From: Pseudomonadota bacterium
GTDB taxonomy: Bacteria; Pseudomonadota; Gammaproteobacteria; Burkholderiales; Burkholderiaceae_C
Direction: 5' to 3'
Length of the DNA stretch: 64,000 nucleotides
Assembly (NCBI GenBank): GCA_021845505.1
Contig: JAJZVU010000014.1
Location: 1-64,000 of the forward strand
The notes below the pieces were generated by a model, which had not been told where the DNA came from, searched no databases, and saw only the letters and a program-made list of their open reading frames with translations. The position numbers were made by a program, and so were the translations under genes. Positions within the stretch are counted from its first letter, which is position 1; each line of letters begins with the position of its first letter. This document shows, piece after piece, positions 1 through 64,000 of the stretch.

Positions 1-43
1 CGAGGCCGGGCCCGGATGCGGGTGCGACGAGGCCCCGGGGTGT

Positions 44-1987
44 TCAGCCCGCGGCGGGCTGCGGGCCGGTTGCGGCCGTGGGCGCGGGCTCCGCCACGCC
101 TCCATCGTGCGCGAAGATCTCGCGCAACTCGGCCTCGCTCAAGGTTTCCTGCTGCAGCAGCCTGGCCGCCGCCTGGTCCAGGGTCGGGCGACGCTGCTGC
201 AGGATCGAGCGGGCGCGCTCGAAGGCGGAGTCGACCAGTTCGCGCACCGCGCAGTCGATTTCCCGGGCCGTCTGCTCGCTGTAGTTGCGCATGGGCTGCA
301 CTGGGGTGCCCAGCATGTTCTGCGGCGCGTCCTCGAGCGCGACCTGCCCCAGCGAATCGACCATCGCATAGCGCGTGACCATGCTGCGCGCAATGTCGCT
401 GACCTTGGCGAGGTCGTCGGCGGCGCCGGTGGAAAGCACCCCGAACACCAGCGACTCGGCAGCGCGTCCGCCCATCAGAACGGCCATCTTGTTCTCGAGT
501 TCAGGGCGGGTCATCAGGTAGCGGTCCTCGATGGGGCGCTGGATGGTGTAGCCCAGCGAGCCGATGCCGCGAGGGATGATCGACACCTTGTGCACCACCT
601 CGCCGCCGGGCAGGCTCATCGCGACCAGCGCGTGGCCCATTTCGTGGTGGGCGACGATCTGCCGCTCGTGGGGGTTGAGCAGCCGGTTGCGCTTTTCCAG
701 CCCGGCGACGATGCGCTCGACCGCCCGCGTGAAATGGCCCGAGGTGACAGCGGTGGCATTGTCCCGGGTGGCCAGCAGCGCCGCCTCGTTGACCAGGTTG
801 GCCAGGTCGGCCCCCGAGAATCCCGGGGTCAGCGCGGCCACCTGCTCCAGGTCGACCTGCGGGTCGAGGCGCACCTTGCGCACATGGACCCGCAGGATCT
901 GCACCCGGCCGACCTTGTCGGGGCGGTCGACCAGCACCTGGCGGTCGAAGCGTCCGGCTCGCAGCAGCGCGGGGTCGAGGATTTCCGGACGGTTGGTCGC
1001 CGCCAGGATGACCAGGCCCGAACTGGGGTCGAAGCCGTCGAGTTCGACCAGCAACTGGTTCAGGGTCTGTTCCTTTTCGTCGTGTCCGCCGCCGAACGGG
1101 GCAGCGCCCCGCGCCCGCCCGAGGGCGTCGAGCTCGTCGATGAAAATGATCGCCGGCGCCTTCGCCCTCGCCTGCTCGAACAGGTCGCGAACCCGCGCCG
1201 CGCCGACTCCCACGAACATCTCGACGAATTCCGAGCCGCTGATCGAGAAGAACGGAACCCCGGCCTCGCCCGCCACCGCGCGCGCGAGCAGGGTCTTGCC
1301 GGTCCCCGGCGGCCCGACCAGCAGGATGCCCTTGGGCGCGCGCGCCCCCAGCCGACCGTGGCCCTGCGGGTCCTTGAGGAATTCGACGACTTCCTGCAAC
1401 TCCTGCTTGGCTTCGTCGACCCCGGCGACGTCGGCGTAGCTGACCCCGGTGCTGTTTTCCATGTAGACCTTGGCGCGGCTCTTGCCGATGGACATGAAGC
1501 CGCCGCCCAGGCCCTGGCGGTCGGCAAAGCGCCGCACCATGAAGTACCACACGCCGAAGAAGGCCAGCGCCGGGAACAGCCAGGACAGCAGGTCGGACAC
1601 CCAGGCGTTGCTGGGCAGCTGCGAGTAGCGCACACCGTAGCGCTGCAGCTGCTGGGCGATCTGCGGATCCACGCGCAGCGCGACCACCTTGCGCACCCCC
1701 TTCGGCCCGGCCTGGCGCAGCACCCCGGCGATGGTCTGCTGGCCGACCTCGACCTCGCTGAAGCGGCCCTGCTGCAACTCGCTCTGGAATTCGCTGTAGG
1801 GCACGGTCTGCACCTGGCTGGCGCCCTGCAGCAGGCCCTGCAGCCACAGCACGACCAGCAGCGCGACCAGCCAGTACACCAGGTGGACCCGCGCCTTCGG
1901 GTCGATGCGCGGCAGCCGCGGGCGTCGCCCTGCCGGGTCGGTTCCGCCGTCGTCGGCGCCGGGTGGCGGGTCTTGGGTTGCGGCCAT
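44..1987 (-). CDS. ftsH: FtsH-family ATP-dependent zinc metalloprotease (paralogue)
   Basis: Membrane-anchored AAA+ protease that unfolds and degrades membrane and short-lived proteins; 647 aa from the chosen start. Order: TM helix about 34-54, periplasmic domain, TM helix about 131-153, AAA+ domain with Walker A GPPGTGKT (225-232), Walker B IIFIDE (280-285) and second region of homology around ATNRP (330s), then peptidase M41 with zinc motif HEMGH (448-452). The start at 1987 follows AAGGAGT at good spacing; an in-frame ATG at 2029 has no ribosome site. The motif HEMGH and the Walker B neighbourhood ([12 protein letters not shown]) differ slightly from the usual HEAGH and IDEIDAVGRQRG, suggesting a secondary FtsH. 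It is the last gene of the minus-strand ba3 oxidase run, 58 bp after ctaG. A role in oxidase quality control is inference. The 43 bases downstream hold nothing recognisable. Confidence 0.92.
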
Positions 1988-2045
1988 CGCGGACTCCTTG
2001 CGCCCGCATGCGGCGGGCCAGCCCAGCATAGCCGCGAAGGCCGCT

Positions 2046-2768
2046 TCAATCCTCGCCCATGATCAACAACCATGCCGAACGCAGCTGCAGCGGCAGGCCG
2101 GCGACGAACATCACCAGTCCGGCATAGTGCTGGTCCTGCAAGGGACTGAGGTTCCACAGGCACAGCACGTCCAGGTAGGGCATGTACAGCACATGCGGGC
2201 TCCATACCCACACCGCGGCCACCAGCATCATCGGCAGGCTGGCCAGCCAGCCGGTCAGCCCGGCCGCCCAGCGCCGGGCGATGCCCCGGCTGCCGTCGAG
2301 CAGCTGCGCCCACATCATCAGCCCGCCCAGCAGCAGCAGCAAGCCGATCGGCGCGCTGTACACCGCATTGGCCAGCGCGCTGTCGAACACCCCGGGAACG
2401 TTCAGCGCCAGGCTCAGCAGCACGAACACCCCGACGCCCACCCAGGGGTCGAGCAGCCACTGCGCCCACCAGCGCTGCCGCGGCTCGCGCCAGCGCGCGC
2501 GCACCGCCGGCGCGAAGCCGAGCAGCAGCAGCGGCGAAACGCCCTGCCCGAGCAGCATCAGCGCCGCCGAGTAGGCGCTCATCGATTGCAGCGGGTCGTG
2601 CAGGCCGCCGGCCGCCAGCAGCGTGGCCGCGCAGCCCAGCGCGAACAATCCGGCGCGCCACGCCGGCCAGCGCCGGCGCAAGGCCAGCCAGCCATAGCCC
2701 AGCAGCACGACCAGCACGCCCGCGGCCCACAGCAGCCAGGCGCGCGAAGACCACGCCGCCAGGCTCAT
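2046..2768 (-). CDS. ctaG: Cytochrome c oxidase assembly factor, CtaG (caa3) type
   Basis: Polytopic membrane protein of about 240 aa, almost entirely hydrophobic, with six to seven predicted helices and the family pattern of a loop ending in DPWVG before a long helix and a C-terminal LSPLQDQHYAGL-type segment. This is the caa3_CtaG family (unrelated in sequence to the soluble Cox11-type CtaG) that assists copper-centre assembly of heme-copper oxidases. Start ATG at 2768 lies 10 bp after the SCO stop; an ATG overlapping the SCO stop (2780-2782) is in a different frame. It sits between the SCO gene and ftsH in the ba3 oxidase run, which supports the function. Confidence 0.85.
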   Translation of the reverse strand: MSLAAWSSRAWLLWAAGVLVVLLGYGWLALRRRWPAWRAGLFALGCAATLLAAGGLHDPLQSMSAYSAALMLLGQGVSPLLLLGFAPAVRARWREPRQRWWAQWLLDPWVGVGVFVLLSLALNVPGVFDSALANAVYSAPIGLLLLLGGLMMWAQLLDGSRGIARRWAAGLTGWLASLPMMLVAAVWVWSPHVLYMPYLDVLCLWNLSPLQDQHYAGLVMFVAGLPLQLRSAWLLIMGED

Positions 2769-2778
2769 GGCCGCGCGC

Positions 2779-3516
2779 TCATCGCGTCGCGGCGGCGCCG
2801 CGCGGCTCGCCCAGCAGCGCCAGCAGGTCGTGCCGCAGCAAGCCCTGCGCCTGCAGCTGAGCGTAGCCGTAGCGCGCCACAAGTCGCCCGTGCGGCCCGA
2901 CCAGGGTCACCGCTGCGGTGTGGTCCAGCCAGTAGTCCTGGCTGCCCGCGGCGGCGCCGCCGGCGTCGACGCGGCGAAAGCGCACCCCCCATTGCGCCGC
3001 CGCGCGCGCCGTGCTCGCCGGGTCGCCGCGCAGCCCGATCGCCGACGGAAACAGCGCGTCGAGGTAGGCGCGCAGGACCCGCGGGGTGTCGCGTCCGGGG
3101 TCGAGGGTGACGAACACCACGTGTACCCGCCGGCCCGCCGGGCCGAGTTCGTGCAGCACCCGCGACAGCCTCACCAGGGTCAGCGGGCAGACATCGGGGC
3201 AATGGGTATAGCCGAAGAACACCAGCACCGGCGAGCCGCGCTGGGCCAGCCAATGAAAGCGCCGGCCCGCGGTATCGCGCATCCCGCCGAAAGCGGGAGC
3301 CGCGCGCGGCGGCAGCGCCTGGCCGTGCCATCGCGGCGCCCCGCCGGGGGCGCGGCTCAAACCCCAGAACAGCGCGCACAGCGCGCTGCAGGCCAGCAAG
3401 GCCCGCAACGCCGACGCGCGCCAGGCGCCGGCCGCACGCTGCGGGCCGGGCCCGGCCCGGCGGCCGGGGGGAAGCCCCCCCGCCGCCGCATCACCAGATG
3501 CGGAAGCCGACCGCAT
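2779..3516 (-). CDS. SCO1/SenC family copper chaperone
   Basis: Membrane-tethered thioredoxin-fold protein that delivers copper to the CuA site of oxidase subunit II; 245 aa. An N-terminal hydrophobic segment (about residues 37-52) serves as anchor. The copper motif CPDVC follows FFGYTH, and the third ligand histidine lies in DYWLDHTAAV, so all canonical ligands are present. The ATG at 3516 overlaps the end of the subunit I gene by 26 bp and has no clear ribosome site, so translational coupling or a later TTG start just before the hydrophobic segment is possible. Near its 5' end the DNA holds a short G6/C6 inverted repeat (3466-3480) that could form a hairpin between the subunit I and SCO reading frames. 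Confidence 0.88.
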   Translation of the reverse strand: MRSASASGDAAAGGLPPGRRAGPGPQRAAGAWRASALRALLACSALCALFWGLSRAPGGAPRWHGQALPPRAAPAFGGMRDTAGRRFHWLAQRGSPVLVFFGYTHCPDVCPLTLVRLSRVLHELGPAGRRVHVVFVTLDPGRDTPRVLRAYLDALFPSAIGLRGDPASTARAAAQWGVRFRRVDAGGAAAGSQDYWLDHTAAVTLVGPHGRLVARYGYAQLQAQGLLRHDLLALLGEPRGAAATR

Positions 3517-5194
3517 GGATGGGATGCATGATCATCGGCCACAGCGTCGGGATGTACACCGCCAGCGTGACGATCAGGGTCACGACCGTCCAGAACCCCA
3601 GGTGCTCGGCGGCCTGCGCCAGCCGCGAACCATCGGGCTTGGCGATCGCCTCGGCGAACGGAATCTGCCGCATCGCCTGCTCGTCACGCTTGCCGAACAG
3701 GGTGCCGAAGAAGCAGATGAAAAAGAACACCGCGCCGACAGCCGCGATGACCCCGCCGATACCGACGAGGATGAGCTCCGGATGCACCGCGCCGTACAGC
3801 CGCATGTACTGGGAATGCGGCAGAGCGGAGATCCACGCCCGGCGCGGCACGCCGTCCAGCCCCGCCCAGTGGCCCGCGAAGCCCCACAGCATCAGCCCGA
3901 TGAACCACAGCCAGACCCCCTGCAGCGCCAGGCGCGGGGAGTACAGGCGGCGCCCCGTCAGGTGCGGCAGCAGCCAGAAGCTGACCCCCATGAACACCAG
4001 GGTGGTCATGGTGCCCACCGTCAGGTGGAAGTGCGCCGGGATCCACAAGGTGTTGTGGACCACGTTGTCGAGCTGCCAGCTGGCGTTGACGATACCCCCT
4101 GCGCCGCCGAAGATGAAGGTCACCAGCGCCAGCACCTGCGCGGCCACCGAGGGATCGCGCCAGGGCAGCGCGTTCCACCAGCCCATCAGCCCCTTGCCGC
4201 CGCGCCGGCGCCCCGCGTACTCCAGGCTGAGCGCGACCGTGAACGCGGTGATCAGGCTGGGGATCGCCACCGACAGCGTCAGCGCGGTGACCACCCCCTT
4301 GATCACCGGGGAGATGCCGGGGTCGGTGTACTGGTGGTGGGTCCCGACCGGAACCGAGAACACCATCAGCAGCAGGAAGGCCAGGCGCGCCAGCGGGTCC
4401 GAAACCAGCTTGCCTCCGGCCTGCCGCGGCAGCAGCGCGTAGATCGAGATGTACCCGGGCATCAACCAGTAGTAGACGATCGGGTGCCCGGTCCACCAGA
4501 ACAGGGTGCGCGCCAGCAGCGGGTTGATGGTCGAGGTCATCCCCAGCGACCAGGGATCGAGCAGGAACACCGCCTCGGACGCCGCGCCCAGCGCCGCGAG
4601 CAGCCACATCAGCAGGATGCTGGCGCTCATGTAGGTGACCAGCGGAGTGACCTGCCCGGGATGGGCGCGCTTCCAGCGCGCCCGCATTTCCAGCACCACG
4701 GCCAGCGGCACCAGGCTGGCCACGACCACCAGGGTGATTCCCAGGTAGAACCACGGACTGCCCTTGAGCGGCGGGTAGAAGGTGTAGAGCACGCTGGAGG
4801 AGTTGTCGAGCATCGCGTAGGCCGCCATCAGCGTTCCCAGCAGCATCAGCCCGTAGGTGAACCATCCCAGCGCGAGGTTGGGACGCAGGTCGAGTTCGCG
4901 CGACGGCAGGTAGATCAACCAGCCCGAGATCGTGAAGAAGGTGAACACGAAGGCGTTCAGCACCCCGTGCAGCGTCAGGCCCTGGTAGTAGGTCTTGAGG
5001 AAGGGCTCGAGGTAGGGGTACAGGTTCAGCCCGGCGTAGTTGGCCCCCTGCAGCACCCCGATCGCGATGCCCACCAGCAGCGCGCAGAAGCCGGTGATCC
5101 AGAAGGCCAGCAGCAGGCGCTTGGCGCCGGCCACGTCCTGCGCGGTGGCGCTCGCGGCGGCCCGCGGAGCCGGAGTCGAAAGTACGGCGCTCAT
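3491..5194 (-). CDS. cbaA: ba3-type cytochrome c oxidase subunit I (heme-copper oxidase, B family)
   Basis: Catalytic heme-copper subunit of 567 aa that reduces O2 to water and pumps protons. Low-spin heme histidine is in the first helices (LHGVLNAFVF), the CuB/cross-linked Tyr region is WTGHPIVYYW, the CuB His-His pair is in VGTHHQY, and the high-spin and low-spin heme histidines are in IPAHFHLTVG. The short helix order, PGYISIYALLP segment and absence of the A-family D-channel pattern place it with ba3/B-family oxidases. Its start overlaps the stop of subunit II (ATGA at 5191-5194). B-family enzymes usually have high O2 affinity and some can reduce NO; neither was tested here. Confidence 0.93.
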   Translation of the reverse strand: MSAVLSTPAPRAAASATAQDVAGAKRLLLAFWITGFCALLVGIAIGVLQGANYAGLNLYPYLEPFLKTYYQGLTLHGVLNAFVFTFFTISGWLIYLPSRELDLRPNLALGWFTYGLMLLGTLMAAYAMLDNSSSVLYTFYPPLKGSPWFYLGITLVVVASLVPLAVVLEMRARWKRAHPGQVTPLVTYMSASILLMWLLAALGAASEAVFLLDPWSLGMTSTINPLLARTLFWWTGHPIVYYWLMPGYISIYALLPRQAGGKLVSDPLARLAFLLLMVFSVPVGTHHQYTDPGISPVIKGVVTALTLSVAIPSLITAFTVALSLEYAGRRRGGKGLMGWWNALPWRDPSVAAQVLALVTFIFGGAGGIVNASWQLDNVVHNTLWIPAHFHLTVGTMTTLVFMGVSFWLLPHLTGRRLYSPRLALQGVWLWFIGLMLWGFAGHWAGLDGVPRRAWISALPHSQYMRLYGAVHPELILVGIGGVIAAVGAVFFFICFFGTLFGKRDEQAMRQIPFAEAIAKPDGSRLAQAAEHLGFWTVVTLIVTLAVYIPTLWPMIMHPIHAVGFRIW

Positions 5195-5727
5195 GCCTTG
5201 GTCCTCGCGGTGATGATGATCTTGCCGATCATCGCTTGATGTCCTGCGCCGCAGTACTCATTGCAGATGATGTAGTAGGTACCCGGCTTGTCGAAGGTGT
5301 AGCTGACATGGCCGATGACCCCGGGAATGGCGGTCAGGTTGATGCTGGTGCCCTGGATCTCGAAGCCATGCAGCACGTCGCCACTGGTCACGTAGAAGGT
5401 CACGTGCGACCCCGCCGGCAGGGTGATCGGGGTCGAGGTGCCCGGCGTCCAGGACCAGATCCTCGCCATCTCGTAGACGTTGTAGCTTTCGGGCCCGGTC
5501 TGCTTGATCCCGCTGCCCTGGAAGTCGGCCAGGGTCGCCGGGGTGTCGGGGTCGACGTAGATGCGGGCGGTCTTCGCCACCACCCCATAGTCATGCACCA
5601 CCAGGTAGACGGCGGCGATGAACAGCACCGCGATCATCGCCACCGAGATGAACAGCCACGCGCGCTCGTGGCGCTGCGCGGCATGATGGAAGCGCTCTTC
5701 GAAAGGGTCCTGCACAGTCGAATTCAT
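5191..5727 (-). CDS. cbaB: ba3-type cytochrome c oxidase subunit II (CuA)
   Basis: CuA-carrying subunit of 178 aa, the electron entry point from cytochrome c. One N-terminal TM helix (about 24-45) anchors a periplasmic cupredoxin domain. All CuA ligands are visible: His120 (DVLH), Cys155, Glu157, Cys159 (CNEYC), His163 and Met166 (AGHQAM). The single helix and short length are typical for ba3 enzymes (aa3 subunit II has two helices). ATGA overlap with subunit I and a 9 bp gap from the upstream small subunit indicate one transcript. Confidence 0.93.
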   Translation of the reverse strand: MNSTVQDPFEERFHHAAQRHERAWLFISVAMIAVLFIAAVYLVVHDYGVVAKTARIYVDPDTPATLADFQGSGIKQTGPESYNVYEMARIWSWTPGTSTPITLPAGSHVTFYVTSGDVLHGFEIQGTSINLTAIPGVIGHVSYTFDKPGTYYIICNEYCGAGHQAMIGKIIITARTKA

Positions 5728-5736
5728 CGCGGATCC

Positions 5737-5937
5737 TCAGGCATGCATCGAGAAAAAGACGGCCACCATCGCCCACAAGGCGACGACCACCAGGAACAAG
5801 GCCCCCACGATCACCCAGGCCCCCATCGGGCGGGCGAACTGCAGGTCCGGTGACGGCCAGTCGGGCTCGGCCAGCGGCGGCTCGCCGGCTCGCCCGCTGG
5901 GCAATACGAGCGGCTGGTAGGGTTGTTCCATGGACAT
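5737..5937 (-). CDS. Small single-helix oxidase subunit (CoxIIA/subunit IIa-like)
   Basis: A 66-residue protein with a polar N-terminal half and one C-terminal TM helix (about residues 39-63, WVIVGALFLVVVALWAM). It precedes subunit II by 9 bp and has an excellent ribosome site, AAGGAG eight bases before the ATG at 5937, which decides this start over the ATG six bases later. Single-helix subunits of this kind (subunit IIa) accompany ba3 oxidases; assignment rests on size, topology and position rather than on a diagnostic motif. Confidence 0.75.
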   Translation of the reverse strand: MSMEQPYQPLVLPSGRAGEPPLAEPDWPSPDLQFARPMGAWVIVGALFLVVVALWAMVAVFFSMHA

Positions 5938-6196
5938 CGGCTAGGCTCCTTGGGCAGGCCGGCGCACGGCACCCTGCCGCGCCGACCGGAAAATCGATAT
6001 CAAACAAAGATAGTTCGTTCGCAACTGGTATCGCTTGCGTTGCATCAGATCGATTTGGATCCGGATGCGACAATTGTTTCTTGTTGTAACGTTCCGAGAC
6101 GCAATGCCTGCGCGCGTGCTGCGACGCTTCGCTCCATCGGCTGCGGAGTCGGCGGGAAGGGAGTCGGCGGGAACCCGGGCAGGCGTGTCGGCGGGG
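5938..6196. promoter_or_regulatory. Intergenic region carrying the oxidase operon promoter (not resolved)
   Basis: 259 bp without a gene between the oxidase run and the DUF2214 gene, both read leftward. The part near 6000-6095 is clearly AT-richer than its surroundings. On the minus strand a weak sigma-70 candidate is TTGCGA, 17 bp, GATATC (about 5997-6025). No convincing FNR site was found. On the plus strand, GGAGTCGGCGGGAA occurs twice at 15 bp spacing (6145-6158 and 6160-6173), just after the DUF2214 stop. The oxidase promoter must lie here, but its exact position cannot be fixed by eye. Confidence 0.4.
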
Positions 6197-6637
6197 TCAA
6201 TAGCCGTAGGAAAGCAGCACCCCGAACAGCGGCAGCACGACCATGATGTGGGCCTGCCACATCAGCCAGCGGCGATGGCTGCGCAAAGCCGCCCGCTCGG
6301 GAGCCTGCGCCGCGTCCAGCCAGCGGCGCAGCATCGCGCGCGCCGGCAGGCCCATCGCGACCATCGCCGCGAACAGCGCCAGCTTGACGCCGAGCAAGGG
6401 GTTGGACAGGTACCACTGCCAGCCCTTGACGCCGAACATCACCCGCGCCAGGCCGGTCAGCGCCACCGCCGCGAAGGCGCCCCAGCACCAGTTGTCCAGG
6501 CGCCACAGCCGCCGCAGAAGCAGCGGCTTGCCCTCCAGCACTTCCGGGCGCAGCAACGCGACCTTGGCGGTGAGGAACACGGCCAATCCGAGCACCGCCG
6601 AGATGTGCAGGTAGGCCAGCAGGCTTTCAAGCAGCAT
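6197..6637 (-). CDS. DUF2214 family membrane protein
   Basis: Small integral membrane protein of 146 aa with about four TM helices, matching the DUF2214 family (LLAYLHISAVLGL at the N-terminus; HIMVVLPLFG...SYGY at the C-terminus). Function unknown. An open frame extends to an ATG at 6715, but a good promoter (6687-6715) and its predicted start near 6680 lie inside that extension, so the ATG at 6637 is chosen. No Shine-Dalgarno is visible there; instead an 18 bp GC palindrome (6643-6660) sits five bases upstream. It lies directly downstream of nsrR, and an NsrR-like operator overlaps its promoter, so a link to nitric oxide stress is inferred. Confidence 0.75.
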   Translation of the reverse strand: MLLESLLAYLHISAVLGLAVFLTAKVALLRPEVLEGKPLLLRRLWRLDNWCWGAFAAVALTGLARVMFGVKGWQWYLSNPLLGVKLALFAAMVAMGLPARAMLRRWLDAAQAPERAALRSHRRWLMWQAHIMVVLPLFGVLLSYGY

Positions 6638-6642
6638 GATGC

Positions 6643-6660
6643 GGCCGGCGCGCGCCGGCC
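6643..6660 (-). repeat. Perfect 18 bp GC palindrome in the DUF2214 5' leader
   Basis: GGCCGGCGC followed by its exact reverse complement. In RNA it would fold into a strong hairpin ending five bases before the ATG at 6637, where the ribosome site should be. It could limit translation or act as a terminator for nsrR transcripts. No U-tract follows. Confidence 0.6.
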
Positions 6661-6671
6661 CGGTTGTTTTG

Positions 6672-6688
6672 TTGCATTTGGGATGAAT
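6672..6688. promoter_or_regulatory. NsrR-like operator
   Basis: TTGCATTT-G-GGATGAAT on the plus strand. Compared with the proteobacterial NsrR consensus as I recall it (ATGYATTT-N-AAATRCAT), the left half matches 7 of 8 and the right half 5 of 8. It overlaps the -10 element and predicted start of the DUF2214 promoter, the expected position for a repressor, and nsrR is the adjacent gene. Confidence 0.5.
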
Positions 6689-6715
6689 GTTAAATTCCGC
6701 CGGCGCGCCTGACAA
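6687..6715 (-). promoter_or_regulatory. Sigma-70 promoter for the DUF2214 gene
   Basis: On the minus strand TTGTCA (6715-6710), 17 bp spacer, TAACAT (6692-6687): 5 of 6 and 4 of 6 matches to consensus at ideal spacing. The predicted start is near 6680, inside the NsrR-like operator, about 43 bases before the chosen ATG. Confidence 0.6.
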
Positions 6716-6731
6716 GTGCGCGAGCGCCCGA

Positions 6732-7202
6732 TCAGGCGCCAGCCGATTGTGCGAAACCGCCGGCCGCGCTCCAGCCGACCACCGCCTCGGCCGGCGCGCG
6801 CGGCGCCGCCAGGTCGGCCAGGCTGAGGGCGTCCAGCGGTTCGAAGAACTGTTGCAGCGCCTGCTGCAGCGCTCGCGCCAGCTGGCAGCCGGGCATCAGT
6901 CGGCAAGCCTGCGAAGCGGACGGGCCGAAACACTCGACCAGCCGCAGGTCTTCCTCGGTGCTGCGCAGCACCTCGCCGACGCGGATGGCCGCGGGCTCGC
7001 GCGCCAGGCGCAGCCCGCCGCGCCTGCCGCGGATCGACCGCAGGAAGCCGGCGTTGCTCAAATGCACCACCACCTTGGTCAGGTGACTGCGGGAAATGGC
7101 ATGGAACTCGGCCATCTCCGAAATGGTCACCAGGCGTTCCGAGTGCTCGGCCGCGTACAGCAACACCCGCAACGAGTAGTCGGAAAACTGGGTCAGGCGC
7201 AT
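6732..7202 (-). CDS. nsrR: Rrf2-family nitric oxide-sensing repressor NsrR
   Basis: 156 aa. N-terminal winged helix-turn-helix (about 1-65: ISRSHLTKVVVHL recognition region, [10 protein letters not shown] wing) followed by a cluster of cysteines Cys91, Cys100 and Cys106 (VECFGP...C...PGC) with the spacing used by NsrR to bind an NO-sensitive [4Fe-4S] or [2Fe-2S] cluster. The VECF context favours NsrR over IscR, and three Cys are present. GAGGGGG precedes the ATG. It lies 10 bp after the acyltransferase-like gene and upstream of the DUF2214 gene, all on the minus strand. The last 40 residues are low-complexity and Ala-rich. Confidence 0.85.
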   Translation of the reverse strand: MRLTQFSDYSLRVLLYAAEHSERLVTISEMAEFHAISRSHLTKVVVHLSNAGFLRSIRGRRGGLRLAREPAAIRVGEVLRSTEEDLRLVECFGPSASQACRLMPGCQLARALQQALQQFFEPLDALSLADLAAPRAPAEAVVGWSAAGGFAQSAGA

Positions 7203-7212
7203 CGCTGCCCCC

Positions 7213-7960
7213 TCAGAACGGCGTCGGGTGGCCGATCGCCCGCGACGCCAGCCAGAGCAGCCCGATCAGCAGCGGCTGGTGCAGCAGGTAGATGCGCAGC
7301 GGCCAGCGACCCAGCTGCGCCAGCCCGGGCACCGTGGGCAGCGCGCGCAGCGGCCGCAGGTCGAGTCGACGCAGCCAGGCACCGGCTCCGGCGCCCAGCC
7401 AGAACACGCCCAGCCAGGGCAGCAACGGGACGTAGTCCTCGGTGATGGGCTTGCGGGTGATCAGGCCGGTCCAGTTCCACCACGGAGGATCGAACATCGG
7501 GCGCGCCCACAGGTGCGGTGCGGCGATGGCCAGCGGGGCCAGCAGCAGCACCCACGCCCCCAGGCGCCTGCCGAGCAGGCGATGCACCAGCAACATCGCC
7601 GCCACCCCTTGCAGGATGCCGAAGTAGATGAAACTGCGGGGGAATACCAGCCAGCTGCCTCCCACCACCAGCAGCCCCGCGCCGAAGATCTGTCCCCAGC
7701 GACGCCAGAACGCCGCTTCGCTGCGGCCCCTGGCGTCGCTGGCGGCCTGCGCCAGCCCGGCACTGACCAGGAACAGGCTGACGATGCACACCCGCTGCCA
7801 GAGCCACACCGGGTCGGTGTAGAAGTCGGTGCGGATGTAGCCGAACCAGTTCAGGTCGAAGCTGAAATGGAAAGCCACCATCCAGGCGATGGCCAGCCCC
7901 CGCAGGCTGTCCAGGCCGCCCAGCCGCGGCGCCCTGCCCTCGCGCGGCGACCGCGGCACC

Positions 7961-7983
<23 letters not shown>
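7213..7983 (-). CDS. HGSNAT-type (DUF1624) membrane acyltransferase-like protein
   Basis: Polytopic membrane protein of 256 aa with about seven or eight TM helices. The N-terminus has the family hallmark [22 protein letters not shown], with arginine and a membrane histidine as in the heparan-alpha-glucosaminide N-acetyltransferase catalytic domain; further family features are [16 protein letters not shown] and WLGVFWLGA. The substrate in bacteria is unknown. Its start overlaps the last 23 bp of purL and its stop is 10 bp from nsrR, so it may be cotranscribed with purL. Confidence 0.75.
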
Positions 7984-12001
<4,018 letters not shown>

Positions 12002-12092
12002 GTCGGCACTCGCGAGCGGGCGATGCGGGAGCAGGGTGCGGGAGCAGCAGCCGGCGCCTGCGCGAGCGCCCGCGGCTGCCGGGCAAAGCGGC

Positions 12093-12098
12093 ATTGTA
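12093..12098 (-). promoter_or_regulatory. Candidate -10 element of purL
   Basis: TACAAT on the minus strand (5 of 6 to consensus), overlapping the ATG at 12094. No recognisable -35 lies 17 bp upstream. If used, transcription starts near 12086 and purL must begin at an internal start such as TTG 12001. Confidence 0.35.
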
Positions 12099-12118
12099 GG
12101 CGGCGCCAGCCGGCCCGC

Positions 12119-12147
12119 AGGACAGCGGCGGCAGCGAGTGACATAAT
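12119..12147 (+). promoter_or_regulatory. Candidate map promoter giving a leaderless transcript
   Basis: AGGACA (12119-12124, 4 of 6), 17 bp, CATAAT (12142-12147, 5 of 6, preceded by TGA as in extended -10 elements). Seven bases later comes the ATG at 12155, so the predicted start coincides with the start codon. No Shine-Dalgarno precedes map, consistent with leaderless initiation. Confidence 0.45.
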
Positions 12148-12154
12148 GCGCAAC

Positions 12155-12970
12155 ATGAGTATTTCGATCAAGACCGAACAGGACCTGCCCGAGCTGCGCA
12201 TCGCCGCGCGGCTGGGCGCCGAGCTGCTCGATTACCTGACGCCTTTCGTCCAGCCCGGGATCACCACCCGGGAGATCGACCGGCTGGCCCACGAATACAC
12301 CGTGCAGGTGCAGCAGGCGATCCCCGCGCCGCTGAACTACGCGCCGCCGGGCTACACCCCCTACCCGGCGTCGATCTGCACTTCGGTCAACCACGTGGTC
12401 TGCCACGGCATTCCCAACGACCGCGCGCTCAAGGACGGCGACGTGGTCAACATCGACGTGACGGTGATCAAGAACGGCTGGCACGGCGACACCAGCCGCA
12501 TGTTCCTGGTGGGCAAGGTGGCCCCGCATGTGCAGCGGCTGTGCCGCGTCACCTACGAGGCGATGTGGCACGGCATCACCCAGGTGCGCCCCGGCGGCCA
12601 CCTGGGGGACGTCGGCCATGCGATCCAGACCTACGCCGAGGCGGCGGGCTACAGCGTGGTGCGGGAGTTCTGCGGCCACGGCATCGGCCGCAAGTTCCAC
12701 GAGGATCCGCAGGTACTGCATTACGGCAAGCCCGGCACGCTGCAGGAACTGCGCCCCGGGATGGTGTTCACCATCGAGCCGATGATCAACGCCGGGCGCC
12801 GCGAAATCCGCGAGATGCCCGACGGCTGGACCATTGTCACCAAGGACCGCTCGCTGTCCGCGCAGTGGGAGCACATGGTGCTGGTCACCGAGTCCGGCTA
12901 CGAGGTGCTGACGGTTTCCGCCGGCACCCCGGCGCCGCCGGCCTTCGTCGGCGCCGCGCAGCCGGCTTGA
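12155..12970 (+). CDS. map: Methionine aminopeptidase, type I
   Basis: Removes N-terminal methionine from new proteins; 271 aa, normal for type I MetAP. Metal ligands of the M24A fold are visible: Asp in VVNIDVTV, Asp in WHGDTSRMF, His in CGHGIG, Glu in TIEPMI and Glu in QWEHMVLV. The ATG at 12146 is in frame but overlaps the -10-like CATAAT; ATG 12155 is chosen. It is followed 34 bp later by glnD, the usual order in Burkholderiales, and is divergent from purL. Confidence 0.95.
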
Positions 12971-13004
12971 GCGCGCGCCGGGTCCGGGCGGGAAAGGCCG
13001 CGCG

Positions 13005-15614
13005 ATGAACGCTCCGGCGCTGGCCCAGGCCGACACCGACCTGGCCCGGGTGCGCGACGCCTGGCGCGCGCAGCGCCAGCGCAGCATCGACGATTTCCGC
13101 CGGCATCCCGGTCGCCTGACCCACCTGCTGCGCGGCCTGTGCGCCGCCGCCGAGCGGGCCTTGCGCGACGTGTGGCTTTGCGCGGGCATGCCGGCCGGCG
13201 CGGCCCTGCTGGCGGTCGGGGGCTTCGGCCGCGGCGAGCTGTTTCCCGGATCGGACGTCGACGTGGTCGTGCTGCTGCCCGACGCCGACGACGAGGCCCT
13301 GCGCGCCGCGGCCGAGCGCTTTGTCGCCGGCTGCTGGGACGTCGGACTGGAAATCGGCGCCAGCGTGCGCACCATCGATGCGTGCATCGAGGAGTCGGTC
13401 GCCGACCTGACGGTGCAGACCTCGCTGCTGGAGGCGCGGCCGCTGTGCGGCAGCGCCGCGCTGGTCCGGCGCTTCGACGCCGCCTGGGGCTCCAGCCTGG
13501 ATGCGCGGGACTTCTTCCAGGCCAAGCTGCTGGAGATGCGCCAGCGCCACGCCAGGTTCGAGAACACCCCCTACGCGCTCGAGCCCAATTGCAAGGAAAG
13601 CCCCGGCGGTCTGCGCGACCTGCAGATCCTGCTGTGGGTGGCACGCGCCGCGGGGCTGGGCAGAAGCTGGTCGCAGTTGCTGCGCCACGGGGTGCTCAGC
13701 CGCTACGAGGCACGCAAGATCCAGGCCAACGAGCGGCTGCTCAAGCACATTCGCGCCCACCTGCACCTGGCCGCCGGACGCCGCGAGGACCGACTGGGTT
13801 TCGATCTGCAGACCAGCGTCGCCGATTCCCTCGGACTGGTCGCCGACTCCACCAAGCGCGCCGGCGAAGTGCTGATGCAGCGCTACTACTGGGCGGCCAA
13901 GGCGGTCGAGCAGCTCAACCAGATCGTGCTGCTGAGCATCGAGGGCCGGCTGTGGCCCGAGCTCGCCTCGCAGCAGGGCCGCCCGGTGCGCGGCATCGAG
14001 GGCGTGGTCGACGGCATGTTCCTGGACAAGGACGGACGACTCGAGCCTGCCGACCTCGATCTCTACGAGCGCGATCCGCCGGCCATCCTGGAGACCTTCG
14101 TCGCCTTCACGCTGGCCCCCGGCATCCGCGGCCTGACCGCGCCCACGCTGCGCGCGCTGTACCACGCGCGCGAGCGCATGGACGCCGGCTTCCGCAATGC
14201 CCCGCGCAGCCGCGCGGCGTTCATGCGCATCCTGCGCTCGCCCAGGGGAATCACCCACGCGCTGCGGCTGATGAACCGCACCAGCGTGCTGGGCCGCTAC
14301 CTGCCGGCGTTCCGCAGGATCGTCGGCCGCATGCAGCACGACCTGTTCCACGTCTACACGGTCGACCAGCACATCCTGATGGTGGTGCGAAATGTGCGCC
14401 GCTTCTTCATCCTCGAGCACGCCCACGAGTATCCCTTCTGCTCGCAGTTGGCCGCCGGGCTGGAGAAGCCGTGGCGGCTGGTGCTGGCGGCTCTGTTCCA
14501 CGACATCGCCAAGGGACGCGGAGGCGACCACTCGGTGCTGGGCGCGGTGGAGTGGCGCCGCTTCGCGCGGGCCCACGGCATCGCCCGCGAGGACGCCGAT
14601 TTCGTCGCGCTGCTGGTCGAGCAGCACCTGAGCATGTCGCGTGTCGCGCAGAAGGAGGACCTGAGCGACCCCGAGGTGGTGCTGCGCTTCGCCTCGACGG
14701 TGGGCGACGAGCCCAGGCTGACCGCGCTGTACCTGCTGACGGTGGCCGACATCCGCGGCACCAGCCCGAAGGTATGGAACGGCTGGAAGGCCAAGCTGCT
14801 CGAAGACCTGTACCGCGCCACGCTGCGGGTGCTGGGAGGACAGGCGCCGAACCCGCAGGCCGAGATCGAGCAGCGGCGGGCGGAAGCGCGCCGGCTGCTG
14901 AACCTGTACGGCATCGACGCCCAGGCGACCGCGGGCTTCTGGGACACCCTGGACTCGAGCTATTTCCTGCGCCACGATCCGGCCGACGTGGCCTGGCACA
15001 CCCGCGAACTGCTGCGACGCGGCGACGCCGATGCGATGCTGGTCAGCTGCCGGCTGGCTCCGCACGGCGAGGGCCTGCAGGTGCTGGTGTACGGACCCGA
15101 CCAGGTCGACCTGTTCGCCCGCATCTGCGGGTTCTTCGACAGCCACAACTTCAGCATCCTCGACGCCAAGGTGCACACCACGCGGGGCGGCCGGGCGCTG
15201 GACAGCTTCGTAGTCGTCGAGCCCTCGCTGGCGCAGCGCTACCGCCACCTGATCTCCCTCGTCGAGGTCGAGCTCGCGCGCACCCTGGCCGAGCGCCCGC
15301 CACTGCCCGAGCCGGTGCGCGGAAGGCTGTCGCGCCGGGTACGCCATTTCCCGGTGCAGCCGCGGGTCGAGCTGCGCCCCGACGAACGCGGCAGCAACTG
15401 GATCCTCAGCGTGCGCGCCAGCGACCGCACCGGTCTGCTGTATGCCATCGCGCGAGTGCTGGCGGCGCGATCGATCAGCGTGCAGCTGGCCAAGATCACC
15501 ACGCTGGGCGAGCGGGTCGAGGACACCTTCCTGCTGCACGGCGACTCGCTGACCGACGAGCGCACCCAGATCGAAATCGAAAGCCGCCTGCTCGACGAAC
15601 TGGCCCCCGCCTGA
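13005..15614 (+). CDS. glnD: Bifunctional PII uridylyltransferase/uridylyl-removing enzyme
   Basis: Senses glutamine and adds or removes UMP on PII proteins to control nitrogen assimilation; 869 aa. The nucleotidyltransferase motif [15 protein letters not shown] is at residues 72-86 (both catalytic Asp present), the HD phosphohydrolase pair is His499-Asp500 (LFHDIAKG), and two C-terminal ACT domains lie near 695-765 ([19 protein letters not shown]) and 800-869 ([13 protein letters not shown]). All domains are complete, so both activities are expected. It ends at a strong hairpin. Confidence 0.95.
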
Positions 15615-15634
15615 CGCGCGACAGCCGAGCCGGG

Positions 15635-15656
15635 CCCGCCGCCTGCCGGCGGCGGG
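15635..15656. terminator. Bidirectional hairpin between glnD and cbpM
   Basis: CCCGCCGCC-TGCC-GGCGGCGGG: a perfect 9 bp stem with a 4-base loop, 20 bp after the glnD stop and 4 bp before the convergent cbpM stop. There is no T-run, as is common in such GC-rich genomes. Confidence 0.7.
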
Positions 15657-15660
15657 TGCT

Positions 15661-15975
15661 TCAGGTCTCCAGACCCGCGCGGCGCAGCCGCAGCCGCAGT
15701 TCGTCGATCTGCTCGAGCAGTTGCAGCGCCAGCGCGGCGCCTTCGAGGTTCAGTCCGAGGTCGCGCTGCAGCCGCCTCACGCGGCGCGCGACGAACAGCG
15801 CCTCGACGGCAAAGCGCGGGCGCCCGGCGTCGGCGGCCAACGGCTGCAGGATCGCGGTGTCGACCAGCTCCAGCACCCACGCTTCGCTCTCGCCGCAGGC
15901 CCGCGCCAGATCCTCGGCTGCCAGAGCGGGCTGCGCACCGTCCAGGAATTCGGCGATCAGTCGTTGCATGTCCAT
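15661..15975 (-). CDS. cbpM: Chaperone modulator CbpM
   Basis: Small MerR-like helical protein of 104 aa that binds and modulates CbpA. The first residues ([13 protein letters not shown]) differ from E. coli but the body LCxE-like helix, IxQPL (AILQPLAADA), RF-VEAL...RVRRLQRDLGLNLEGAALALQLL matches the family. Its ATG overlaps the stop of cbpA (ATGA at 15975-15977... on the minus strand), so the two are translationally coupled. Confidence 0.85.
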   Translation of the reverse strand: MDMQRLIAEFLDGAQPALAAEDLARACGESEAWVLELVDTAILQPLAADAGRPRFAVEALFVARRVRRLQRDLGLNLEGAALALQLLEQIDELRLRLRRAGLET

Positions 15976-16910
15976 CACCCTTCGAATCCGGCGCGCGGAT
16001 GGAAGCGCAGCTCGGCCGCCATGCGCTGCCACGCCTGAACGACCTTGGGATCGTCCGCCGGAGGCAGCACCACCTGCAGCTGCACGTACAGGTCGCCCGC
16101 GGGCTGCCCCGGCAGCCCGCGGCCCTTCAGGCGCAGCTTGCGCCCCGCCTGCGACCCCGGGGGTACCCGCAATTCCAGCCTGCCGCCCGGTACCGGCAGC
16201 TGCACCTCGCAACCCAGCGCCGCCTCCCAGGGCGCCAGCGGCAGGTCCATGTAGAGGTCGCGCTCGACCAGGCGCCACAGCCGATGCGGCCGGAAGTGGA
16301 TCTCCAGGTAGAGGTCGCCGCGAGCGCCGCCGGCCCCGGCTGCGCCCTGTCCCGCCAGGCGCAGCCGCTGGCCCTCGCGCACCCCGGGCGGAATGCGCAC
16401 CTGCAGGCTGCGCTCGACCAGCCGCACGCGCCCGGAGGCATCGGCCTGCGGGCTTTGCAGCGTGATGGTGCGCTCGGCTCCGGAGAAGGCATCCTCGATG
16501 TCGACGGCCACGCGGGCATGGTGGTCCGCAGCCATCGCCTGCGCGCCGCCGCGCGGCTGGCGCGCGGCACCGAACAGCGACTCGAAGAATTCGCTGAACG
16601 CGGCCTCGTCTGCGGCGTGGCCGGGCCCGCCGTCGCCGCTGAACTCGAAGCCGCTGCCCCAGTCGGGGGGCGGCTGGAACTCCTGCCCGCTCTGCCAGCG
16701 CGCGCCCAGGCGGTCGTAGGCGGCGCGCTTCTCGGCGTCGCGCAGCACCTCGTAGGCCTCTCCGAGTTCCTTGAAGCGCTCCTCGGCCTGCGGCTCCTTG
16801 CTGACGTCCGGGTGGTACTTGCGCGCCAGCTTGCGGTAGGCGCGCTTGATGTCGTCGTCCGCGGCATCGCGGGGTACGCCGAGGATCGCGTAGTAGTCCT
16901 TGTATTGCAT
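15975..16910 (-). CDS. cbpA: Curved DNA-binding protein / DnaJ-class co-chaperone CbpA
   Basis: DnaJ-type co-chaperone of DnaK, 311 aa. J domain at residues 1-70 with the HPD triad in KYHPDVS, a G-rich linker (70-130), then two C-terminal beta-sandwich substrate-binding domains ([30 protein letters not shown]). The Cys-rich zinc finger of DnaJ is absent, which defines CbpA. The start ATG at 16910 begins the canonical [11 protein letters not shown] heat-shock-type promoter lies 46 bp upstream, and cbpM follows with overlap. Confidence 0.92.
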
Positions 16911-16955
16911 CGGCTGCGGGGCGGGGGAGCGCCCGGGACGGGCGCCTTGCGAACC

Positions 16956-16984
16956 ATGTGGGAGCCGTGCCGAGTCTTTTCAAG
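16956..16984 (-). promoter_or_regulatory. Sigma-32-type promoter of cbpA-cbpM
   Basis: On the minus strand CTTGAAA (16984-16978, perfect -35), 14 bp spacer, TCCCACAT (16963-16956), close to CCCCATNT. The predicted start is near 16949, about 39 bases before the cbpA ATG. Heat-shock control is expected for a co-chaperone. Confidence 0.6.
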
Positions 16985-17287
16985 AGCCCCGGTCAGATTC
17001 CGGCCATACCTGTCGCGGCGAGTAAGAACCTGTATCAGGCGGCTTGATTCCGCGATGTCCCCGGGCCGGCGCGATACGTCCTGTTTCTCTCGTCTCCTCC
17101 GGTTTCAATGGGTCACGGACACGACATTTGCGTCCGCTGTACTGCGCGCTGCCGCCCGCCTCCGGAATGGTCATGGCCGATTTGCAGGGCCGGGCTGCGT
17201 ATCGCCTTGAAAATACCTCGCCCGTCGCCCGGCACGGCGCATCGGCCGGGCCGTCTCAAAATCCGACAACCGCAAAGGGACTTCTCG
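16985..17287. other. Intergenic region between cbpA promoter and TonB receptor
   Basis: About 300 bp with no convincing gene. It should hold the receptor promoter and leader. No Fur box, cobalamin or other riboswitch consensus was recognised. Short open frames on both strands here show no ribosome site or recognisable protein. AAGGGA sits 8 bases before the receptor ATG. Confidence 0.5.
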
Positions 17288-19732
17288 ATGAAACACCGCA
17301 TGTTCGCGCTGGGCAGCCTGGCTGCCGCGCTGGCCGCCGCCTGCGCCGCGCCGGTCCGGGCCCAATCGGCCCAATCGGCCCAATCGGCCCAATCGGCCCA
17401 ATCGGCCCAATCGGCCCAATCCCTCGGCAGCGTGCAGGCCGACTCGACCGCCTCGGCCTCCGCGAACGCCTCTGCCAAGGCCTTTTCCAGCAAGGTCTAC
17501 ACCCGCGAGCAGCTGCTGCACACCACGCAACCGGTGAAGACCGTGTCCAAGCATGCGATCGACCTGTTCGGGCCCGCCGCCTCGGGCATGCAGGCGCTGA
17601 GCATGCTGCCCAACGTCAAGATCAGCAGCTACAGCCCGATGAGCGTATCCGCCCGCTCGACCCTGTCGATGCGCGGGGTCAAGGTGGGCAACAACAGCAT
17701 TCCCGGCGACCTGGCCTCCAACTCGATCACCGCCGAACTCGACGGCGTGCCGCTGAACAGCCTGATCCAGGGCACCGGCTGGCACTCGCCCGAGGTTCCG
17801 ATCGGCGCGCTGCTGCAGGGCATCAACGTGGTGCAAGGGCCGGGGGACGCCCGCGACCGCTGGTACGACAGCCTGGGCGGCACGGTGAACTTCATCCCGC
17901 TGCAGCCGACCGGACGGCCGTTGACCCGGGTCGATCTGTCGCTTGGCAGCAACAGCTCCCGGGTGCTGTCGGTGACCCACACGACCGGCGACTTCCACGG
18001 CTGGTCCTCGGTGTTCGGCGTGGCCGACGCCTACAGCCACAGCTACCGCAGCGGAGCGACGCTGCACTCCAAGACCCTGCAGGGCTACCTGAAGGCACGC
18101 AAGAGCATCGAGAACGGCAGCCTGAGCTTCGGCGCCTACAGCCTGGACAACAACGAACACCGGCCGAACATGATCCCGGTGAACGCGTCGGACGCCGCGG
18201 CCAACGGGATCTATCTGAACGGCAGCAACGGCGGCAGCGGGGAGCTCTACAGCCAGCAGACCTCGGGCTTCTACTCGACGCTGCCGCCGTCGCTGTGGCA
18301 GAAACACATCTACATCAAGGACAACATGGCGTGGACGAGGCTGCGGCTGCACCTCGATCCGGGCTGGAAAATGTCCAACCTGATTTTCATCCGCGATGGC
18401 AATGTCGAGCACTTCCGGCAGAATTATTTCACCAACGGTGGCGCACCCGCGGCCAACGCCGGCGAATATTACACCGAACATTCGCTGAATTATGGCGACA
18501 AACTGACTTTCGATCAGCGACTGGACCGCCGGAACACCATCAGTTACGGCGGTTATTTTCTCGCCTCGCGCTCGAGCAACAACTATATCGGCTACACGCC
18601 GAACCCGTCGATCAGCGTCAACGCCGACAGCGGACTGACCGCCGCCGACATCGACAGCATCGGCGCCAACACCACGACCAACCTGTACTGGGCGGCCTTC
18701 CTGCAGGACCGATTCCGGCCCGTGCGATCGCTGGTGATCGTGCCCGGGATCCGCTTCGTCAGCTTCGAGACCAATTTCTCCAACACCACCCAGGCGCAGG
18801 CAAGCGGCCTCGGATTGAGCCCGGCCTTTGCCTCCAGCACCGCCACCGGCGACCCGACCCCCGACTCGTCGACCAACTTCCACAAGGCGGAGCCCTCGCT
18901 GTCGATGAACTGGAGGATCCGGCCCGGGCTGCATGCCTTCGGCAGCTACGCCGTGGCCTACCACAACCCGCGCGACGGCAACTACGACCCCATCTCGACC
19001 GTCGCCCCCGACCTGGCGCTGCTGCAGCTGGTGAAGGCGCAGACCTTCGACGCCGGGCTGCGCTACCACGCCCGCCGGGTCGCCGGGTTGCGCGACGTCT
19101 ACGCCAGCGTCGACTATTTCCACACCAGGCTGTCGAACGAGACGGTCAAGTTCAGCAACCTGGTCAACAACCAGCGCATGTTCGCCACCGGGGCCGCGTC
19201 GCTGCAGGGCATCGACCTGCAACTGCGCGGAGCGGTCGACCGCGACTGGATGGCCTTCGCCAACCTGGGCTGGCTCGATTCCACCTGGGACAGCTACTAC
19301 AGCTTCTCGTCCAAGCAGAGCTTCGACGGCCAACCGGTGTCCAATTCGCCGAAGATCACCGCCAACCTGGGTCTGACCTACCGCTACTTCTACGGCTCGG
19401 GAGTCGTCGACACCACGCTGTGGGACCAGTACACCGGCGCGCAGTACCTGTTCGACAACAACCTGGTGGCGCCGACCTCCCAGCAGATCCCCAGCTACAA
19501 CCTGCTGAACCTGAGCGTCAAGGACCGCATGCCCCAGCTGATCCCGGGGACCCAGCTGACCACCCTGACGCTGTCGGTGCTCAACCTGCTGGGCAAGCAG
19601 TACAACTCGACCGAGTACATCTCGTCGGGCGGCTACTTCGGCACCGGCAATGCCCCCAATGGCAACGGCTACGTGATCGCCAACCCGGGGGCACCGCGGC
19701 AGATCTACCTCGGCCTGTCGGCGGCGTTCTAG
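17288..19732 (+). CDS. TonB-dependent outer membrane receptor
   Basis: 814 aa. Signal peptide MKHRMFALGSLAAALAAACA...VRA, then seven Ala-Gln-Ser repeats, a linker, the plug domain (about 90-220, with SARSTLSMRGVKVG and the IxVVQGPGD motif ahead of SLGGTVNFIP) and a 22-strand beta barrel ending in the outer-membrane signature Phe (GLSAAF). The frame is open upstream to 17108, but only ATG 17288 is followed by a signal peptide and preceded by AAGGGA. The plug carries RGVKVGNNSIPGD rather than the common siderophore-type RGF. Substrate unknown: no iron regulator, transporter or TonB system is adjacent. Confidence 0.9.
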   Translation: MKHRMFALGSLAAALAAACAAPVRAQSAQSAQSAQSAQSAQSAQSLGSVQADSTASASANASAKAFSSKVYTREQLLHTTQPVKTVSKHAIDLFGPAASGMQALSMLPNVKISSYSPMSVSARSTLSMRGVKVGNNSIPGDLASNSITAELDGVPLNSLIQGTGWHSPEVPIGALLQGINVVQGPGDARDRWYDSLGGTVNFIPLQPTGRPLTRVDLSLGSNSSRVLSVTHTTGDFHGWSSVFGVADAYSHSYRSGATLHSKTLQGYLKARKSIENGSLSFGAYSLDNNEHRPNMIPVNASDAAANGIYLNGSNGGSGELYSQQTSGFYSTLPPSLWQKHIYIKDNMAWTRLRLHLDPGWKMSNLIFIRDGNVEHFRQNYFTNGGAPAANAGEYYTEHSLNYGDKLTFDQRLDRRNTISYGGYFLASRSSNNYIGYTPNPSISVNADSGLTAADIDSIGANTTTNLYWAAFLQDRFRPVRSLVIVPGIRFVSFETNFSNTTQAQASGLGLSPAFASSTATGDPTPDSSTNFHKAEPSLSMNWRIRPGLHAFGSYAVAYHNPRDGNYDPISTVAPDLALLQLVKAQTFDAGLRYHARRVAGLRDVYASVDYFHTRLSNETVKFSNLVNNQRMFATGAASLQGIDLQLRGAVDRDWMAFANLGWLDSTWDSYYSFSSKQSFDGQPVSNSPKITANLGLTYRYFYGSGVVDTTLWDQYTGAQYLFDNNLVAPTSQQIPSYNLLNLSVKDRMPQLIPGTQLTTLTLSVLNLLGKQYNSTEYISSGGYFGTGNAPNGNGYVIANPGAPRQIYLGLSAAF
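17362..17420 (+). repeat. 9-bp tandem repeat encoding (Ala-Gln-Ser)7
   Basis: Six exact copies of CCAATCGGC from 17362 to 17415 plus a partial seventh. In frame they encode seven Ala-Gln-Ser triplets immediately after the signal peptide of the TonB-dependent receptor. Unit length 9 keeps the frame, so copy-number change would alter linker length without stopping expression. Confidence 0.95.
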
Positions 19733-19873
19733 CAGGCCGCGAAGGACCGGACGGGGGGCGGCGACGGGCAATCCGCTAGGCTGTGGGAGGCGCACGCAGC
19801 GACGTGCGTCTGCCGTTGCCCGCGCCTGCCCCTGCCTGCGCCCCGCCGCGGCGACAAGCCGCGTGAAACCCTC

Positions 19874-21055
19874 GTGTCCTCCGCCTCCTCGCCCCCCTTC
19901 TGGCGCCGCTGGTTCGGCGCCTCGCATCTTTCCGCCGGCTTTGTCACCGTGCTGGTCGGCTACACCAGTTCGGCCGCGATCGTGTTCGAGGCGGCGCGCG
20001 CCGCCGGCGCCGGGCCGGCCGAGATCGCGTCCTGGCTATGGGCGCTGGGGCTGGGAATGGGGCTGAGCTGCGCGCTGCTGTCGCTGCGCTTTCGCAGCCC
20101 CATCGTCACCGCCTGGTCGACCCCCGGCGCGGCGCTGCTGGCGACCTCGCTGCACGGCGTGCCGATGGCGCAGGCCATCGGGGTCTTCCTGTTCGCTTCC
20201 GCGCTGGCCGCGCTGGCCGGCTTCAGCGGCTGGTTCGAGCGCCTGGTGCACCGCATCCCCCGTGCGCTGGCCGCCGCGCTGCTGGCGGGGGTGTTGCTGG
20301 AGTTCGGCCTCGGGCTGTTCCACGCGCTGTCGGCCAGCCCGCTGCTGGTCGGGGCGATGCTGCTGAGCCTGTTGCTGGCGCGGCGCCTGGCTCCCCGCTA
20401 CGCGGTCGCGCTGAGCTTCGGCGTCGGCGTGGCGGTGGCGGCGCTGGCCGGCCACTGGCGGCCCGCCGGGCTGCCGTGGCAGCTGACCCATCCGGTATGG
20501 ACCACCCCGCGCTTCGCCGTCGGCAGCCTGCTGGGGATCGGCCTGCCGCTGTTCATCGTGTCCATGGCCTCGCAGAACCTGCCGGGATTGGCGGTGCTGC
20601 GCAGCAACGGCTACCAGACCCCGGCGACCCCGCTGGTCGGCTGGACCGGGCTCATCGGCGTGCTCCTGGCACCGTTCGGGGGCTTTTCCTACAACCTGGC
20701 GGCGATCACCGCGGCCATCTGCGTCGGTCCGGAGGCCGACCCCGACCCGCGCCAGCGTTGGCGCGCCGCGGTGTGGGCGGGGGTGTTCTACGCCCTCACC
20801 GGCCTGCTGGGCGCCACCGTGGCGGCGCTGTTCGCGGCCTTTCCGCCGGCCCTCGTGGCCGCGATCGCGGGACTGGCGCTGCTCAGCACCATCGGCAACA
20901 GCCTGCTGTCGGCGCTGGCCGACGACGAGTGGCGCGACGGCGCGCTGGTGACCTTCCTGGTCACGGCGTCGGGGCTGAGCCTGGGCGGCATCGGCAGCGC
21001 CTTCTGGGGCCTGGTGCTGGGGCTGGCCGCCAGCCTGATCGTGCGCCGCGCCTGA
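19874..21055 (+). CDS. benE: BenE-family benzoate/H+ symporter
   Basis: 393 aa, about 12 TM helices, matching the benzoate membrane transport family: VGYTSSAAIVFEAA near the N-terminus, the conserved TAWSTPGAALLA (about 77-88), MASQNLPGLAVLR (about 231-243) and APFGGFSYNLAAITAAICVG in the middle. Starts with GTG at 19874; no upstream ATG gives the family N-terminus and no strong ribosome site is seen. The gene is alone here, without benzoate catabolic genes beside it, so benzoate is the family substrate and not proven. Its stop codon lies in the loop of a hairpin within a tandem duplication. Confidence 0.85.
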   Translation: MSSASSPPFWRRWFGASHLSAGFVTVLVGYTSSAAIVFEAARAAGAGPAEIASWLWALGLGMGLSCALLSLRFRSPIVTAWSTPGAALLATSLHGVPMAQAIGVFLFASALAALAGFSGWFERLVHRIPRALAAALLAGVLLEFGLGLFHALSASPLLVGAMLLSLLLARRLAPRYAVALSFGVGVAVAALAGHWRPAGLPWQLTHPVWTTPRFAVGSLLGIGLPLFIVSMASQNLPGLAVLRSNGYQTPATPLVGWTGLIGVLLAPFGGFSYNLAAITAAICVGPEADPDPRQRWRAAVWAGVFYALTGLLGATVAALFAAFPPALVAAIAGLALLSTIGNSLLSALADDEWRDGALVTFLVTASGLSLGGIGSAFWGLVLGLAASLIVRRA

Positions 21056-21092
21056 CGGCGCGGACTCGTGCGCCGCGCCTGAAGGCGCGGAC
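21039..21092. repeat. 27-bp tandem duplication forming two terminator-like hairpins
   Basis: 21039-21065 and 21066-21092 are identical except one base. Each copy folds as CCGCGCC-TGAM-GGCGCGG (7 bp stem, 4-base loop; 21046-21063 and 21073-21090). The loop of the first copy contains the benE stop codon TGA (21053-21055). Lying between convergent genes, the pair probably acts as a bidirectional terminator. Confidence 0.8.
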
Positions 21093-21100
21093 GAGCGCGT

Positions 21101-22030
21101 TCAGTCGCGACCGAGCAGGAAGGGCATGGCCGCCTGCAGCAACTCGCCCGGAGCCTCCTCGGGGATGTAGTGCCCGCAGCGCAGCGTGCCGCCACGCACG
21201 TCGCGCGCCACCTGCCGCCATTCGGCCAGCGGGTCGAAGCAGCGCTGCACCACCCCGTGTTCCCCCCACAGCACCTGCAGCGGCAGTTCCAGCATGGCGC
21301 CGCGCGCGCGGTCGGCCGCGTCGTGCTCCAGGTCGATCGACGCGGCGGCGCGGTAGTCCTCGCACAGCCCATGGGCCGCGCCGGGCTGCGCCAGGCAGCG
21401 GGAATAGGCCTGCAGCGCCCGCGGGTCGAAGGCCTCGAGGCCGCCGTTGCGGCTGCGCATCAGGTCGCGCACATACGCCCCCGGGTCGGCCTCGATCAGC
21501 CGCTCGGGCAGCGGACTCGGCTGGATCAGGAAGAACCAGTGCCAATAGGCCCGCGCGTAGGTCTCGTCGGTCTTGCGGTACATCGCCAGCGTGGGGGCGA
21601 TGTCCAGCAGGGTCATGCGGCCGACGGCCTGCGGGTGGTCGGCTGCCAGCCGGTGGGCGACGCGGGCGCCGCGGTCGTGGGCCAGCACGGCGAACCGCCG
21701 GTATCCGAGGCTGCGCATGAGCTCCAGCAGGTCCCCCGCCATGGCGCGGCGGCTGTAGTTGGCATGGTCGGGCCGTCCGCGCGGCTTGGAGGAATCGCCA
21801 TAGCCCCGCAGGTCGCACAGCACCACGCTGAAATGCCTGGCCAGTTCGCCGGCGACGCGGTGCCAGATCACATGGGTCTGCGGATGCCCGTGCAGCAGCA
21901 GCAGCGGCGGGCCGTCGCCACCCTGCAGCGCGTGCAGCGACACCTCGTCGTCGATGCGCACGCGCCGCGCCTGCAAGCCCGGAAAGAACCAGGCATCGTC
22001 CTCGGAGGTGGTGAAGTCTGGCGGTTCCAT
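21101..22030 (-). CDS. Haloacetate/fluoroacetate dehalogenase-type alpha/beta hydrolase
   Basis: 309 aa alpha/beta hydrolase. Oxyanion region LLLHGHPQTH (45-54), nucleophile Asp119 in LAHDRGAR, with Arg120 and Arg123 that bind the carboxylate in fluoroacetate dehalogenases, acid Asp143 (LLDIAPT), halide-site His164-Trp165 (YWHWFFLIQP) and Tyr226, and catalytic His287 (CGHYIP). These reproduce the Asp110/Arg111/Arg114/Asp134/His155/Trp156/Tyr219/His280 set of the characterised enzyme with near-identical spacing. That pattern separates it from epoxide hydrolases. Natural substrate unknown; monocatalytic, cytosolic (no signal peptide). Divergent from hsp20 genes. Confidence 0.82.
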   Translation of the reverse strand: MEPPDFTTSEDDAWFFPGLQARRVRIDDEVSLHALQGGDGPPLLLLHGHPQTHVIWHRVAGELARHFSVVLCDLRGYGDSSKPRGRPDHANYSRRAMAGDLLELMRSLGYRRFAVLAHDRGARVAHRLAADHPQAVGRMTLLDIAPTLAMYRKTDETYARAYWHWFFLIQPSPLPERLIEADPGAYVRDLMRSRNGGLEAFDPRALQAYSRCLAQPGAAHGLCEDYRAAASIDLEHDAADRARGAMLELPLQVLWGEHGVVQRCFDPLAEWRQVARDVRGGTLRCGHYIPEEAPGELLQAAMPFLLGRD

Positions 22031-22058
22031 CGGGCAAGCATAGCCGCAACGCGGCGGT

Positions 22059-22086
22059 CTTGAAATCGCGGCAACGGTTCACAGAT
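22059..22086 (+). promoter_or_regulatory. Sigma-32-type promoter of the hsp20 pair
   Basis: CTTGAAA (22059-22065, perfect -35), 13 bp spacer, TCACAGAT (22079-22086, weak match to CCCCATNT). About 75 bases upstream of the first hsp20 start. The -35 is convincing, the -10 less so. Confidence 0.5.
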
Positions 22087-22160
22087 AGGGCTCAACAGGC
22101 GCGCACCGGCCAGGACGGCCGCGGCGCTGCCGGATCCGAACTTTCGAAGGAGAGACCATC

Positions 22161-22607
22161 ATGGTGGCAACCCTGCTGAGGACCCCGGCGAGCTGGTTCG
22201 CCGACTTCGACCGCCTGCAGCGCGAACTCGACCGCAGCCTGGCCGGCTTCGGCCTGCCGGTGAGCATCCGCGCCGCCGGCGGCGAGAGCTTTCCGCCGCT
22301 GAACATCGGCTCCACCCCGCAAGCGCTCGAGGTGTATGCCTTCGCGCCGGGGATCGACCCGGCGCAGCTGGAGGTGACCGTCGATCGCAACCTGCTGACC
22401 ATCGCCGGCAAGCGGCTGTTGCCGCAGCCGGCCAAGGACCAGACCAGCTACGCCGAGGAGCGCTTCAGCGGCAGCTTCCGCCGGGTCATCAGCCTGCCCG
22501 AGGATGCCGACGCTTCGAAGGTCGAGGCGCGCTACAGCGACGGCGTGCTGCGGGTGAGCGTGGCGCGGCGCGAGGCGGTGCAGCCGCGGCGCATCGCGGT
22601 GAACTGA
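22161..22607 (+). CDS. Small heat-shock protein, Hsp20/alpha-crystallin family
   Basis: 148 aa holdase chaperone. N-terminal FADFDRLQRELDRS helix, then the alpha-crystallin domain (about 48-140: LNIGSTPQALEVYAFAPGIDP, EERFSGSFRRVISLP, ARYSDGVLRVSVARRE). AAGGAGA lies 8 bases before the ATG. First of two adjacent Hsp20 genes 59 bp apart; the pair resembles the tandem hspH-like class A/C arrangements of other proteobacteria, which hetero-oligomerise. Confidence 0.92.
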   Translation: MVATLLRTPASWFADFDRLQRELDRSLAGFGLPVSIRAAGGESFPPLNIGSTPQALEVYAFAPGIDPAQLEVTVDRNLLTIAGKRLLPQPAKDQTSYAEERFSGSFRRVISLPEDADASKVEARYSDGVLRVSVARREAVQPRRIAVN

Positions 22608-22666
22608 AACCACCCCCGGCAGGCCGCGCAGCCGGCCTGCGACCCCGAATCCAGCGGAGACCGACG

Positions 22667-23080
22667 ATGAATACCCCGAACCAGTCCATCACCCCTTCCC
22701 AATCCGGCGACGCCGCGCGGGTCGCTGCCCGAGACGGCGACAGCGAACTGCGGACCCTGGCGCCCCGTGTGGACATCTGGGAGGATGCCGAAGGCATCAC
22801 CCTGCGCGCCGACATGCCCGGCGTGCCGCGGGACCAGCTGCAGGTGCAGGTCGACGGCGACACCCTGAGCCTGGGGGGCCCGGTACGCATCGAGTTGCCC
22901 CAGGGCATGCAGCCCACCTACGCCGAAATCCGCAACGGCGCGTGGAAGCGCAGCTTCACGCTGTCGCGCGAACTCGATGCCGCTGCGATCCAGGCGAGCA
23001 TGAAGGACGGGGTGCTCGAGTTGCGCATCCCCAGGGCCGAGCACGCCCGCCCGCGCAAGGTCGAGGTGCGCGCGGGCTGA
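22667..23080 (+). CDS. Small heat-shock protein, Hsp20/alpha-crystallin family
   Basis: 137 aa. Acidic, polar N-terminus of about 35 residues followed by the alpha-crystallin domain (VDIWEDAEGITLRADMPGV, then NGAWKRSFTLSREL and MKDGVLELRIPRAE). Shorter interdomain loop and no conserved N-terminal helix compared with its neighbour, so the two are probably different classes that work together. AGCGGAGA precedes the ATG. A palindromic terminator follows. Confidence 0.92.
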   Translation: MNTPNQSITPSQSGDAARVAARDGDSELRTLAPRVDIWEDAEGITLRADMPGVPRDQLQVQVDGDTLSLGGPVRIELPQGMQPTYAEIRNGAWKRSFTLSRELDAAAIQASMKDGVLELRIPRAEHARPRKVEVRAG

Positions 23081-23118
23081 GCGCGGGCTGAGCGCCGGCG
23101 CGGCGGTCGCGCCCGGGA

Positions 23119-23136
23119 GCGCGCCACGTGGCGCGC
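23119..23136. terminator. Palindromic hairpin after the hsp20 pair
   Basis: GCGCGCCAC followed by its exact reverse complement (18 bp), then CCTTCC. It lies 38 bp after the second hsp20 stop, ahead of the Sel1 gene. Confidence 0.55.
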
Positions 23137-23184
23137 CTTCCCCGGCGCCAATACACTGGCGTTCATGTGCTCCGCCGGCAGCCG

Positions 23185-24108
23185 ATGAACGCCTCCTCAG
23201 TCCCTCCCGAGATTGTCGATCTGGCCCGCAGCGGCGACATGCTCGCCCAGGAATGGCTGGGAGACCACCTGCGCAACCAGGGACAGCACGACCAGGCCGG
23301 CTTCTGGTACGAAAAGGCGGCCAGCCAGGGCTCGGCCAGCGCCCAGTACAACCTCGGCTGGATGCACTACCACGGGCGGGGGGTCGCGCAGGACTACGCC
23401 CGCTGCATGTATTGGTGGAAGCAAGCCGCGGAGCAGAACATGATCCGGGCGATCGCTTCCATCGGCATCCTGTTCGAAAACGGCTACGTGGTGCAGCGCA
23501 ACCCCACCGAGGCCGCTCGCTGGTACCGGGCCGCGGCCGACCAGGGCGACGCCCAGGCCAACTGGTTCCTCGGCCGGCTGTACCAGCGCGGGCTGGGGGT
23601 GGCCCGCGACCGCGAACTGGCGCTGCATTTCTACCGCCGCGCCGCCGAGCAGTCGCACCGTTCGGCGCAGTTCACGCTGGGCATCAGCCTGCTCGCCGGG
23701 CATGCGCGCGAGCGCTGGCCGCAGGGCGTCGAGTGGCTGCGCCACGCCGCGCAGGCCGGACACCAGGCGGCGCAGTACCTGCTGGGCGTGGCCCTGGTGC
23801 GCGGCCGGCGCGCGCCGCGCGACGTGCGCGAGGCGCTGCACTGGCTCGGCCAGGCCGCCGAGGCGGGCGATGCGCGCGCCCAGTATCAGCTGGGCAATCT
23901 GTACGCCCAGGGCAACGGCGTGCTGGCCGACCTCGGCCGCGCCAAGCATTGGTGGAAGGCGGCGGCCTCGCAGCGCCACGTCCCCAGCCGCGAGGCGCTG
24001 CGCCGGCTGCGCCACCAGCTCGAAGGCGAAGGCATCGACTTCGAGCACAGCGACTTCGCCCCGACCGTGGTCGGCCAGCCGGCCGGGCGCCGGCGCCGGC
24101 GCATCTGA
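23185..24108 (+). CDS. Sel1-like repeat (SLR/TPR) protein
   Basis: 307 aa from ATG 23185. About six Sel1 repeats run from residue 20 to 275, each with the AQYNLGxMYxxGxGVxxDxxxAxxWxxxAA pattern in shortened form (ASAQYNLGWMHYHGRGVAQD; AQANWFLGRLYQRGLGVARD; ARAQYQLGNLYAQGNGV). No signal peptide, so a cytosolic protein-interaction scaffold is likely. The C-terminus is a basic tail (GRRRRRI). Upstream there is a TACACT -10-like hexamer (23152-23157). Partners unknown. Confidence 0.85.
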   Translation: MNASSVPPEIVDLARSGDMLAQEWLGDHLRNQGQHDQAGFWYEKAASQGSASAQYNLGWMHYHGRGVAQDYARCMYWWKQAAEQNMIRAIASIGILFENGYVVQRNPTEAARWYRAAADQGDAQANWFLGRLYQRGLGVARDRELALHFYRRAAEQSHRSAQFTLGISLLAGHARERWPQGVEWLRHAAQAGHQAAQYLLGVALVRGRRAPRDVREALHWLGQAAEAGDARAQYQLGNLYAQGNGVLADLGRAKHWWKAAASQRHVPSREALRRLRHQLEGEGIDFEHSDFAPTVVGQPAGRRRRRI

Positions 24109-24142
24109 TCCGGCCGCGAGCCCGGCCGGCGCGTGCAGCGCC

Positions 24143-25333
24143 TCAGTCGCCGCGCTGGCGCAGCGAGGCGTCGGCGCGGCCGGCGAGGATCTTGCGACCC
24201 ATGCTGAAGCGATGCACCTCGCTCGGGCCGTCGTAGATGCGGAACGCCCGCATGTCGGCGAAGATCCGCGCCACCACCTTTTCCCCGGTCACCCCCTGCC
24301 CGCCGAGGATCTGCACGCAGCGATCGACCACCCGCCACTGCGCCTCCGAGCACACCACCTTGGCGCGACTGGACTCGAAATTGCAGCGCTCGCCGCGGTC
24401 GAGCAGCCACGCGGTGTGCCAGATATGCAGCCTGGCGCTCCACAGGTCCATGTCGTTGTCGGCCAGCATGAAACCCACCCCCTGGTGCTCGCCCAGCGGA
24501 CGGCCGAAGGCCTGGCGCTGGCGGGCATGCGCCAGCGCCTCGTCGTGGGCGCGCCGCGCCTGGCCGAGCCAGCGCATGCAGTGGGTCAGGCGCGCCGGCG
24601 CCAGGCGCACCTGGGCGTAGCGAAAGCCCTGCCCGGGCTCGCCCAGGATGTCGCTCGCCGGCACCCGCAGGCCCTCGAACCGCACCACCCCGTGGCCCCC
24701 GGTGAAACACGAGTCCAGCGCGTCCATCGTGCGCGCGACGCGGATTCCCGGGCGGTCCATGTCGGCCAGGAACATGCTGGCCGAACCGTCCTCCATGCGA
24801 GCCATGATGATCGCGAAACCCGCGCCCTGGGCGCCGGTGATCAGCCACTTGGTTCCGTCGATCACGTAGTCGTCGCCGTCGCGCACCGCCGTCGTCAGCA
24901 GCATCGACGGGTCGGCTCCGGCCCCCGGCGGAGGTTCGGTCATGCAAAAGCACGAGCGCACCCGACCTTGCACCAGCGGGCGCAGCCAGCGCTGCTTCTG
25001 CGAGGGCGACGCGACGGCCTCCAGCAGGTGGATGTTGCCTTCGTCGGGCGCGTGGATGTTCAGCGCGGTCGGGCCGAGCGAGGAATAGCCGGCCTCCTCG
25101 AACACGACGGCCTTCGCCAGGTGCCCCAACCCCAGCCCTCCCAGCTCACGCGGGGCGTGCGGGGTCAGCAGGCCGGCGGAGCGCGCCAGCGCGATGAGCT
25201 CGCCGCGCAGATCCTCGCTCGGTCCGTGGGCTCCGTAGCGGGGGTCGGTCTCGTAGGGAACGATCTGTTCGGCGACAAAGGTCCTGACCCGGGCCTGCAG
25301 TTCGGCAAGCTCGGGGGAAAGCGAAAAGTCCAT
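24143..25333 (-). CDS. Acyl-CoA dehydrogenase, ACAD10/11-like
   Basis: FAD flavoprotein of 396 aa that oxidises an acyl-CoA at the alpha-beta bond. N-terminal helical domain (LQARVRTFVAEQIVPYE), central FAD/substrate barrel (CFCMTEPPPGAGADPS; WLITGAQGAGF), C-terminal helical domain (RQAFGRPLGEHQ; QILGGQGVT). The usual catalytic YEG is YDG here (RIYDGPSEVHR), as in ACAD10/11-type enzymes acting on unusual acyl groups. ATG 25333 has GGAG at 6-base spacing; the in-frame ATG at 25345 overlaps that site. It lies 99 bp downstream of the Mo-cofactor transferase gene on the same strand, so cotranscription with the cox genes is possible but functionally unexplained. Confidence 0.88.
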   Translation of the reverse strand: MDFSLSPELAELQARVRTFVAEQIVPYETDPRYGAHGPSEDLRGELIALARSAGLLTPHAPRELGGLGLGHLAKAVVFEEAGYSSLGPTALNIHAPDEGNIHLLEAVASPSQKQRWLRPLVQGRVRSCFCMTEPPPGAGADPSMLLTTAVRDGDDYVIDGTKWLITGAQGAGFAIIMARMEDGSASMFLADMDRPGIRVARTMDALDSCFTGGHGVVRFEGLRVPASDILGEPGQGFRYAQVRLAPARLTHCMRWLGQARRAHDEALAHARQRQAFGRPLGEHQGVGFMLADNDMDLWSARLHIWHTAWLLDRGERCNFESSRAKVVCSEAQWRVVDRCVQILGGQGVTGEKVVARIFADMRAFRIYDGPSEVHRFSMGRKILAGRADASLRQRGD

Positions 25334-25432
25334 TCGAGGCTCCATCGGCAGCGCCGCCGCGGCCAGCGCGGCGGCCGGATTGCACCCATGCGGCCCTATT
25401 GTGCAGCGCGCAACCTTCGAGCGGCGCGGACT

Positions 25433-26116
25433 TCAGCTCTCGCAGCGCTCCAGGTCGGCCGGCCAGCGCAGCCGATGGCCGGTGCGCGCGGCCAGCGCCT
25501 CGATGTCCTGCTCGGTGTCGATGTCCACGCCGTAGCGGCGGTTGCTGGTCGGCCAGTGCAGCACCCGCGAGGCGTTGTGCTGCTGCCAGCGGCGGCAGCC
25601 GGCATCGCCGGACTCCGACTCGATCTGCTCGCGCACCGCTGCGCTGAACACCAGCGGGTTGCCGCGCTGGCCGTCGACCAGCGGCTGCACGAGTTCCACC
25701 CCTTCGGGGCGCTGCTTGTAGGCCTTGATCAGATCGGCGATGTCCTGGGCGTGCAGCAGCGGCTGGTCGGCCAGCGCCACCAGCACGCAATCCAGCGTCG
25801 CGGGCAGCGCCCGCAGCCCTGCGCGCATCGACGACGCCTGCCCCTGCTCGGGGTGCGGGTTGTGCACCAGGGTCACCGGGAATTCGCGCACCACCGGCTC
25901 GATGCGCTCGCCGTGGCGCCCCAGCACGACCACCACCTCGTCGACCCCGCCGCCCGACAGCGCGACCAGCGCGCGGCGGATCAGCGGCACGCCGCCGAGT
26001 TCGAGCAGGCACTTCGGGCGGCCGCCGATGCGCGACCCCTCGCCCGCGGCCAGCAGCACCGCGCCGACGCGCAGCCTGGAGTACAGGCCGCCTCCGGCCT
26101 TGAGCAGGCATCCCAT
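25433..26116 (-). CDS. MocA-like molybdenum cofactor nucleotidyltransferase
   Basis: 227 aa NTP-transferase of the MobA/MocA class. The nucleotide motif LLAAGEGSRIGGRPKCLLEL is at residues 21-40, the metal Asp lies in VALADQPLL, and GNPLVF follows. Such enzymes cytidylylate molybdopterin to give the MCD cofactor that xanthine-oxidase-family enzymes, including CO dehydrogenase, require. It begins 3 bp after the XdhC-like gene and is the last gene that clearly belongs to the cox locus. No signal peptide; cytosolic. Confidence 0.85.
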   Translation of the reverse strand: MGCLLKAGGGLYSRLRVGAVLLAAGEGSRIGGRPKCLLELGGVPLIRRALVALSGGGVDEVVVVLGRHGERIEPVVREFPVTLVHNPHPEQGQASSMRAGLRALPATLDCVLVALADQPLLHAQDIADLIKAYKQRPEGVELVQPLVDGQRGNPLVFSAAVREQIESESGDAGCRRWQQHNASRVLHWPTSNRRYGVDIDTEQDIEALAARTGHRLRWPADLERCES

Positions 26117-26119
26117 GGC

Positions 26120-26992
26120 TCAGCTCCCGCAGCCCGAGGCCGCGATCGCGGTCGCCTGCGCCGATGCCGGCGCCGTCGGGGCCTGCTGCGGCGCCGCCGA
26201 CGCCTGCCCGGAGCGCCGCGCCGCGACCACTGCGGCCAGCACCGACAGCGCGATTTCCTGCGGCGTATGCGCCTGGATCGGGGTCCCGGCCGGGGCGATG
26301 ATGGCCTCCACCGCGGCGCGGTCGGCGCCGCCGGCGATCAGGCTTTCACGCAGCACGCCGGCCTTGCGCGCGCTGGCGACGAACCACAGCCGCCGCGGCT
26401 GCAGCGCCAGCGCACCGCGCAGCGCCTGCAGGTCGCGCTGGCCCTGGGTGGCGACGACCGCGAAGTCGCAGGCCGGCAGGCGCTCGCGCACGAAATCGGG
26501 AACATCCTTGCCCAGTCGCTGCACGCCGTCGGACTCGCCGTCCTTCAGCCCCGGGGCGATCCAGGCCAGGCGCAACCCCAGGTGGGGCGCCAGCGCCACC
26601 AGCGCCCGCGCCAGCGGCGTGTTGCCGAACACCGCCAGCAGCGGGTCCGGCAGCACCGGGTCGACGAACAATTCCAGCGCGCCGCCGGACTGGCAGGCCA
26701 TGCCGAACTCCAGCACGTCGCCCAGGTCGCGCTCCGAGCCCTCGGCCGAAGGGCTGATGCGCACGGTGCGCGCGCGTCCGTCGGCGAGCGCCTGGCGCAC
26801 CGTGCGCAGCACCGCCGGCTGCGCGCAACCGCCGCCGATCCAGCCGTGGATGCTGCCATCGACCAGCACCAGCGCCTTGTCCCCGGGCTTGGACGAGGTC
26901 GGCGCCTGCACCCTGAGCACGGTGACCAGCGCGAACGCGCGACCCTCGCGTTGACATTGCGCGGCCTGTTGGATCCATTCGTTTGCCAGCAT
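26120..26992 (-). CDS. XdhC/CoxF-like molybdoenzyme maturation factor
   Basis: 290 aa. N-terminal XdhC-CoxI domain (SKPGDKALVLVDGSIHGWIGGGCAQPAVLRTVRQAL at about 34-70, with the conserved Cys) and C-terminal Rossmann-like domain (LAVFGNTPLARAL; FAVVATQGQRDLQAL). XdhC proteins bind Mo cofactor and insert it, sulfurated, into the large subunit; in CO oxidisers CoxF/CoxI do this for the Cu-S-Mo centre. ATG 26992 follows GAGGAG. The tail is Ala/Pro-rich and ends SGCGS, an unusual terminal Cys. Position between coxE and the cytidylyltransferase supports CoxF; not certain whether F or I is the better name. Confidence 0.85.
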   Translation of the reverse strand: MLANEWIQQAAQCQREGRAFALVTVLRVQAPTSSKPGDKALVLVDGSIHGWIGGGCAQPAVLRTVRQALADGRARTVRISPSAEGSERDLGDVLEFGMACQSGGALELFVDPVLPDPLLAVFGNTPLARALVALAPHLGLRLAWIAPGLKDGESDGVQRLGKDVPDFVRERLPACDFAVVATQGQRDLQALRGALALQPRRLWFVASARKAGVLRESLIAGGADRAAVEAIIAPAGTPIQAHTPQEIALSVLAAVVAARRSGQASAAPQQAPTAPASAQATAIAASGCGS

Positions 26993-27047
26993 GTTCACTC
27001 TCCTCGTCGGGCGGGCGCGCACCGCCTAGCCTCGCACAGCCGCGCCC

Positions 27048-28217
27048 TCAATGCAAATGCTTCCTCGCCGCGGCCAGGTCGGCCAGGCTGGCCAGTGGCA
27101 CGAAGCGCTGGACACTGGAGCGCGCGGCCTGCAGCGCCGCGGCAGCCGGAACCGCGCGCGTCGGATGAAACCAGGTGATCTGCGCGCCCCGCCCGCGCAG
27201 CGCCCGCAGCGCCTGCGCCAGCACCTCGGGCGGGTCGGTATCGAATCCGTCGGACATCACCCACACGCGCACCCCCCTGCCCAACTGGTGGCGGGCATCG
27301 CCGCGCGCGAATTCCTGCAGGCAGGCGCCGATCCGCGTGCCGGCGCCGAAGCCCGCGGTCACGGCGTTGATCTTCTCCTGCGTGGCCGCGCTGTCGCGCT
27401 GCATGAGGGCGCTGACTTCGGCCAGCCGCAGATGAAACACGAACACCCGGGCGTCGCAGGCGCCGGCGAAGGCGCGCGCCACGCGCAGGAAGAACGCGCC
27501 GTGCGCCTGCATCGACCGGCTGACGTCGGCGAGGATGAACAGCCGCGGCGGCTCGACGCGGCGCAGCTTCCATCCCGGCTGCAGCGGCTCGCCGCCCCAG
27601 GCGACGCTGCGCCGCAGCGTGGCGCGCAGGTCCAGCCGCGCCTGGCTGGCGGCGCGCACGCTGCGCCAGCGGCGAGTCGGGCGCGGCCGCAAGCGCTGCG
27701 CGATGTCGCGCGCCACCCGCTGCAGGGCCAGCAGATCCTGCGGCAACCACATCTGGCCGTCGCGCTGCTGCAGCGCTTCGGCGCGGCTGGCGCCGCCCTG
27801 TGCCCGCTCGGCGGCCTGTTGCTCGCCCTCTCCGGCCTGCTCGGCCGTCGCCGCCGCGCCCGCCGACTGCGGCGCGGCAGCGGCCTGCTGCTCCATGCCA
27901 CGATGCAGGTCGGAGACGAGTTGCCGCAGGTCGCGGCTGCGCCGAGTCTGCTGGCTCACCTTCACCTGGCCGCGCAGGCGTTGCGGCCACCAGTAGCGCT
28001 CGAACACATCGCGCCAGCGCCGCCAGTCGCGCAGGTTGCTGCAGGCGATGCTGCGCCAGGCCGCCTCCACCGCGGCCGCCTCGCCCACCCCCAGCGACAG
28101 CGCGGCCTGCAGCATGCAGCGCTCCTCGGCCGGGCCGACCGCGAAGCCGTGCTCGCGCAGCAGCGCGGCGAATCCGGCGATGCGCTCGACCGCGGATACC
28201 GACGATGTGGCCGGCAT
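27048..28217 (-). CDS. coxE: VWA-domain CO dehydrogenase maturation protein CoxE
   Basis: 389 aa. N-terminal helical region (RIAGFAALLREHGFAVGP), a low-complexity Gln/Ala/Glu stretch (about 110-150), then a von Willebrand A domain with MIDAS motif DVSRSM and the later GTRIGACLQEF and MSDGFDTDPPEVLA metal-site segments. CoxE works with the AAA+ ATPase CoxD to build the [CuSMoO2] active site. It lies 32 bp downstream of coxD on the same strand. Confidence 0.9.
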   Translation of the reverse strand: MPATSSVSAVERIAGFAALLREHGFAVGPAEERCMLQAALSLGVGEAAAVEAAWRSIACSNLRDWRRWRDVFERYWWPQRLRGQVKVSQQTRRSRDLRQLVSDLHRGMEQQAAAAPQSAGAAATAEQAGEGEQQAAERAQGGASRAEALQQRDGQMWLPQDLLALQRVARDIAQRLRPRPTRRWRSVRAASQARLDLRATLRRSVAWGGEPLQPGWKLRRVEPPRLFILADVSRSMQAHGAFFLRVARAFAGACDARVFVFHLRLAEVSALMQRDSAATQEKINAVTAGFGAGTRIGACLQEFARGDARHQLGRGVRVWVMSDGFDTDPPEVLAQALRALRGRGAQITWFHPTRAVPAAAALQAARSSVQRFVPLASLADLAAARKHLH

Positions 28218-28249
28218 GGGCTGCTCCAGTACGCGGCGCCCGCGCCCGG

Positions 28250-29188
28250 TCAGCGCGCGGCCTCGCGCAGCGCCTCGCCGACGCCGCCGGCCTCGCCGCG
28301 CTCGCCCAGTTGCCGCAGACGCTCGGCCTGCATCGCGAAGCGATCCTCCTGGGTCTTGAGCAGGCAGCCCAGGGTGCTGAGCAGCAGATCGAGGTCCTCG
28401 GGAAGCCGCTGCTGTCCCAGGCCATGCAGCGCACGGATCCAGTCCAGGGTCTCGGCGACGCCTGGGGTCTTGGCCAGGTCCTGCTTGCGCAGGGCCTGCA
28501 CGAAGGCCACCGCCTGCTCGGCCAGCCGGATCTGCACCTGCGGCAGCGCCAGCCGCACGATGCGGGTCTCGCGTTCCAGGTCGGGATAGTCCAGGTAGTG
28601 GTACAGGCAGCGCCTGCGCAGCGCGTCGGACAGCTCGCGCGTGCCGTTGCTGGTCAGGATGACCTGCGGGATGCTGGTGGCGCGCACGGTGCCGATTTCC
28701 GGCACGGTGATCTGGTAGTCGGCCAGCACCTCGAGCAGGAAGGCCTCGAAGGCCTCGTCGGCGCGGTCGATCTCATCGATCAGCAGCACGCAGGGTTCGG
28801 GGGTGCTGATCGCCCGCAGCAGCGGCCGCTCGAGCAGGTAGTCGCGCCCGAACAGGTCCTGCTCGCGCAACGCCTGCTGGCTGTTCTCGTGCAGCCGGAT
28901 GGCCATCAGCTGGCGGCCGTAGTTCCATTCGTAGGCCGCCTGCGACAGGTCCAGCCCCTCGAAGCACTGCAGCCGCACCAGCTGACGCGAGCCGGCACGC
29001 GCCAGCGCGCCGGCGAGCGCGGTCTTGCCGACCCCGGCGTCGCCCTCCACCAGCAGCGGACGCTGCAGGTCCTGCGCCAGCCAGCAGGCGGTCGCCAGGT
29101 CGGCGTCGGCGACGTAGCCGGCCTGGTGCAGCGCCTCGCGCAGCGCGCGCGGCGCCGCCAGGCCGGGCTGCGCTGCCGCCTGGCTCAT
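28250..29188 (-). CDS. coxD: MoxR-type AAA+ ATPase CoxD
   Basis: 312 aa. Walker A GDAGVGKT (about 48-55), Walker B VLLIDEIDRAD, sensor 1 LTSNGTREL, and the MoxR pattern QCFEGLDLSQAAYEWNYGRQ. CoxD is a chaperone-like ATPase that unfolds the apo-CODH for insertion of sulfur and copper. The ATG overlaps the coxG stop (29185-29188, ATGA), showing translational coupling. The frame is open further upstream but antisense-like there; ATG 29188 gives the family N-terminus. Confidence 0.92.
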   Translation of the reverse strand: MSQAAAQPGLAAPRALREALHQAGYVADADLATACWLAQDLQRPLLVEGDAGVGKTALAGALARAGSRQLVRLQCFEGLDLSQAAYEWNYGRQLMAIRLHENSQQALREQDLFGRDYLLERPLLRAISTPEPCVLLIDEIDRADEAFEAFLLEVLADYQITVPEIGTVRATSIPQVILTSNGTRELSDALRRRCLYHYLDYPDLERETRIVRLALPQVQIRLAEQAVAFVQALRKQDLAKTPGVAETLDWIRALHGLGQQRLPEDLDLLLSTLGCLLKTQEDRFAMQAERLRQLGERGEAGGVGEALREAAR

Positions 29189-29820
29189 CGGGCCGGCCTG
29201 GCGAAGCGCGAGGCGAACCAGCCGCGGACCAGCGCCCACAGCAGCGCCAGGCCGTTGATCTCGCGTGCCGCCTGACGCGCGGGCGCGGCAGGCGCGGGCG
29301 GCTGCTGCGCGGCCTGCGCGGGGGGCACGGCGTCCGGCTGCGCCTGCGCCTGCGCCTGCGGCAGTTGGCGCGCCGCCTGCTCGAAGTTCTGCACGAACTG
29401 GCCGAGCATCATTTCCGACACCTGGACCATCATGCGGCCGCCGAACTGGGCGAACTTGCCGTTGACCACCACGCTGGCCTGCCCGAGCAGGCTGGCCTTC
29501 GCCGGCGACTCGGCCAGCGGCTCGATGACCGCGTTCAAGTCCATCGCCGCCGAGGAGCCGCCCTTGTCGGCACCCTTGGCGCGCAGCACCACGCGGCGCG
29601 CCTGGGGGTCGCATTCGACGACCTCGACGCTGCCGCCGAACTGCGCCAGCGCCGGGCCGACCTTGACCTTCACCGCGCCCTTGTAGGAGTTCGCGGACAG
29701 CTGTTCGGTGATCTCGGCCCCCGGCATGCACCCGGCGAGCTGCCGCAGGTCCTGCAGCACAGCCCAGGCGCGTGCCGGGTCGACGTCCAGCGGATAGGTC
29801 TTGTCGATCTTGACTTCCAT
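29185..29820 (-). CDS. coxG: CO dehydrogenase membrane-anchoring protein CoxG (SRPBCC)
   Basis: 211 aa. Residues 1-145 form an SRPBCC lipid-binding fold (KTYPLDVDPARAWAVLQDLRQLAGCMPGAEI; NGKFAQFGGRMMVQVS). A Gln/Ala/Pro-rich linker leads to a C-terminal amphipathic helix (INGLALLWALVRGWFASRF) that fits peripheral membrane attachment. CoxG recruits CODH to the cytoplasmic membrane and helps deliver quinone to it. 36 bp after coxL; overlaps coxD. Confidence 0.9.
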   Translation of the reverse strand: MEVKIDKTYPLDVDPARAWAVLQDLRQLAGCMPGAEITEQLSANSYKGAVKVKVGPALAQFGGSVEVVECDPQARRVVLRAKGADKGGSSAAMDLNAVIEPLAESPAKASLLGQASVVVNGKFAQFGGRMMVQVSEMMLGQFVQNFEQAARQLPQAQAQAQPDAVPPAQAAQQPPAPAAPARQAAREINGLALLWALVRGWFASRFARPAR

Positions 29821-29856
29821 GGTGTGTCTCGAAAGGGTCGGGCCGCGGCGCGGCGA

Positions 29857-32268
29857 TCAAGCCGCCACGCCGTGCTTGCGCAGTTCCTTCCACACGCGGA
29901 AGGAGTTGTGGGGCATGTCCATGTGGGTGACGCCGAGGTGGGCGAAGGCGTCGACCACCGCCGAGGTGAAGGTCGGGATCGATCCCACGTGGGGCGACTC
30001 GGCGACTCCCTTGGCGCCGATCGGGTGGTGGGGCGACGGCGTCACGGTGTAGTCGGTCTCCCACCTGGGAGCTTCCACCGCGGTGGGCAGGAAGTAGTCC
30101 ATCAGGGTGTTGCCCAGCAGGTTGCCCTGGGCATCGAAGGGCATCTGCTGGCCCATCGCCACCGCGAATCCCTCGGTCAGCCCGCCGTGGATCTGGCCCT
30201 CGATGATCATCGGGTTGATGCGGGTGCCGCAATCGTCCAGCGCGTAGAAGCGCCGCACCTTGGTCTCGCCGGTGGCGCGGTCGATGTCGACCACGCACAG
30301 GTAGATTCCGAAGGGATAGGTGAAGTTCGGCGGGTCGTAGTAATGCACCGCCTCCAGCCCCGGCTCCATGCCGTCGGGCGGCTGGTGGTAGGCGGCCCAG
30401 GCGATGTCGTTCATGGTCTTGTAGCGCGAGTCGTCGCCCTTGACCTTGAAGCGATCGACCTCCCAGTCCAGGTCCTGTTCGCTGACCTCCAGCAGGTGGG
30501 CCGCGATGCGCCGCGCCTTGGCGTGGATCTTGCGCGCGGCCAGCGCGATCGCCGCGCCGGCCACCGGGGTCGAGCGGCTGCCGTAGGTGCCGAGCCCGTA
30601 GGGAGCGGTCGAGGTGTCACCCTCCTCGACCTGGATGACCTCGGAGGGGATGCCCAGTTCGGTGGCGATGATCTGGGCGTAGGTCGTCTGGTGCCCCTGC
30701 CCCTGGGTGATGGTGCCCATGCGGGCGATCGCGCTGCCGGTCGGATGCACCCGGATTTCACACGAATCGAACATCCCCACGCCCAGGATGTCGCACATCT
30801 TGCTCGGGCCGGCGCCGACGACCTCGGTGAAGGTGACCAGGCCGATGCCCATCAGCGTCGGGCAGTCCGGATCGGCGCGCTTGGCCGCCTGCTCGGCGCG
30901 CAGCGCCTTGTAGTCGACCGCGTCCAGCACCTTGTCGAGCGCGGTGTGGTAGTCCCCCGAGTCGTAGTCGAAGCCGAAAGGGCTGCGGTAGGGGAACTGC
31001 TCCTTGCGGATGAAATTGCGGGCGCGGATCTCGGCCTTGTCCATTCCCAGCTTCTGCGCCAGCACGTCGACCATGCGCTCGATCAGGTACACCGCCTCGG
31101 TGACGCGGAACGAACAGCGGTACGCGACGCCTCCCGGAGCCTTGTTGGTGTAGACCCCCTTGACCTCGGCATGCGCGGCGGCGATGTCGTAGGAACCCGA
31201 GCAGATGTGGAACAGTCCGGCCGGGAACTTGCTCGGGTCGGCGCAGGCATCGAAGGCGCCGTGGTCGGCCAGCACCTTCACGCGCAGCCCGAGGATGCGG
31301 CCGTCGGCGGTGGCCGCGAGTTCGCCGTCCATGTGGTAGTCGCGGGCGAAGGCGGTGGTGGAGATGTTCTCGATGCGGTCCTCCACCCACTTCACGGGCC
31401 GCCCCAGCACGATGGAGGCGACGATCGCGCAGACGTAGCCCGGGTAGACCCCGACCTTGTTGCCGAAGCCGCCGCCGATATCGGGGCTGATGATCCGCAC
31501 CTTGGACTCGGGAATTCCCGACAGCATGGACACCACGGTGCGCACCACGTGCGGCGCCTGCGAGGTCATCCAGGTGGTCAGTTCGCCGCGCACCGGATCG
31601 AAGCTGGCCACGCAGCCGCAGGTTTCCAGCGGGCAGGGATGCACCCGCGGGTAGTACATGTGCTGCGACACCGTGACCTCGGCCCTGGCGAACGCGGCGT
31701 CGGCCGCTTCCTTGTCGCCCGCCTGCCAGGTGAAGATGTGGTTGGGATGCTCGCGCGCGCCATGCGCGCCGCTGGTCTTGCCGGCCAGGTCCTCGCGCAG
31801 CACCGGCGCGTCGGCGGCCAGCGCGGCGTAGGGGTCGATGACCGGCGGCAGTTCGTCGTACTCCACCTCCACCGCCTCCACCGCGTCGGCGGCGATGTAG
31901 CGGTCGTCGGCGATGACAATGGCCACTTCCTGCATCTGGAAGTGCACCTTTTCGTCGGCCAGCACCGCGGCCACGTCGCCTGCCAGCGTGGGCATCCAGT
32001 GCAGTTTCAGCGGCTTGAGGTCGTCGGCGGTCAGCACCGCGTGCACGCCGGGGATCGCCAGCGCGGCCTCCTTGTGGATCTTCCGGATGCGGGCATGGGC
32101 GACCGGCGAGCGCACGATGTCCATGTGCAGCATCGCCGGCAGCTTGATGTCGTCGACGTAGTTGCCCTTGCCCTGAATGAAGCGGGCGTCTTCCTTGCGC
32201 AGGCGCGAGGCGCCCATCCCGGCCAAGGCGAGTTCGCGGGCCTCGGCGGTGTCAGCCGGTGCGTTCAT
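29857..32268 (-). CDS. coxL: Aerobic carbon monoxide dehydrogenase large subunit, form I (CoxL)
   Basis: Molybdenum-copper catalytic subunit oxidising CO + H2O to CO2; 803 aa against 809 for the Oligotropha enzyme. The diagnostic form I loop AYRCSFR is at 382-388, with Cys385 placed to bind the Cu of the CuSMo centre; form II proteins have AYRGAGR instead. The catalytic Glu is Glu757 (GAKGVAES), equivalent to Glu763. Other Mo-cofactor segments: DIGGGFGNKVG (about 263-273) and GQGHQTTYAQI. All key residues are present, so the enzyme should be a true CODH rather than a purine or aldehyde oxidase. Upstream coxM-coxS order is also the form I order. Confidence 0.96.
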   Translation of the reverse strand: MNAPADTAEARELALAGMGASRLRKEDARFIQGKGNYVDDIKLPAMLHMDIVRSPVAHARIRKIHKEAALAIPGVHAVLTADDLKPLKLHWMPTLAGDVAAVLADEKVHFQMQEVAIVIADDRYIAADAVEAVEVEYDELPPVIDPYAALAADAPVLREDLAGKTSGAHGAREHPNHIFTWQAGDKEAADAAFARAEVTVSQHMYYPRVHPCPLETCGCVASFDPVRGELTTWMTSQAPHVVRTVVSMLSGIPESKVRIISPDIGGGFGNKVGVYPGYVCAIVASIVLGRPVKWVEDRIENISTTAFARDYHMDGELAATADGRILGLRVKVLADHGAFDACADPSKFPAGLFHICSGSYDIAAAHAEVKGVYTNKAPGGVAYRCSFRVTEAVYLIERMVDVLAQKLGMDKAEIRARNFIRKEQFPYRSPFGFDYDSGDYHTALDKVLDAVDYKALRAEQAAKRADPDCPTLMGIGLVTFTEVVGAGPSKMCDILGVGMFDSCEIRVHPTGSAIARMGTITQGQGHQTTYAQIIATELGIPSEVIQVEEGDTSTAPYGLGTYGSRSTPVAGAAIALAARKIHAKARRIAAHLLEVSEQDLDWEVDRFKVKGDDSRYKTMNDIAWAAYHQPPDGMEPGLEAVHYYDPPNFTYPFGIYLCVVDIDRATGETKVRRFYALDDCGTRINPMIIEGQIHGGLTEGFAVAMGQQMPFDAQGNLLGNTLMDYFLPTAVEAPRWETDYTVTPSPHHPIGAKGVAESPHVGSIPTFTSAVVDAFAHLGVTHMDMPHNSFRVWKELRKHGVAA

Positions 32269-32316
32269 CGGTGGTGTCTCCCTGTGTGGACTGCGGGGAA
32301 TCGAGGCGCCTGGGCC

Positions 32317-32808
<492 letters not shown>

Positions 32809-32825
32809 TTGCGGCTCCTCCGGGT

Positions 32826-33686
32826 TCAGGCGCAACGCGACCATGCCTTGCTCAGCGCGCGCTTGACCATCTGCGCGGCCATCGCGGTCTTGTATTCCAC
32901 GTCGCCGCGCAGGTCCTCCGCCGGCTCGCAGATCGCCGCCGCCGCGTCGGCCGCGGCCTGCAGCGACGCCGCGTCCAGGCCGCGACCGCGCAGCAGGTCC
33001 TCGGCGGCCGTCGCGCGCAGCGCGGTCGGCCCGACGTTGGTGAGGGCGATGCGCACGTGCTCGATGCGCTCGCCCTGGCGGCGCAGCACCGCCGCGCAAC
33101 CCGCGGTGGCCCAGTCGCCGGTCTTGCGCTTGAGCTTTTCGTAGGCCCAGCCGGTACCGGCCTTGAATGCCGGAACGCGGATTTCGCACAGCACCTCGTC
33201 GTCCTGCATCGCCGTCATGTAGGTGCCGAGGAAAAAGCCGTCGGCGGCGACGCTGCGCCGGCCCTTCGGCCCCTGCAGCACCAGCCTGGCATCGAGCGCG
33301 ATGGCCAGCGCCGGGTGGTCGTTGCCGGGATCGCCGTGGGCGATGTCGCCACCGATGGTCCCGCGGTTGCGCACCTGGGGGTCGGCGATCAGCGCCGCCG
33401 CCTCGGGCAGCAGCGGCACCTTGGCGCGCAGCACCTCGGACGCGATGAGGTCGTTTTCCACGGTCATCGCACCGATCACCACGGTGTCGCCGCGATCGTG
33501 GATGCCGCGCAGCTCGTCGATGCGGTTGAGGTCGATCAGGTTGGCCGGCTGGGCGAAGCGCAGCTTCATCATCGGCAGCAGGCTGTGCCCCCCGGCCAGC
33601 AGCTTGGCGTCGCCCAGGCTGCCGAGCAGCGCGACCGCCTCGTCCACCGAGCGCGGGACGTGGTACTCGAAACGCGGTGGGATCAT
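32826..33686 (-). CDS. coxM: CO dehydrogenase medium subunit, FAD-binding (CoxM)
   Basis: 286 aa flavoprotein subunit. FAD pyrophosphate motifs AGGHSLLP (31-38) and [11 protein letters not shown] (about 111-121) are both intact; C-terminal CO_deh_flav_C domain follows. It hands electrons to the quinone pool or respiratory chain. First gene of the structural operon: GGAGA precedes ATG 33686, and the promoter with three 21-bp-phased repeats lies upstream. Confidence 0.96.
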
Positions 33687-33720
33687 CGATGTCTCCGATT
33701 TGTCCAGGACAGGCGAACTA

Positions 33721-33726
33721 TAAATA
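33721..33726 (-). promoter_or_regulatory. Candidate -10 of the cox operon promoter
   Basis: TATTTA on the minus strand in the only AT-rich stretch of the region; predicted start near 33714, about 28 bases before coxM. The hexamer 17 bp upstream (TCGAAT) is a poor -35, as expected for an activator-dependent promoter. Confidence 0.45.
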
Positions 33727-33771
33727 TTCGACGGATGCTTTGCATTCGATCAAAGTTTCGGTCGATTTATT

Positions 33772-33821
33772 CACGAAACGACGGAATCTATGCACGAATT
33801 GCACGCCGCCGTCCATGAAAC
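33772..33821. promoter_or_regulatory. Three 21-bp-phased direct repeats, candidate RcoM operator
   Basis: CACGAAAC (33772-33779), CACGAATT (33793-33800) and CATGAAAC (33814-33821) on the plus strand, each exactly 21 bp apart (two helical turns). Toward coxM they read TTCGTG/TTCATG. The nearest repeat is centred about 61 bp before the predicted start, typical for an activator. LytTR proteins bind direct repeats of this kind, and rcoM is adjacent, so RcoM is the likely ligand. This is inference. Confidence 0.55.
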
Positions 33822-33829
33822 GGCCGCGA

Positions 33830-33849
33830 GCGCGGCGAAGCCGCCGCGC
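33830..33849. terminator. Hairpin after rcoM
   Basis: GCGCGGCG-AAGC-CGCCGCGC, a perfect 8 bp stem with a 4-base loop, 55 bp past the rcoM stop and just before the phased repeats. It would separate rcoM from cox operon transcription. Confidence 0.65.
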
Positions 33850-33904
33850 AATCCGGGAAAGTCCCTAGCCGGGCGTCGAAAGACCGGAAGGGATCGCTGC
33901 GGGC

Positions 33905-34675
33905 TCAGGCGCCGCGCATCACGCCCAGCGCTGCGCGCAGCCGGGACACCTCGGCGCGCGACACCGGCACCCACACCGGCGGCTCGCCGCGCACCTGCAC
34001 CCGCGTCTTGCCGTCGGCGCGCCCGAGTTCGAGCACCGCATCCAGGTTGACGATGTAGCAGCGGTGCACCCGCAGGAAGCGCTGGGCGTCGAGCCGCGCC
34101 TGCAGGTCGCCGATGCTCAGGTTGCAGAACTGCCAGCCCATGCTGGTCAGCACCCGTGTGTAGTGGGCCTGCGATTCCAGCAGCACCACGTCGGCGGTGT
34201 CGACGAAGGTCACGCGATGGTTGGCCACCAGCGGGATGCGCGCGAGCAGCCGCTTGTCGGAGCGCCCCGGCGGCGCGATGGCCGCTGCCGCGGGCGCCTC
34301 GCCCTGCACCACCAGCTGGGTGACGTCGTAGAACACCAGCGCGAAGCCGGTGGTCTGCCCCGCCTCGCCGGCCAGCCGGGTCACCTTGATCAACAGCACC
34401 TGCTCGGGGATGTTGATGATCATGGTCATCGGCAGACCATGGGCCACCGGGCACGACGAGGCCTGGTCGAGCAGGAACGAAACCTTGGCCGCCGATTGCG
34501 CCGGATGGAACGAGGTCACCAGCTTGTCGAAGGGCTGCCTCTCGCCGACCGGCAGCACGCGGCGCGCGAAATCGTTCATGGCCAGCACCCGCCTGTGGGG
34601 GTCGAGGTGCACCACTCCGACTTCGAACTTCTCGAACAGGTACAAGGCCGAGCCCGGGGCCTGCGGCGCTGCCAT
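33905..34675 (-). CDS. rcoM: RcoM: heme-PAS / LytTR carbon monoxide-sensing transcription activator
   Basis: 256 aa single-component regulator. N-terminal PAS domain (about 10-120: FEKFEVGVVHLDPHRRVLAMNDFARR) with candidate heme ligands His57 (SFHPAQSAAKV), Cys75 (SSCPVAHG) and Met85; the Cys-Met spacing of 10 equals that of Cys94/Met104 in characterised RcoM. C-terminal LytTR DNA-binding domain (about 150-250: RVTFVDTADVVLLESQAHYTRV; FLRVHRCYIVNLDAV). CO binding to the heme switches on cox transcription. GAGGAG precedes ATG 34675. It lies directly upstream of coxM, same strand, as in Burkholderia. A hairpin separates the transcripts. Confidence 0.88.
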   Translation of the reverse strand: MAAPQAPGSALYLFEKFEVGVVHLDPHRRVLAMNDFARRVLPVGERQPFDKLVTSFHPAQSAAKVSFLLDQASSCPVAHGLPMTMIINIPEQVLLIKVTRLAGEAGQTTGFALVFYDVTQLVVQGEAPAAAAIAPPGRSDKRLLARIPLVANHRVTFVDTADVVLLESQAHYTRVLTSMGWQFCNLSIGDLQARLDAQRFLRVHRCYIVNLDAVLELGRADGKTRVQVRGEPPVWVPVSRAEVSRLRAALGVMRGA

Positions 34676-34774
34676 GGCTTTCTCCTCGCTGGACGGCCCG
34701 CGCCAGCGTAGTGGCCGCGGCGGCAGGCCGCAAGCCGGGCTGCGCCGCCGACCCGCCGCAGGCACAATCGCGGG

Positions 34775-36238
34775 ATGCTTCCGAGTTACCTGCTGCTCGA
34801 TCTGGAGACCACCGGAGGCGACCCGGTACGCGACCGCATCACCGAGATCGCCGCGATGCGGATCGACGACGGCCAGGTCCGCGCGAGCTGGCACAGCCTG
34901 GTCCGTCCGGGCTGCCCGATCCCCCCGCTCATCCAGCGCCTGACCGGGATCACCGACGCGATGGTCGCGTCGGCGCCGGCCTTCGAGGACCTGCTGGCGG
35001 ACCTGCTGCCGCTGCTCGATGGCGCGGTACTGGTGGCCCACAACGTGCGCTTCGACCACGGATTCCTGAAGAACGCGCTGGCGCGCGCAGGCGTGGAGCG
35101 CAGGCTGCGCACCCTGTGCACCGTCAGGCTGTCGCGGCGACTGGAGCCGCAATGCCGGGGCCACGGCCTGGACGCGCTGATCCGCCGCCACGCGCTGCCC
35201 AACCCGCAGCGCCACCGCGCGATGGGCGACGTGCAGGTGCTGCACGCCTGGCTGGCGCGCATGGCCGAGATCCATGGCGCGGCCGTCGTGCGGCAGCATG
35301 CCCAGGCGCTGCTGCAGACCGCGGCCAGCCTGCCCGCGCAATTGCACACCGACGTCGACTCGCTGCCCGACGGCCCCGGGGTCTACCTGTTCCATGGCGA
35401 CGGCGAGCTGCCGCTGTACATCGGCAAGAGCGTGCAGGTGCGCCGGCGCGTGCTTTCGCACTTCCAGGCCGACCACGCCGACGCCCGGGAGATGCGGCTC
35501 AGCCAGCAGGTCCGGCGCATCGAGGTGCTGCCCACCGCGGGGGAATTCGGAGCCCTGCTGCTGGAGGCACGGCTGGTCAAGCAGTTGCAGCCGCTGCACA
35601 ACCGCCGGCTGCGGCGCGACAACCGGCTGTGCAGCTGGCGCCTGCAGGCCGACCCTCGCCAGCGCCCGCTGCTGGTGCTCGCGCGAGACGAGGAACTGCA
35701 GCCCGGCGAATTCGATCGGCTGTACGGCGTGTACCGCAGCCGCCGCCAGGCGCAGCAGCGGCTGCGCGACATCGCCGGGCAGCACGCGCTGTGCCAGCGG
35801 GTGCTCGGGCTGGAGCCCGGCAGCGGACGCTGCTTCGCCCACCAGCTGGGGCGCTGCCGCGGCGCCTGCTGCGGCGACGAGGACCTCGAGCTGCACGCGC
35901 AGCGCGTGCAGGACGCGCTGCACGGCGAACGCCTGCGGGCGTGGCCCTACGCCGGACCGCTGCTGCTGCGCGAGATCAGCGCCGACGGACAGCGCAGCCA
36001 GGTGCATGTGTTCGAGCAATGGCGCCATCTGGGCAGCGCCGACGACCAGGCCGGGCTGCGGCGGCTGCTCGCCGAGCGCCGGTCCGCCGGCGCGCTGGCC
36101 TTCGACCTCGACACCTACCGCCTGCTGCTCGCCCGGCTGGCCGGGCTGGCCGCGGGCGGCGGGCAGGGCCAGTCGCGCCTGTCGGTCGAACTCATCCCCG
36201 CAGGCTGCGAGCACGGACGCGAGGGCGCGCGTGGGTGA
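34775..36238 (+). CDS. DEDDh exonuclease fused to a GIY-YIG (UvrC/Cho-like) nuclease
   Basis: 487 aa fusion. Residues 1-170: DnaQ-type 3'-5' exonuclease with Asp9 and Glu11 (LLLDLETTG), Asp in NVRFDHGFL and the His/Asp pair of HRAMGD. Residues about 195-285: GIY-YIG nuclease (PGVYLFHGDGELPLYIGKS, with a later Glu in LLLEARLVKQ), similar to the N-terminal half of UvrC and to Cho. The C-terminal third has a CxxC-type region (CFAHQLGRCRGACC) and no helix-hairpin-helix. The family is annotated as DNA polymerase III epsilon-like/UvrC fusion; a repair role is likely. A CACAAT hexamer six bases before the ATG and no Shine-Dalgarno suggest leaderless expression. Confidence 0.87.
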   Translation: MLPSYLLLDLETTGGDPVRDRITEIAAMRIDDGQVRASWHSLVRPGCPIPPLIQRLTGITDAMVASAPAFEDLLADLLPLLDGAVLVAHNVRFDHGFLKNALARAGVERRLRTLCTVRLSRRLEPQCRGHGLDALIRRHALPNPQRHRAMGDVQVLHAWLARMAEIHGAAVVRQHAQALLQTAASLPAQLHTDVDSLPDGPGVYLFHGDGELPLYIGKSVQVRRRVLSHFQADHADAREMRLSQQVRRIEVLPTAGEFGALLLEARLVKQLQPLHNRRLRRDNRLCSWRLQADPRQRPLLVLARDEELQPGEFDRLYGVYRSRRQAQQRLRDIAGQHALCQRVLGLEPGSGRCFAHQLGRCRGACCGDEDLELHAQRVQDALHGERLRAWPYAGPLLLREISADGQRSQVHVFEQWRHLGSADDQAGLRRLLAERRSAGALAFDLDTYRLLLARLAGLAAGGGQGQSRLSVELIPAGCEHGREGARG

Positions 36239-36249
36239 CCCGCCCGCCG

Positions 36250-38196
36250 TCAGCCTCCCGGCTCGGCGCGCAGCTTGCGCCACAGGGTGCTGCGCGCGAT
36301 GCCCAGGCGGGCGCAGGCCAGCGCGCGGTCGCCCCCGCATTCGCGCAGCGTGCGCTCGATGACCTCGCGCTCGGATTCGGCGCGGCGCTGCGCCAGCGCC
36401 CCGCCGCCGGCCGGCGCGTCGGCCGGGCGCGCCAGTTCGGGCAGCAGGTCGCGCAGCGCCTGCGCGCTCAGCGCCTCGGGGTCGAACGCGGCGGCGCAGG
36501 CCACGCGTTCGACCAGGTTCTCCAGTTCGCGCACATTGCCCGGCCAGGAGTAGGCCGGCGCGGCATCCACGCATTGGCGCAGCACCCGCAGCAGATGCGG
36601 CCCCGAGGCCGCTGGCGCGGCGCCGCGCGCCAGCGCCTTGTCCAGCAGGTGCGCCGCCAGCGCGCCCAGGTCCTCGCGCCGCTCGCGCAGGCTCGGCAAT
36701 TCCAGGCGCAGGATGTTCAGCCGGTAGTACAGGTCGCGCCGGAACTCCCCCGACTCGATGCGCGACGGCAGGTCGCGATGGGTGGCCGCGATCACCCGCA
36801 CGTCCACCGGAGTCGGCTCGGTCGCGCCGATGCGCCAGATCTCGCGCTCCTGCAGCACGCGCAGCAAGCGGGTCTGCAGCGGGACCGGCATGTCGCCGAT
36901 TTCGTCCAGGAACAGCGTGCCGGTGTGCGCGGCCTCGAACAACCCGGGCTTGCCGGCCTTGCGCGCGCCGGTGAACGCGCCCTCCTCGTAGCCGAAGAGT
37001 TCGCTCTCCAGCAGGCTCTCGGGGAAGGCCGCGCAATTGACCGCGACGAAGGGCTGCGCGCGCCGCCGGCTGGCCGCGTGCATGCCCTGCGCGAACAGCT
37101 CCTTGCCGGTTCCGCTCTCGCCGACGATCAGCACCGTGGCCTCGCTGCGCGCGAAGCGCTGCGCCTGCTCGCGGGCGCGCTGCATCGGCAGGCTGTCGCC
37201 GACCAGGTCGGACAGCCGCCAGCGCGTGGCCAGCGCCGCCGGGCGGGCGCGCGAACGCAGGCTGCGGTCGACGCGCTGGATGGTCGCCGGGTCCTGGCAG
37301 GTCAGCACGGCGCCGGTGCGCACCCCGCGCTCGACGATCGGCGAGCGGCTGACCACCAGGGTCTGTGCGCGAAAGCGCACGATGTCGTCGGCCTGCTCGG
37401 TGCCGTCGCGCAACGCGGCGGCCAGGCTGAACTCCGGCGCGACCTCCCCCAGCACCCGGCCGAGCAGCTGCTGGCGGCCGCGGCCGAGCAGCCGCTGCAT
37501 CGGCGGGTTCACGGCCTCGATGCGCTCACCCTCGTCGACCGCGACCACGCCGTCGCGCAACTGCTCGAGGATGGTGTTCAGGCGCTCGCGCTTGGCGGCG
37601 GCGATGCGTGCGGCGCGGGCGACCTCGACCGCGTCGTCGATCGCCGCCCGCACCGCGTCGTGGGAGTACAGCAGCACGCCGCGCATGCCCATCTGCTCGG
37701 CCAGGTCCAGCACCATGCCCGGCGCGACGACGACCTCGATTCCGGCGTCGCGCAATTCGCGCACGCAGGCCGCCGCGTCGGCCTCGCTGTGGTAGCTGCG
37801 CTGCACGATGTGCAGCGCGAAGTCGCGGCTGAAGCGCTCGACCTCGCTGCTGGTCGCGCCGAAGCTCACCAGCGCGATGCGCCGCGAGATGCTGCGCGCG
37901 CGGGCCAGCGCCAGCATGAGGTCGAAGCCGCCGACCTTGACCAGCACCACCGGCAGCTCGGTTCGACTGCGCAGGAAGTCCCCGTGCAAACCGGCCGCGA
38001 CCAGCACGTCGACCCCCTGCGCACAGCGCCGCGCCTCGATCTCCGCCAGCGCTTCGTCGAAGCCCCGGTCGACCACGTCGACCCGCGCCCGCTGGGCGTA
38101 TTCGGGCGCCACTTCGTGCAACAGCTGCTTCAGGCGCAGGAAGCCGATGGCCAGGATGCGCGGCGGGGATTCGGGCGCTGGGGGGAGAGCGGACAT
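36250..38196 (-). CDS. prpR: Sigma-54-dependent propionate catabolism activator PrpR
   Basis: 648 aa. N-terminal PrpR_N sensory domain (about 10-190, binds 2-methylcitrate in homologues), a PAS-like segment (about 195-300: [28 protein letters not shown]), an AAA+ domain with Walker A GESGTGKE and the sigma-54 contact loop GAFTGA, Walker B LFLDEIGD, and a C-terminal Fis-type helix-turn-helix ([18 protein letters not shown]). ATG 38196 gives the expected N-terminus. Divergent from prpBCD, whose promoter is of the sigma-54 class, which fits direct activation. Confidence 0.93.
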
Positions 38197-38234
38197 GGCT
38201 TGACGGCGGGAACCGGGATGCCATTGTTTCATCC

Positions 38235-38262
38235 TTGCGACGCATTTTCCAGTTTTGCAACG
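38235..38262. promoter_or_regulatory. Candidate PrpR upstream activating sites
   Basis: Direct repeats TTGCGACG (38235-38242) and TTGCAACG (38255-38262), 20 bp apart, 60-80 bp upstream of the sigma-54 promoter of prpB and next to the divergent prpR start. Position and phasing suit an enhancer-binding protein; binding is inferred. Confidence 0.4.
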
Positions 38263-38314
38263 ATGCGCCGGCAACACCCCCCGTTCCCTGTCGGAACCGC
38301 TCGCCGGCAACGCG

Positions 38315-38329
38315 TGGCACGCTCCTTGC
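38315..38329 (+). promoter_or_regulatory. Sigma-54 promoter of prpBCD
   Basis: TGGCAC-N5-TTGC, a perfect match to the -24/-12 consensus, 38 bp upstream of the prpB ATG. The adjacent activator PrpR carries the GAFTGA loop for sigma-54. Confidence 0.85.
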
Positions 38330-38366
38330 AGCTGTCGGCGAGCACCCTCCTTCTCACGCGACTGCC

Positions 38367-39254
38367 ATGAAATCTCCCGGATCCCTGTTCCGTACCGCGC
38401 TGGCCGAGGAAAGCCCGCTGCAAGTCATCGGCGCGATCAACGCCAACCATGCGCTGCTCGCGCAGCGCGCGGGTTACCGCGCGATCTACCTGTCGGGCGG
38501 CGGGGTCGCCGCCGGGTCGCTGGGCATGCCCGACCTGGGAATCAACACCCTGGACGACGTGCTGACCGACGTGCGCCGCATCACCGACGTGTGCGATCTG
38601 CCGCTGCTGGTGGATATCGACACCGGATTCGGCCCCAGCGCCTTCAACATCGCGCGCACGGTCAAGAGCCTGATCAAGTTCGGCGCCGCGGCGTGCCACA
38701 TCGAGGACCAGGTCGGCGCCAAGCGTTGCGGCCACCGCCCGGGCAAGGAGATCGTCCCGTCGCAGGAAATGGCCGACCGGGTGAAGGCCGCGACCGACGC
38801 CCGCACCGACCCCGCGTTCTTCGTCTTCGCCCGCACCGACGCCATCGCCGTCGAGGGCGTGGAGCCGGCGATCGAGCGCGCGCTGGCCTGCGTGGAGGCC
38901 GGCGCCGACGGCATCTTCGCCGAGGCGGTACCGGACCTCGCGACCTACCGGCGCTTCGTCGAGGAGCTGAAGGTGCCGGTGCTGGCCAACATCACCGAAT
39001 TCGGCAAGACGCCGCTGTTCACGGTGGCCGAACTCCGCTCGGCCGGGGTCGGCGTGGTGCTCTACCCGCTGTCGGCCTTCCGCGCGATGAACAAGGCCGC
39101 GGAGGCGGTGTACGAGACCATCCGCCGCGAGGGCAGCCAGCGCAGCGTGCTGGCTACCATGCAGACTCGCGAAGAACTCTACGAACGCATCGGCTACCAC
39201 CTGTACGAACAGCGGCTGGACCAGATGTTCGCCGCCCGCCACGACACGCCCTAA
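38367..39254 (+). CDS. prpB: 2-methylisocitrate lyase
   Basis: Cleaves 2-methylisocitrate to pyruvate and succinate, last step of the methylcitrate cycle. 295 aa. The active-site loop [12 protein letters not shown] carries the catalytic Cys, and the metal/substrate residues lie in VDIDTGFG and IEDQVGAK. The start at 38367 places the gene just downstream of the sigma-54 promoter; upstream in-frame starts overlap that promoter. prpC follows after 19 bp. Confidence 0.95.
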
Positions 39255-39273
39255 ATCGCAAGGAGCACACGCC

Positions 39274-40428
39274 ATGTCAGACACCGCCACCCCCGGGTTC
39301 AAGCCCAAGAAATCCGTCGCGCTGTCGGGAACGGTCGCCGGCAACACCGCGATCTGCACCGTCGGCCGCACCGGCAACGACCTGCACTACCGCGGCTACG
39401 ACATCCTCGACCTGGCCGAGACCTGCGAGTTCGAGGAAATCGCCCATCTGCTGGTGCACGGCAAGCTGCCCAACGCGGCCGAGCTGGCCTCCTACAAGAC
39501 CCGGCTGAAGGCCATGCGCGGGCTGCCGCAGCCGCTGCGCCAGGCGCTGGAGGCGCTGCCGGCGGCCAGCCATCCGATGGACGTGATGCGCACCGGCGTG
39601 TCGGTGCTGGGCTGCACGCTGCCCGAGAAGGACGACCACAACCTGCCGGGGGCGCGCGACATCGCCGACCGCCTGATGGCCAGCCTGGGCTCGATGCTGC
39701 TGTACTGGTACCACTACAGCCACAACGGCCGGCGCATCGAGGTGGAGACCGACGACGACTCGATCGGCGGCCATTTCCTGCACCTGCTGCACGGCGCGCG
39801 CCCGTCGGAACTGTGGGTGCGCGCGATGCACACCTCGCTGATCCTGTACGCCGAGCATGAATTCAACGCCTCGACCTTCACGTCGCGCGTGGTGGCCGGC
39901 ACGGGCTCGGACATGTACTCGGCCATCACCGGGGGCATCGGCGCGCTGCGCGGACCCAAGCACGGCGGAGCCAACGAGGTGGCCTACGAGATCCAGAGCC
40001 GCTACGCGTCGCCCGACGAGGCCGAGGCCGACATCCGCCGACGCGTCGAGGCCAAGGAGGTGGTGATCGGCTTCGGCCACCCCGTCTACACGGTCAGCGA
40101 CCCGCGCAACAAGGTGATCAAGGGCGTCGCCAGGCGGCTGAGCGAGGACCAGCAGGACATGCGGCTGTACTCGATCGCCGAACGCCTGGAGAGCGTGATG
40201 TGGGACATCAAGAAGATGTTCCCCAACCTGGACTGGTTCTCCGCGGTCAGCTACCACCTGCTGGGAGTGCCCACGGCGATGTTCACCCCGCTGTTCGTCA
40301 TCGCGCGCACCTCGGGCTGGGCCGCGCACGTCATCGAGCAGCGCCAGGATGGGAAAATCATCCGCCCGAGCGCAAACTACACCGGCCCCGAGGACCAAGC
40401 CTTCGTTCCGCTGTCGCGGCGCGCCTGA
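39274..40428 (+). CDS. prpC: 2-methylcitrate synthase
   Basis: Condenses propionyl-CoA with oxaloacetate; 384 aa citrate-synthase fold. Conserved histidines and Asp: [26 protein letters not shown], and [14 protein letters not shown]. The N-terminal pattern [21 protein letters not shown] and [10 protein letters not shown] are typical of PrpC rather than GltA. Its TGA stop is the loop of a GC hairpin (40419-40436), which may reduce read-through into prpD. Confidence 0.95.
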
Positions 40429-40436
40429 AGGCGCGC
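40419..40436 (+). terminator. Hairpin with the prpC stop codon in its loop
   Basis: GCGCGCC-TGAA-GGCGCGC, 7 bp perfect stem; the TGA at 40426-40428 is the prpC stop. No T-run follows. It could act as an attenuator or RNA-stability element between prpC and prpD. Confidence 0.5.
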
Positions 40437-40476
40437 GCCACCCCACCTCATCCTGTCCTGCTGACGAGAACCACCG

Positions 40477-41931
40477 ATGTCATCCCACTCCTCCAACAAC
40501 CGCCCGGCGCCCGACAAGGTGCTGGTGGACATCGCCGACTACGTGCTCGGCCACACCCAGTTCCACGGCCTGGCCTTCGAGACCGCGCGGCTGTGCCTGA
40601 TCGACACCCTGGGCTGCGGCCTCGAGGCGCTGGAGTATCCGGCGTGCACCAAGCTGCTCGGCCCGGTGGTCCCGGGAACCGTGGTGCCGCACGGCGCCAA
40701 GGTGCCCGGAACCCCCTACCAGCTCGACCCGGTCAGCGCCGCGTTCAATATCGGCGCGATGATCCGCTGGCTGGATTTCAACGACACCTGGCTGGCGGCC
40801 GAGTGGGGGCACCCGTCGGACAACCTGGGAGGCATCCTGGCCGCGGCCGACTGGCTCAGCCGCACCGCGGTGGCCGCCGGCAAGCAGCCGCTGCTGATGC
40901 GCGACGTGCTCAACGGCATGATCCAGGCGCATGAGATCCAGGGCGTGATCGCGCTGGAGAATTCGTTCAACAAGGTCGGGCTCGACCACGTGCTGCTGGT
41001 CAAGCTGGCGACCACCGCGGTGGTCGGCCGCCTGCTCGGACTCGACCGCGACGAGCTGATCAACGCGCTGTCGCTGGCCTTTGTCGACGGCCAGTCGCTG
41101 CGCACCTACCGCCACGCCCCCAACACCGGCAGCCGCAAGAGCTGGGCGGCGGGCGACGCCACCAGTCGCGGCGTGCGCCTGGCGCTGATCGCCCGCAGCG
41201 GGGAAATGGGCTACCCATCGGTGCTCACCGCCCCGACCTGGGGCTTCTACGACGTCAGCTTCCAGGGCAAGGAGTTCCGCTTCCAGCGCGGCTACGGCTC
41301 CTACGTGATGGAAAACGTGCTGTTCAAGATCAGCTTCCCGGCGGAGTTCCATTCGCAGACCGCGGTCGAGGCGGCGATGCAGCTGCATGCCCAGCTGGCC
41401 GCGGCCGGAAAGAGCGCAGCCGACATCCGGCGCATCACCATCCGCACCCACGAGGCGTGCATACGCATCATCGACAAGAAGGGGCCGCTGCACAACCCGG
41501 CCGACCGCGACCACTGCATCCAGTACATGGTCGCGGTGCCGCTGCTGTACGGGCGCCTGACCGCCGGCGACTACGAGGACTCGATCGCTTCCGACCCGCG
41601 CATCGACGCCTTGCGCGAGCGCATCCAGTGCGTGGAGGACGCGCAGTTCACCGCCGACTACCACGACCCCGAGAAGCGCTCGATCGCCAATGCGCTGACC
41701 GTCGAGCTGAACGACGGCAGCGTGCTGCCCGAGGTCGTCGTCGAATACCCCATCGGCCACAAGCGCCGGCGCGCCGACGGCATCCCGCTGCTGGAGGCCA
41801 AGTTCCGCACCAACCTGGCGCGCCGCTTCGCGGCCCGCCAGCAGCAGGCCATCCTGCACGCGTCGCTCGACAGCGCGCACCTGGCGCAGATGCCGGTGCA
41901 CGAGTACGTCGACCTGTACTGCCCGCAATGA
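40477..41931 (+). CDS. prpD: 2-methylcitrate dehydratase PrpD
   Basis: Dehydrates 2-methylcitrate to cis-2-methylaconitate; 484 aa MmgE/PrpD family. Conserved blocks: [40 protein letters not shown], and [18 protein letters not shown] with [13 protein letters not shown]. It is the enteric-type PrpD route, not the AcnD/PrpF pair often found in Burkholderiales. An aconitase for the following hydration must be elsewhere. 48 bp after prpC. Confidence 0.95.
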
Positions 41932-41994
41932 CCCCGCTGCCCGGCGTCGCGCAACGCGATGCCGGGCCGGCGCGGAGCGGCCGTCGACTCCGCG

Positions 41995-42417
41995 TCAGCT
42001 GGCGAACAGCTTGTCCAGGTCGGCGAAACCCTTGATCTCCAGCGCGTTGCCCGACGGGTCGAGGAAGAACATCGTCGCCTGCTCGCCGACCTGGCCGGCG
42101 AAGCGGATCTGAGGCTCCATCTGGAAGCGCAGGCCGCCGGCGCGCAGCCGCTCGGCGAGTTCGCGCCATTGCGGCATCGGCAACACGATGCCGAAGTGGG
42201 GAATCGGCACCTGGTGGTCGTCGACCACGCTGTCGCCCGCCTGCGCCCGCGCCTGGGGCACCAGATGGGCGACGATCTGGTGACCGAAGAAGTCGAAGTC
42301 CACCCAGTGGTCCGTGCTGCGCCCTTCGCGGCAGCCGAGCAGGCCGCGGTAGAAGTCGCGCGCCTGCTGCAGGTCGTGGACCGGGAAGGCCAGGTGGAAA
42401 GCGGGCAAGGAGGTCAT
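41995..42417 (-). CDS. VOC-family (glyoxalase/bleomycin resistance-like) protein
   Basis: 140 aa with two betaalphabetabetabeta modules: LAFPVHDLQQARDFYRGLLG at the N-terminus and VGEQATMFFLDPSGNALEIKGF near the C-terminus. His8, and the Glu of ALEIKGF, are in metal-ligand positions typical for the fold. Substrate unknown. It is convergent with prpD and divergent from the metal efflux operon, without an obvious functional tie to either. Confidence 0.82.
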   Translation of the reverse strand: MTSLPAFHLAFPVHDLQQARDFYRGLLGCREGRSTDHWVDFDFFGHQIVAHLVPQARAQAGDSVVDDHQVPIPHFGIVLPMPQWRELAERLRAGGLRFQMEPQIRFAGQVGEQATMFFLDPSGNALEIKGFADLDKLFAS

Positions 42418-42525
42418 GGTCGATCGCGGTGCGGCCGCGCCGGCTCCCGGCGCGCATGCCCCGATGGTAGCCGGACCGTGCCGCCGCGCCGGCGCGGCGC
42501 AAGCCCCGCGCCGCGCCACCGCCGG

Positions 42526-42556
42526 TTGACCGGGTGCAAGGTTTCCGATCGTATTT
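42526..42556 (+). promoter_or_regulatory. Candidate promoter of the RND efflux operon
   Basis: TTGACC (42526-42531, 5 of 6), 19 bp spacer, GTATTT (42551-42556). The long spacer is typical of MerR-family metal-regulated promoters, but no merR-type gene is nearby and a dyad in the spacer is not convincing. Confidence 0.35.
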
Positions 42557-42601
42557 CTCGCTACGGTGCATGACATCGAGACCGCGCCAGAGGACACCGC
42601 G

Positions 42602-43702
42602 ATGCCACCCGCCTTCCTGCGACCACGCGCCGCGGTCGCAGTCCTGTTCCCGGCGCTGGCGCTGGGCCTGCTGCTGGCCTCGGGCAGGCCCGCCGGCGCG
42701 GCCACGCCCGCCGGCAAGGACCTGCTGCTCATCGACGCAGCCCAGCAGGTGGCGCTGGGGGTTCGCCTGGCCACGGTGCGGCCGGCCACCGCGGCGGCGC
42801 TGGAACTTCCGGCCCGGGTGGTCGCTCCGGCCAGCGCGCAAGCCCTGGTCGCGGCCCCCGCGCCCGGCGTGATCACCGCGGTCGCGGTGGCCGGCGGCGA
42901 GGCGGTCCACCGCGGCCAGCTGCTGGCGACCCTGCACAGCAGCGAAGTCGCGCAACTGCAGCGCGAGCGTGAGCAGGCCCGCCTGCAATGGCAACTCGAT
43001 CGCCAGCAGGCGCAGCGCGACTCCCGGCTGTACGCCGAAGGCATCATCGCCGCGTCGCGCCAGCAGGCCTCGGCGGCGCGCGAGCGCCAGGCGCGCGCAC
43101 TGCTGGGCGAGCGCGAACTGGCGCTGCGCCTGGCGGGCGCGACCACCGGCGTCGACGGCCGCGTGCGCCTGCTGGCGCCCATCGACGGCGTGGTCGCCCA
43201 GGTGCAGGCGCTGCCCGGCCAGCGCGTCGACGTGGCCGCGCCGCTGTTCCACCTGCTGGCGCCCGGCGCGCTGCTGCTCGAACTCGACGCCACCGCGGCG
43301 CAGGCGCAGGCGCTGCGCCCCGGCGCCGCGGTCGAAGTGGCGCAGGCGGGGGCGCGCGGGGTGCTGCTGAGCGTGGCGCCCAGCCTGTCGCCGACCCAGT
43401 CGGTGGTGCTGCGCGCTCGCCTGAGCCGAGCCGGCGCGCTGCACGCGGGGGCGCTGGTGCAGGCGCGCGTGCATCTGCCGCCCCGCCCGGGCCTGCACGT
43501 CGTGCCGCCCGCGGCGCTGACCCGCATCGCCGGACGCGAGTCGGTGCTGGTGGCCGTGCCGACAGGGTTTCGCATCGTGCCGGTGGCCGTGCAGGCGCGC
43601 CTTGCCGACAGCGTGGTCGTCTCGGGGCCGCTGCGCGACGGCGAGCAGGTGGCCGCCAGCGGCGTGATCGCCCTCAAGGCGGCCGCCGAAGGCAGGCCGT
43701 GA
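42602..43702 (+). CDS. RND efflux periplasmic adaptor (HlyD/CusB-type)
   Basis: 366 aa. N-terminal signal or anchor segment (AVAVLFPALALGLLLASGRPAGA), barrel-sandwich hybrid halves (PAPGVITAVAVAGGEAVHRGQLLATLHS; LLAPIDGVVAQVQALPGQRVD), an alpha-helical hairpin rich in Gln/Arg (about 115-175) and a beta-barrel domain. Short for CusB-type adaptors, with no Met/His-rich metal-binding tail. AGAGGA precedes ATG 42602. Its stop overlaps the pump start (TGATG at 43700-43704). Confidence 0.88.
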   Translation: MPPAFLRPRAAVAVLFPALALGLLLASGRPAGAATPAGKDLLLIDAAQQVALGVRLATVRPATAAALELPARVVAPASAQALVAAPAPGVITAVAVAGGEAVHRGQLLATLHSSEVAQLQREREQARLQWQLDRQQAQRDSRLYAEGIIAASRQQASAARERQARALLGERELALRLAGATTGVDGRVRLLAPIDGVVAQVQALPGQRVDVAAPLFHLLAPGALLLELDATAAQAQALRPGAAVEVAQAGARGVLLSVAPSLSPTQSVVLRARLSRAGALHAGALVQARVHLPPRPGLHVVPPAALTRIAGRESVLVAVPTGFRIVPVAVQARLADSVVVSGPLRDGEQVAASGVIALKAAAEGRP

Positions 43703-46700
43703 TGCTGCAGGCGCTGACCCACGCCGCGCTGCGCCAGCGCCTGGTCACGCTGGGCGCCACGCTGGCGCTGGCGGTGGCCGGAGCGTTCGCCTGGCGCTCG
43801 CTGCCGATCGACGCCTTCCCCGACGTGTCCTCGCCGCAGGTCAAGGTGATCATGAAGGCGCCGGGGATGACCCCCGAGGAGGTCGAGACCCGCATCGCCC
43901 TGCCGATCGAGCAGGAGATGCTGGGCATCGCGCGCAAGCGCATCGTGCGCTCCATCTCCAAGTACGGCATCGCCGACATCACCGTCGACTTCGACGAGGG
44001 GACCGACGTCTACTGGGCGCGCCAGCAGGTGGCCGAGGCGCTGGCCAACGCCCGCGCCGACCTGCCGCCGTCGGCGCAGGGAGGGCTGGCGCCGATCACC
44101 ACCCCGCTGTCCGACCTGTACATGTTCACCGTCGAGGGCCCGGCCAGCCTGCAGAGCAAGCGCACGGTGCTGCAGTGGCAGATCCGGCCGGCGCTGCGCA
44201 CCGTGCCCGGAGTCGCCGACGTCAACATGCTGGGCGGCGACTCGCGGGTGTTCGAGGTGCTTGCCGATCCGCTGCGCATGGCCGCCCATCACGTCGGCCT
44301 GCAGCAACTGCGGCGAGCCCTTTCCGACAACAACAGCAACGACGGCGCCGGGCGGCTGGACGAGGGCGAGGAAACGCGCATCGTGCGGGTGCAGGGGGCC
44401 TTCGCCGATGCGGCCGACATCCGCTCCACGGTGGTCGCGGAATCCGCCGGACGGGTGGTGCGAGTCGGCGACATCGCCCAGGTGCGCACCGCCAGCAGCA
44501 CCCGCTACGGCATGGTCACCGAGGACGGCCGCGGCGAGGCGGTCGAGGGCATCGTGCTGGGCCTGCGCGGCGCCAACGCCTCGCAGGTCATCGCCGGGGT
44601 GCGCCAGCGCATGGCCGAGATCACGCCCCAGTTGCCGCCCGGAATGACCCTGCGGGTGTTCTACGACCGCAGCCAACTGGTGCAGCGCGCCGTGACGACG
44701 GTGGTGCGCGCGCTGCTGGAGGCCGTCGCGCTGGTGGTCGTGATGCTGCTGGTGTTCCTCGGCAACTGGCGCGCCGCGCTGGTCGTCGCGCTGACCCTGC
44801 CGCTGTCGGCACTGGCCACCTTCGTGCTGATGCGCGCGGCCGGGCTGTCGGCCAACCTGATGAGCCTCGGCGGACTGGCGATCGCGCTGGGCATGCTGGT
44901 CGACGCCGCGGTGGTGGTGGTGGAGAACCTGGTCAACCACATGAGCCACGACCCGGCGCACGCCCGTTCCGGCGGCCCCGGCGCGGCCACCACCGACCTG
45001 CTGGCGCGGGTGCTGCGCGGCGTCGCCGAGGTCGCCACCCCGGTGCTGGCCGGCGTGGCGATCATCGGCATGGTGTTCCTGCCGCTGCTGTCGCTGCAGG
45101 GGCTGGAGGGCAAGCTGTTCCGGCCGGTGGCGCTGACCATCGTGTTCGCGCTCGCCGCCTCGCTGCTGCTGGCGCTGACCAGCGTGCCGGTGCTGGCTTC
45201 GATGCTGCTGCGCGGGGTCGCCCACACCGACCCCTGGCTGGTGCGCAAGCTGTCCGCGCTGTACGCCAAGGCGCTCGACTGGAGCTTCGCCCATGCCCGG
45301 CTGGTGGTCGTCGCGGCGCTGGCCTCGCTGCTCGCCGCCGGGCTGGCCTACACCCGGGTCGGCAAGACCTTCATGCCCAGTCTGGACGAGGGGGACATCA
45401 TCCTGCAGTTGCAAAAACCCCCGTCGATCGGCCTCGGCGCCACCGCTGCGCTCGATCTGCGGATCCAGCGCGCGCTGCTGCGCCAGGTACCCGAGATCCG
45501 CGCCATCGTCGCGCGCAGCGGTTCCGACGACCTCGGGCTCGACCCGATGGGCCTGAACGAAACCGATACCTTCCTGGTGCTCAAGCCGGCCTCGCAATGG
45601 CGCGGCAGCAAGGCGCAGGTGCTCGACGCGATCCGCTCGGTGATGCGCGGCTTCCCGGGCATCGACTACACCTTCACCCAGCCGATCGAAATGCGGGTGT
45701 CGGAAATGCTGACCGGCTCGCGCGGCGACGTGGTGGTCAAGATCTTCGGCCCCGACCTGCAGCGCCTGGGCGAACTCGCGCAGCAGGTGGCCGGGGTGCT
45801 GCGGCGGCTTCGCGGAGCCCAGGACGTGCTCGCGGCGCGCACCGAGGGTGTGCAGTACCTGAGCGTCAAGGTCGACCGCCTGGCGGCCGGGCGAGCCGGA
45901 TTCGACGTGCAGGGCCTGCAGCGGGACTTGCGCGCGCTGGTCGAAGGCGAACAGCTGGGCGTGGTGCTGCAGGGCGTGCGACGCATCCCGTTGCTGCTGC
46001 GCGGCGACGCCGAACTGCGCGACAACCCGCAGGCCTTCGGCGACCTGCGGCTGACCGCGCCGGACGGCCGCAACTGGCCGCTCGCCTACCTGGCGCGGTT
46101 GCGCTCCACCGAGGGGCCGGTGCTCGTGACCCACGAAGACGGCGGCCGCTTCGCCGCGGTCCAGGCCCATGTCAGCGGCCGCGACCTGGTCGGCTTTGTC
46201 GACGAGGCGCAGCGCGCGGTCCGCAGCCAGGTCCGGCTGCCGGAGGGCTTCCACCTGCAATGGGGCGGGCAGTTCGAGAATCAGCAGCGCGCCGCCGCGC
46301 GCCTGGCGCTGGTCGTTCCGCTCGCGCTGGCGCTGATCTTCGTGCTGCTGATGGCGACCTTCGGCTCGCTGCGCCAGTCGGTGCTGGTGTTCGCCAACAT
46401 TCCCTTCGCGCTGGTCGGCGGGGTGCTGGCGCTGTGGGCCAGCGGGGAGTACCTGTCGGTGCCGGCGTCGGTGGGATTCATCGCGCTGCTCGGGATCGCC
46501 GTGCTCAACGGGGTCGTGCTGGTGAGCCATTTCAACGAGCTGCTGCAACGCGGCCTGCCCTTGCGGCAAGCGGTGCGCGAGGGCGCGATGCGCCGCCTGC
46601 GCCCGGTGCTGATGACCGCCGGAATCACCGCGCTCGGACTGCTGCCTCTGCTGTCGGCCAGCGGGCCCGGATCGGAAATCCAGAAGCCCCTGGCGATCGT

Positions 46701-46827
46701 GGTGGTCGGCGGCCTGGTCAGCTCGACCATCCTGACCCTGGTGCTGCTGCCGCTGCTGTTCGCCCGCTGGGGCCTGCCGGCGAGCCCGCCGCAGCAGCAG
46801 CAGCAGCAGCCGGAGTCACGTCGATGA
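43702..46827 (+). CDS. Heavy-metal efflux RND pump (CusA/CzcA family)
   Basis: 1041 aa inner-membrane proton antiporter with 12 TM helices and two large periplasmic loops. HME-RND traits: AFPDVSSPQVKVIMKAPGMTPEEVE, FDEGTDVYWARQQVAEAL. The proton-relay helix reads LAIALGMLVDAAVVVVEN: one Asp and one Glu, as in the Cu/Ag-type CusA group, and not the DFG-VDGAV-VEN pattern of the Co/Zn/Cd group. Whether the exported ion is copper, silver or something else is open. C-terminus carries six consecutive Gln from a CAG run (46792-46809). Start overlaps the adaptor stop; stop overlaps the outer-membrane factor start. Confidence 0.92.
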   Translation: MLQALTHAALRQRLVTLGATLALAVAGAFAWRSLPIDAFPDVSSPQVKVIMKAPGMTPEEVETRIALPIEQEMLGIARKRIVRSISKYGIADITVDFDEGTDVYWARQQVAEALANARADLPPSAQGGLAPITTPLSDLYMFTVEGPASLQSKRTVLQWQIRPALRTVPGVADVNMLGGDSRVFEVLADPLRMAAHHVGLQQLRRALSDNNSNDGAGRLDEGEETRIVRVQGAFADAADIRSTVVAESAGRVVRVGDIAQVRTASSTRYGMVTEDGRGEAVEGIVLGLRGANASQVIAGVRQRMAEITPQLPPGMTLRVFYDRSQLVQRAVTTVVRALLEAVALVVVMLLVFLGNWRAALVVALTLPLSALATFVLMRAAGLSANLMSLGGLAIALGMLVDAAVVVVENLVNHMSHDPAHARSGGPGAATTDLLARVLRGVAEVATPVLAGVAIIGMVFLPLLSLQGLEGKLFRPVALTIVFALAASLLLALTSVPVLASMLLRGVAHTDPWLVRKLSALYAKALDWSFAHARLVVVAALASLLAAGLAYTRVGKTFMPSLDEGDIILQLQKPPSIGLGATAALDLRIQRALLRQVPEIRAIVARSGSDDLGLDPMGLNETDTFLVLKPASQWRGSKAQVLDAIRSVMRGFPGIDYTFTQPIEMRVSEMLTGSRGDVVVKIFGPDLQRLGELAQQVAGVLRRLRGAQDVLAARTEGVQYLSVKVDRLAAGRAGFDVQGLQRDLRALVEGEQLGVVLQGVRRIPLLLRGDAELRDNPQAFGDLRLTAPDGRNWPLAYLARLRSTEGPVLVTHEDGGRFAAVQAHVSGRDLVGFVDEAQRAVRSQVRLPEGFHLQWGGQFENQQRAAARLALVVPLALALIFVLLMATFGSLRQSVLVFANIPFALVGGVLALWASGEYLSVPASVGFIALLGIAVLNGVVLVSHFNELLQRGLPLRQAVREGAMRRLRPVLMTAGITALGLLPLLSASGPGSEIQKPLAIVVVGGLVSSTILTLVLLPLLFARWGLPASPPQQQQQQPESRR

Positions 46828-48161
46828 AGCGGCACGTCGTCGCACTGCTCGCCGCGCTGCTCGCGCTGGCGCTGCGCGCCCCCGGGGTCGCCGCGGAGCC
46901 GGCGCGGGCGGCCTCGGCACCGCAAGCGCCCCCGCTGCGCGAACTGGCCGGGCCGACCCTGCCCCGCAGCGCGCTGCTGCAATCGCTGCTCAGCCAGGCG
47001 CCGTCGCTGGCCCGCGCGCGGGCACTGGAGCAAGCCGCGGGTGCGCAGGGCGACGCGCTGCGCGCGGGCAGCCAGGAATTCACCGCCCAGGCGCAGTGGC
47101 AGCAGCGGCGCATCGACCAAGCTCCCGACGCCGGCGATTACTCCGAATGGCAGCTGCTGCTCAGCCGGCCGCTGCGGCTGCCGGCGCAGGCGCGCGCCGA
47201 CTCGGCGCTGGCAGGCGCGCTGGAGCAAAGCTCCCGCAGCGCGCTGGCCTCGGCCCGCTCCGAGCTCCTCGCCGAACTGCTGCGCGACTGGCTGGCCGCC
47301 CAGCTCGGGCGCGCCGACGCCCAGCTGGCCGCAGCCGAGTCCCAGGCGCTGGACCGCGAAACCGCCAGTGTGATCCGGCGCGAGCGCCTGGGCGACGCCA
47401 GCCGGCTGGAGCTCGAGCAGCTGCGCGCCGAACAGGCCCGAGCGGCGGCGGCGCTGCTGCTGGCCCGCGGCCGCGCCGACAGCCAGCGCGCGGCGCTGCT
47501 GGCGCGCTGGCCGGTGCTGGCGGCCGACCCGGATCTGCGCGGCCAGCATGGCAGCGGCCACCTGCTGCGACTGCCCGCGCTGGACCCGGCCGGGCTGCGC
47601 CGCCAGGTGCTGCGCAACAGCCGACGGCTGGCCCAGGCACGCAGCGATCTGCTGGAGGCGCAGGCGCGTGCCGCGCAGGCGCAGGCCGCGCGCACCCCGC
47701 AACCCAGCGTCGGCGCCTACCTCGGCTCGGATCGCGGCGGGCGCGAGCGCATCGTCGGCCTGCAGTTGCAACTGCCATTCGCCGGCCCGGCGCGGCGCGC
47801 CCACGAGCAAGCCGCGCTGGCCGAGCTGCAGGCCGCGCAGTGGCGGCTCGACGACCTGCGCTCGCAGGTTCTGCAACAGGCCGACGGCCTGTACCTTCAG
47901 GCGCGTGCCGAAGGCGACGCGGCCCGGGCCTTGGGCCAGGCGGCGCTGCGGCAACGCCAGGCCCAGGCGCGCATGCTGCGCGCCTGGCAGCTCGGCGAAG
48001 TCGGAGTGGCGCAGTGGCTGCTGGCACGCCGCAACGCGGTGGAAGTCGAGCGCCAGGCGCTGCAGGCGCGCTTCGACGCCGCGCGCAGCGCCGCGCTGCT
48101 GCGGCTGCAAGCCGGGCTGCTCGACATCCCCGGCGCAGGCGCGTCGGCGCCGGCGCGCTGA
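46824..48161 (+). CDS. Outer membrane efflux factor (TolC/CusC/CzcC family)
   Basis: 445 aa. Signal peptide ([24 protein letters not shown]) followed by two OEP-type repeats made of long Ala/Gln/Arg-rich helices and short beta segments (SEWQLLLSRPLRLP; RIVGLQLQLPFAG). No lipobox Cys, so not a lipoprotein. Completes the tripartite pump with the two preceding genes; ATGA overlap with the pump. The TGA stop forms the loop of a hairpin (48153-48167). Confidence 0.88.
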   Translation: MKRHVVALLAALLALALRAPGVAAEPARAASAPQAPPLRELAGPTLPRSALLQSLLSQAPSLARARALEQAAGAQGDALRAGSQEFTAQAQWQQRRIDQAPDAGDYSEWQLLLSRPLRLPAQARADSALAGALEQSSRSALASARSELLAELLRDWLAAQLGRADAQLAAAESQALDRETASVIRRERLGDASRLELEQLRAEQARAAAALLLARGRADSQRAALLARWPVLAADPDLRGQHGSGHLLRLPALDPAGLRRQVLRNSRRLAQARSDLLEAQARAAQAQAARTPQPSVGAYLGSDRGGRERIVGLQLQLPFAGPARRAHEQAALAELQAAQWRLDDLRSQVLQQADGLYLQARAEGDAARALGQAALRQRQAQARMLRAWQLGEVGVAQWLLARRNAVEVERQALQARFDAARSAALLRLQAGLLDIPGAGASAPAR

Positions 48162-48167
48162 GCGCGC
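48153..48167. terminator. Hairpin with the efflux operon stop codon in its loop
   Basis: GCGCGC-TGA-GCGCGC, 6 bp perfect stem whose loop is exactly the TGA stop (48159-48161). Located between convergent genes, 14 bp before the stop of the small secreted protein gene. Confidence 0.5.
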
Positions 48168-48180
48168 ACGGCTCGCCGCT

Positions 48181-48522
48181 TCAGTGCACCTGCGCCCGCG
48201 CCTGCAGGCACTCGGCCTGCACCTGCAGCGCGCGCGCCTGGGCGCTGACGGCCCGGCTGTCCGGCGAGGTGTAGATCCCCCGCGCGAGCTGCTCGACGAT
48301 GCGCGTCTGGCGCGGATGCTCGGGGCCGAGCAGGTTCAGTCCATCCTGGCGCGCCTGCTGGAAACTGCGCCCGGCCAGGTAGTCGGCCTGCAGCGTGCGG
48401 GCGATCAACCCGAAGCGCAGGCAGTCGGCGCCGCCCGCGGCCCGGGCCGCCGCGGGCCACAGCCAGGCCGTGGCCAGCGCGGCCACGCGCAGGCGGAGCA
48501 ACAAGGCACGGGAACACGACAT
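48181..48522 (-). CDS. Small secreted hypothetical protein
   Basis: 113 aa from ATG 48522 (ATG 48531 is an alternative three codons upstream). Signal peptide MSCSRALLLRLRVAALATAWLWPAAARA, then a mature domain of about 85 residues, mostly helical, with one Cys near each end (ADCLRFG and AECLQAR) that could form a disulfide. Not recognised as a known family. It follows the feruloyl-CoA synthase gene by 34 bp on the same strand, so it may belong to that operon. No ribosome site is evident. Confidence 0.6.
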   Translation of the reverse strand: MSCSRALLLRLRVAALATAWLWPAAARAAGGADCLRFGLIARTLQADYLAGRSFQQARQDGLNLLGPEHPRQTRIVEQLARGIYTSPDSRAVSAQARALQVQAECLQARAQVH

Positions 48523-48556
48523 GCGGCGCATTGTCGCATCGGCGGCCCGGCGGCGG

Positions 48557-50431
48557 CTACGCCCGCGGCAGCAGCAGCCCCGGCAGGCTGCCCCGGTAGA
48601 GCGCGTCGACCGTCGCGGCGCGATGCTGCAGCACCGCGCGCTGGTTGATCGAGCCCTTGTCGGTGATTTCGCCGCGATCCAGCGACGGCGCATCGTCCAG
48701 CACCCAGGCGCGCGCCACCCGGGTGGAGCCGCCGGTGCCTTCGCGCCACAGCGCGTCGACCAGTTGCTGGAAGAACCCGCGCACCCGGGGGTGCCGCAGC
48801 ACCTGCGCCGGCGGGGTGTCCGGCGGCAGCCCGGCCAGCGCGCAGCACTCGTCGAGCCGGGGCACCAGCAGCGCGCCGAGTTCGTCGCGATCCGGCGCGG
48901 TCAGCACCGCGTCGAACACACAGGGCGCCCCCAGTTGCACGATGCGCGCGCGCAGCGGGCCGCAGCTGACAAAGGTTCCGCTGGACAGCTTGAAGTCCTC
49001 GGCGATGCGGCCGTCGAAGCGCAGGCCACGCTGCACATCGCCGGGGTCGACCAGGCGCGCGGCGTCTCCGGTGCGGTAGAAGCCCTCGTCGTCGAAGGCC
49101 TCGGCGGTCTGCGCGGGCGAACGCCAGTAGCCCGGCATCACGTTCGGGCCGCGAACGCGCAACTCCAGCTTGTCGTGCAGCGGCACCAGCTTGACCTCGA
49201 CCCCCGGCACCGGCAGGCCGACCTGCCCCGACTCGACTTCGGGCCCGAGGGCGAACAGGGTCGACGGCGCGGTCTCGGTCATGCCCAGCCCGCAGAACAT
49301 GCACACCCGTTCGCCGGTCTCGAGTTCGCCCAGGCGATCGAGTTCGTCCCACACCGCCTGCGACAGCCCGGCGCCGGCGAAGAAAAAGGCCTGCAGGCGG
49401 GAAAACAGCCGCTGGCGCAGCGGCGGGTCGTCGCGCATCGCGCTGGCGATCTGCTCGAAACCCTTGGGCACGTTGAAATACACCGTGGGTGCGATCTCCC
49501 GCAGGTTGCGCAAGGTCTCGCCGATCCCCTGCGGCGTGGGCTTGCCGTCGTCGATGTACAGCGTGCCGCCGTTGTACAGCGCAATGCCCACGTTGTGGTT
49601 GCCGCCGAAAGTGTGATTCCACGGCAGCCAGTCGACCATCACCGGCGGCTGCTCGCCGAGGAAACACATGGACTGCAGGATCATCTGCTGGTTGGAACAC
49701 AGCATGCGCTGGGTGTTGACCACCGCCTTGGGCAGCCGGGTCGATCCGGAGGTGAACAGGAACTTGGCGATGCTGTCCGGGCCGACTCGCGCGTGGGTGT
49801 ACTCCAGCGGCAGCGCATCGTCGTCCAGCAGGGACTCGAAAGGCGTGCTGGGCAGCGCGTCCAGCGCGCCCCGCGCCAGCACGATCTCCACGTCGGCGGG
49901 AAGTACCGCGCGCAGCGCCGGCTCGTAGGACGGGTCGGCGGCGAACACCAGTCCCGGTGTGAGGGTCTGCACGATATGCCGCAGCTTGGCGTAATCCCTC
50001 GACAGCAACGCGTACGCCGGCGAGACGGGCGCGTGGGCAATTCCCCCCAGCATTGCGCCCAGCGCCAGCTGCAGGTGCTCGAGGCTGTTCTCGCCGAGCA
50101 CCAGCACCGGCCGCTCGGCATCCAGCCCGCGCCGCAGCAGCGCCTGCGCGATGCGGCGCGCGCGCTCCAGGGCCTGCGCGTAGGACAGGCCGACCCACTG
50201 GCCGTCGGCCCCGCGCCGCGCCGCCAGCCAGCGCTCGGGCGCGCGTTGCGCCCAGTGCTCCAGCCGATCGGTCAGCCGCTGCGGGTACTCGGCCAGCGGC
50301 TGCGGCGAGCGCAACACCAGCACCCCGCCGGCCCTGCGCTCCCACTCGGTGCTCAGGCAGGCGCCGACACTGCAGGGGCGAGCCGCGGGACGCCGTCGCG
50401 CGCCGGGCCGGGCGGCGTCGGGCCTGTTCAT
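48557..50431 (-). CDS. fcs: Feruloyl-CoA synthase
   Basis: 624 aa acyl-adenylate-forming enzyme that activates ferulate and related hydroxycinnamates. Family hallmarks: PVMVDWLPWNHTFGGNHNVGIALYNGG, YIDDGKPTPQG, TVYFNVPKGFE, GLGMTETAP (A5) and DGRIAEDFKLSSGTFVSCGPLRA, all characteristic of the Fcs group. The A3 phosphate loop reads TSGSTRLPKAV where TSGSTGLPKGV is usual: two Gly are replaced, so activity deserves checking. Its ATG overlaps the stop of the hydratase gene (ATGA at 50428-50431). Local context (MarR, amidohydrolase, ABC importer) supports hydroxycinnamate use. Confidence 0.9.
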   Translation of the reverse strand: MNRPDAARPGARRRPAARPCSVGACLSTEWERRAGGVLVLRSPQPLAEYPQRLTDRLEHWAQRAPERWLAARRGADGQWVGLSYAQALERARRIAQALLRRGLDAERPVLVLGENSLEHLQLALGAMLGGIAHAPVSPAYALLSRDYAKLRHIVQTLTPGLVFAADPSYEPALRAVLPADVEIVLARGALDALPSTPFESLLDDDALPLEYTHARVGPDSIAKFLFTSGSTRLPKAVVNTQRMLCSNQQMILQSMCFLGEQPPVMVDWLPWNHTFGGNHNVGIALYNGGTLYIDDGKPTPQGIGETLRNLREIAPTVYFNVPKGFEQIASAMRDDPPLRQRLFSRLQAFFFAGAGLSQAVWDELDRLGELETGERVCMFCGLGMTETAPSTLFALGPEVESGQVGLPVPGVEVKLVPLHDKLELRVRGPNVMPGYWRSPAQTAEAFDDEGFYRTGDAARLVDPGDVQRGLRFDGRIAEDFKLSSGTFVSCGPLRARIVQLGAPCVFDAVLTAPDRDELGALLVPRLDECCALAGLPPDTPPAQVLRHPRVRGFFQQLVDALWREGTGGSTRVARAWVLDDAPSLDRGEITDKGSINQRAVLQHRAATVDALYRGSLPGLLLPRA

Positions 50432-51213
50432 TGCGGCCTGCGCACCTTGTCCGCGCGCCCTTCGAGGAAATCCCTCAGCCTGGCCTTCGCGGCCTCGTCG
50501 CCCTGCGCGATGGCCGCCATCAGCGACTCGACGAACAGCGCCTGCGACTGCGGCATGTCGGCGATGCGCGGCAAGGCGTGCTGCACCGCGAAGTTCGACA
50601 AGGGGGCGTTCGCGGCGATGCGTCGCGCCAGCTCCAGGCCCTTGGCCAGGCCCTCGCCGGCAGCGACCCGGTACTGCACGAGTCCGGCGGCGAGCGCCTC
50701 GTCGGCGTCGAGCACCCTGCCGGTGAGCATCATGTCGGTCATGCGGGCGTGACCGATCAGACGGGGGATGCGTGCCGAGCCTCCGCCGCCGACGAACAAG
50801 CCACGCTGGCCTTCGGGCAGAGCGAACATCGCCCCTTGCTCGGCGACCCGGACATGCGCGGCCGCGGCCAGTTCCAGGCCGCCGCCGACGACCGCCCCGT
50901 GCAGCACCGCGACCACCGGCGCCGCGCCGAACTGCACCTGCTCGAAGGCGCGGTGCCACGCGCGCGAATGGCCGATGCCCTCGGCGACGCTGCGCTCGCT
51001 GAGTTCGGACAGGTCGAGGCCCGCGCAGAAGTGATCGCCGCAGCCGGACAGCAGCACCGCCCGCACCTGCGGGTCGAGCGCGGCGAAGGCCTGCTCGATG
51101 GCCTGCAGCAGCGAGTCGTCGATGGCATTGCGCTTGGCAACCCGGTCGAGCTGGATGTGGACGATCCCGGGCTCCGGGCATTCGACCCGCAGGCCATCGG
51201 AAGGCTTGGTCAT
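50428..51213 (-). CDS. Enoyl-CoA hydratase/isomerase family protein (crotonase fold)
   Basis: 261 aa. Crotonase oxyanion-hole segments HFCAGLDLSEL (about 65-75) and HGAVVGGGLELAAA (about 107-120), with Glu in FALPEGQRGLF at the position of a catalytic acid. It lies directly upstream of feruloyl-CoA synthase with overlap, so the expected reaction is hydration, and possibly retro-aldol cleavage, of feruloyl-CoA to vanillin and acetyl-CoA. The sequence is not close to the characterised HCHL/Ech enzymes, so beta-oxidation-like chain shortening is also possible. ATG 51213 chosen (GGGG upstream); another ATG is at 51228. Confidence 0.85.
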   Translation of the reverse strand: MTKPSDGLRVECPEPGIVHIQLDRVAKRNAIDDSLLQAIEQAFAALDPQVRAVLLSGCGDHFCAGLDLSELSERSVAEGIGHSRAWHRAFEQVQFGAAPVVAVLHGAVVGGGLELAAAAHVRVAEQGAMFALPEGQRGLFVGGGGSARIPRLIGHARMTDMMLTGRVLDADEALAAGLVQYRVAAGEGLAKGLELARRIAANAPLSNFAVQHALPRIADMPQSQALFVESLMAAIAQGDEAAKARLRDFLEGRADKVRRPQ

Positions 51214-51325
51214 CGTGCCCCGTCGCATCGAATCAAAACTTCATGCTAGTAACTATCTGGATGGAGCGATGTCGGGGAATACCCTGTCTGTTCTGCGCTT
51301 TGCAACCACCCGAACCGCACCTGAC

Positions 51326-51349
51326 TTGCCTATTATTTGCGATAGCCAA
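51326..51349. promoter_or_regulatory. Inverted repeat, candidate MarR operator
   Basis: TTGCCTAT-N8-ATAGCCAA: 8 bp arms with one mismatch, in the AT-rich divergent region between the hydratase/feruloyl-CoA synthase genes and the amidohydrolase/marR genes. Symmetry and size suit a MarR dimer. By analogy with hydroxycinnamate MarR repressors, a CoA thioester would release it; this is inference. Confidence 0.5.
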
Positions 51350-51385
51350 CTTTTCGTGCGCATCGCGGAGCGCGCGCCAGCCCCG

Positions 51386-52267
51386 ATGAACCCCGACCCA
51401 CTGCTCGCGATCGACATCCACACCCACGCCGAGGTGTCGTGCTGGAACCCCTTCGACAGCTACGGCGAGGAGTACGACCGGGCCGCCGACAAGTACTTCC
51501 GCTCGTCGCGACGCCCGACCATCGCCGAAACCATCGCCTACTACCGCGAACTGCGCATCGGGCTGGTGATGTTCACCGTCGACGCCGAAAGCCAGCTGGG
51601 CCGCCAGCGCATCCCCAACGAGGAAATCGCCGAAGCCGCGCGCGACAACCCCGACATCCTGATCGCCTTCGCCAGCATCGATCCCCACAAGGGCCGCATG
51701 GGAGCGCGCGAGGCGCGGCGACTGGTCGAGGAGCATGGGGTCAAGGGCTTCAAGTTCCACCCCACGCTGCAGGGCTTCCATCCGAACGACCGGCTGGCCT
51801 GGCCGATCTACGAGGTGATCGACGGCTACAAGCTGCCGGCGATCTTCCACAGCGGCCACTCGGGAATCGGCAGCGGCATGCGCTGCGGCGGCGGGTTGCG
51901 CCTGGAGTATTCCAACCCGATGCACCTGGACGACGTGGCCATCGCCTTCCCCGACATGCAGATTGTCATCGCCCATCCCTCGTGGCCGTGGCAGGACGAG
52001 GCGCTGTCGGTGGCGATGCACAAACCCAACGTCTGGCTCGACCTGTCGGGCTGGAGCCCGCGCTATTTCCCCCAGCAACTGGTCCAGTACGCCAACACCC
52101 TGCTGAGGGACCGGGTTCTGTTCGGCTCCGATTTCCCGTTGATCACCCCCGAGCGCTGGATGAAGGACTTCGAGCAGGCCGGCTTTCGCCCCGAGGTGCG
52201 CGAGCCCATCCTGAAGACCAATGCGATGCGCCTGCTCGGCCTCGGCGGCGGCGCCGCGACCGCTTGA
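51386..52267 (+). CDS. Amidohydrolase family (PF04909-type) protein
   Basis: 293 aa TIM-barrel metal-dependent hydrolase/decarboxylase. Metal site HxH in AIDIHTHAE (8-13 region), further ligands in IFHSGHSG and IAHPSWPW, and the catalytic Asp in FGSDFPL. Frame is open upstream to 51098, but ATG 51386 starts just before the metal site and outside the divergent hydratase gene. The reaction is not known; similar genes accompany feruloyl-CoA synthase in other Burkholderiales. The marR gene follows after 7 bp. Confidence 0.85.
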   Translation: MNPDPLLAIDIHTHAEVSCWNPFDSYGEEYDRAADKYFRSSRRPTIAETIAYYRELRIGLVMFTVDAESQLGRQRIPNEEIAEAARDNPDILIAFASIDPHKGRMGAREARRLVEEHGVKGFKFHPTLQGFHPNDRLAWPIYEVIDGYKLPAIFHSGHSGIGSGMRCGGGLRLEYSNPMHLDDVAIAFPDMQIVIAHPSWPWQDEALSVAMHKPNVWLDLSGWSPRYFPQQLVQYANTLLRDRVLFGSDFPLITPERWMKDFEQAGFRPEVREPILKTNAMRLLGLGGGAATA

Positions 52268-52274
52268 CCCGGCG

Positions 52275-52787
52275 ATGGACGGCTCCGGCTCCGACCCCGA
52301 CTCCCAGGCCCACGCCGACGGCCGCGCGCGCCGCGGCGCGCCGGCAGCGATGGGCCTGGACCACGCCTCGCTGTCGCATGTGCTGGGCTACCAGCTGGCG
52401 CGCGCGTCGATCCACACCCGCGCCGCGTTCCAGCGCGCGATCGGCGAGCCGCTGCAGTTGCGTCCGGTGGAGTTCACCATCCTGCAACTGCTGCGCCACA
52501 ACCAGCGTGCGACCCAGAAGCAGCTGGCGCGCGCGCTGGCGATCACCGCCCCCGGCATGACCGTGCTGCTCGACCGCCTGGAGGCGCGCGCATTGCTGCG
52601 GCGCGAACGCAACCTGCGGGACAAGCGTTCGATCCACATCGTGCTGTCCGACGACGGGCGCCGACTGGCCGACGAGTCGCTGCAGGCTTCGCGGCACATG
52701 GAGGGCGAACTGCTGCGCCATCTCTCGCCGGGCGAGCGCCTGCTGCTGTTCGAACTGCTCGAGCGCGTCGCCCGCGCGTCGCGCTGA
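52275..52787 (+). CDS. MarR-family transcriptional regulator
   Basis: 170 aa. After a 30-residue disordered N-terminus comes the MarR fold: ASIHTRAAFQRAIGEPLQLRPVEFTIL, winged helix-turn-helix TQKQLARALAITAPGMTVLLDRLE and the wing RRERNLRDKRSIHIVLSDDGR. Likely represses the divergent feruloyl-CoA synthase operon through the inverted repeat at 51326-51349. Its stop is the first arm of a 22 bp palindrome shared with the convergent livM stop. Confidence 0.88.
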   Translation: MDGSGSDPDSQAHADGRARRGAPAAMGLDHASLSHVLGYQLARASIHTRAAFQRAIGEPLQLRPVEFTILQLLRHNQRATQKQLARALAITAPGMTVLLDRLEARALLRRERNLRDKRSIHIVLSDDGRRLADESLQASRHMEGELLRHLSPGERLLLFELLERVARASR

Positions 52788-52806
52788 GGCCGGCGCGCCG
52801 GCCTCA
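52785..52806. terminator. 22 bp perfect palindrome shared by convergent stop codons
   Basis: The palindrome begins TGAGGCCGGCG and ends with its reverse complement. The first three bases are the marR stop and the last three, read on the minus strand, are the livM stop. It should work as a compact bidirectional terminator. Confidence 0.65.
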
Positions 52807-53850
52807 GCCCGCGGGCGGCCGCAACAGCTTGCCGTCGCGCAGTCCGCGCAGCCGCAACTGGTAGCCGATGGGCAGCAGCCGCAGCCCGTAGCGCGACTCC
52901 GCGGCCCCCCAGATGCCGCGGGGAAACAGCAGCGCGAAGCCGATCGCCAGCACCCCCAGGCCGATCAGGTAGACCACCCCGGTCGCTCCGAACCAGGTCT
53001 CCGCGGCGAAGAACAGCAAGGCGCCGACGATCGGCCCCTCGAAGGTGCCCAGCCCGCCGACCACGGTCATGAACAGCATGTACGCGGTCCACTGCGGCCC
53101 GAAGTAGGTCGCCGGCTGGTAGGTGATCGAACTGGCCAGCCACAGCGCCCCGCCGGCGGCGCAGCCCAGCGCCGACAGGAAGAACAGCACGTACTTGCTG
53201 CGCAGCACGTTGACCCCGATCGACGCCGCCGCGGTTTCATCGTCGCGCACCGCCTGCAGCGAGGCGCCGACCCGGCTGCGCAGCAGCATGAACAGGACCC
53301 CCAGCAGCAGCACCATCAGCGCAAGGGCCATCCAGTAGGTGTCGGCGCGGCGCGCCGCCGGAGCGTAGGCGTCGATCCCCAGCAGCGAAGTGCCGGTCTC
53401 GCCCTGCACGATGGGGTCGATGGTCACCAGCAGGTGCAGCAGCTCGGCGAGCACCCACATGCCGATGGCGAACTCCCCGCCACCGAGCTTGAGCATGATC
53501 TGCCCCAGAGGCAGCGACACCAGCCCGACCAGCAGCACCGACACCAGCAGCGCGGCGTAGACGTCCATGCCCCCCGCCGACAGCCGCACCAGGAAGTAGC
53601 CCCCGAGTCCGATGAACGCCTGCTGGCCGATGGACACCAGGCCGCCGTAGCCGGCCAGAGCATTCCACATCGCCGCCAGCAGCACGTAGACGAACAGGGT
53701 GGTCAGGCGGTCGAGCATTTCCGGCGGCAGCACCAGCGGCCCGCAGGCCAGCGCCAGCACGAGCAGCCCGAGCAGGCCTGCGAAGGCCAGCGAACGCGGA
53801 GTCCAGCGCACCACCACGGCATCGCCGGCCAGCCCTGCCGTCCCGTTCAT
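52804..53850 (-). CDS. livM: Branched-chain-type ABC transporter permease (LivM family)
   Basis: 348 aa, about nine TM helices, with the LivM pattern YGGLVSIGQQAFIGLGGY and the EAA-like segment AVRDDETAAASIGVNVLRSKY. Forms the translocation pore with LivH. ATG overlaps the livH stop (53847-53850). In this genomic setting the substrate is more likely an aromatic acid than an amino acid, since HAAT-type importers often serve lignin aromatics; this is inference. Confidence 0.9.
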   Translation of the reverse strand: MNGTAGLAGDAVVVRWTPRSLAFAGLLGLLVLALACGPLVLPPEMLDRLTTLFVYVLLAAMWNALAGYGGLVSIGQQAFIGLGGYFLVRLSAGGMDVYAALLVSVLLVGLVSLPLGQIMLKLGGGEFAIGMWVLAELLHLLVTIDPIVQGETGTSLLGIDAYAPAARRADTYWMALALMVLLLGVLFMLLRSRVGASLQAVRDDETAAASIGVNVLRSKYVLFFLSALGCAAGGALWLASSITYQPATYFGPQWTAYMLFMTVVGGLGTFEGPIVGALLFFAAETWFGATGVVYLIGLGVLAIGFALLFPRGIWGAAESRYGLRLLPIGYQLRLRGLRDGKLLRPPAG

Positions 53851-54764
53851 GCGCGCGCTCCGCTGGACGCCGGGGCAGCTGCCCGCGGCAGGGGTCGGCT
53901 CAGGCGCCACACCCTGGAATAGACCCTGAGCACCAGCACCAGCAGGAACACCGCATGGCCGGCGATCAGGAAACCGATGGGGTTGATCTGCGCGCCGATG
54001 CTCTGCGCGACACCCAGCACGATGCCGCCGACCAGCGTCCCCCACAGCGAGCCGCTGCCGCCGATGACCACCGCCTCGAAGGCGAACAGCAGCTGGCCCT
54101 GGCCCGCGTAGGGGGCGAAGCTGGCGCGCATGCCCAGGAACAGCGCCGCCACGCTGACCAGCAGCATCGAGATGGCCGCCGCCACCGAGTACACCGCGCG
54201 CGAGTCGATGCCGATCATGTCCACCGCGTCCGGGTCCTCCGCGGTGGCGCGGATCGCGCGCCCGACCGCCGTGTACGAAAGGACCAGTTGCAGCGCACCG
54301 AGCAGCGCGACCGCGGTCGAGAAACCCATGACGTCGAGTTGGGAGACGTAGATGTCGCCGAAGACCCGCCAGCTGCCGTACGACAGCGCACCGATGTTCG
54401 GCGCCAGCGACCGGGTATCGGCGCCGAAGGACTGGAACAGCAGGTTGTCGATCACGATCGACAGCCCGAAGGTGGCCAGGATGGGCACCAGCATTCCGCC
54501 GCGCAGGCTGCGCTGCAGCAACAGGCGGTTCAGTGCCCAGCCCAGCAGCGCCATCACCGGCATCACCAGCAGCAGCGCGGCGAGCACCCCGACCCCGAGG
54601 TACTTGCAGGCGCTGAACAGCAGGTAGCCGGCCAGCACGACCAGGCTGCCGTGCGCCAGGTTGACAATGCGCATCACCCCGAACAGGAACGACAGCCCGC
54701 TGGCGAGGATGGCGTAGTAACCGCCCAGCAGCACGCCCTGGATCACCTGGTTGAGCAGTTCCAT
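53847..54764 (-). CDS. livH: Branched-chain-type ABC transporter permease (LivH family)
   Basis: 305 aa polytopic permease with the LivH N-terminus (LLNQVIQGVLLGGYYAILASGLSFLFGVMRIVNLAHG) and the cytoplasmic coupling segment GRAIRATAEDPDAVDMIGID. Partner of LivM. It follows livF by 15 bp and overlaps livM, so all importer genes form one operon. Confidence 0.92.
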   Translation of the reverse strand: MELLNQVIQGVLLGGYYAILASGLSFLFGVMRIVNLAHGSLVVLAGYLLFSACKYLGVGVLAALLLVMPVMALLGWALNRLLLQRSLRGGMLVPILATFGLSIVIDNLLFQSFGADTRSLAPNIGALSYGSWRVFGDIYVSQLDVMGFSTAVALLGALQLVLSYTAVGRAIRATAEDPDAVDMIGIDSRAVYSVAAAISMLLVSVAALFLGMRASFAPYAGQGQLLFAFEAVVIGGSGSLWGTLVGGIVLGVAQSIGAQINPIGFLIAGHAVFLLVLVLRVYSRVWRLSRPLPRAAAPASSGARA

Positions 54765-54779
54765 CGCCGATCCCCTGCC

Positions 54780-55498
<719 letters not shown>

Positions 55499-55502
<4 letters not shown>

Positions 55503-56257
55503 TGCGGCACGCTTCCCAGGTAGGCCTCGACCACCGCGGGATCGCGCATGACCTGCCGGGGATCGCCGTCGGCGATGATGCGGCCCGACTCCATGCATAC
55601 CAGCCGGTTCACCACCTGCAGCAGCACGTGCACGATGTGCTCGATCCAGACGATGGTCACGCCGCGCGCAAGGATCTGGCGGATGATGCCGACCAGTTCC
55701 TGCGCCTCGCCGTCGGTCAGCCCGCCGCCGATTTCGTCGAGCAGCAGCACCTGCGGATCGGTGGCCAGCGCGCGCGCCATCTCCAGGCGCTTGCGGTCGA
55801 GCAGCCCCAGGGTATCGGCGCGGCGGTTGGCCAGCTCCAGCATCCCGCACAGCTCGAGCGACTGCAGGCACAGCCGGGTGGCCTGCTCGCCGCCGGCGCC
55901 GGCGCCCATCACCGCCGCCACGTGCAGGTTCTCGAACACCGTCATGCCGCCGAAGGGGCGCGGCACCTGGTGCGAGCGCGCGATACCCAGCCGGCAGCGC
56001 GCCGCGGCGTCCAGCGCGGTGACGTCGCGGCCATCGAAGCGGACCTCGCCCCGGCTGGGCGGATAGGCGCCGGTGAGCACGTTGAACAAGGTGGTCTTGC
56101 CGGCGCCGTTGGGCCCGACGATACCCACCGCCTCGGCGCGCCCGATGTCCAGGCTCACGTCCTCGAGCACACGCAGCGCGCCGAAATGCTTGGCCACGCG
56201 CCGGGCCGCCAGGATCGGCACCGACGCGTCGCCGGCCGCCGCCCGCGGCTCAGGCAT
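55499..56257 (-). CDS. livG: ABC transporter ATP-binding protein (LivG family)
   Basis: 252 aa. Walker A GPNGAGKTTLF, the LivG-type insertion after it (TGAYPPSRGEVRFDGRDVTALDAAARCRLGIARSHQVPR), Walker B VLLLDEIGGGL and H-loop IEHIVHVLL. The usual LSGGQ signature is degenerate here (DTLGLLDRKRLEMARAL), a feature of some HAAT-type LivG proteins. Overlaps the end of the substrate-binding protein gene by 8 bp. Confidence 0.92.
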
Positions 56258-57560
56258 ACGGCAGCAGCCTGGCCTCGATCGCGACCTTGGGATCGCAAGC
56301 GTGCTCGACGGTGGGGAAGCTCAGCGGGAAACGGCTGCCCGGCTTGGACTTCACCCACTGCGCGCCGATGATCGGCGACGTCGCCACATTGGGCACCGGG
56401 CCCTTGCGGAAGTTGATGCGGCCCACCGTCGTCACGGTGTCCAGCACCTTCATCGCCGCCGCGACCTTCGCCTTGTCCTGGGGCGCGCCGCTGCTGCGCA
56501 GCGCCGCGAAGCCGGCGTCGAACAGCGCCACCGTGGCGCCGAGCTGCTGCGTCCATTGCTTGCCGGTCGCCGCGGTATAGGCGTTGGCCAGCGCCCGCCC
56601 GCCCAGCCCGACCACCGGCGACACGTAGGGGAAGGCCGGCGACCAGTAGGCACCGCTGGCCACCCTGTGGCCCAGTTCCCCCAGCGCCTCGATGTCCGAC
56701 GGGAACAGCCCGAACTTGGCCGGCATGGTGATCTTCAGGCGATGGGTCAGCCCCTGCTGCGCGGCCTGGCGCAGGAAGGTGATGAAATCGGGCGGGATCG
56801 GCACCCCGGTCAGCACCTGCACGCCCTCGGACTTGAAGCGGGCGATCTGCGACGAGAAATCGGTCGTGCCGTCCTGGTAGGCGCCCGGGTCGACCAGGGT
56901 GTAGCCACCCTTCTTGAGCACCGGCTCGAGGTGCGCGCGCAGCGCGTTGCCGTCGGCATCGTTGGGGTAGAGAACGCCGACCTTCCTGTTGTTCGGCACC
57001 AGCGCCCAGGTCGACAGGTACATCTTGGCGAACTGCTCGGTGCCGAAGGAAAAGTGATAGGTCCACTTGAAGGGCGACGGCTCGCCCGGCTTGCCGCCAC
57101 GCCCGAAATACCACGACTCCCACGGTTCGACGGTGGACAGGCAGGGCATGCCCGCGGCCTCGCAGGCATCGGCCACCGGGTTGACCACCTCGGGAGTCGA
57201 GGTGACCAGCATGAGGTCGATCTTGTCGGTGTTGATCAGGTCCTTGGCGAGCTGGCTGGCGCGCGCCGGATCGGACTGGCTGTCGCGCTCGAGCACCTCG
57301 ATCGCATAGGTCGTGCCGCCGATCTTCACGCCGCCGGCGGTCTTCTTGCGCACCAGCCCGATCACATAGGGGTCGGCTTCGCCGAAACCGGCCAGCGGCC
57401 CGGTGCGCGGGCTGATGAAGCCGATCTTCAGCGTCGGCCGCCCCGCTGCCCGCGCCAGCGGAGGCAGCAGCGCACCGGCGGCCGACACGCCGGCCAGCGT
57501 GACGACCTGGCGCCGCGAGCGGTCGGTCGGAAGCGGGGTGGAAGGTTGCTTGCGCGACAT
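56250..57560 (-). CDS. ABC transporter periplasmic substrate-binding protein (HAAT family)
   Basis: 436 aa type I periplasmic binding protein (LivJ-like). A twin-arginine-type signal (TDRSRRQVVTLAGVSAAGALLPPLARA) suggests export by Tat. Lobe 1 begins LKIGFISPRTGPLAGFGEAD; later VTSTPEVVNPVADACEAAGMP and GVLYPNDADGNAL. The large aromatic content around WESWYFGRGG and FKWTYHFSF could reflect an aromatic ligand. ATG 57560 is preceded by GAGGAG. First gene of the importer operon; located between ferulate and protocatechuate genes, so an aromatic substrate is inferred. Confidence 0.9.
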   Translation of the reverse strand: MSRKQPSTPLPTDRSRRQVVTLAGVSAAGALLPPLARAAGRPTLKIGFISPRTGPLAGFGEADPYVIGLVRKKTAGGVKIGGTTYAIEVLERDSQSDPARASQLAKDLINTDKIDLMLVTSTPEVVNPVADACEAAGMPCLSTVEPWESWYFGRGGKPGEPSPFKWTYHFSFGTEQFAKMYLSTWALVPNNRKVGVLYPNDADGNALRAHLEPVLKKGGYTLVDPGAYQDGTTDFSSQIARFKSEGVQVLTGVPIPPDFITFLRQAAQQGLTHRLKITMPAKFGLFPSDIEALGELGHRVASGAYWSPAFPYVSPVVGLGGRALANAYTAATGKQWTQQLGATVALFDAGFAALRSSGAPQDKAKVAAAMKVLDTVTTVGRINFRKGPVPNVATSPIIGAQWVKSKPGSRFPLSFPTVEHACDPKVAIEARLLPYA

Positions 57561-57733
57561 GGTGGAGTCTCCTCGGTATGGGTTTGGTGCGGCAAGCGGC
57601 GTGCGCTCGCGCCGGCGGCGTGGCAGCGCCGCTGCCCCATGCCGGCCCACGATGCTAGCGCCCCGCCGCCGCGCCCGGGCCGGCACGCGGCATGCGCGAC
57701 GACCCGGCGCGCGCAGCCTGCCTCGCGTGGCGG

Positions 57734-57789
57734 ATTATGCGGTGAGACGGGCGCCTCGCGTAGCCGCCGGCTGCGCTAGCAGCTATCAC
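57734..57789 (-). promoter_or_regulatory. Candidate importer promoter with GTGATAGCTGCTAGC box
   Basis: Minus strand: box GTGATAGCTGCTAGC (57789-57775), 35 bp, then CATAAT (57739-57734), a 5 of 6 match to -10, without a good -35. The same box precedes the lig operon at almost the same distance. It begins 15 bp after the ligC stop. The remaining sequence to the 57560 start (about 170 bp) shows nothing else recognisable. Confidence 0.45.
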
Positions 57790-57804
57790 ATTCCGGCATG
57801 AGGA

Positions 57805-58767
57805 TTAACCCTGTGTCGCCAGTTGCCTTTCGAGACCATCGAGCACCCGGTAGCAGGGCAGCACCGACGCGGCGCTGGCGTTGGGCTCGCGTCCCTCGCG
57901 GATGGCGGCGAAGAATTCCCGGTCCTGCAGCTCGATGCCGTTCATCGACACGTCGACCCGGCTGACGTCGATCGGCTGGTCCTTGCCGTCGACCAGGTCG
58001 TCGTAGCGGGCGATGTAGGTACCGTGGTCGCAGATGTAGCGGAAAAACGTGCCCAGCGGGCCGTCGTTGTTGAACGACAGCGAGAGCGTGCAGATCGCCC
58101 CGCTGCTGCTCCTGAGCTGGATGCTCATGTCCATCGCGATGCCCAGCTGCGGGTGGATCGGCCCCTGCAGCGCGTGCGCCTGCACGATCTCCCCGCCGCT
58201 CTGCCAGGCGAACAGGTCGACGGTGTGCGCTGCGTGGTGCCACAGCAGGTGGTCGGTCCAGCTGCGCGGCTGCCCCAGCGCGTTCATGTTGCTGCGACGG
58301 AAGAAATAGGTCTGCACGTCCATCTGCTGCACCCGCAGCTCGCCGGCGGCGATGCGGCGGTGCAGCCACTGGTGGCTGGGGTTGAAGCGCCGCGTGTGGC
58401 CGACCATCGCCACCAGGCCGCTGCGCCTTTGCTCGTCGACCACGGCCTGGGCGTCGGCCAGGCTGTCGGCGAGCGGGATCTCCACCTCCACGTGCTTGCC
58501 GGCGCGCAGGCACTGCAGCGCCTGCGCGGCGTGCATCTGCGTCGGGGTGCACAGGATGACCGCGTCGACCTCGGGCAGCGCCAGGCTGTCGGCCAGGTCG
58601 GTGGTGGCATGGCGCACGCCGTATTGCTGCGCCACCGCGCGGGTCTTGTCGATCTCCCGGCCGACCAGCGACACCACCTCGACGCCGTCGATGCGGCGCA
58701 TCGCGTCCAGGTGCTTGGTGCCGAAGGCGCCGGCGCCGGCCAGCGCCACCTTGATGGTCTTGCTCAT
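57805..58767 (-). CDS. ligC: 4-carboxy-2-hydroxymuconate-6-semialdehyde dehydrogenase (LigC/PmdC)
   Basis: Oxidises CHMS hemiacetal to 2-pyrone-4,6-dicarboxylate with NAD(P)+. 320 aa Gfo/Idh/MocA fold: Rossmann motif VALAGAGAFGTKHLDAM at the N-terminus, EIPLADS (in place of the usual EKP) and the LigC-typical HTRRFNPSHQWLH and WHHAAHTVDLFAWQ. Last gene of the operon, 2 bp after ligB. Confidence 0.92.
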   Translation of the reverse strand: MSKTIKVALAGAGAFGTKHLDAMRRIDGVEVVSLVGREIDKTRAVAQQYGVRHATTDLADSLALPEVDAVILCTPTQMHAAQALQCLRAGKHVEVEIPLADSLADAQAVVDEQRRSGLVAMVGHTRRFNPSHQWLHRRIAAGELRVQQMDVQTYFFRRSNMNALGQPRSWTDHLLWHHAAHTVDLFAWQSGGEIVQAHALQGPIHPQLGIAMDMSIQLRSSSGAICTLSLSFNNDGPLGTFFRYICDHGTYIARYDDLVDGKDQPIDVSRVDVSMNGIELQDREFFAAIREGREPNASAASVLPCYRVLDGLERQLATQG

Positions 58768-58769
58768 GT

Positions 58770-60026
<1,257 letters not shown>

Positions 60027-60037
<11 letters not shown>

Positions 60038-60962
60038 CGCGCGCTCCCGCGTGGTGTTCCGGCCAGTACAGCCGCATCGGGTTGTCGACCAGCAGCCTGC
60101 GCTGCAGCTCGGGGGTGGCCGCGATGTGCGGGATGAAGTCGACCAGCAGTCCGTCGTCGGGCATGTGGTCCTTCAGGTTGGGGTGAGGCCAGTCGGTCCC
60201 CCACAGCACGCGGTCGGGGAATTCCTCCACCAGGCGCCTGGCGAACGGCACGACGTCGCGGTAGGCCGAGCGCTCGCCATGCAGCGCGGGCGGCCCGGAC
60301 ACCGACAGCCTTTCCGGGCAGCTGACCTTCGACCAGACGTTGGCGTGTTCCCGCAGCAGCCGCACGAACAGCTCGAACTGCGGCCCGTCGACCGGCTGGG
60401 TGACGTCGGGCCGCCCCATGTGGTCGACCACGACCAGCGTCGGCAACGCGGTGAAGAAGTCCCACAGCTCGGGCAGGTCGACGGCCTCGAAGTACACCAC
60501 CACGTGCCAGCCCAGCGGCGCGATGCGGGTGGCGATTTCCAGCAGCTCCTCGCGCGGCGTGAAGTCGACCAGCCGGCGCACGAAGTTGAAGCGCACCCCG
60601 CGCACCCCCGCCGCGTGCAGCCGCAGCAGTTCGGCGTCGGCGACGTCGCGCCGCACCGTGGCCACGCCACGCGCGCGCCCGTCCGAATGCTCCAGCGCGT
60701 CGACCAGCGCGCGGTTGTCGGAGCCGTGGCAGGTCGCCTGCACGATCACGTTGCGCGCGAAGCCGAGGTGGTCGCGCAGCGCGAACAGCTGCTCGCGCGA
60801 GGCGTCGCAGGGCGTGTACTTGCGCTGCTCGGCGTAGGGGAAACGATCGCCCGGCCCGAACACATGGCAATGCGCGTCGACGCTTCCCGGCGGCACCGCG
60901 AAGCGCGGCCGCGACGGGTTGGCGTACCAGTCGAGCCAGCCGGGAGTCTTCTGGAAGGCCAT
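60027..60962 (-). CDS. ligI: 2-pyrone-4,6-dicarboxylate lactonase (LigI/PmdD)
   Basis: Opens the PDC lactone to 4-oxalomesaconate; 311 aa amidohydrolase-fold enzyme. Key segments: SVDAHCHVFGPGDRFPYAE, GVRGVRFNFVRRLVD (substrate Arg), VVDHMGRPD and the catalytic Asp in WGTDWPHPN. These fit the metal-independent LigI group. 3 bp gap to the upstream dehydrogenase-like gene. Confidence 0.93.
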
Positions 60963-60965
60963 GGT

Positions 60966-61940
60966 TCAGTCCTCGGCTGTCGCCGCGCCGGATCGCGGCG
61001 ACGCACCCAGCAGCCGGTCGGCCTCGGTGCGCCAGTCCGGGCTGCGGGCGAAGCCGGCGGCGCCGCGCTGGCCGAACACCCCGCGATCGGCCAGATCGGC
61101 AACCCAGGCCTGGCGCTCGGCGCTGCCGGCGGCGGACCACGGGGTCAGGCCGGCCTCCTCGACGGTGCGCGCGACCTCGCGCATTTCCTCGCTGCGCCGA
61201 CGACCGTGCTCGATCACCCGCTGGAAGAAATAGGCCCCCTGGCGCTCCCAGTCGATCCCCGGAAAGGTCTCGGCGAGCGAGGCCAGAACGGCGTCCTCGA
61301 CTCCGTAGGCGCGCGCCGCGCTGAAGCTCTCGATGACCATCGCCTCCAGGCCCTTGATCATCACGCTGCGGCACATCTTGGTCGCCGACACCACGCCCAG
61401 CCGCGAGTCGCCGAAGCGCGCCTTGGAGAAGCCCAGCGCCCGCAGCGCCGGCTCGATCTCGCGGGCGTGCGCGCCGCCCAGCAGCATCGGCACCTGACTG
61501 CGGTACGGCGGCACCGAGGTCATCACCGCGGCTTCCACATAGCGCCCGCCGGCCGCATCGATCGCCTCGGCCGCCTGCGACTTGGCGCGCGGCGAAGCCG
61601 AGTTCAGGTCGAGGAACCAGGCGCCCGCGCGCAGCGCCCCGGCGCATTGCCGCGCCACCGCCAGCGCCTGGCTGGCGGTGACCGCGCTGATCAGCAGGTC
61701 GCAGTCGCCGGCCAGCGCCTCGGCCGACTGCGCCAGCGCGACGCCGCCGGCCGCGGCATGCTCGCGCAGCGGCTGCGCCTGCGCCGGCTGATCGAGCTTG
61801 CGGTCCCACGCCAGCACCCGCGCCACGCCCAGGCGGCGCAGGTCCTCGCCGAGGATGCGTCCCACCTCGCCGTAGCCCAGCAGGCCGACGCGCCAGCCCC
61901 GGGCCGCGCCGGCGCCCTCGCCGTTCGCCTCAGTCGACAT
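60966..61940 (-). CDS. NAD(P)-binding dehydrogenase with DUF1932 domain, role unknown
   Basis: 324 aa. N-terminal 6-phosphogluconate-dehydrogenase-like Rossmann domain ([19 protein letters not shown], then [22 protein letters not shown]) and a C-terminal helical DUF1932 domain ([21 protein letters not shown]). It overlaps ligK by 11 bp and is 3 bp from ligI, so it is embedded in the protocatechuate operon between the pmdF and pmdD equivalents. No step of the textbook 4,5-pathway needs it. It might act on a keto/enol isomer of OMA or CHA, or on a dead-end product; substrate unknown. Confidence 0.85.
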
Positions 61941-62622
61941 AGCGCAGTCCGGCCTTGCGCAACGGCTCGCGCATTCCATACATGTCCAGGCCGAGCACCC
62001 CGGAGGCGAGCTTGGCGCGCTTGTCGGCCTCGTTGGCCTCGCGCGCCGCTGCCGCCTGCGCGGTCGCGGCGGCCCGCTCGGCCGGCACCACGACCACCCC
62101 GTCGTCGTCGGCCACGACCACGTCGCCCGGGTTCACCAGCGCGCCCGCGCACACCACCGGGATGTTCACCGAGCCCAGCGTGGCCTTGATGGTTCCCTTG
62201 GCGCTGATGAACCGGCTCCACACCGGGAACTGCATCGCGGCGAGTTCCTTGACATCGCGCACGCCGGCCTCGATGACCAGGCCGCGCGCGCCCCGCGCGC
62301 GAAACGAGGTCGCCAGCAGGTCGCCGAAGTAGCCGTCGCCGCACTCGGCGCTGAGCGCAGCGACGACCACGTCGCCGGGCTGGATCTGTTCGGCCACCAC
62401 ATGCATCATCCAGTTGTCGCCCGGGTGCAGCAGCACCGTCACCGCGGTGCCGCAGGCGTGCGCGCCGGGGTAGATCGGCCTCATGTAGGGGCGCATCAAG
62501 CCCACCCGGCCCATCGCCTCGTGCACCGTGGCAGTGCCCAGGCTCGACAGCGCCTGCACCGCGTCGGCGTCGGCGCGCCGGATGCTGCGATACACCACTC
62601 CGAGTTCGTTCAAGCCGCTCAT
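61930..62622 (-). CDS. ligK: 4-carboxy-4-hydroxy-2-oxoadipate aldolase (LigK/PmdF)
   Basis: Class II pyruvate aldolase cleaving CHA to pyruvate and oxaloacetate; 230 aa RraA-like fold. Substrate/metal motif GVRDVKEL (Arg-Asp of the R-D-X20-D type), [16 protein letters not shown] and the C-terminal [12 protein letters not shown]. It follows ligJ by 20 bp. Confidence 0.93.
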
Positions 62623-62642
62623 CGCTTGTGCCTCCCGCCGCG

Positions 62643-63668
62643 TCAGCGGCCCTGTGCCTGCAGCGCGGCATGCAGCCGCGGATAGACCCGGCGCGCATTG
62701 CCCTCGTAGATGAGGGCGCGCTGCGCGGGGTCGATCGACGCCGCCTCCACGTAGCGCCGGGTGTCGTCGAAGGAATGCCCGGTCTGCGGGTCGATCCCCT
62801 TCACCGCGCCGATCATCTCCGAGGCGAACAGGATGTTGTCGACCGGGATGACCCGGGTCAGCAGGTCGATGCCGGGCTGATGGTAGACGCAGGTGTCGAA
62901 GTAGATGTTGTTCAGCAGGTGCTGCTGCAGCAGCGGCTTGCCGAGTTCCTGCGCCAGCCCGCGAAAACGCCCCCAATGGTAGGGAACCGCGCCGCCGCCG
63001 TGGGGGATCACGAACTTCAGCGTCGGGAAGTCCTTGAACAGGTCGCCGGTCAGGCATTGCATGAAGGCCGTGGTGTCGGCGTTCAGGTAGTGCGCCCCGG
63101 TGGTGTGGAAGCAGGCGTTGCAACTGGTGCTGACGTGCACCATCGCCGGGATCCGGTACTCGACCATCTTCTCGTAGATCGGGTACCACCAGCGGTCGGT
63201 CAGCGGCGGCTCCTTCCAGTGCCCGCCCGATGGATCGGGGTTGAGGTTGATCGCGACGAAGCCGTAGTCCCTGACGCAGCGCTCGAGCTCCGCGATCGAG
63301 GTGCGCGGATCCACCCCCGGCGACTGCGGCAGCATCGCCGCGCCGATGAAATGCTCGGGAAACAGCTGCGCCACGCGATGGATCAGCTCGTTGCAGATGC
63401 CGGCCCAGGTCGCGCTGGTCCGCAGGTCGCCGATGTGGTGCGCCATGAAGCTGGCGCGCGGCGAGAAGATCGTCAGGTCGCTGCCGCGCTCGCGCATCAG
63501 CCGCAGCTGGTTGGTCTCGATGCTCTCGCGCAGTTCATCGTCGCTGATGCGCAGGTCGGCCACCTTCGGCCCCAGCTCGGGGGTCGCCAGGTTGGCGATC
63601 TGCGCCTTGCGCCACTGCTCCAGCGCCTTCGGCGCGGTGGTGTAGTGGCCGTGGCAATCGATGATCAT
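62643..63668 (-). CDS. ligJ: 4-oxalomesaconate hydratase (LigJ/PmdE)
   Basis: Hydrates 4-oxalomesaconate to 4-carboxy-4-hydroxy-2-oxoadipate; 341 aa, zinc amidohydrolase fold with a non-hydrolytic role. Zn HxH in [10 protein letters not shown] (residues 6 and 8), later His in VHVSTSCN and [18 protein letters not shown] 63668 follows GGAGA; the longer frame upstream overlaps the promoter. First gene of the lig operon. Confidence 0.93.
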
Positions 63669-63726
63669 TCGTCGTCTCCGGGATGGGTGGGCTCGCGCCG
63701 GCCCGCGGGCCGCAGCGCGGAGGCCG

Positions 63727-63783
63727 ATTATCCCAAGCCGGCGCCCCCGCATCCAGGCATCGCCGCCAGCTAGCAGCTATCAC
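63727..63783 (-). promoter_or_regulatory. Candidate lig operon promoter with GTGATAGCTGCTAGC box
   Basis: Minus strand: box GTGATAGCTGCTAGC (63783-63769), 36 bp, then GATAAT (63732-63727, 5 of 6 to -10) with a poor -35 (TGGATG). Predicted start near 63720, about 52 bases before ligJ; the box is centred near -56, where LysR activators bind. The TGA of the box is also the stop codon of the lysR gene. Confidence 0.45.
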
Positions 63784-64000
63784 GAATTGATATGGTCGCC
63801 GGCGCCCGCGTGCGCGCGCGCCAGCTCCATCAACAGCCCGCCGGCGTGGCGCATCAGCGGCGACGCCGGCTTGGTCGCCGAGGTCGCGAGGAACAGCCGG
63901 CTGTACAGCCGCGGCCCGCGCAGCTCGCGCACCCGGTAGTCCTCGGGGTGCCCGCTGGCGAGCACGGCGCCGGCGGTCAGCACGGCGTGGCCGTGGCCGC
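63780..64000 (-). CDS. LysR-type regulator, C-terminal part (cut by window end)
   Basis: About 73 C-terminal residues; the 5' part lies beyond the window. GHAVLTAGAVLA...YRVRELRGPRLYSRLFLATSATKPASPLMRHAGGLLMELAR is the typical end of a LysR effector-binding domain. It precedes the lig operon on the same strand and is probably its activator (LigR/PmdR equivalent), which is inference. Confidence 0.7.
   Translation of the reverse strand, partial: GHGHAVLTAGAVLASGHPEDYRVRELRGPRLYSRLFLATSATKPASPLMRHAGGLLMELARAHAGAGDHINS

Follow-up and report, generated by a model that had tools for sequence, protein, structure and literature searches.

The window analysed here, a stretch of 64,000 nucleotides, very probably carries the operon of a Thiomonas-like betaproteobacterium for a form I aerobic molybdenum-copper CO dehydrogenase, which CO would induce by way of RcoM, a one-component heme sensor encoded next to it. 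Nothing about the locus is out of the ordinary; the form I set is genuine and complete, with the expected active-site residues and with direct repeats in the right place for an operator ahead of coxM. We infer that the source genome is Thiomonas-like; its genus probably includes a genome labelled Thiomonas.

A form I cox locus of nine genes

The first-pass annotation had placed a complete locus at 25433-34675, with rcoM directly upstream, and both statements hold. Nine intact frames lie on the minus strand within this interval, running from 34675 to 25433 in the order rcoM, coxM, coxS, coxL, coxG, coxD, coxE, coxF/xdhC and mocA, and rcoM ends 218 bp before coxM. The spacings from rcoM onward are 218, 17, 48, 36, -4, 32, 55 and 3 bp; the short distances after coxM fit a single transcript beginning ahead of that gene. 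Gene names were assigned from Pfam and NCBIfam profile matches, as follows.

33905..34675, minus strand: rcoM, 256 aa, PAS domain (predicted heme sensor) and LytTR DNA-binding domain
33770..33819, minus strand: candidate RcoM operator, TTCATGGA (33812-33819), TTCGTGCA (33791-33798) and TTCGTGAA (33770-33777)
32826..33686, minus strand: coxM, FAD-binding medium subunit, 286 aa, best solved match CutM (1ffu_C)
32317..32808, minus strand: coxS, two-[2Fe-2S] small subunit, 163 aa, best solved match CutS (1ffu_A)
29857..32268, minus strand: coxL, form I molybdenum-copper large subunit, 803 aa, TIGR02416
29185..29820, minus strand: coxG, CoxG-family protein, 211 aa, passes PF06240
28250..29188, minus strand: coxD, AAA+ ATPase, AAA_5
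27048..28217, minus strand: coxE, VWA protein, PF05762
26120..26992, minus strand: coxF/xdhC, XdhC family, PF02625 and PF13478, named coxF by its position after coxE
25433..26116, minus strand: mocA, molybdenum cofactor cytidylyltransferase-like NTP transferase, PF12804; the product scored 121.8 bits against TIGR03310, under the 186.45 cut-off, and the gene's position is conserved among relatives

CoxL matched TIGR02416 with 1557.7 bits, so far above the cut-off of 991.15 that a chance match is not an issue. The catalytic residues named in the first-pass annotation were found where it had put them, the motif AYRCSFR at residues 382-388 with Cys385, and Glu757 within GAKGVAESPH. All eight of the cysteines it had counted in CoxS are present (42, 47, 50 and 62; 101, 104, 136 and 138), fitting the two [2Fe-2S] patterns, and a ninth, Cys69, lies beyond these patterns. 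Both FAD motifs claimed for CoxM were located (AGGHS at 31, TIGG at 110), and the order coxM-coxS-coxL is that of form I, as had been said. The best solved matches of CoxL, CoxS and CoxM were the CutL, CutS and CutM chains of 1ffu. The CutMSL CO dehydrogenase (PDB 1ffu/1ffv), presumably that of Hydrogenophaga pseudoflava, matched all three subunits over nearly their full length, and ordinary sequence divergence was the sole difference seen.

A CoxL phylogeny set against forms I and II, the check that the annotation had proposed, was built with FastTree under the LG model from 30 CoxL-family sequences (31 were picked; L022 was left out as short). The window CoxL fell inside form I with a branch support of 0.957, in a Burkholderiales group alongside Paraburkholderia aromaticivorans, Afipia OM5, Bradyrhizobium and others. 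Among plasmid-borne enzymes, it was 77.6% identical to that of P. aromaticivorans and 68.3% to that of Afipia OM5. Enzymes with the AYRGAGR motif, including one from the same genome, lay outside form I; they were not monophyletic, Rubrobacter being separate (support 0.446). The form I member from Nonomuraea (L085) gave no xYR motif match in the stretch scanned.

The locus could instead encode a CO dehydrogenase-like molybdenum hydroxylase, of form II or another kind, with a substrate other than CO, and the same genome does encode two paralogues, one of form II type with AYRGAGR (C18, 43% identity) and one with PYRGVGR (C84, 35% identity). We consider this barely conceivable and reject it on motif and tree, since the window CoxL bears AYRCSFR and groups within form I with the CoxL of Afipia OM5, away from the AYRGAGR enzymes. 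Form I CO dehydrogenase is the reading retained here.

The form II-type paralogue (L004, C18:115336-117678) has relatives of coxS, coxM and coxD nearby, and the other (L005, C84:45682-48027) is a PYRGVGR molybdenum hydroxylase. Next to the catalytic glutamate (window CoxL 755-758), the Burkholderiales CoxL sequences of the tree read GVAES; those of Afipia, Thermomicrobium, Nonomuraea and others read GVGES.

The genes that follow coxL had all been described as maturation genes (coxG-D-E-XdhC-MocA). All are present, but the description does not extend to coxG, which in Oligotropha (Afipia) carboxidovorans has no part in cluster maturation according to excerpts of two sources; there, membrane recruitment of the enzyme or electron delivery to quinone is proposed for CoxG (PMC4240915; PMC13240472). 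By analogy, the window CoxG is likely to be a membrane or quinone link. The excerpted text proposes molybdenum sulfuration for CoxD and copper insertion for CoxE (PMC4240915); the roles of CoxD, CoxE and CoxF used below follow the excerpts of PMC4240915 and PMC13240472, and that of MocA in the CO dehydrogenase cofactor follows an excerpt of PMC11771112.

An acyl-CoA dehydrogenase gene (24143-25345) lies 87 bp past mocA on the same strand. We leave it out of the operon: of loci L010-L091, L013 alone had a match at E 1e-20, and a partial one, a weak test, as many loci stop soon after mocA. There was no sign of recent horizontal gain, the GC content of the locus (0.710) matching that of the remaining window (0.711) and relatives of the flanking exonuclease and prpR genes lying upstream of rcoM in 10 and 8 fetched loci respectively. 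A propionate (methylcitrate) cluster occupies 36250-41931 of the window, with a prpR-like sigma-54 activator gene on the minus strand, and PEP mutase/ICL-family (prpB-like), citrate synthase (prpC-like) and MmgE/PrpD genes on the plus strand.

Layout among relatives and known systems

When named genomes were scanned with RcoM, 68 loci were found; in 65 of them coxM comes after rcoM and shares its strand. Two of the others (L012 and L016) have no coxM, the contig ending about 330 bases past rcoM. In the third, from Thiomonas sp. clean1822 (L064, 10001-20750), the cox operon is located downstream of rcoM but is read from the other strand, and the two converge. Where the strand is shared, the cox genes found follow the order of the window. 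Excerpts of PMC11771112 describe cox clusters with coxGDEF, rcoM and mocA in CO-oxidizing strains of Cupriavidus ulmosensis and Paraburkholderia terrae. Because it is common in named loci and already in print, the layout is known.

Compared by gene set, Cupriavidus ulmosensis CV2 and Paraburkholderia terrae COX have the same genes as the window in a different genus (PMC11771112, in excerpt). Plasmid pBN2 of Paraburkholderia aromaticivorans differs from the window in that its LytTR regulator gene is divergent, with an OmpW gene in between. Afipia (Oligotropha) carboxidovorans OM5 shares coxMSL, coxD, coxE, coxF and coxG, but its coxG is placed after coxF, whereas that of the window precedes coxD. 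Its regulator is the MHYT-LytTR protein CoxC rather than RcoM (PMC11347149, in excerpt), and the excerpted text of PMC11771112 gives it further cox genes, without rcoM and mocA. RcoM-1 of Paraburkholderia xenovorans combines PAS and LytTR domains, as the window protein appears to do, and has a direct-repeat operator, TTCNNGCA (PMC11347149, in excerpt), which the candidate operator of the window resembles.

The adjacent regulator and the repeats ahead of coxM

The rcoM product matched LytTR with 59.2 bits, above the cut-off of 22.6, and PAS_4 with 23.0 bits (E 0.0001), marginally short of the cut-off of 23.1; the domain order is thus an N-terminal PAS, on this marginal match, followed by a C-terminal LytTR. 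The name RcoM was assigned from LytTR, PAS_4 and the conserved position, with no curated RcoM model behind it. An NCBIfam search returned response regulators alone, all below cut-off, and a PDB search gave no match at E 0.001. In an alignment of the window protein with 68 others, His57, Met83 and Met85 were present in 69 of 69 sequences and Cys75 in 68 of 69. The match of these residues to the RcoM positions His74, Cys94 and Met104 is tentative, being made by offset; on it, Met85 would correspond to Met104 and His57 to His74. Met104 is named in a reference title within PMC9670170, and the excerpt of that source gives histidine and methionine as the heme ligands, CO taking the place of the methionine. 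These features support an RcoM-like identity for the window regulator.

PAS folds are general sensors and the PAS_4 match is marginal, so that a neighbouring PAS-LytTR protein might sense redox state, O2 or NO rather than CO. We regard this as very improbable, given the position ahead of coxM in 65 of 68 named loci, the invariant histidine and methionine, and repeats that resemble the RcoM-1 motif; a CO-sensing RcoM remains our preferred reading.

The rcoM-coxM gap contains three direct repeats, TTCATGGA, TTCGTGCA and TTCGTGAA, whose minus-strand starts at 33819, 33798 and 33777 are 21 bp apart. They are absent from the first-pass annotation, and were spotted by eye before the published motif was seen. 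That motif, for RcoM-1, consists of three copies of TTCNNGCA with gaps of 12-13 bp (PMC11347149, in excerpt). The window triplet agrees with it in 16 of 18 letters at 13-bp gaps, repeats 1 and 3 each being one letter off, and its score was equalled in one of 5000 Markov shuffles.

Relatives were compared through 67 rcoM-coxM gaps including that of the window, of which 65 were usable (L064 and L065 were excluded). A pair of repeats at 21-bp spacing that matched the motif in 11 or more of 12 letters occurred in 42 of these 65, the loci being related and hence not independent. At other spacings, scanned from 12 to 33 bp, the same pair was found in four gaps at 12 bp, one at 28, three at 30, one at 31 and none elsewhere; in a shuffled control, 3 of 1300 regions reached 11 letters at 20 or 21 bp. 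The best pair in the remaining 23 gaps had just 9 or 10 of 12 letters, and this weak group included all ten gaps examined from relatives with a 77-82% identical RcoM (L010, L011, L013-L015 and L017-L021). In near kin, the window sites were shared by L063 alone, whose RcoM is 98% identical. From sequence, then, the operator appears clear in the window and in many distant Burkholderiales, yet drifted in near kin. The weak pairs of L010-L021 would fit a joint drift of RcoM and its sites in that group.

When the 3.7-Mb genome was scanned with a pattern made from the window triplet, the window held the sole site with fewer than 3 mismatches. Seven other sites had 3 mismatches each, as against seven for the reversed pattern, which gives no support for a wider RcoM regulon in this genome. 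We also considered whether rcoM regulates itself via this operator; the idea is unsupported, as the 99-bp gap upstream of rcoM gave 4 of 6 letters at best. No sigma-70-like promoter was found in a scan of 33680-33910. We conclude that the repeats at 33770-33819 are probably RcoM binding sites.

The predicted course of events, from heme and CO sensing through transcription to enzyme activity, would be as follows. CO would displace the methionine on the RcoM heme, the LytTR domain would bind the three direct repeats ahead of coxM, and transcription of coxMSL-GDEF-mocA would follow. MocA would add the cytosine dinucleotide to the molybdenum cofactor and CoxD, CoxE and CoxF would build the CuSMoO2 centre, allowing CoxMSL to oxidize CO to CO2 and CoxG to hand the electrons to quinone.

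Calvin-cycle genes and the use of CO

The first-pass annotation had argued that, no RuBisCO being seen here, CO was more probably a supplement than a basis for autotrophy. This does not follow, as the lack of RuBisCO in 64 kb says nothing about the genome, and outside the window the genome does encode both chains of RuBisCO, large and small, as well as phosphoribulokinase and a CbbQ-family protein. The search of the rest of the genome for cbbLS that the annotation had itself suggested found both genes.

cbbL: contig C7, 473 aa, best solved match 1svd
cbbS: contig C7 (L002:8425-8754), PF00101

We take 1svd to be a form IA RuBisCO. Contig C7 also carries genes for a CbbQ/NirQ/NorQ-family ATPase, a VWA protein and a LysR regulator. 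Phosphoribulokinase is encoded on contig C6, adjoining a class 1 fructose-bisphosphatase. PF00485 alone cannot tell this enzyme from its kin, as it also matches in E. coli; its identity was settled because the NCBIfam phosphoribulokinase model matched above cut-off (491 bits against 362), and its solved match was 1a7j. The same genome carries soxB (contig C80), and a search of it with the NiFe hydrogenase large subunit model (PF00374) gave no match.

CoxL matches at E 1e-200 or better were found in 18 of 28 genomes of the genus, all with at least 90% identity, and RuBisCO matches in 23 of 28, one of them (G007) a fragment. Fifteen genomes, the source genome included, had both; three drafts (G014, G015 and G021) had CoxL without a RuBisCO match. 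G021 carries two form I-like CoxL genes (C106:31895-34300 and C20:3976-6381), each product 94% identical to that of the window.

With the key Calvin-cycle enzymes encoded, CO may be either a supplement or the sole energy source. We lean somewhat towards a carboxydovore, in which CO merely supplements heterotrophy or sulfur oxidation and is never the sole growth substrate. Cupriavidus ulmosensis and Paraburkholderia terrae strains that share this gene set are described as carboxydovores in excerpts of PMC11771112, soxB makes another electron donor likely, and 3 of the 18 CoxL-positive genomes, though drafts, lack a RuBisCO match. Against this stand the encoded RuBisCO chains, CbbQ-family protein and phosphoribulokinase. 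More tentatively, and with less likelihood in our judgement, the SoxB-bearing lineage could be a true carboxydotroph in which RcoM-induced CO oxidation powers the Calvin cycle. A literature search on Thiomonas and carbon monoxide (dehydrogenase), with subscription journals mostly beyond its scope, returned no title or abstract opening on CO oxidation by Thiomonas.

The operon is standard, and the additions made here are two modest ones. The first is the RcoM-type repeat pair that recurs in the rcoM-coxM gaps of many Burkholderiales. The second is that one Thiomonas-like genome combines SoxB with form I CO dehydrogenase, RuBisCO and phosphoribulokinase, which makes CO-driven autotrophy testable in that genus; if it were true, primary production there would draw on CO as an electron donor that has been overlooked.
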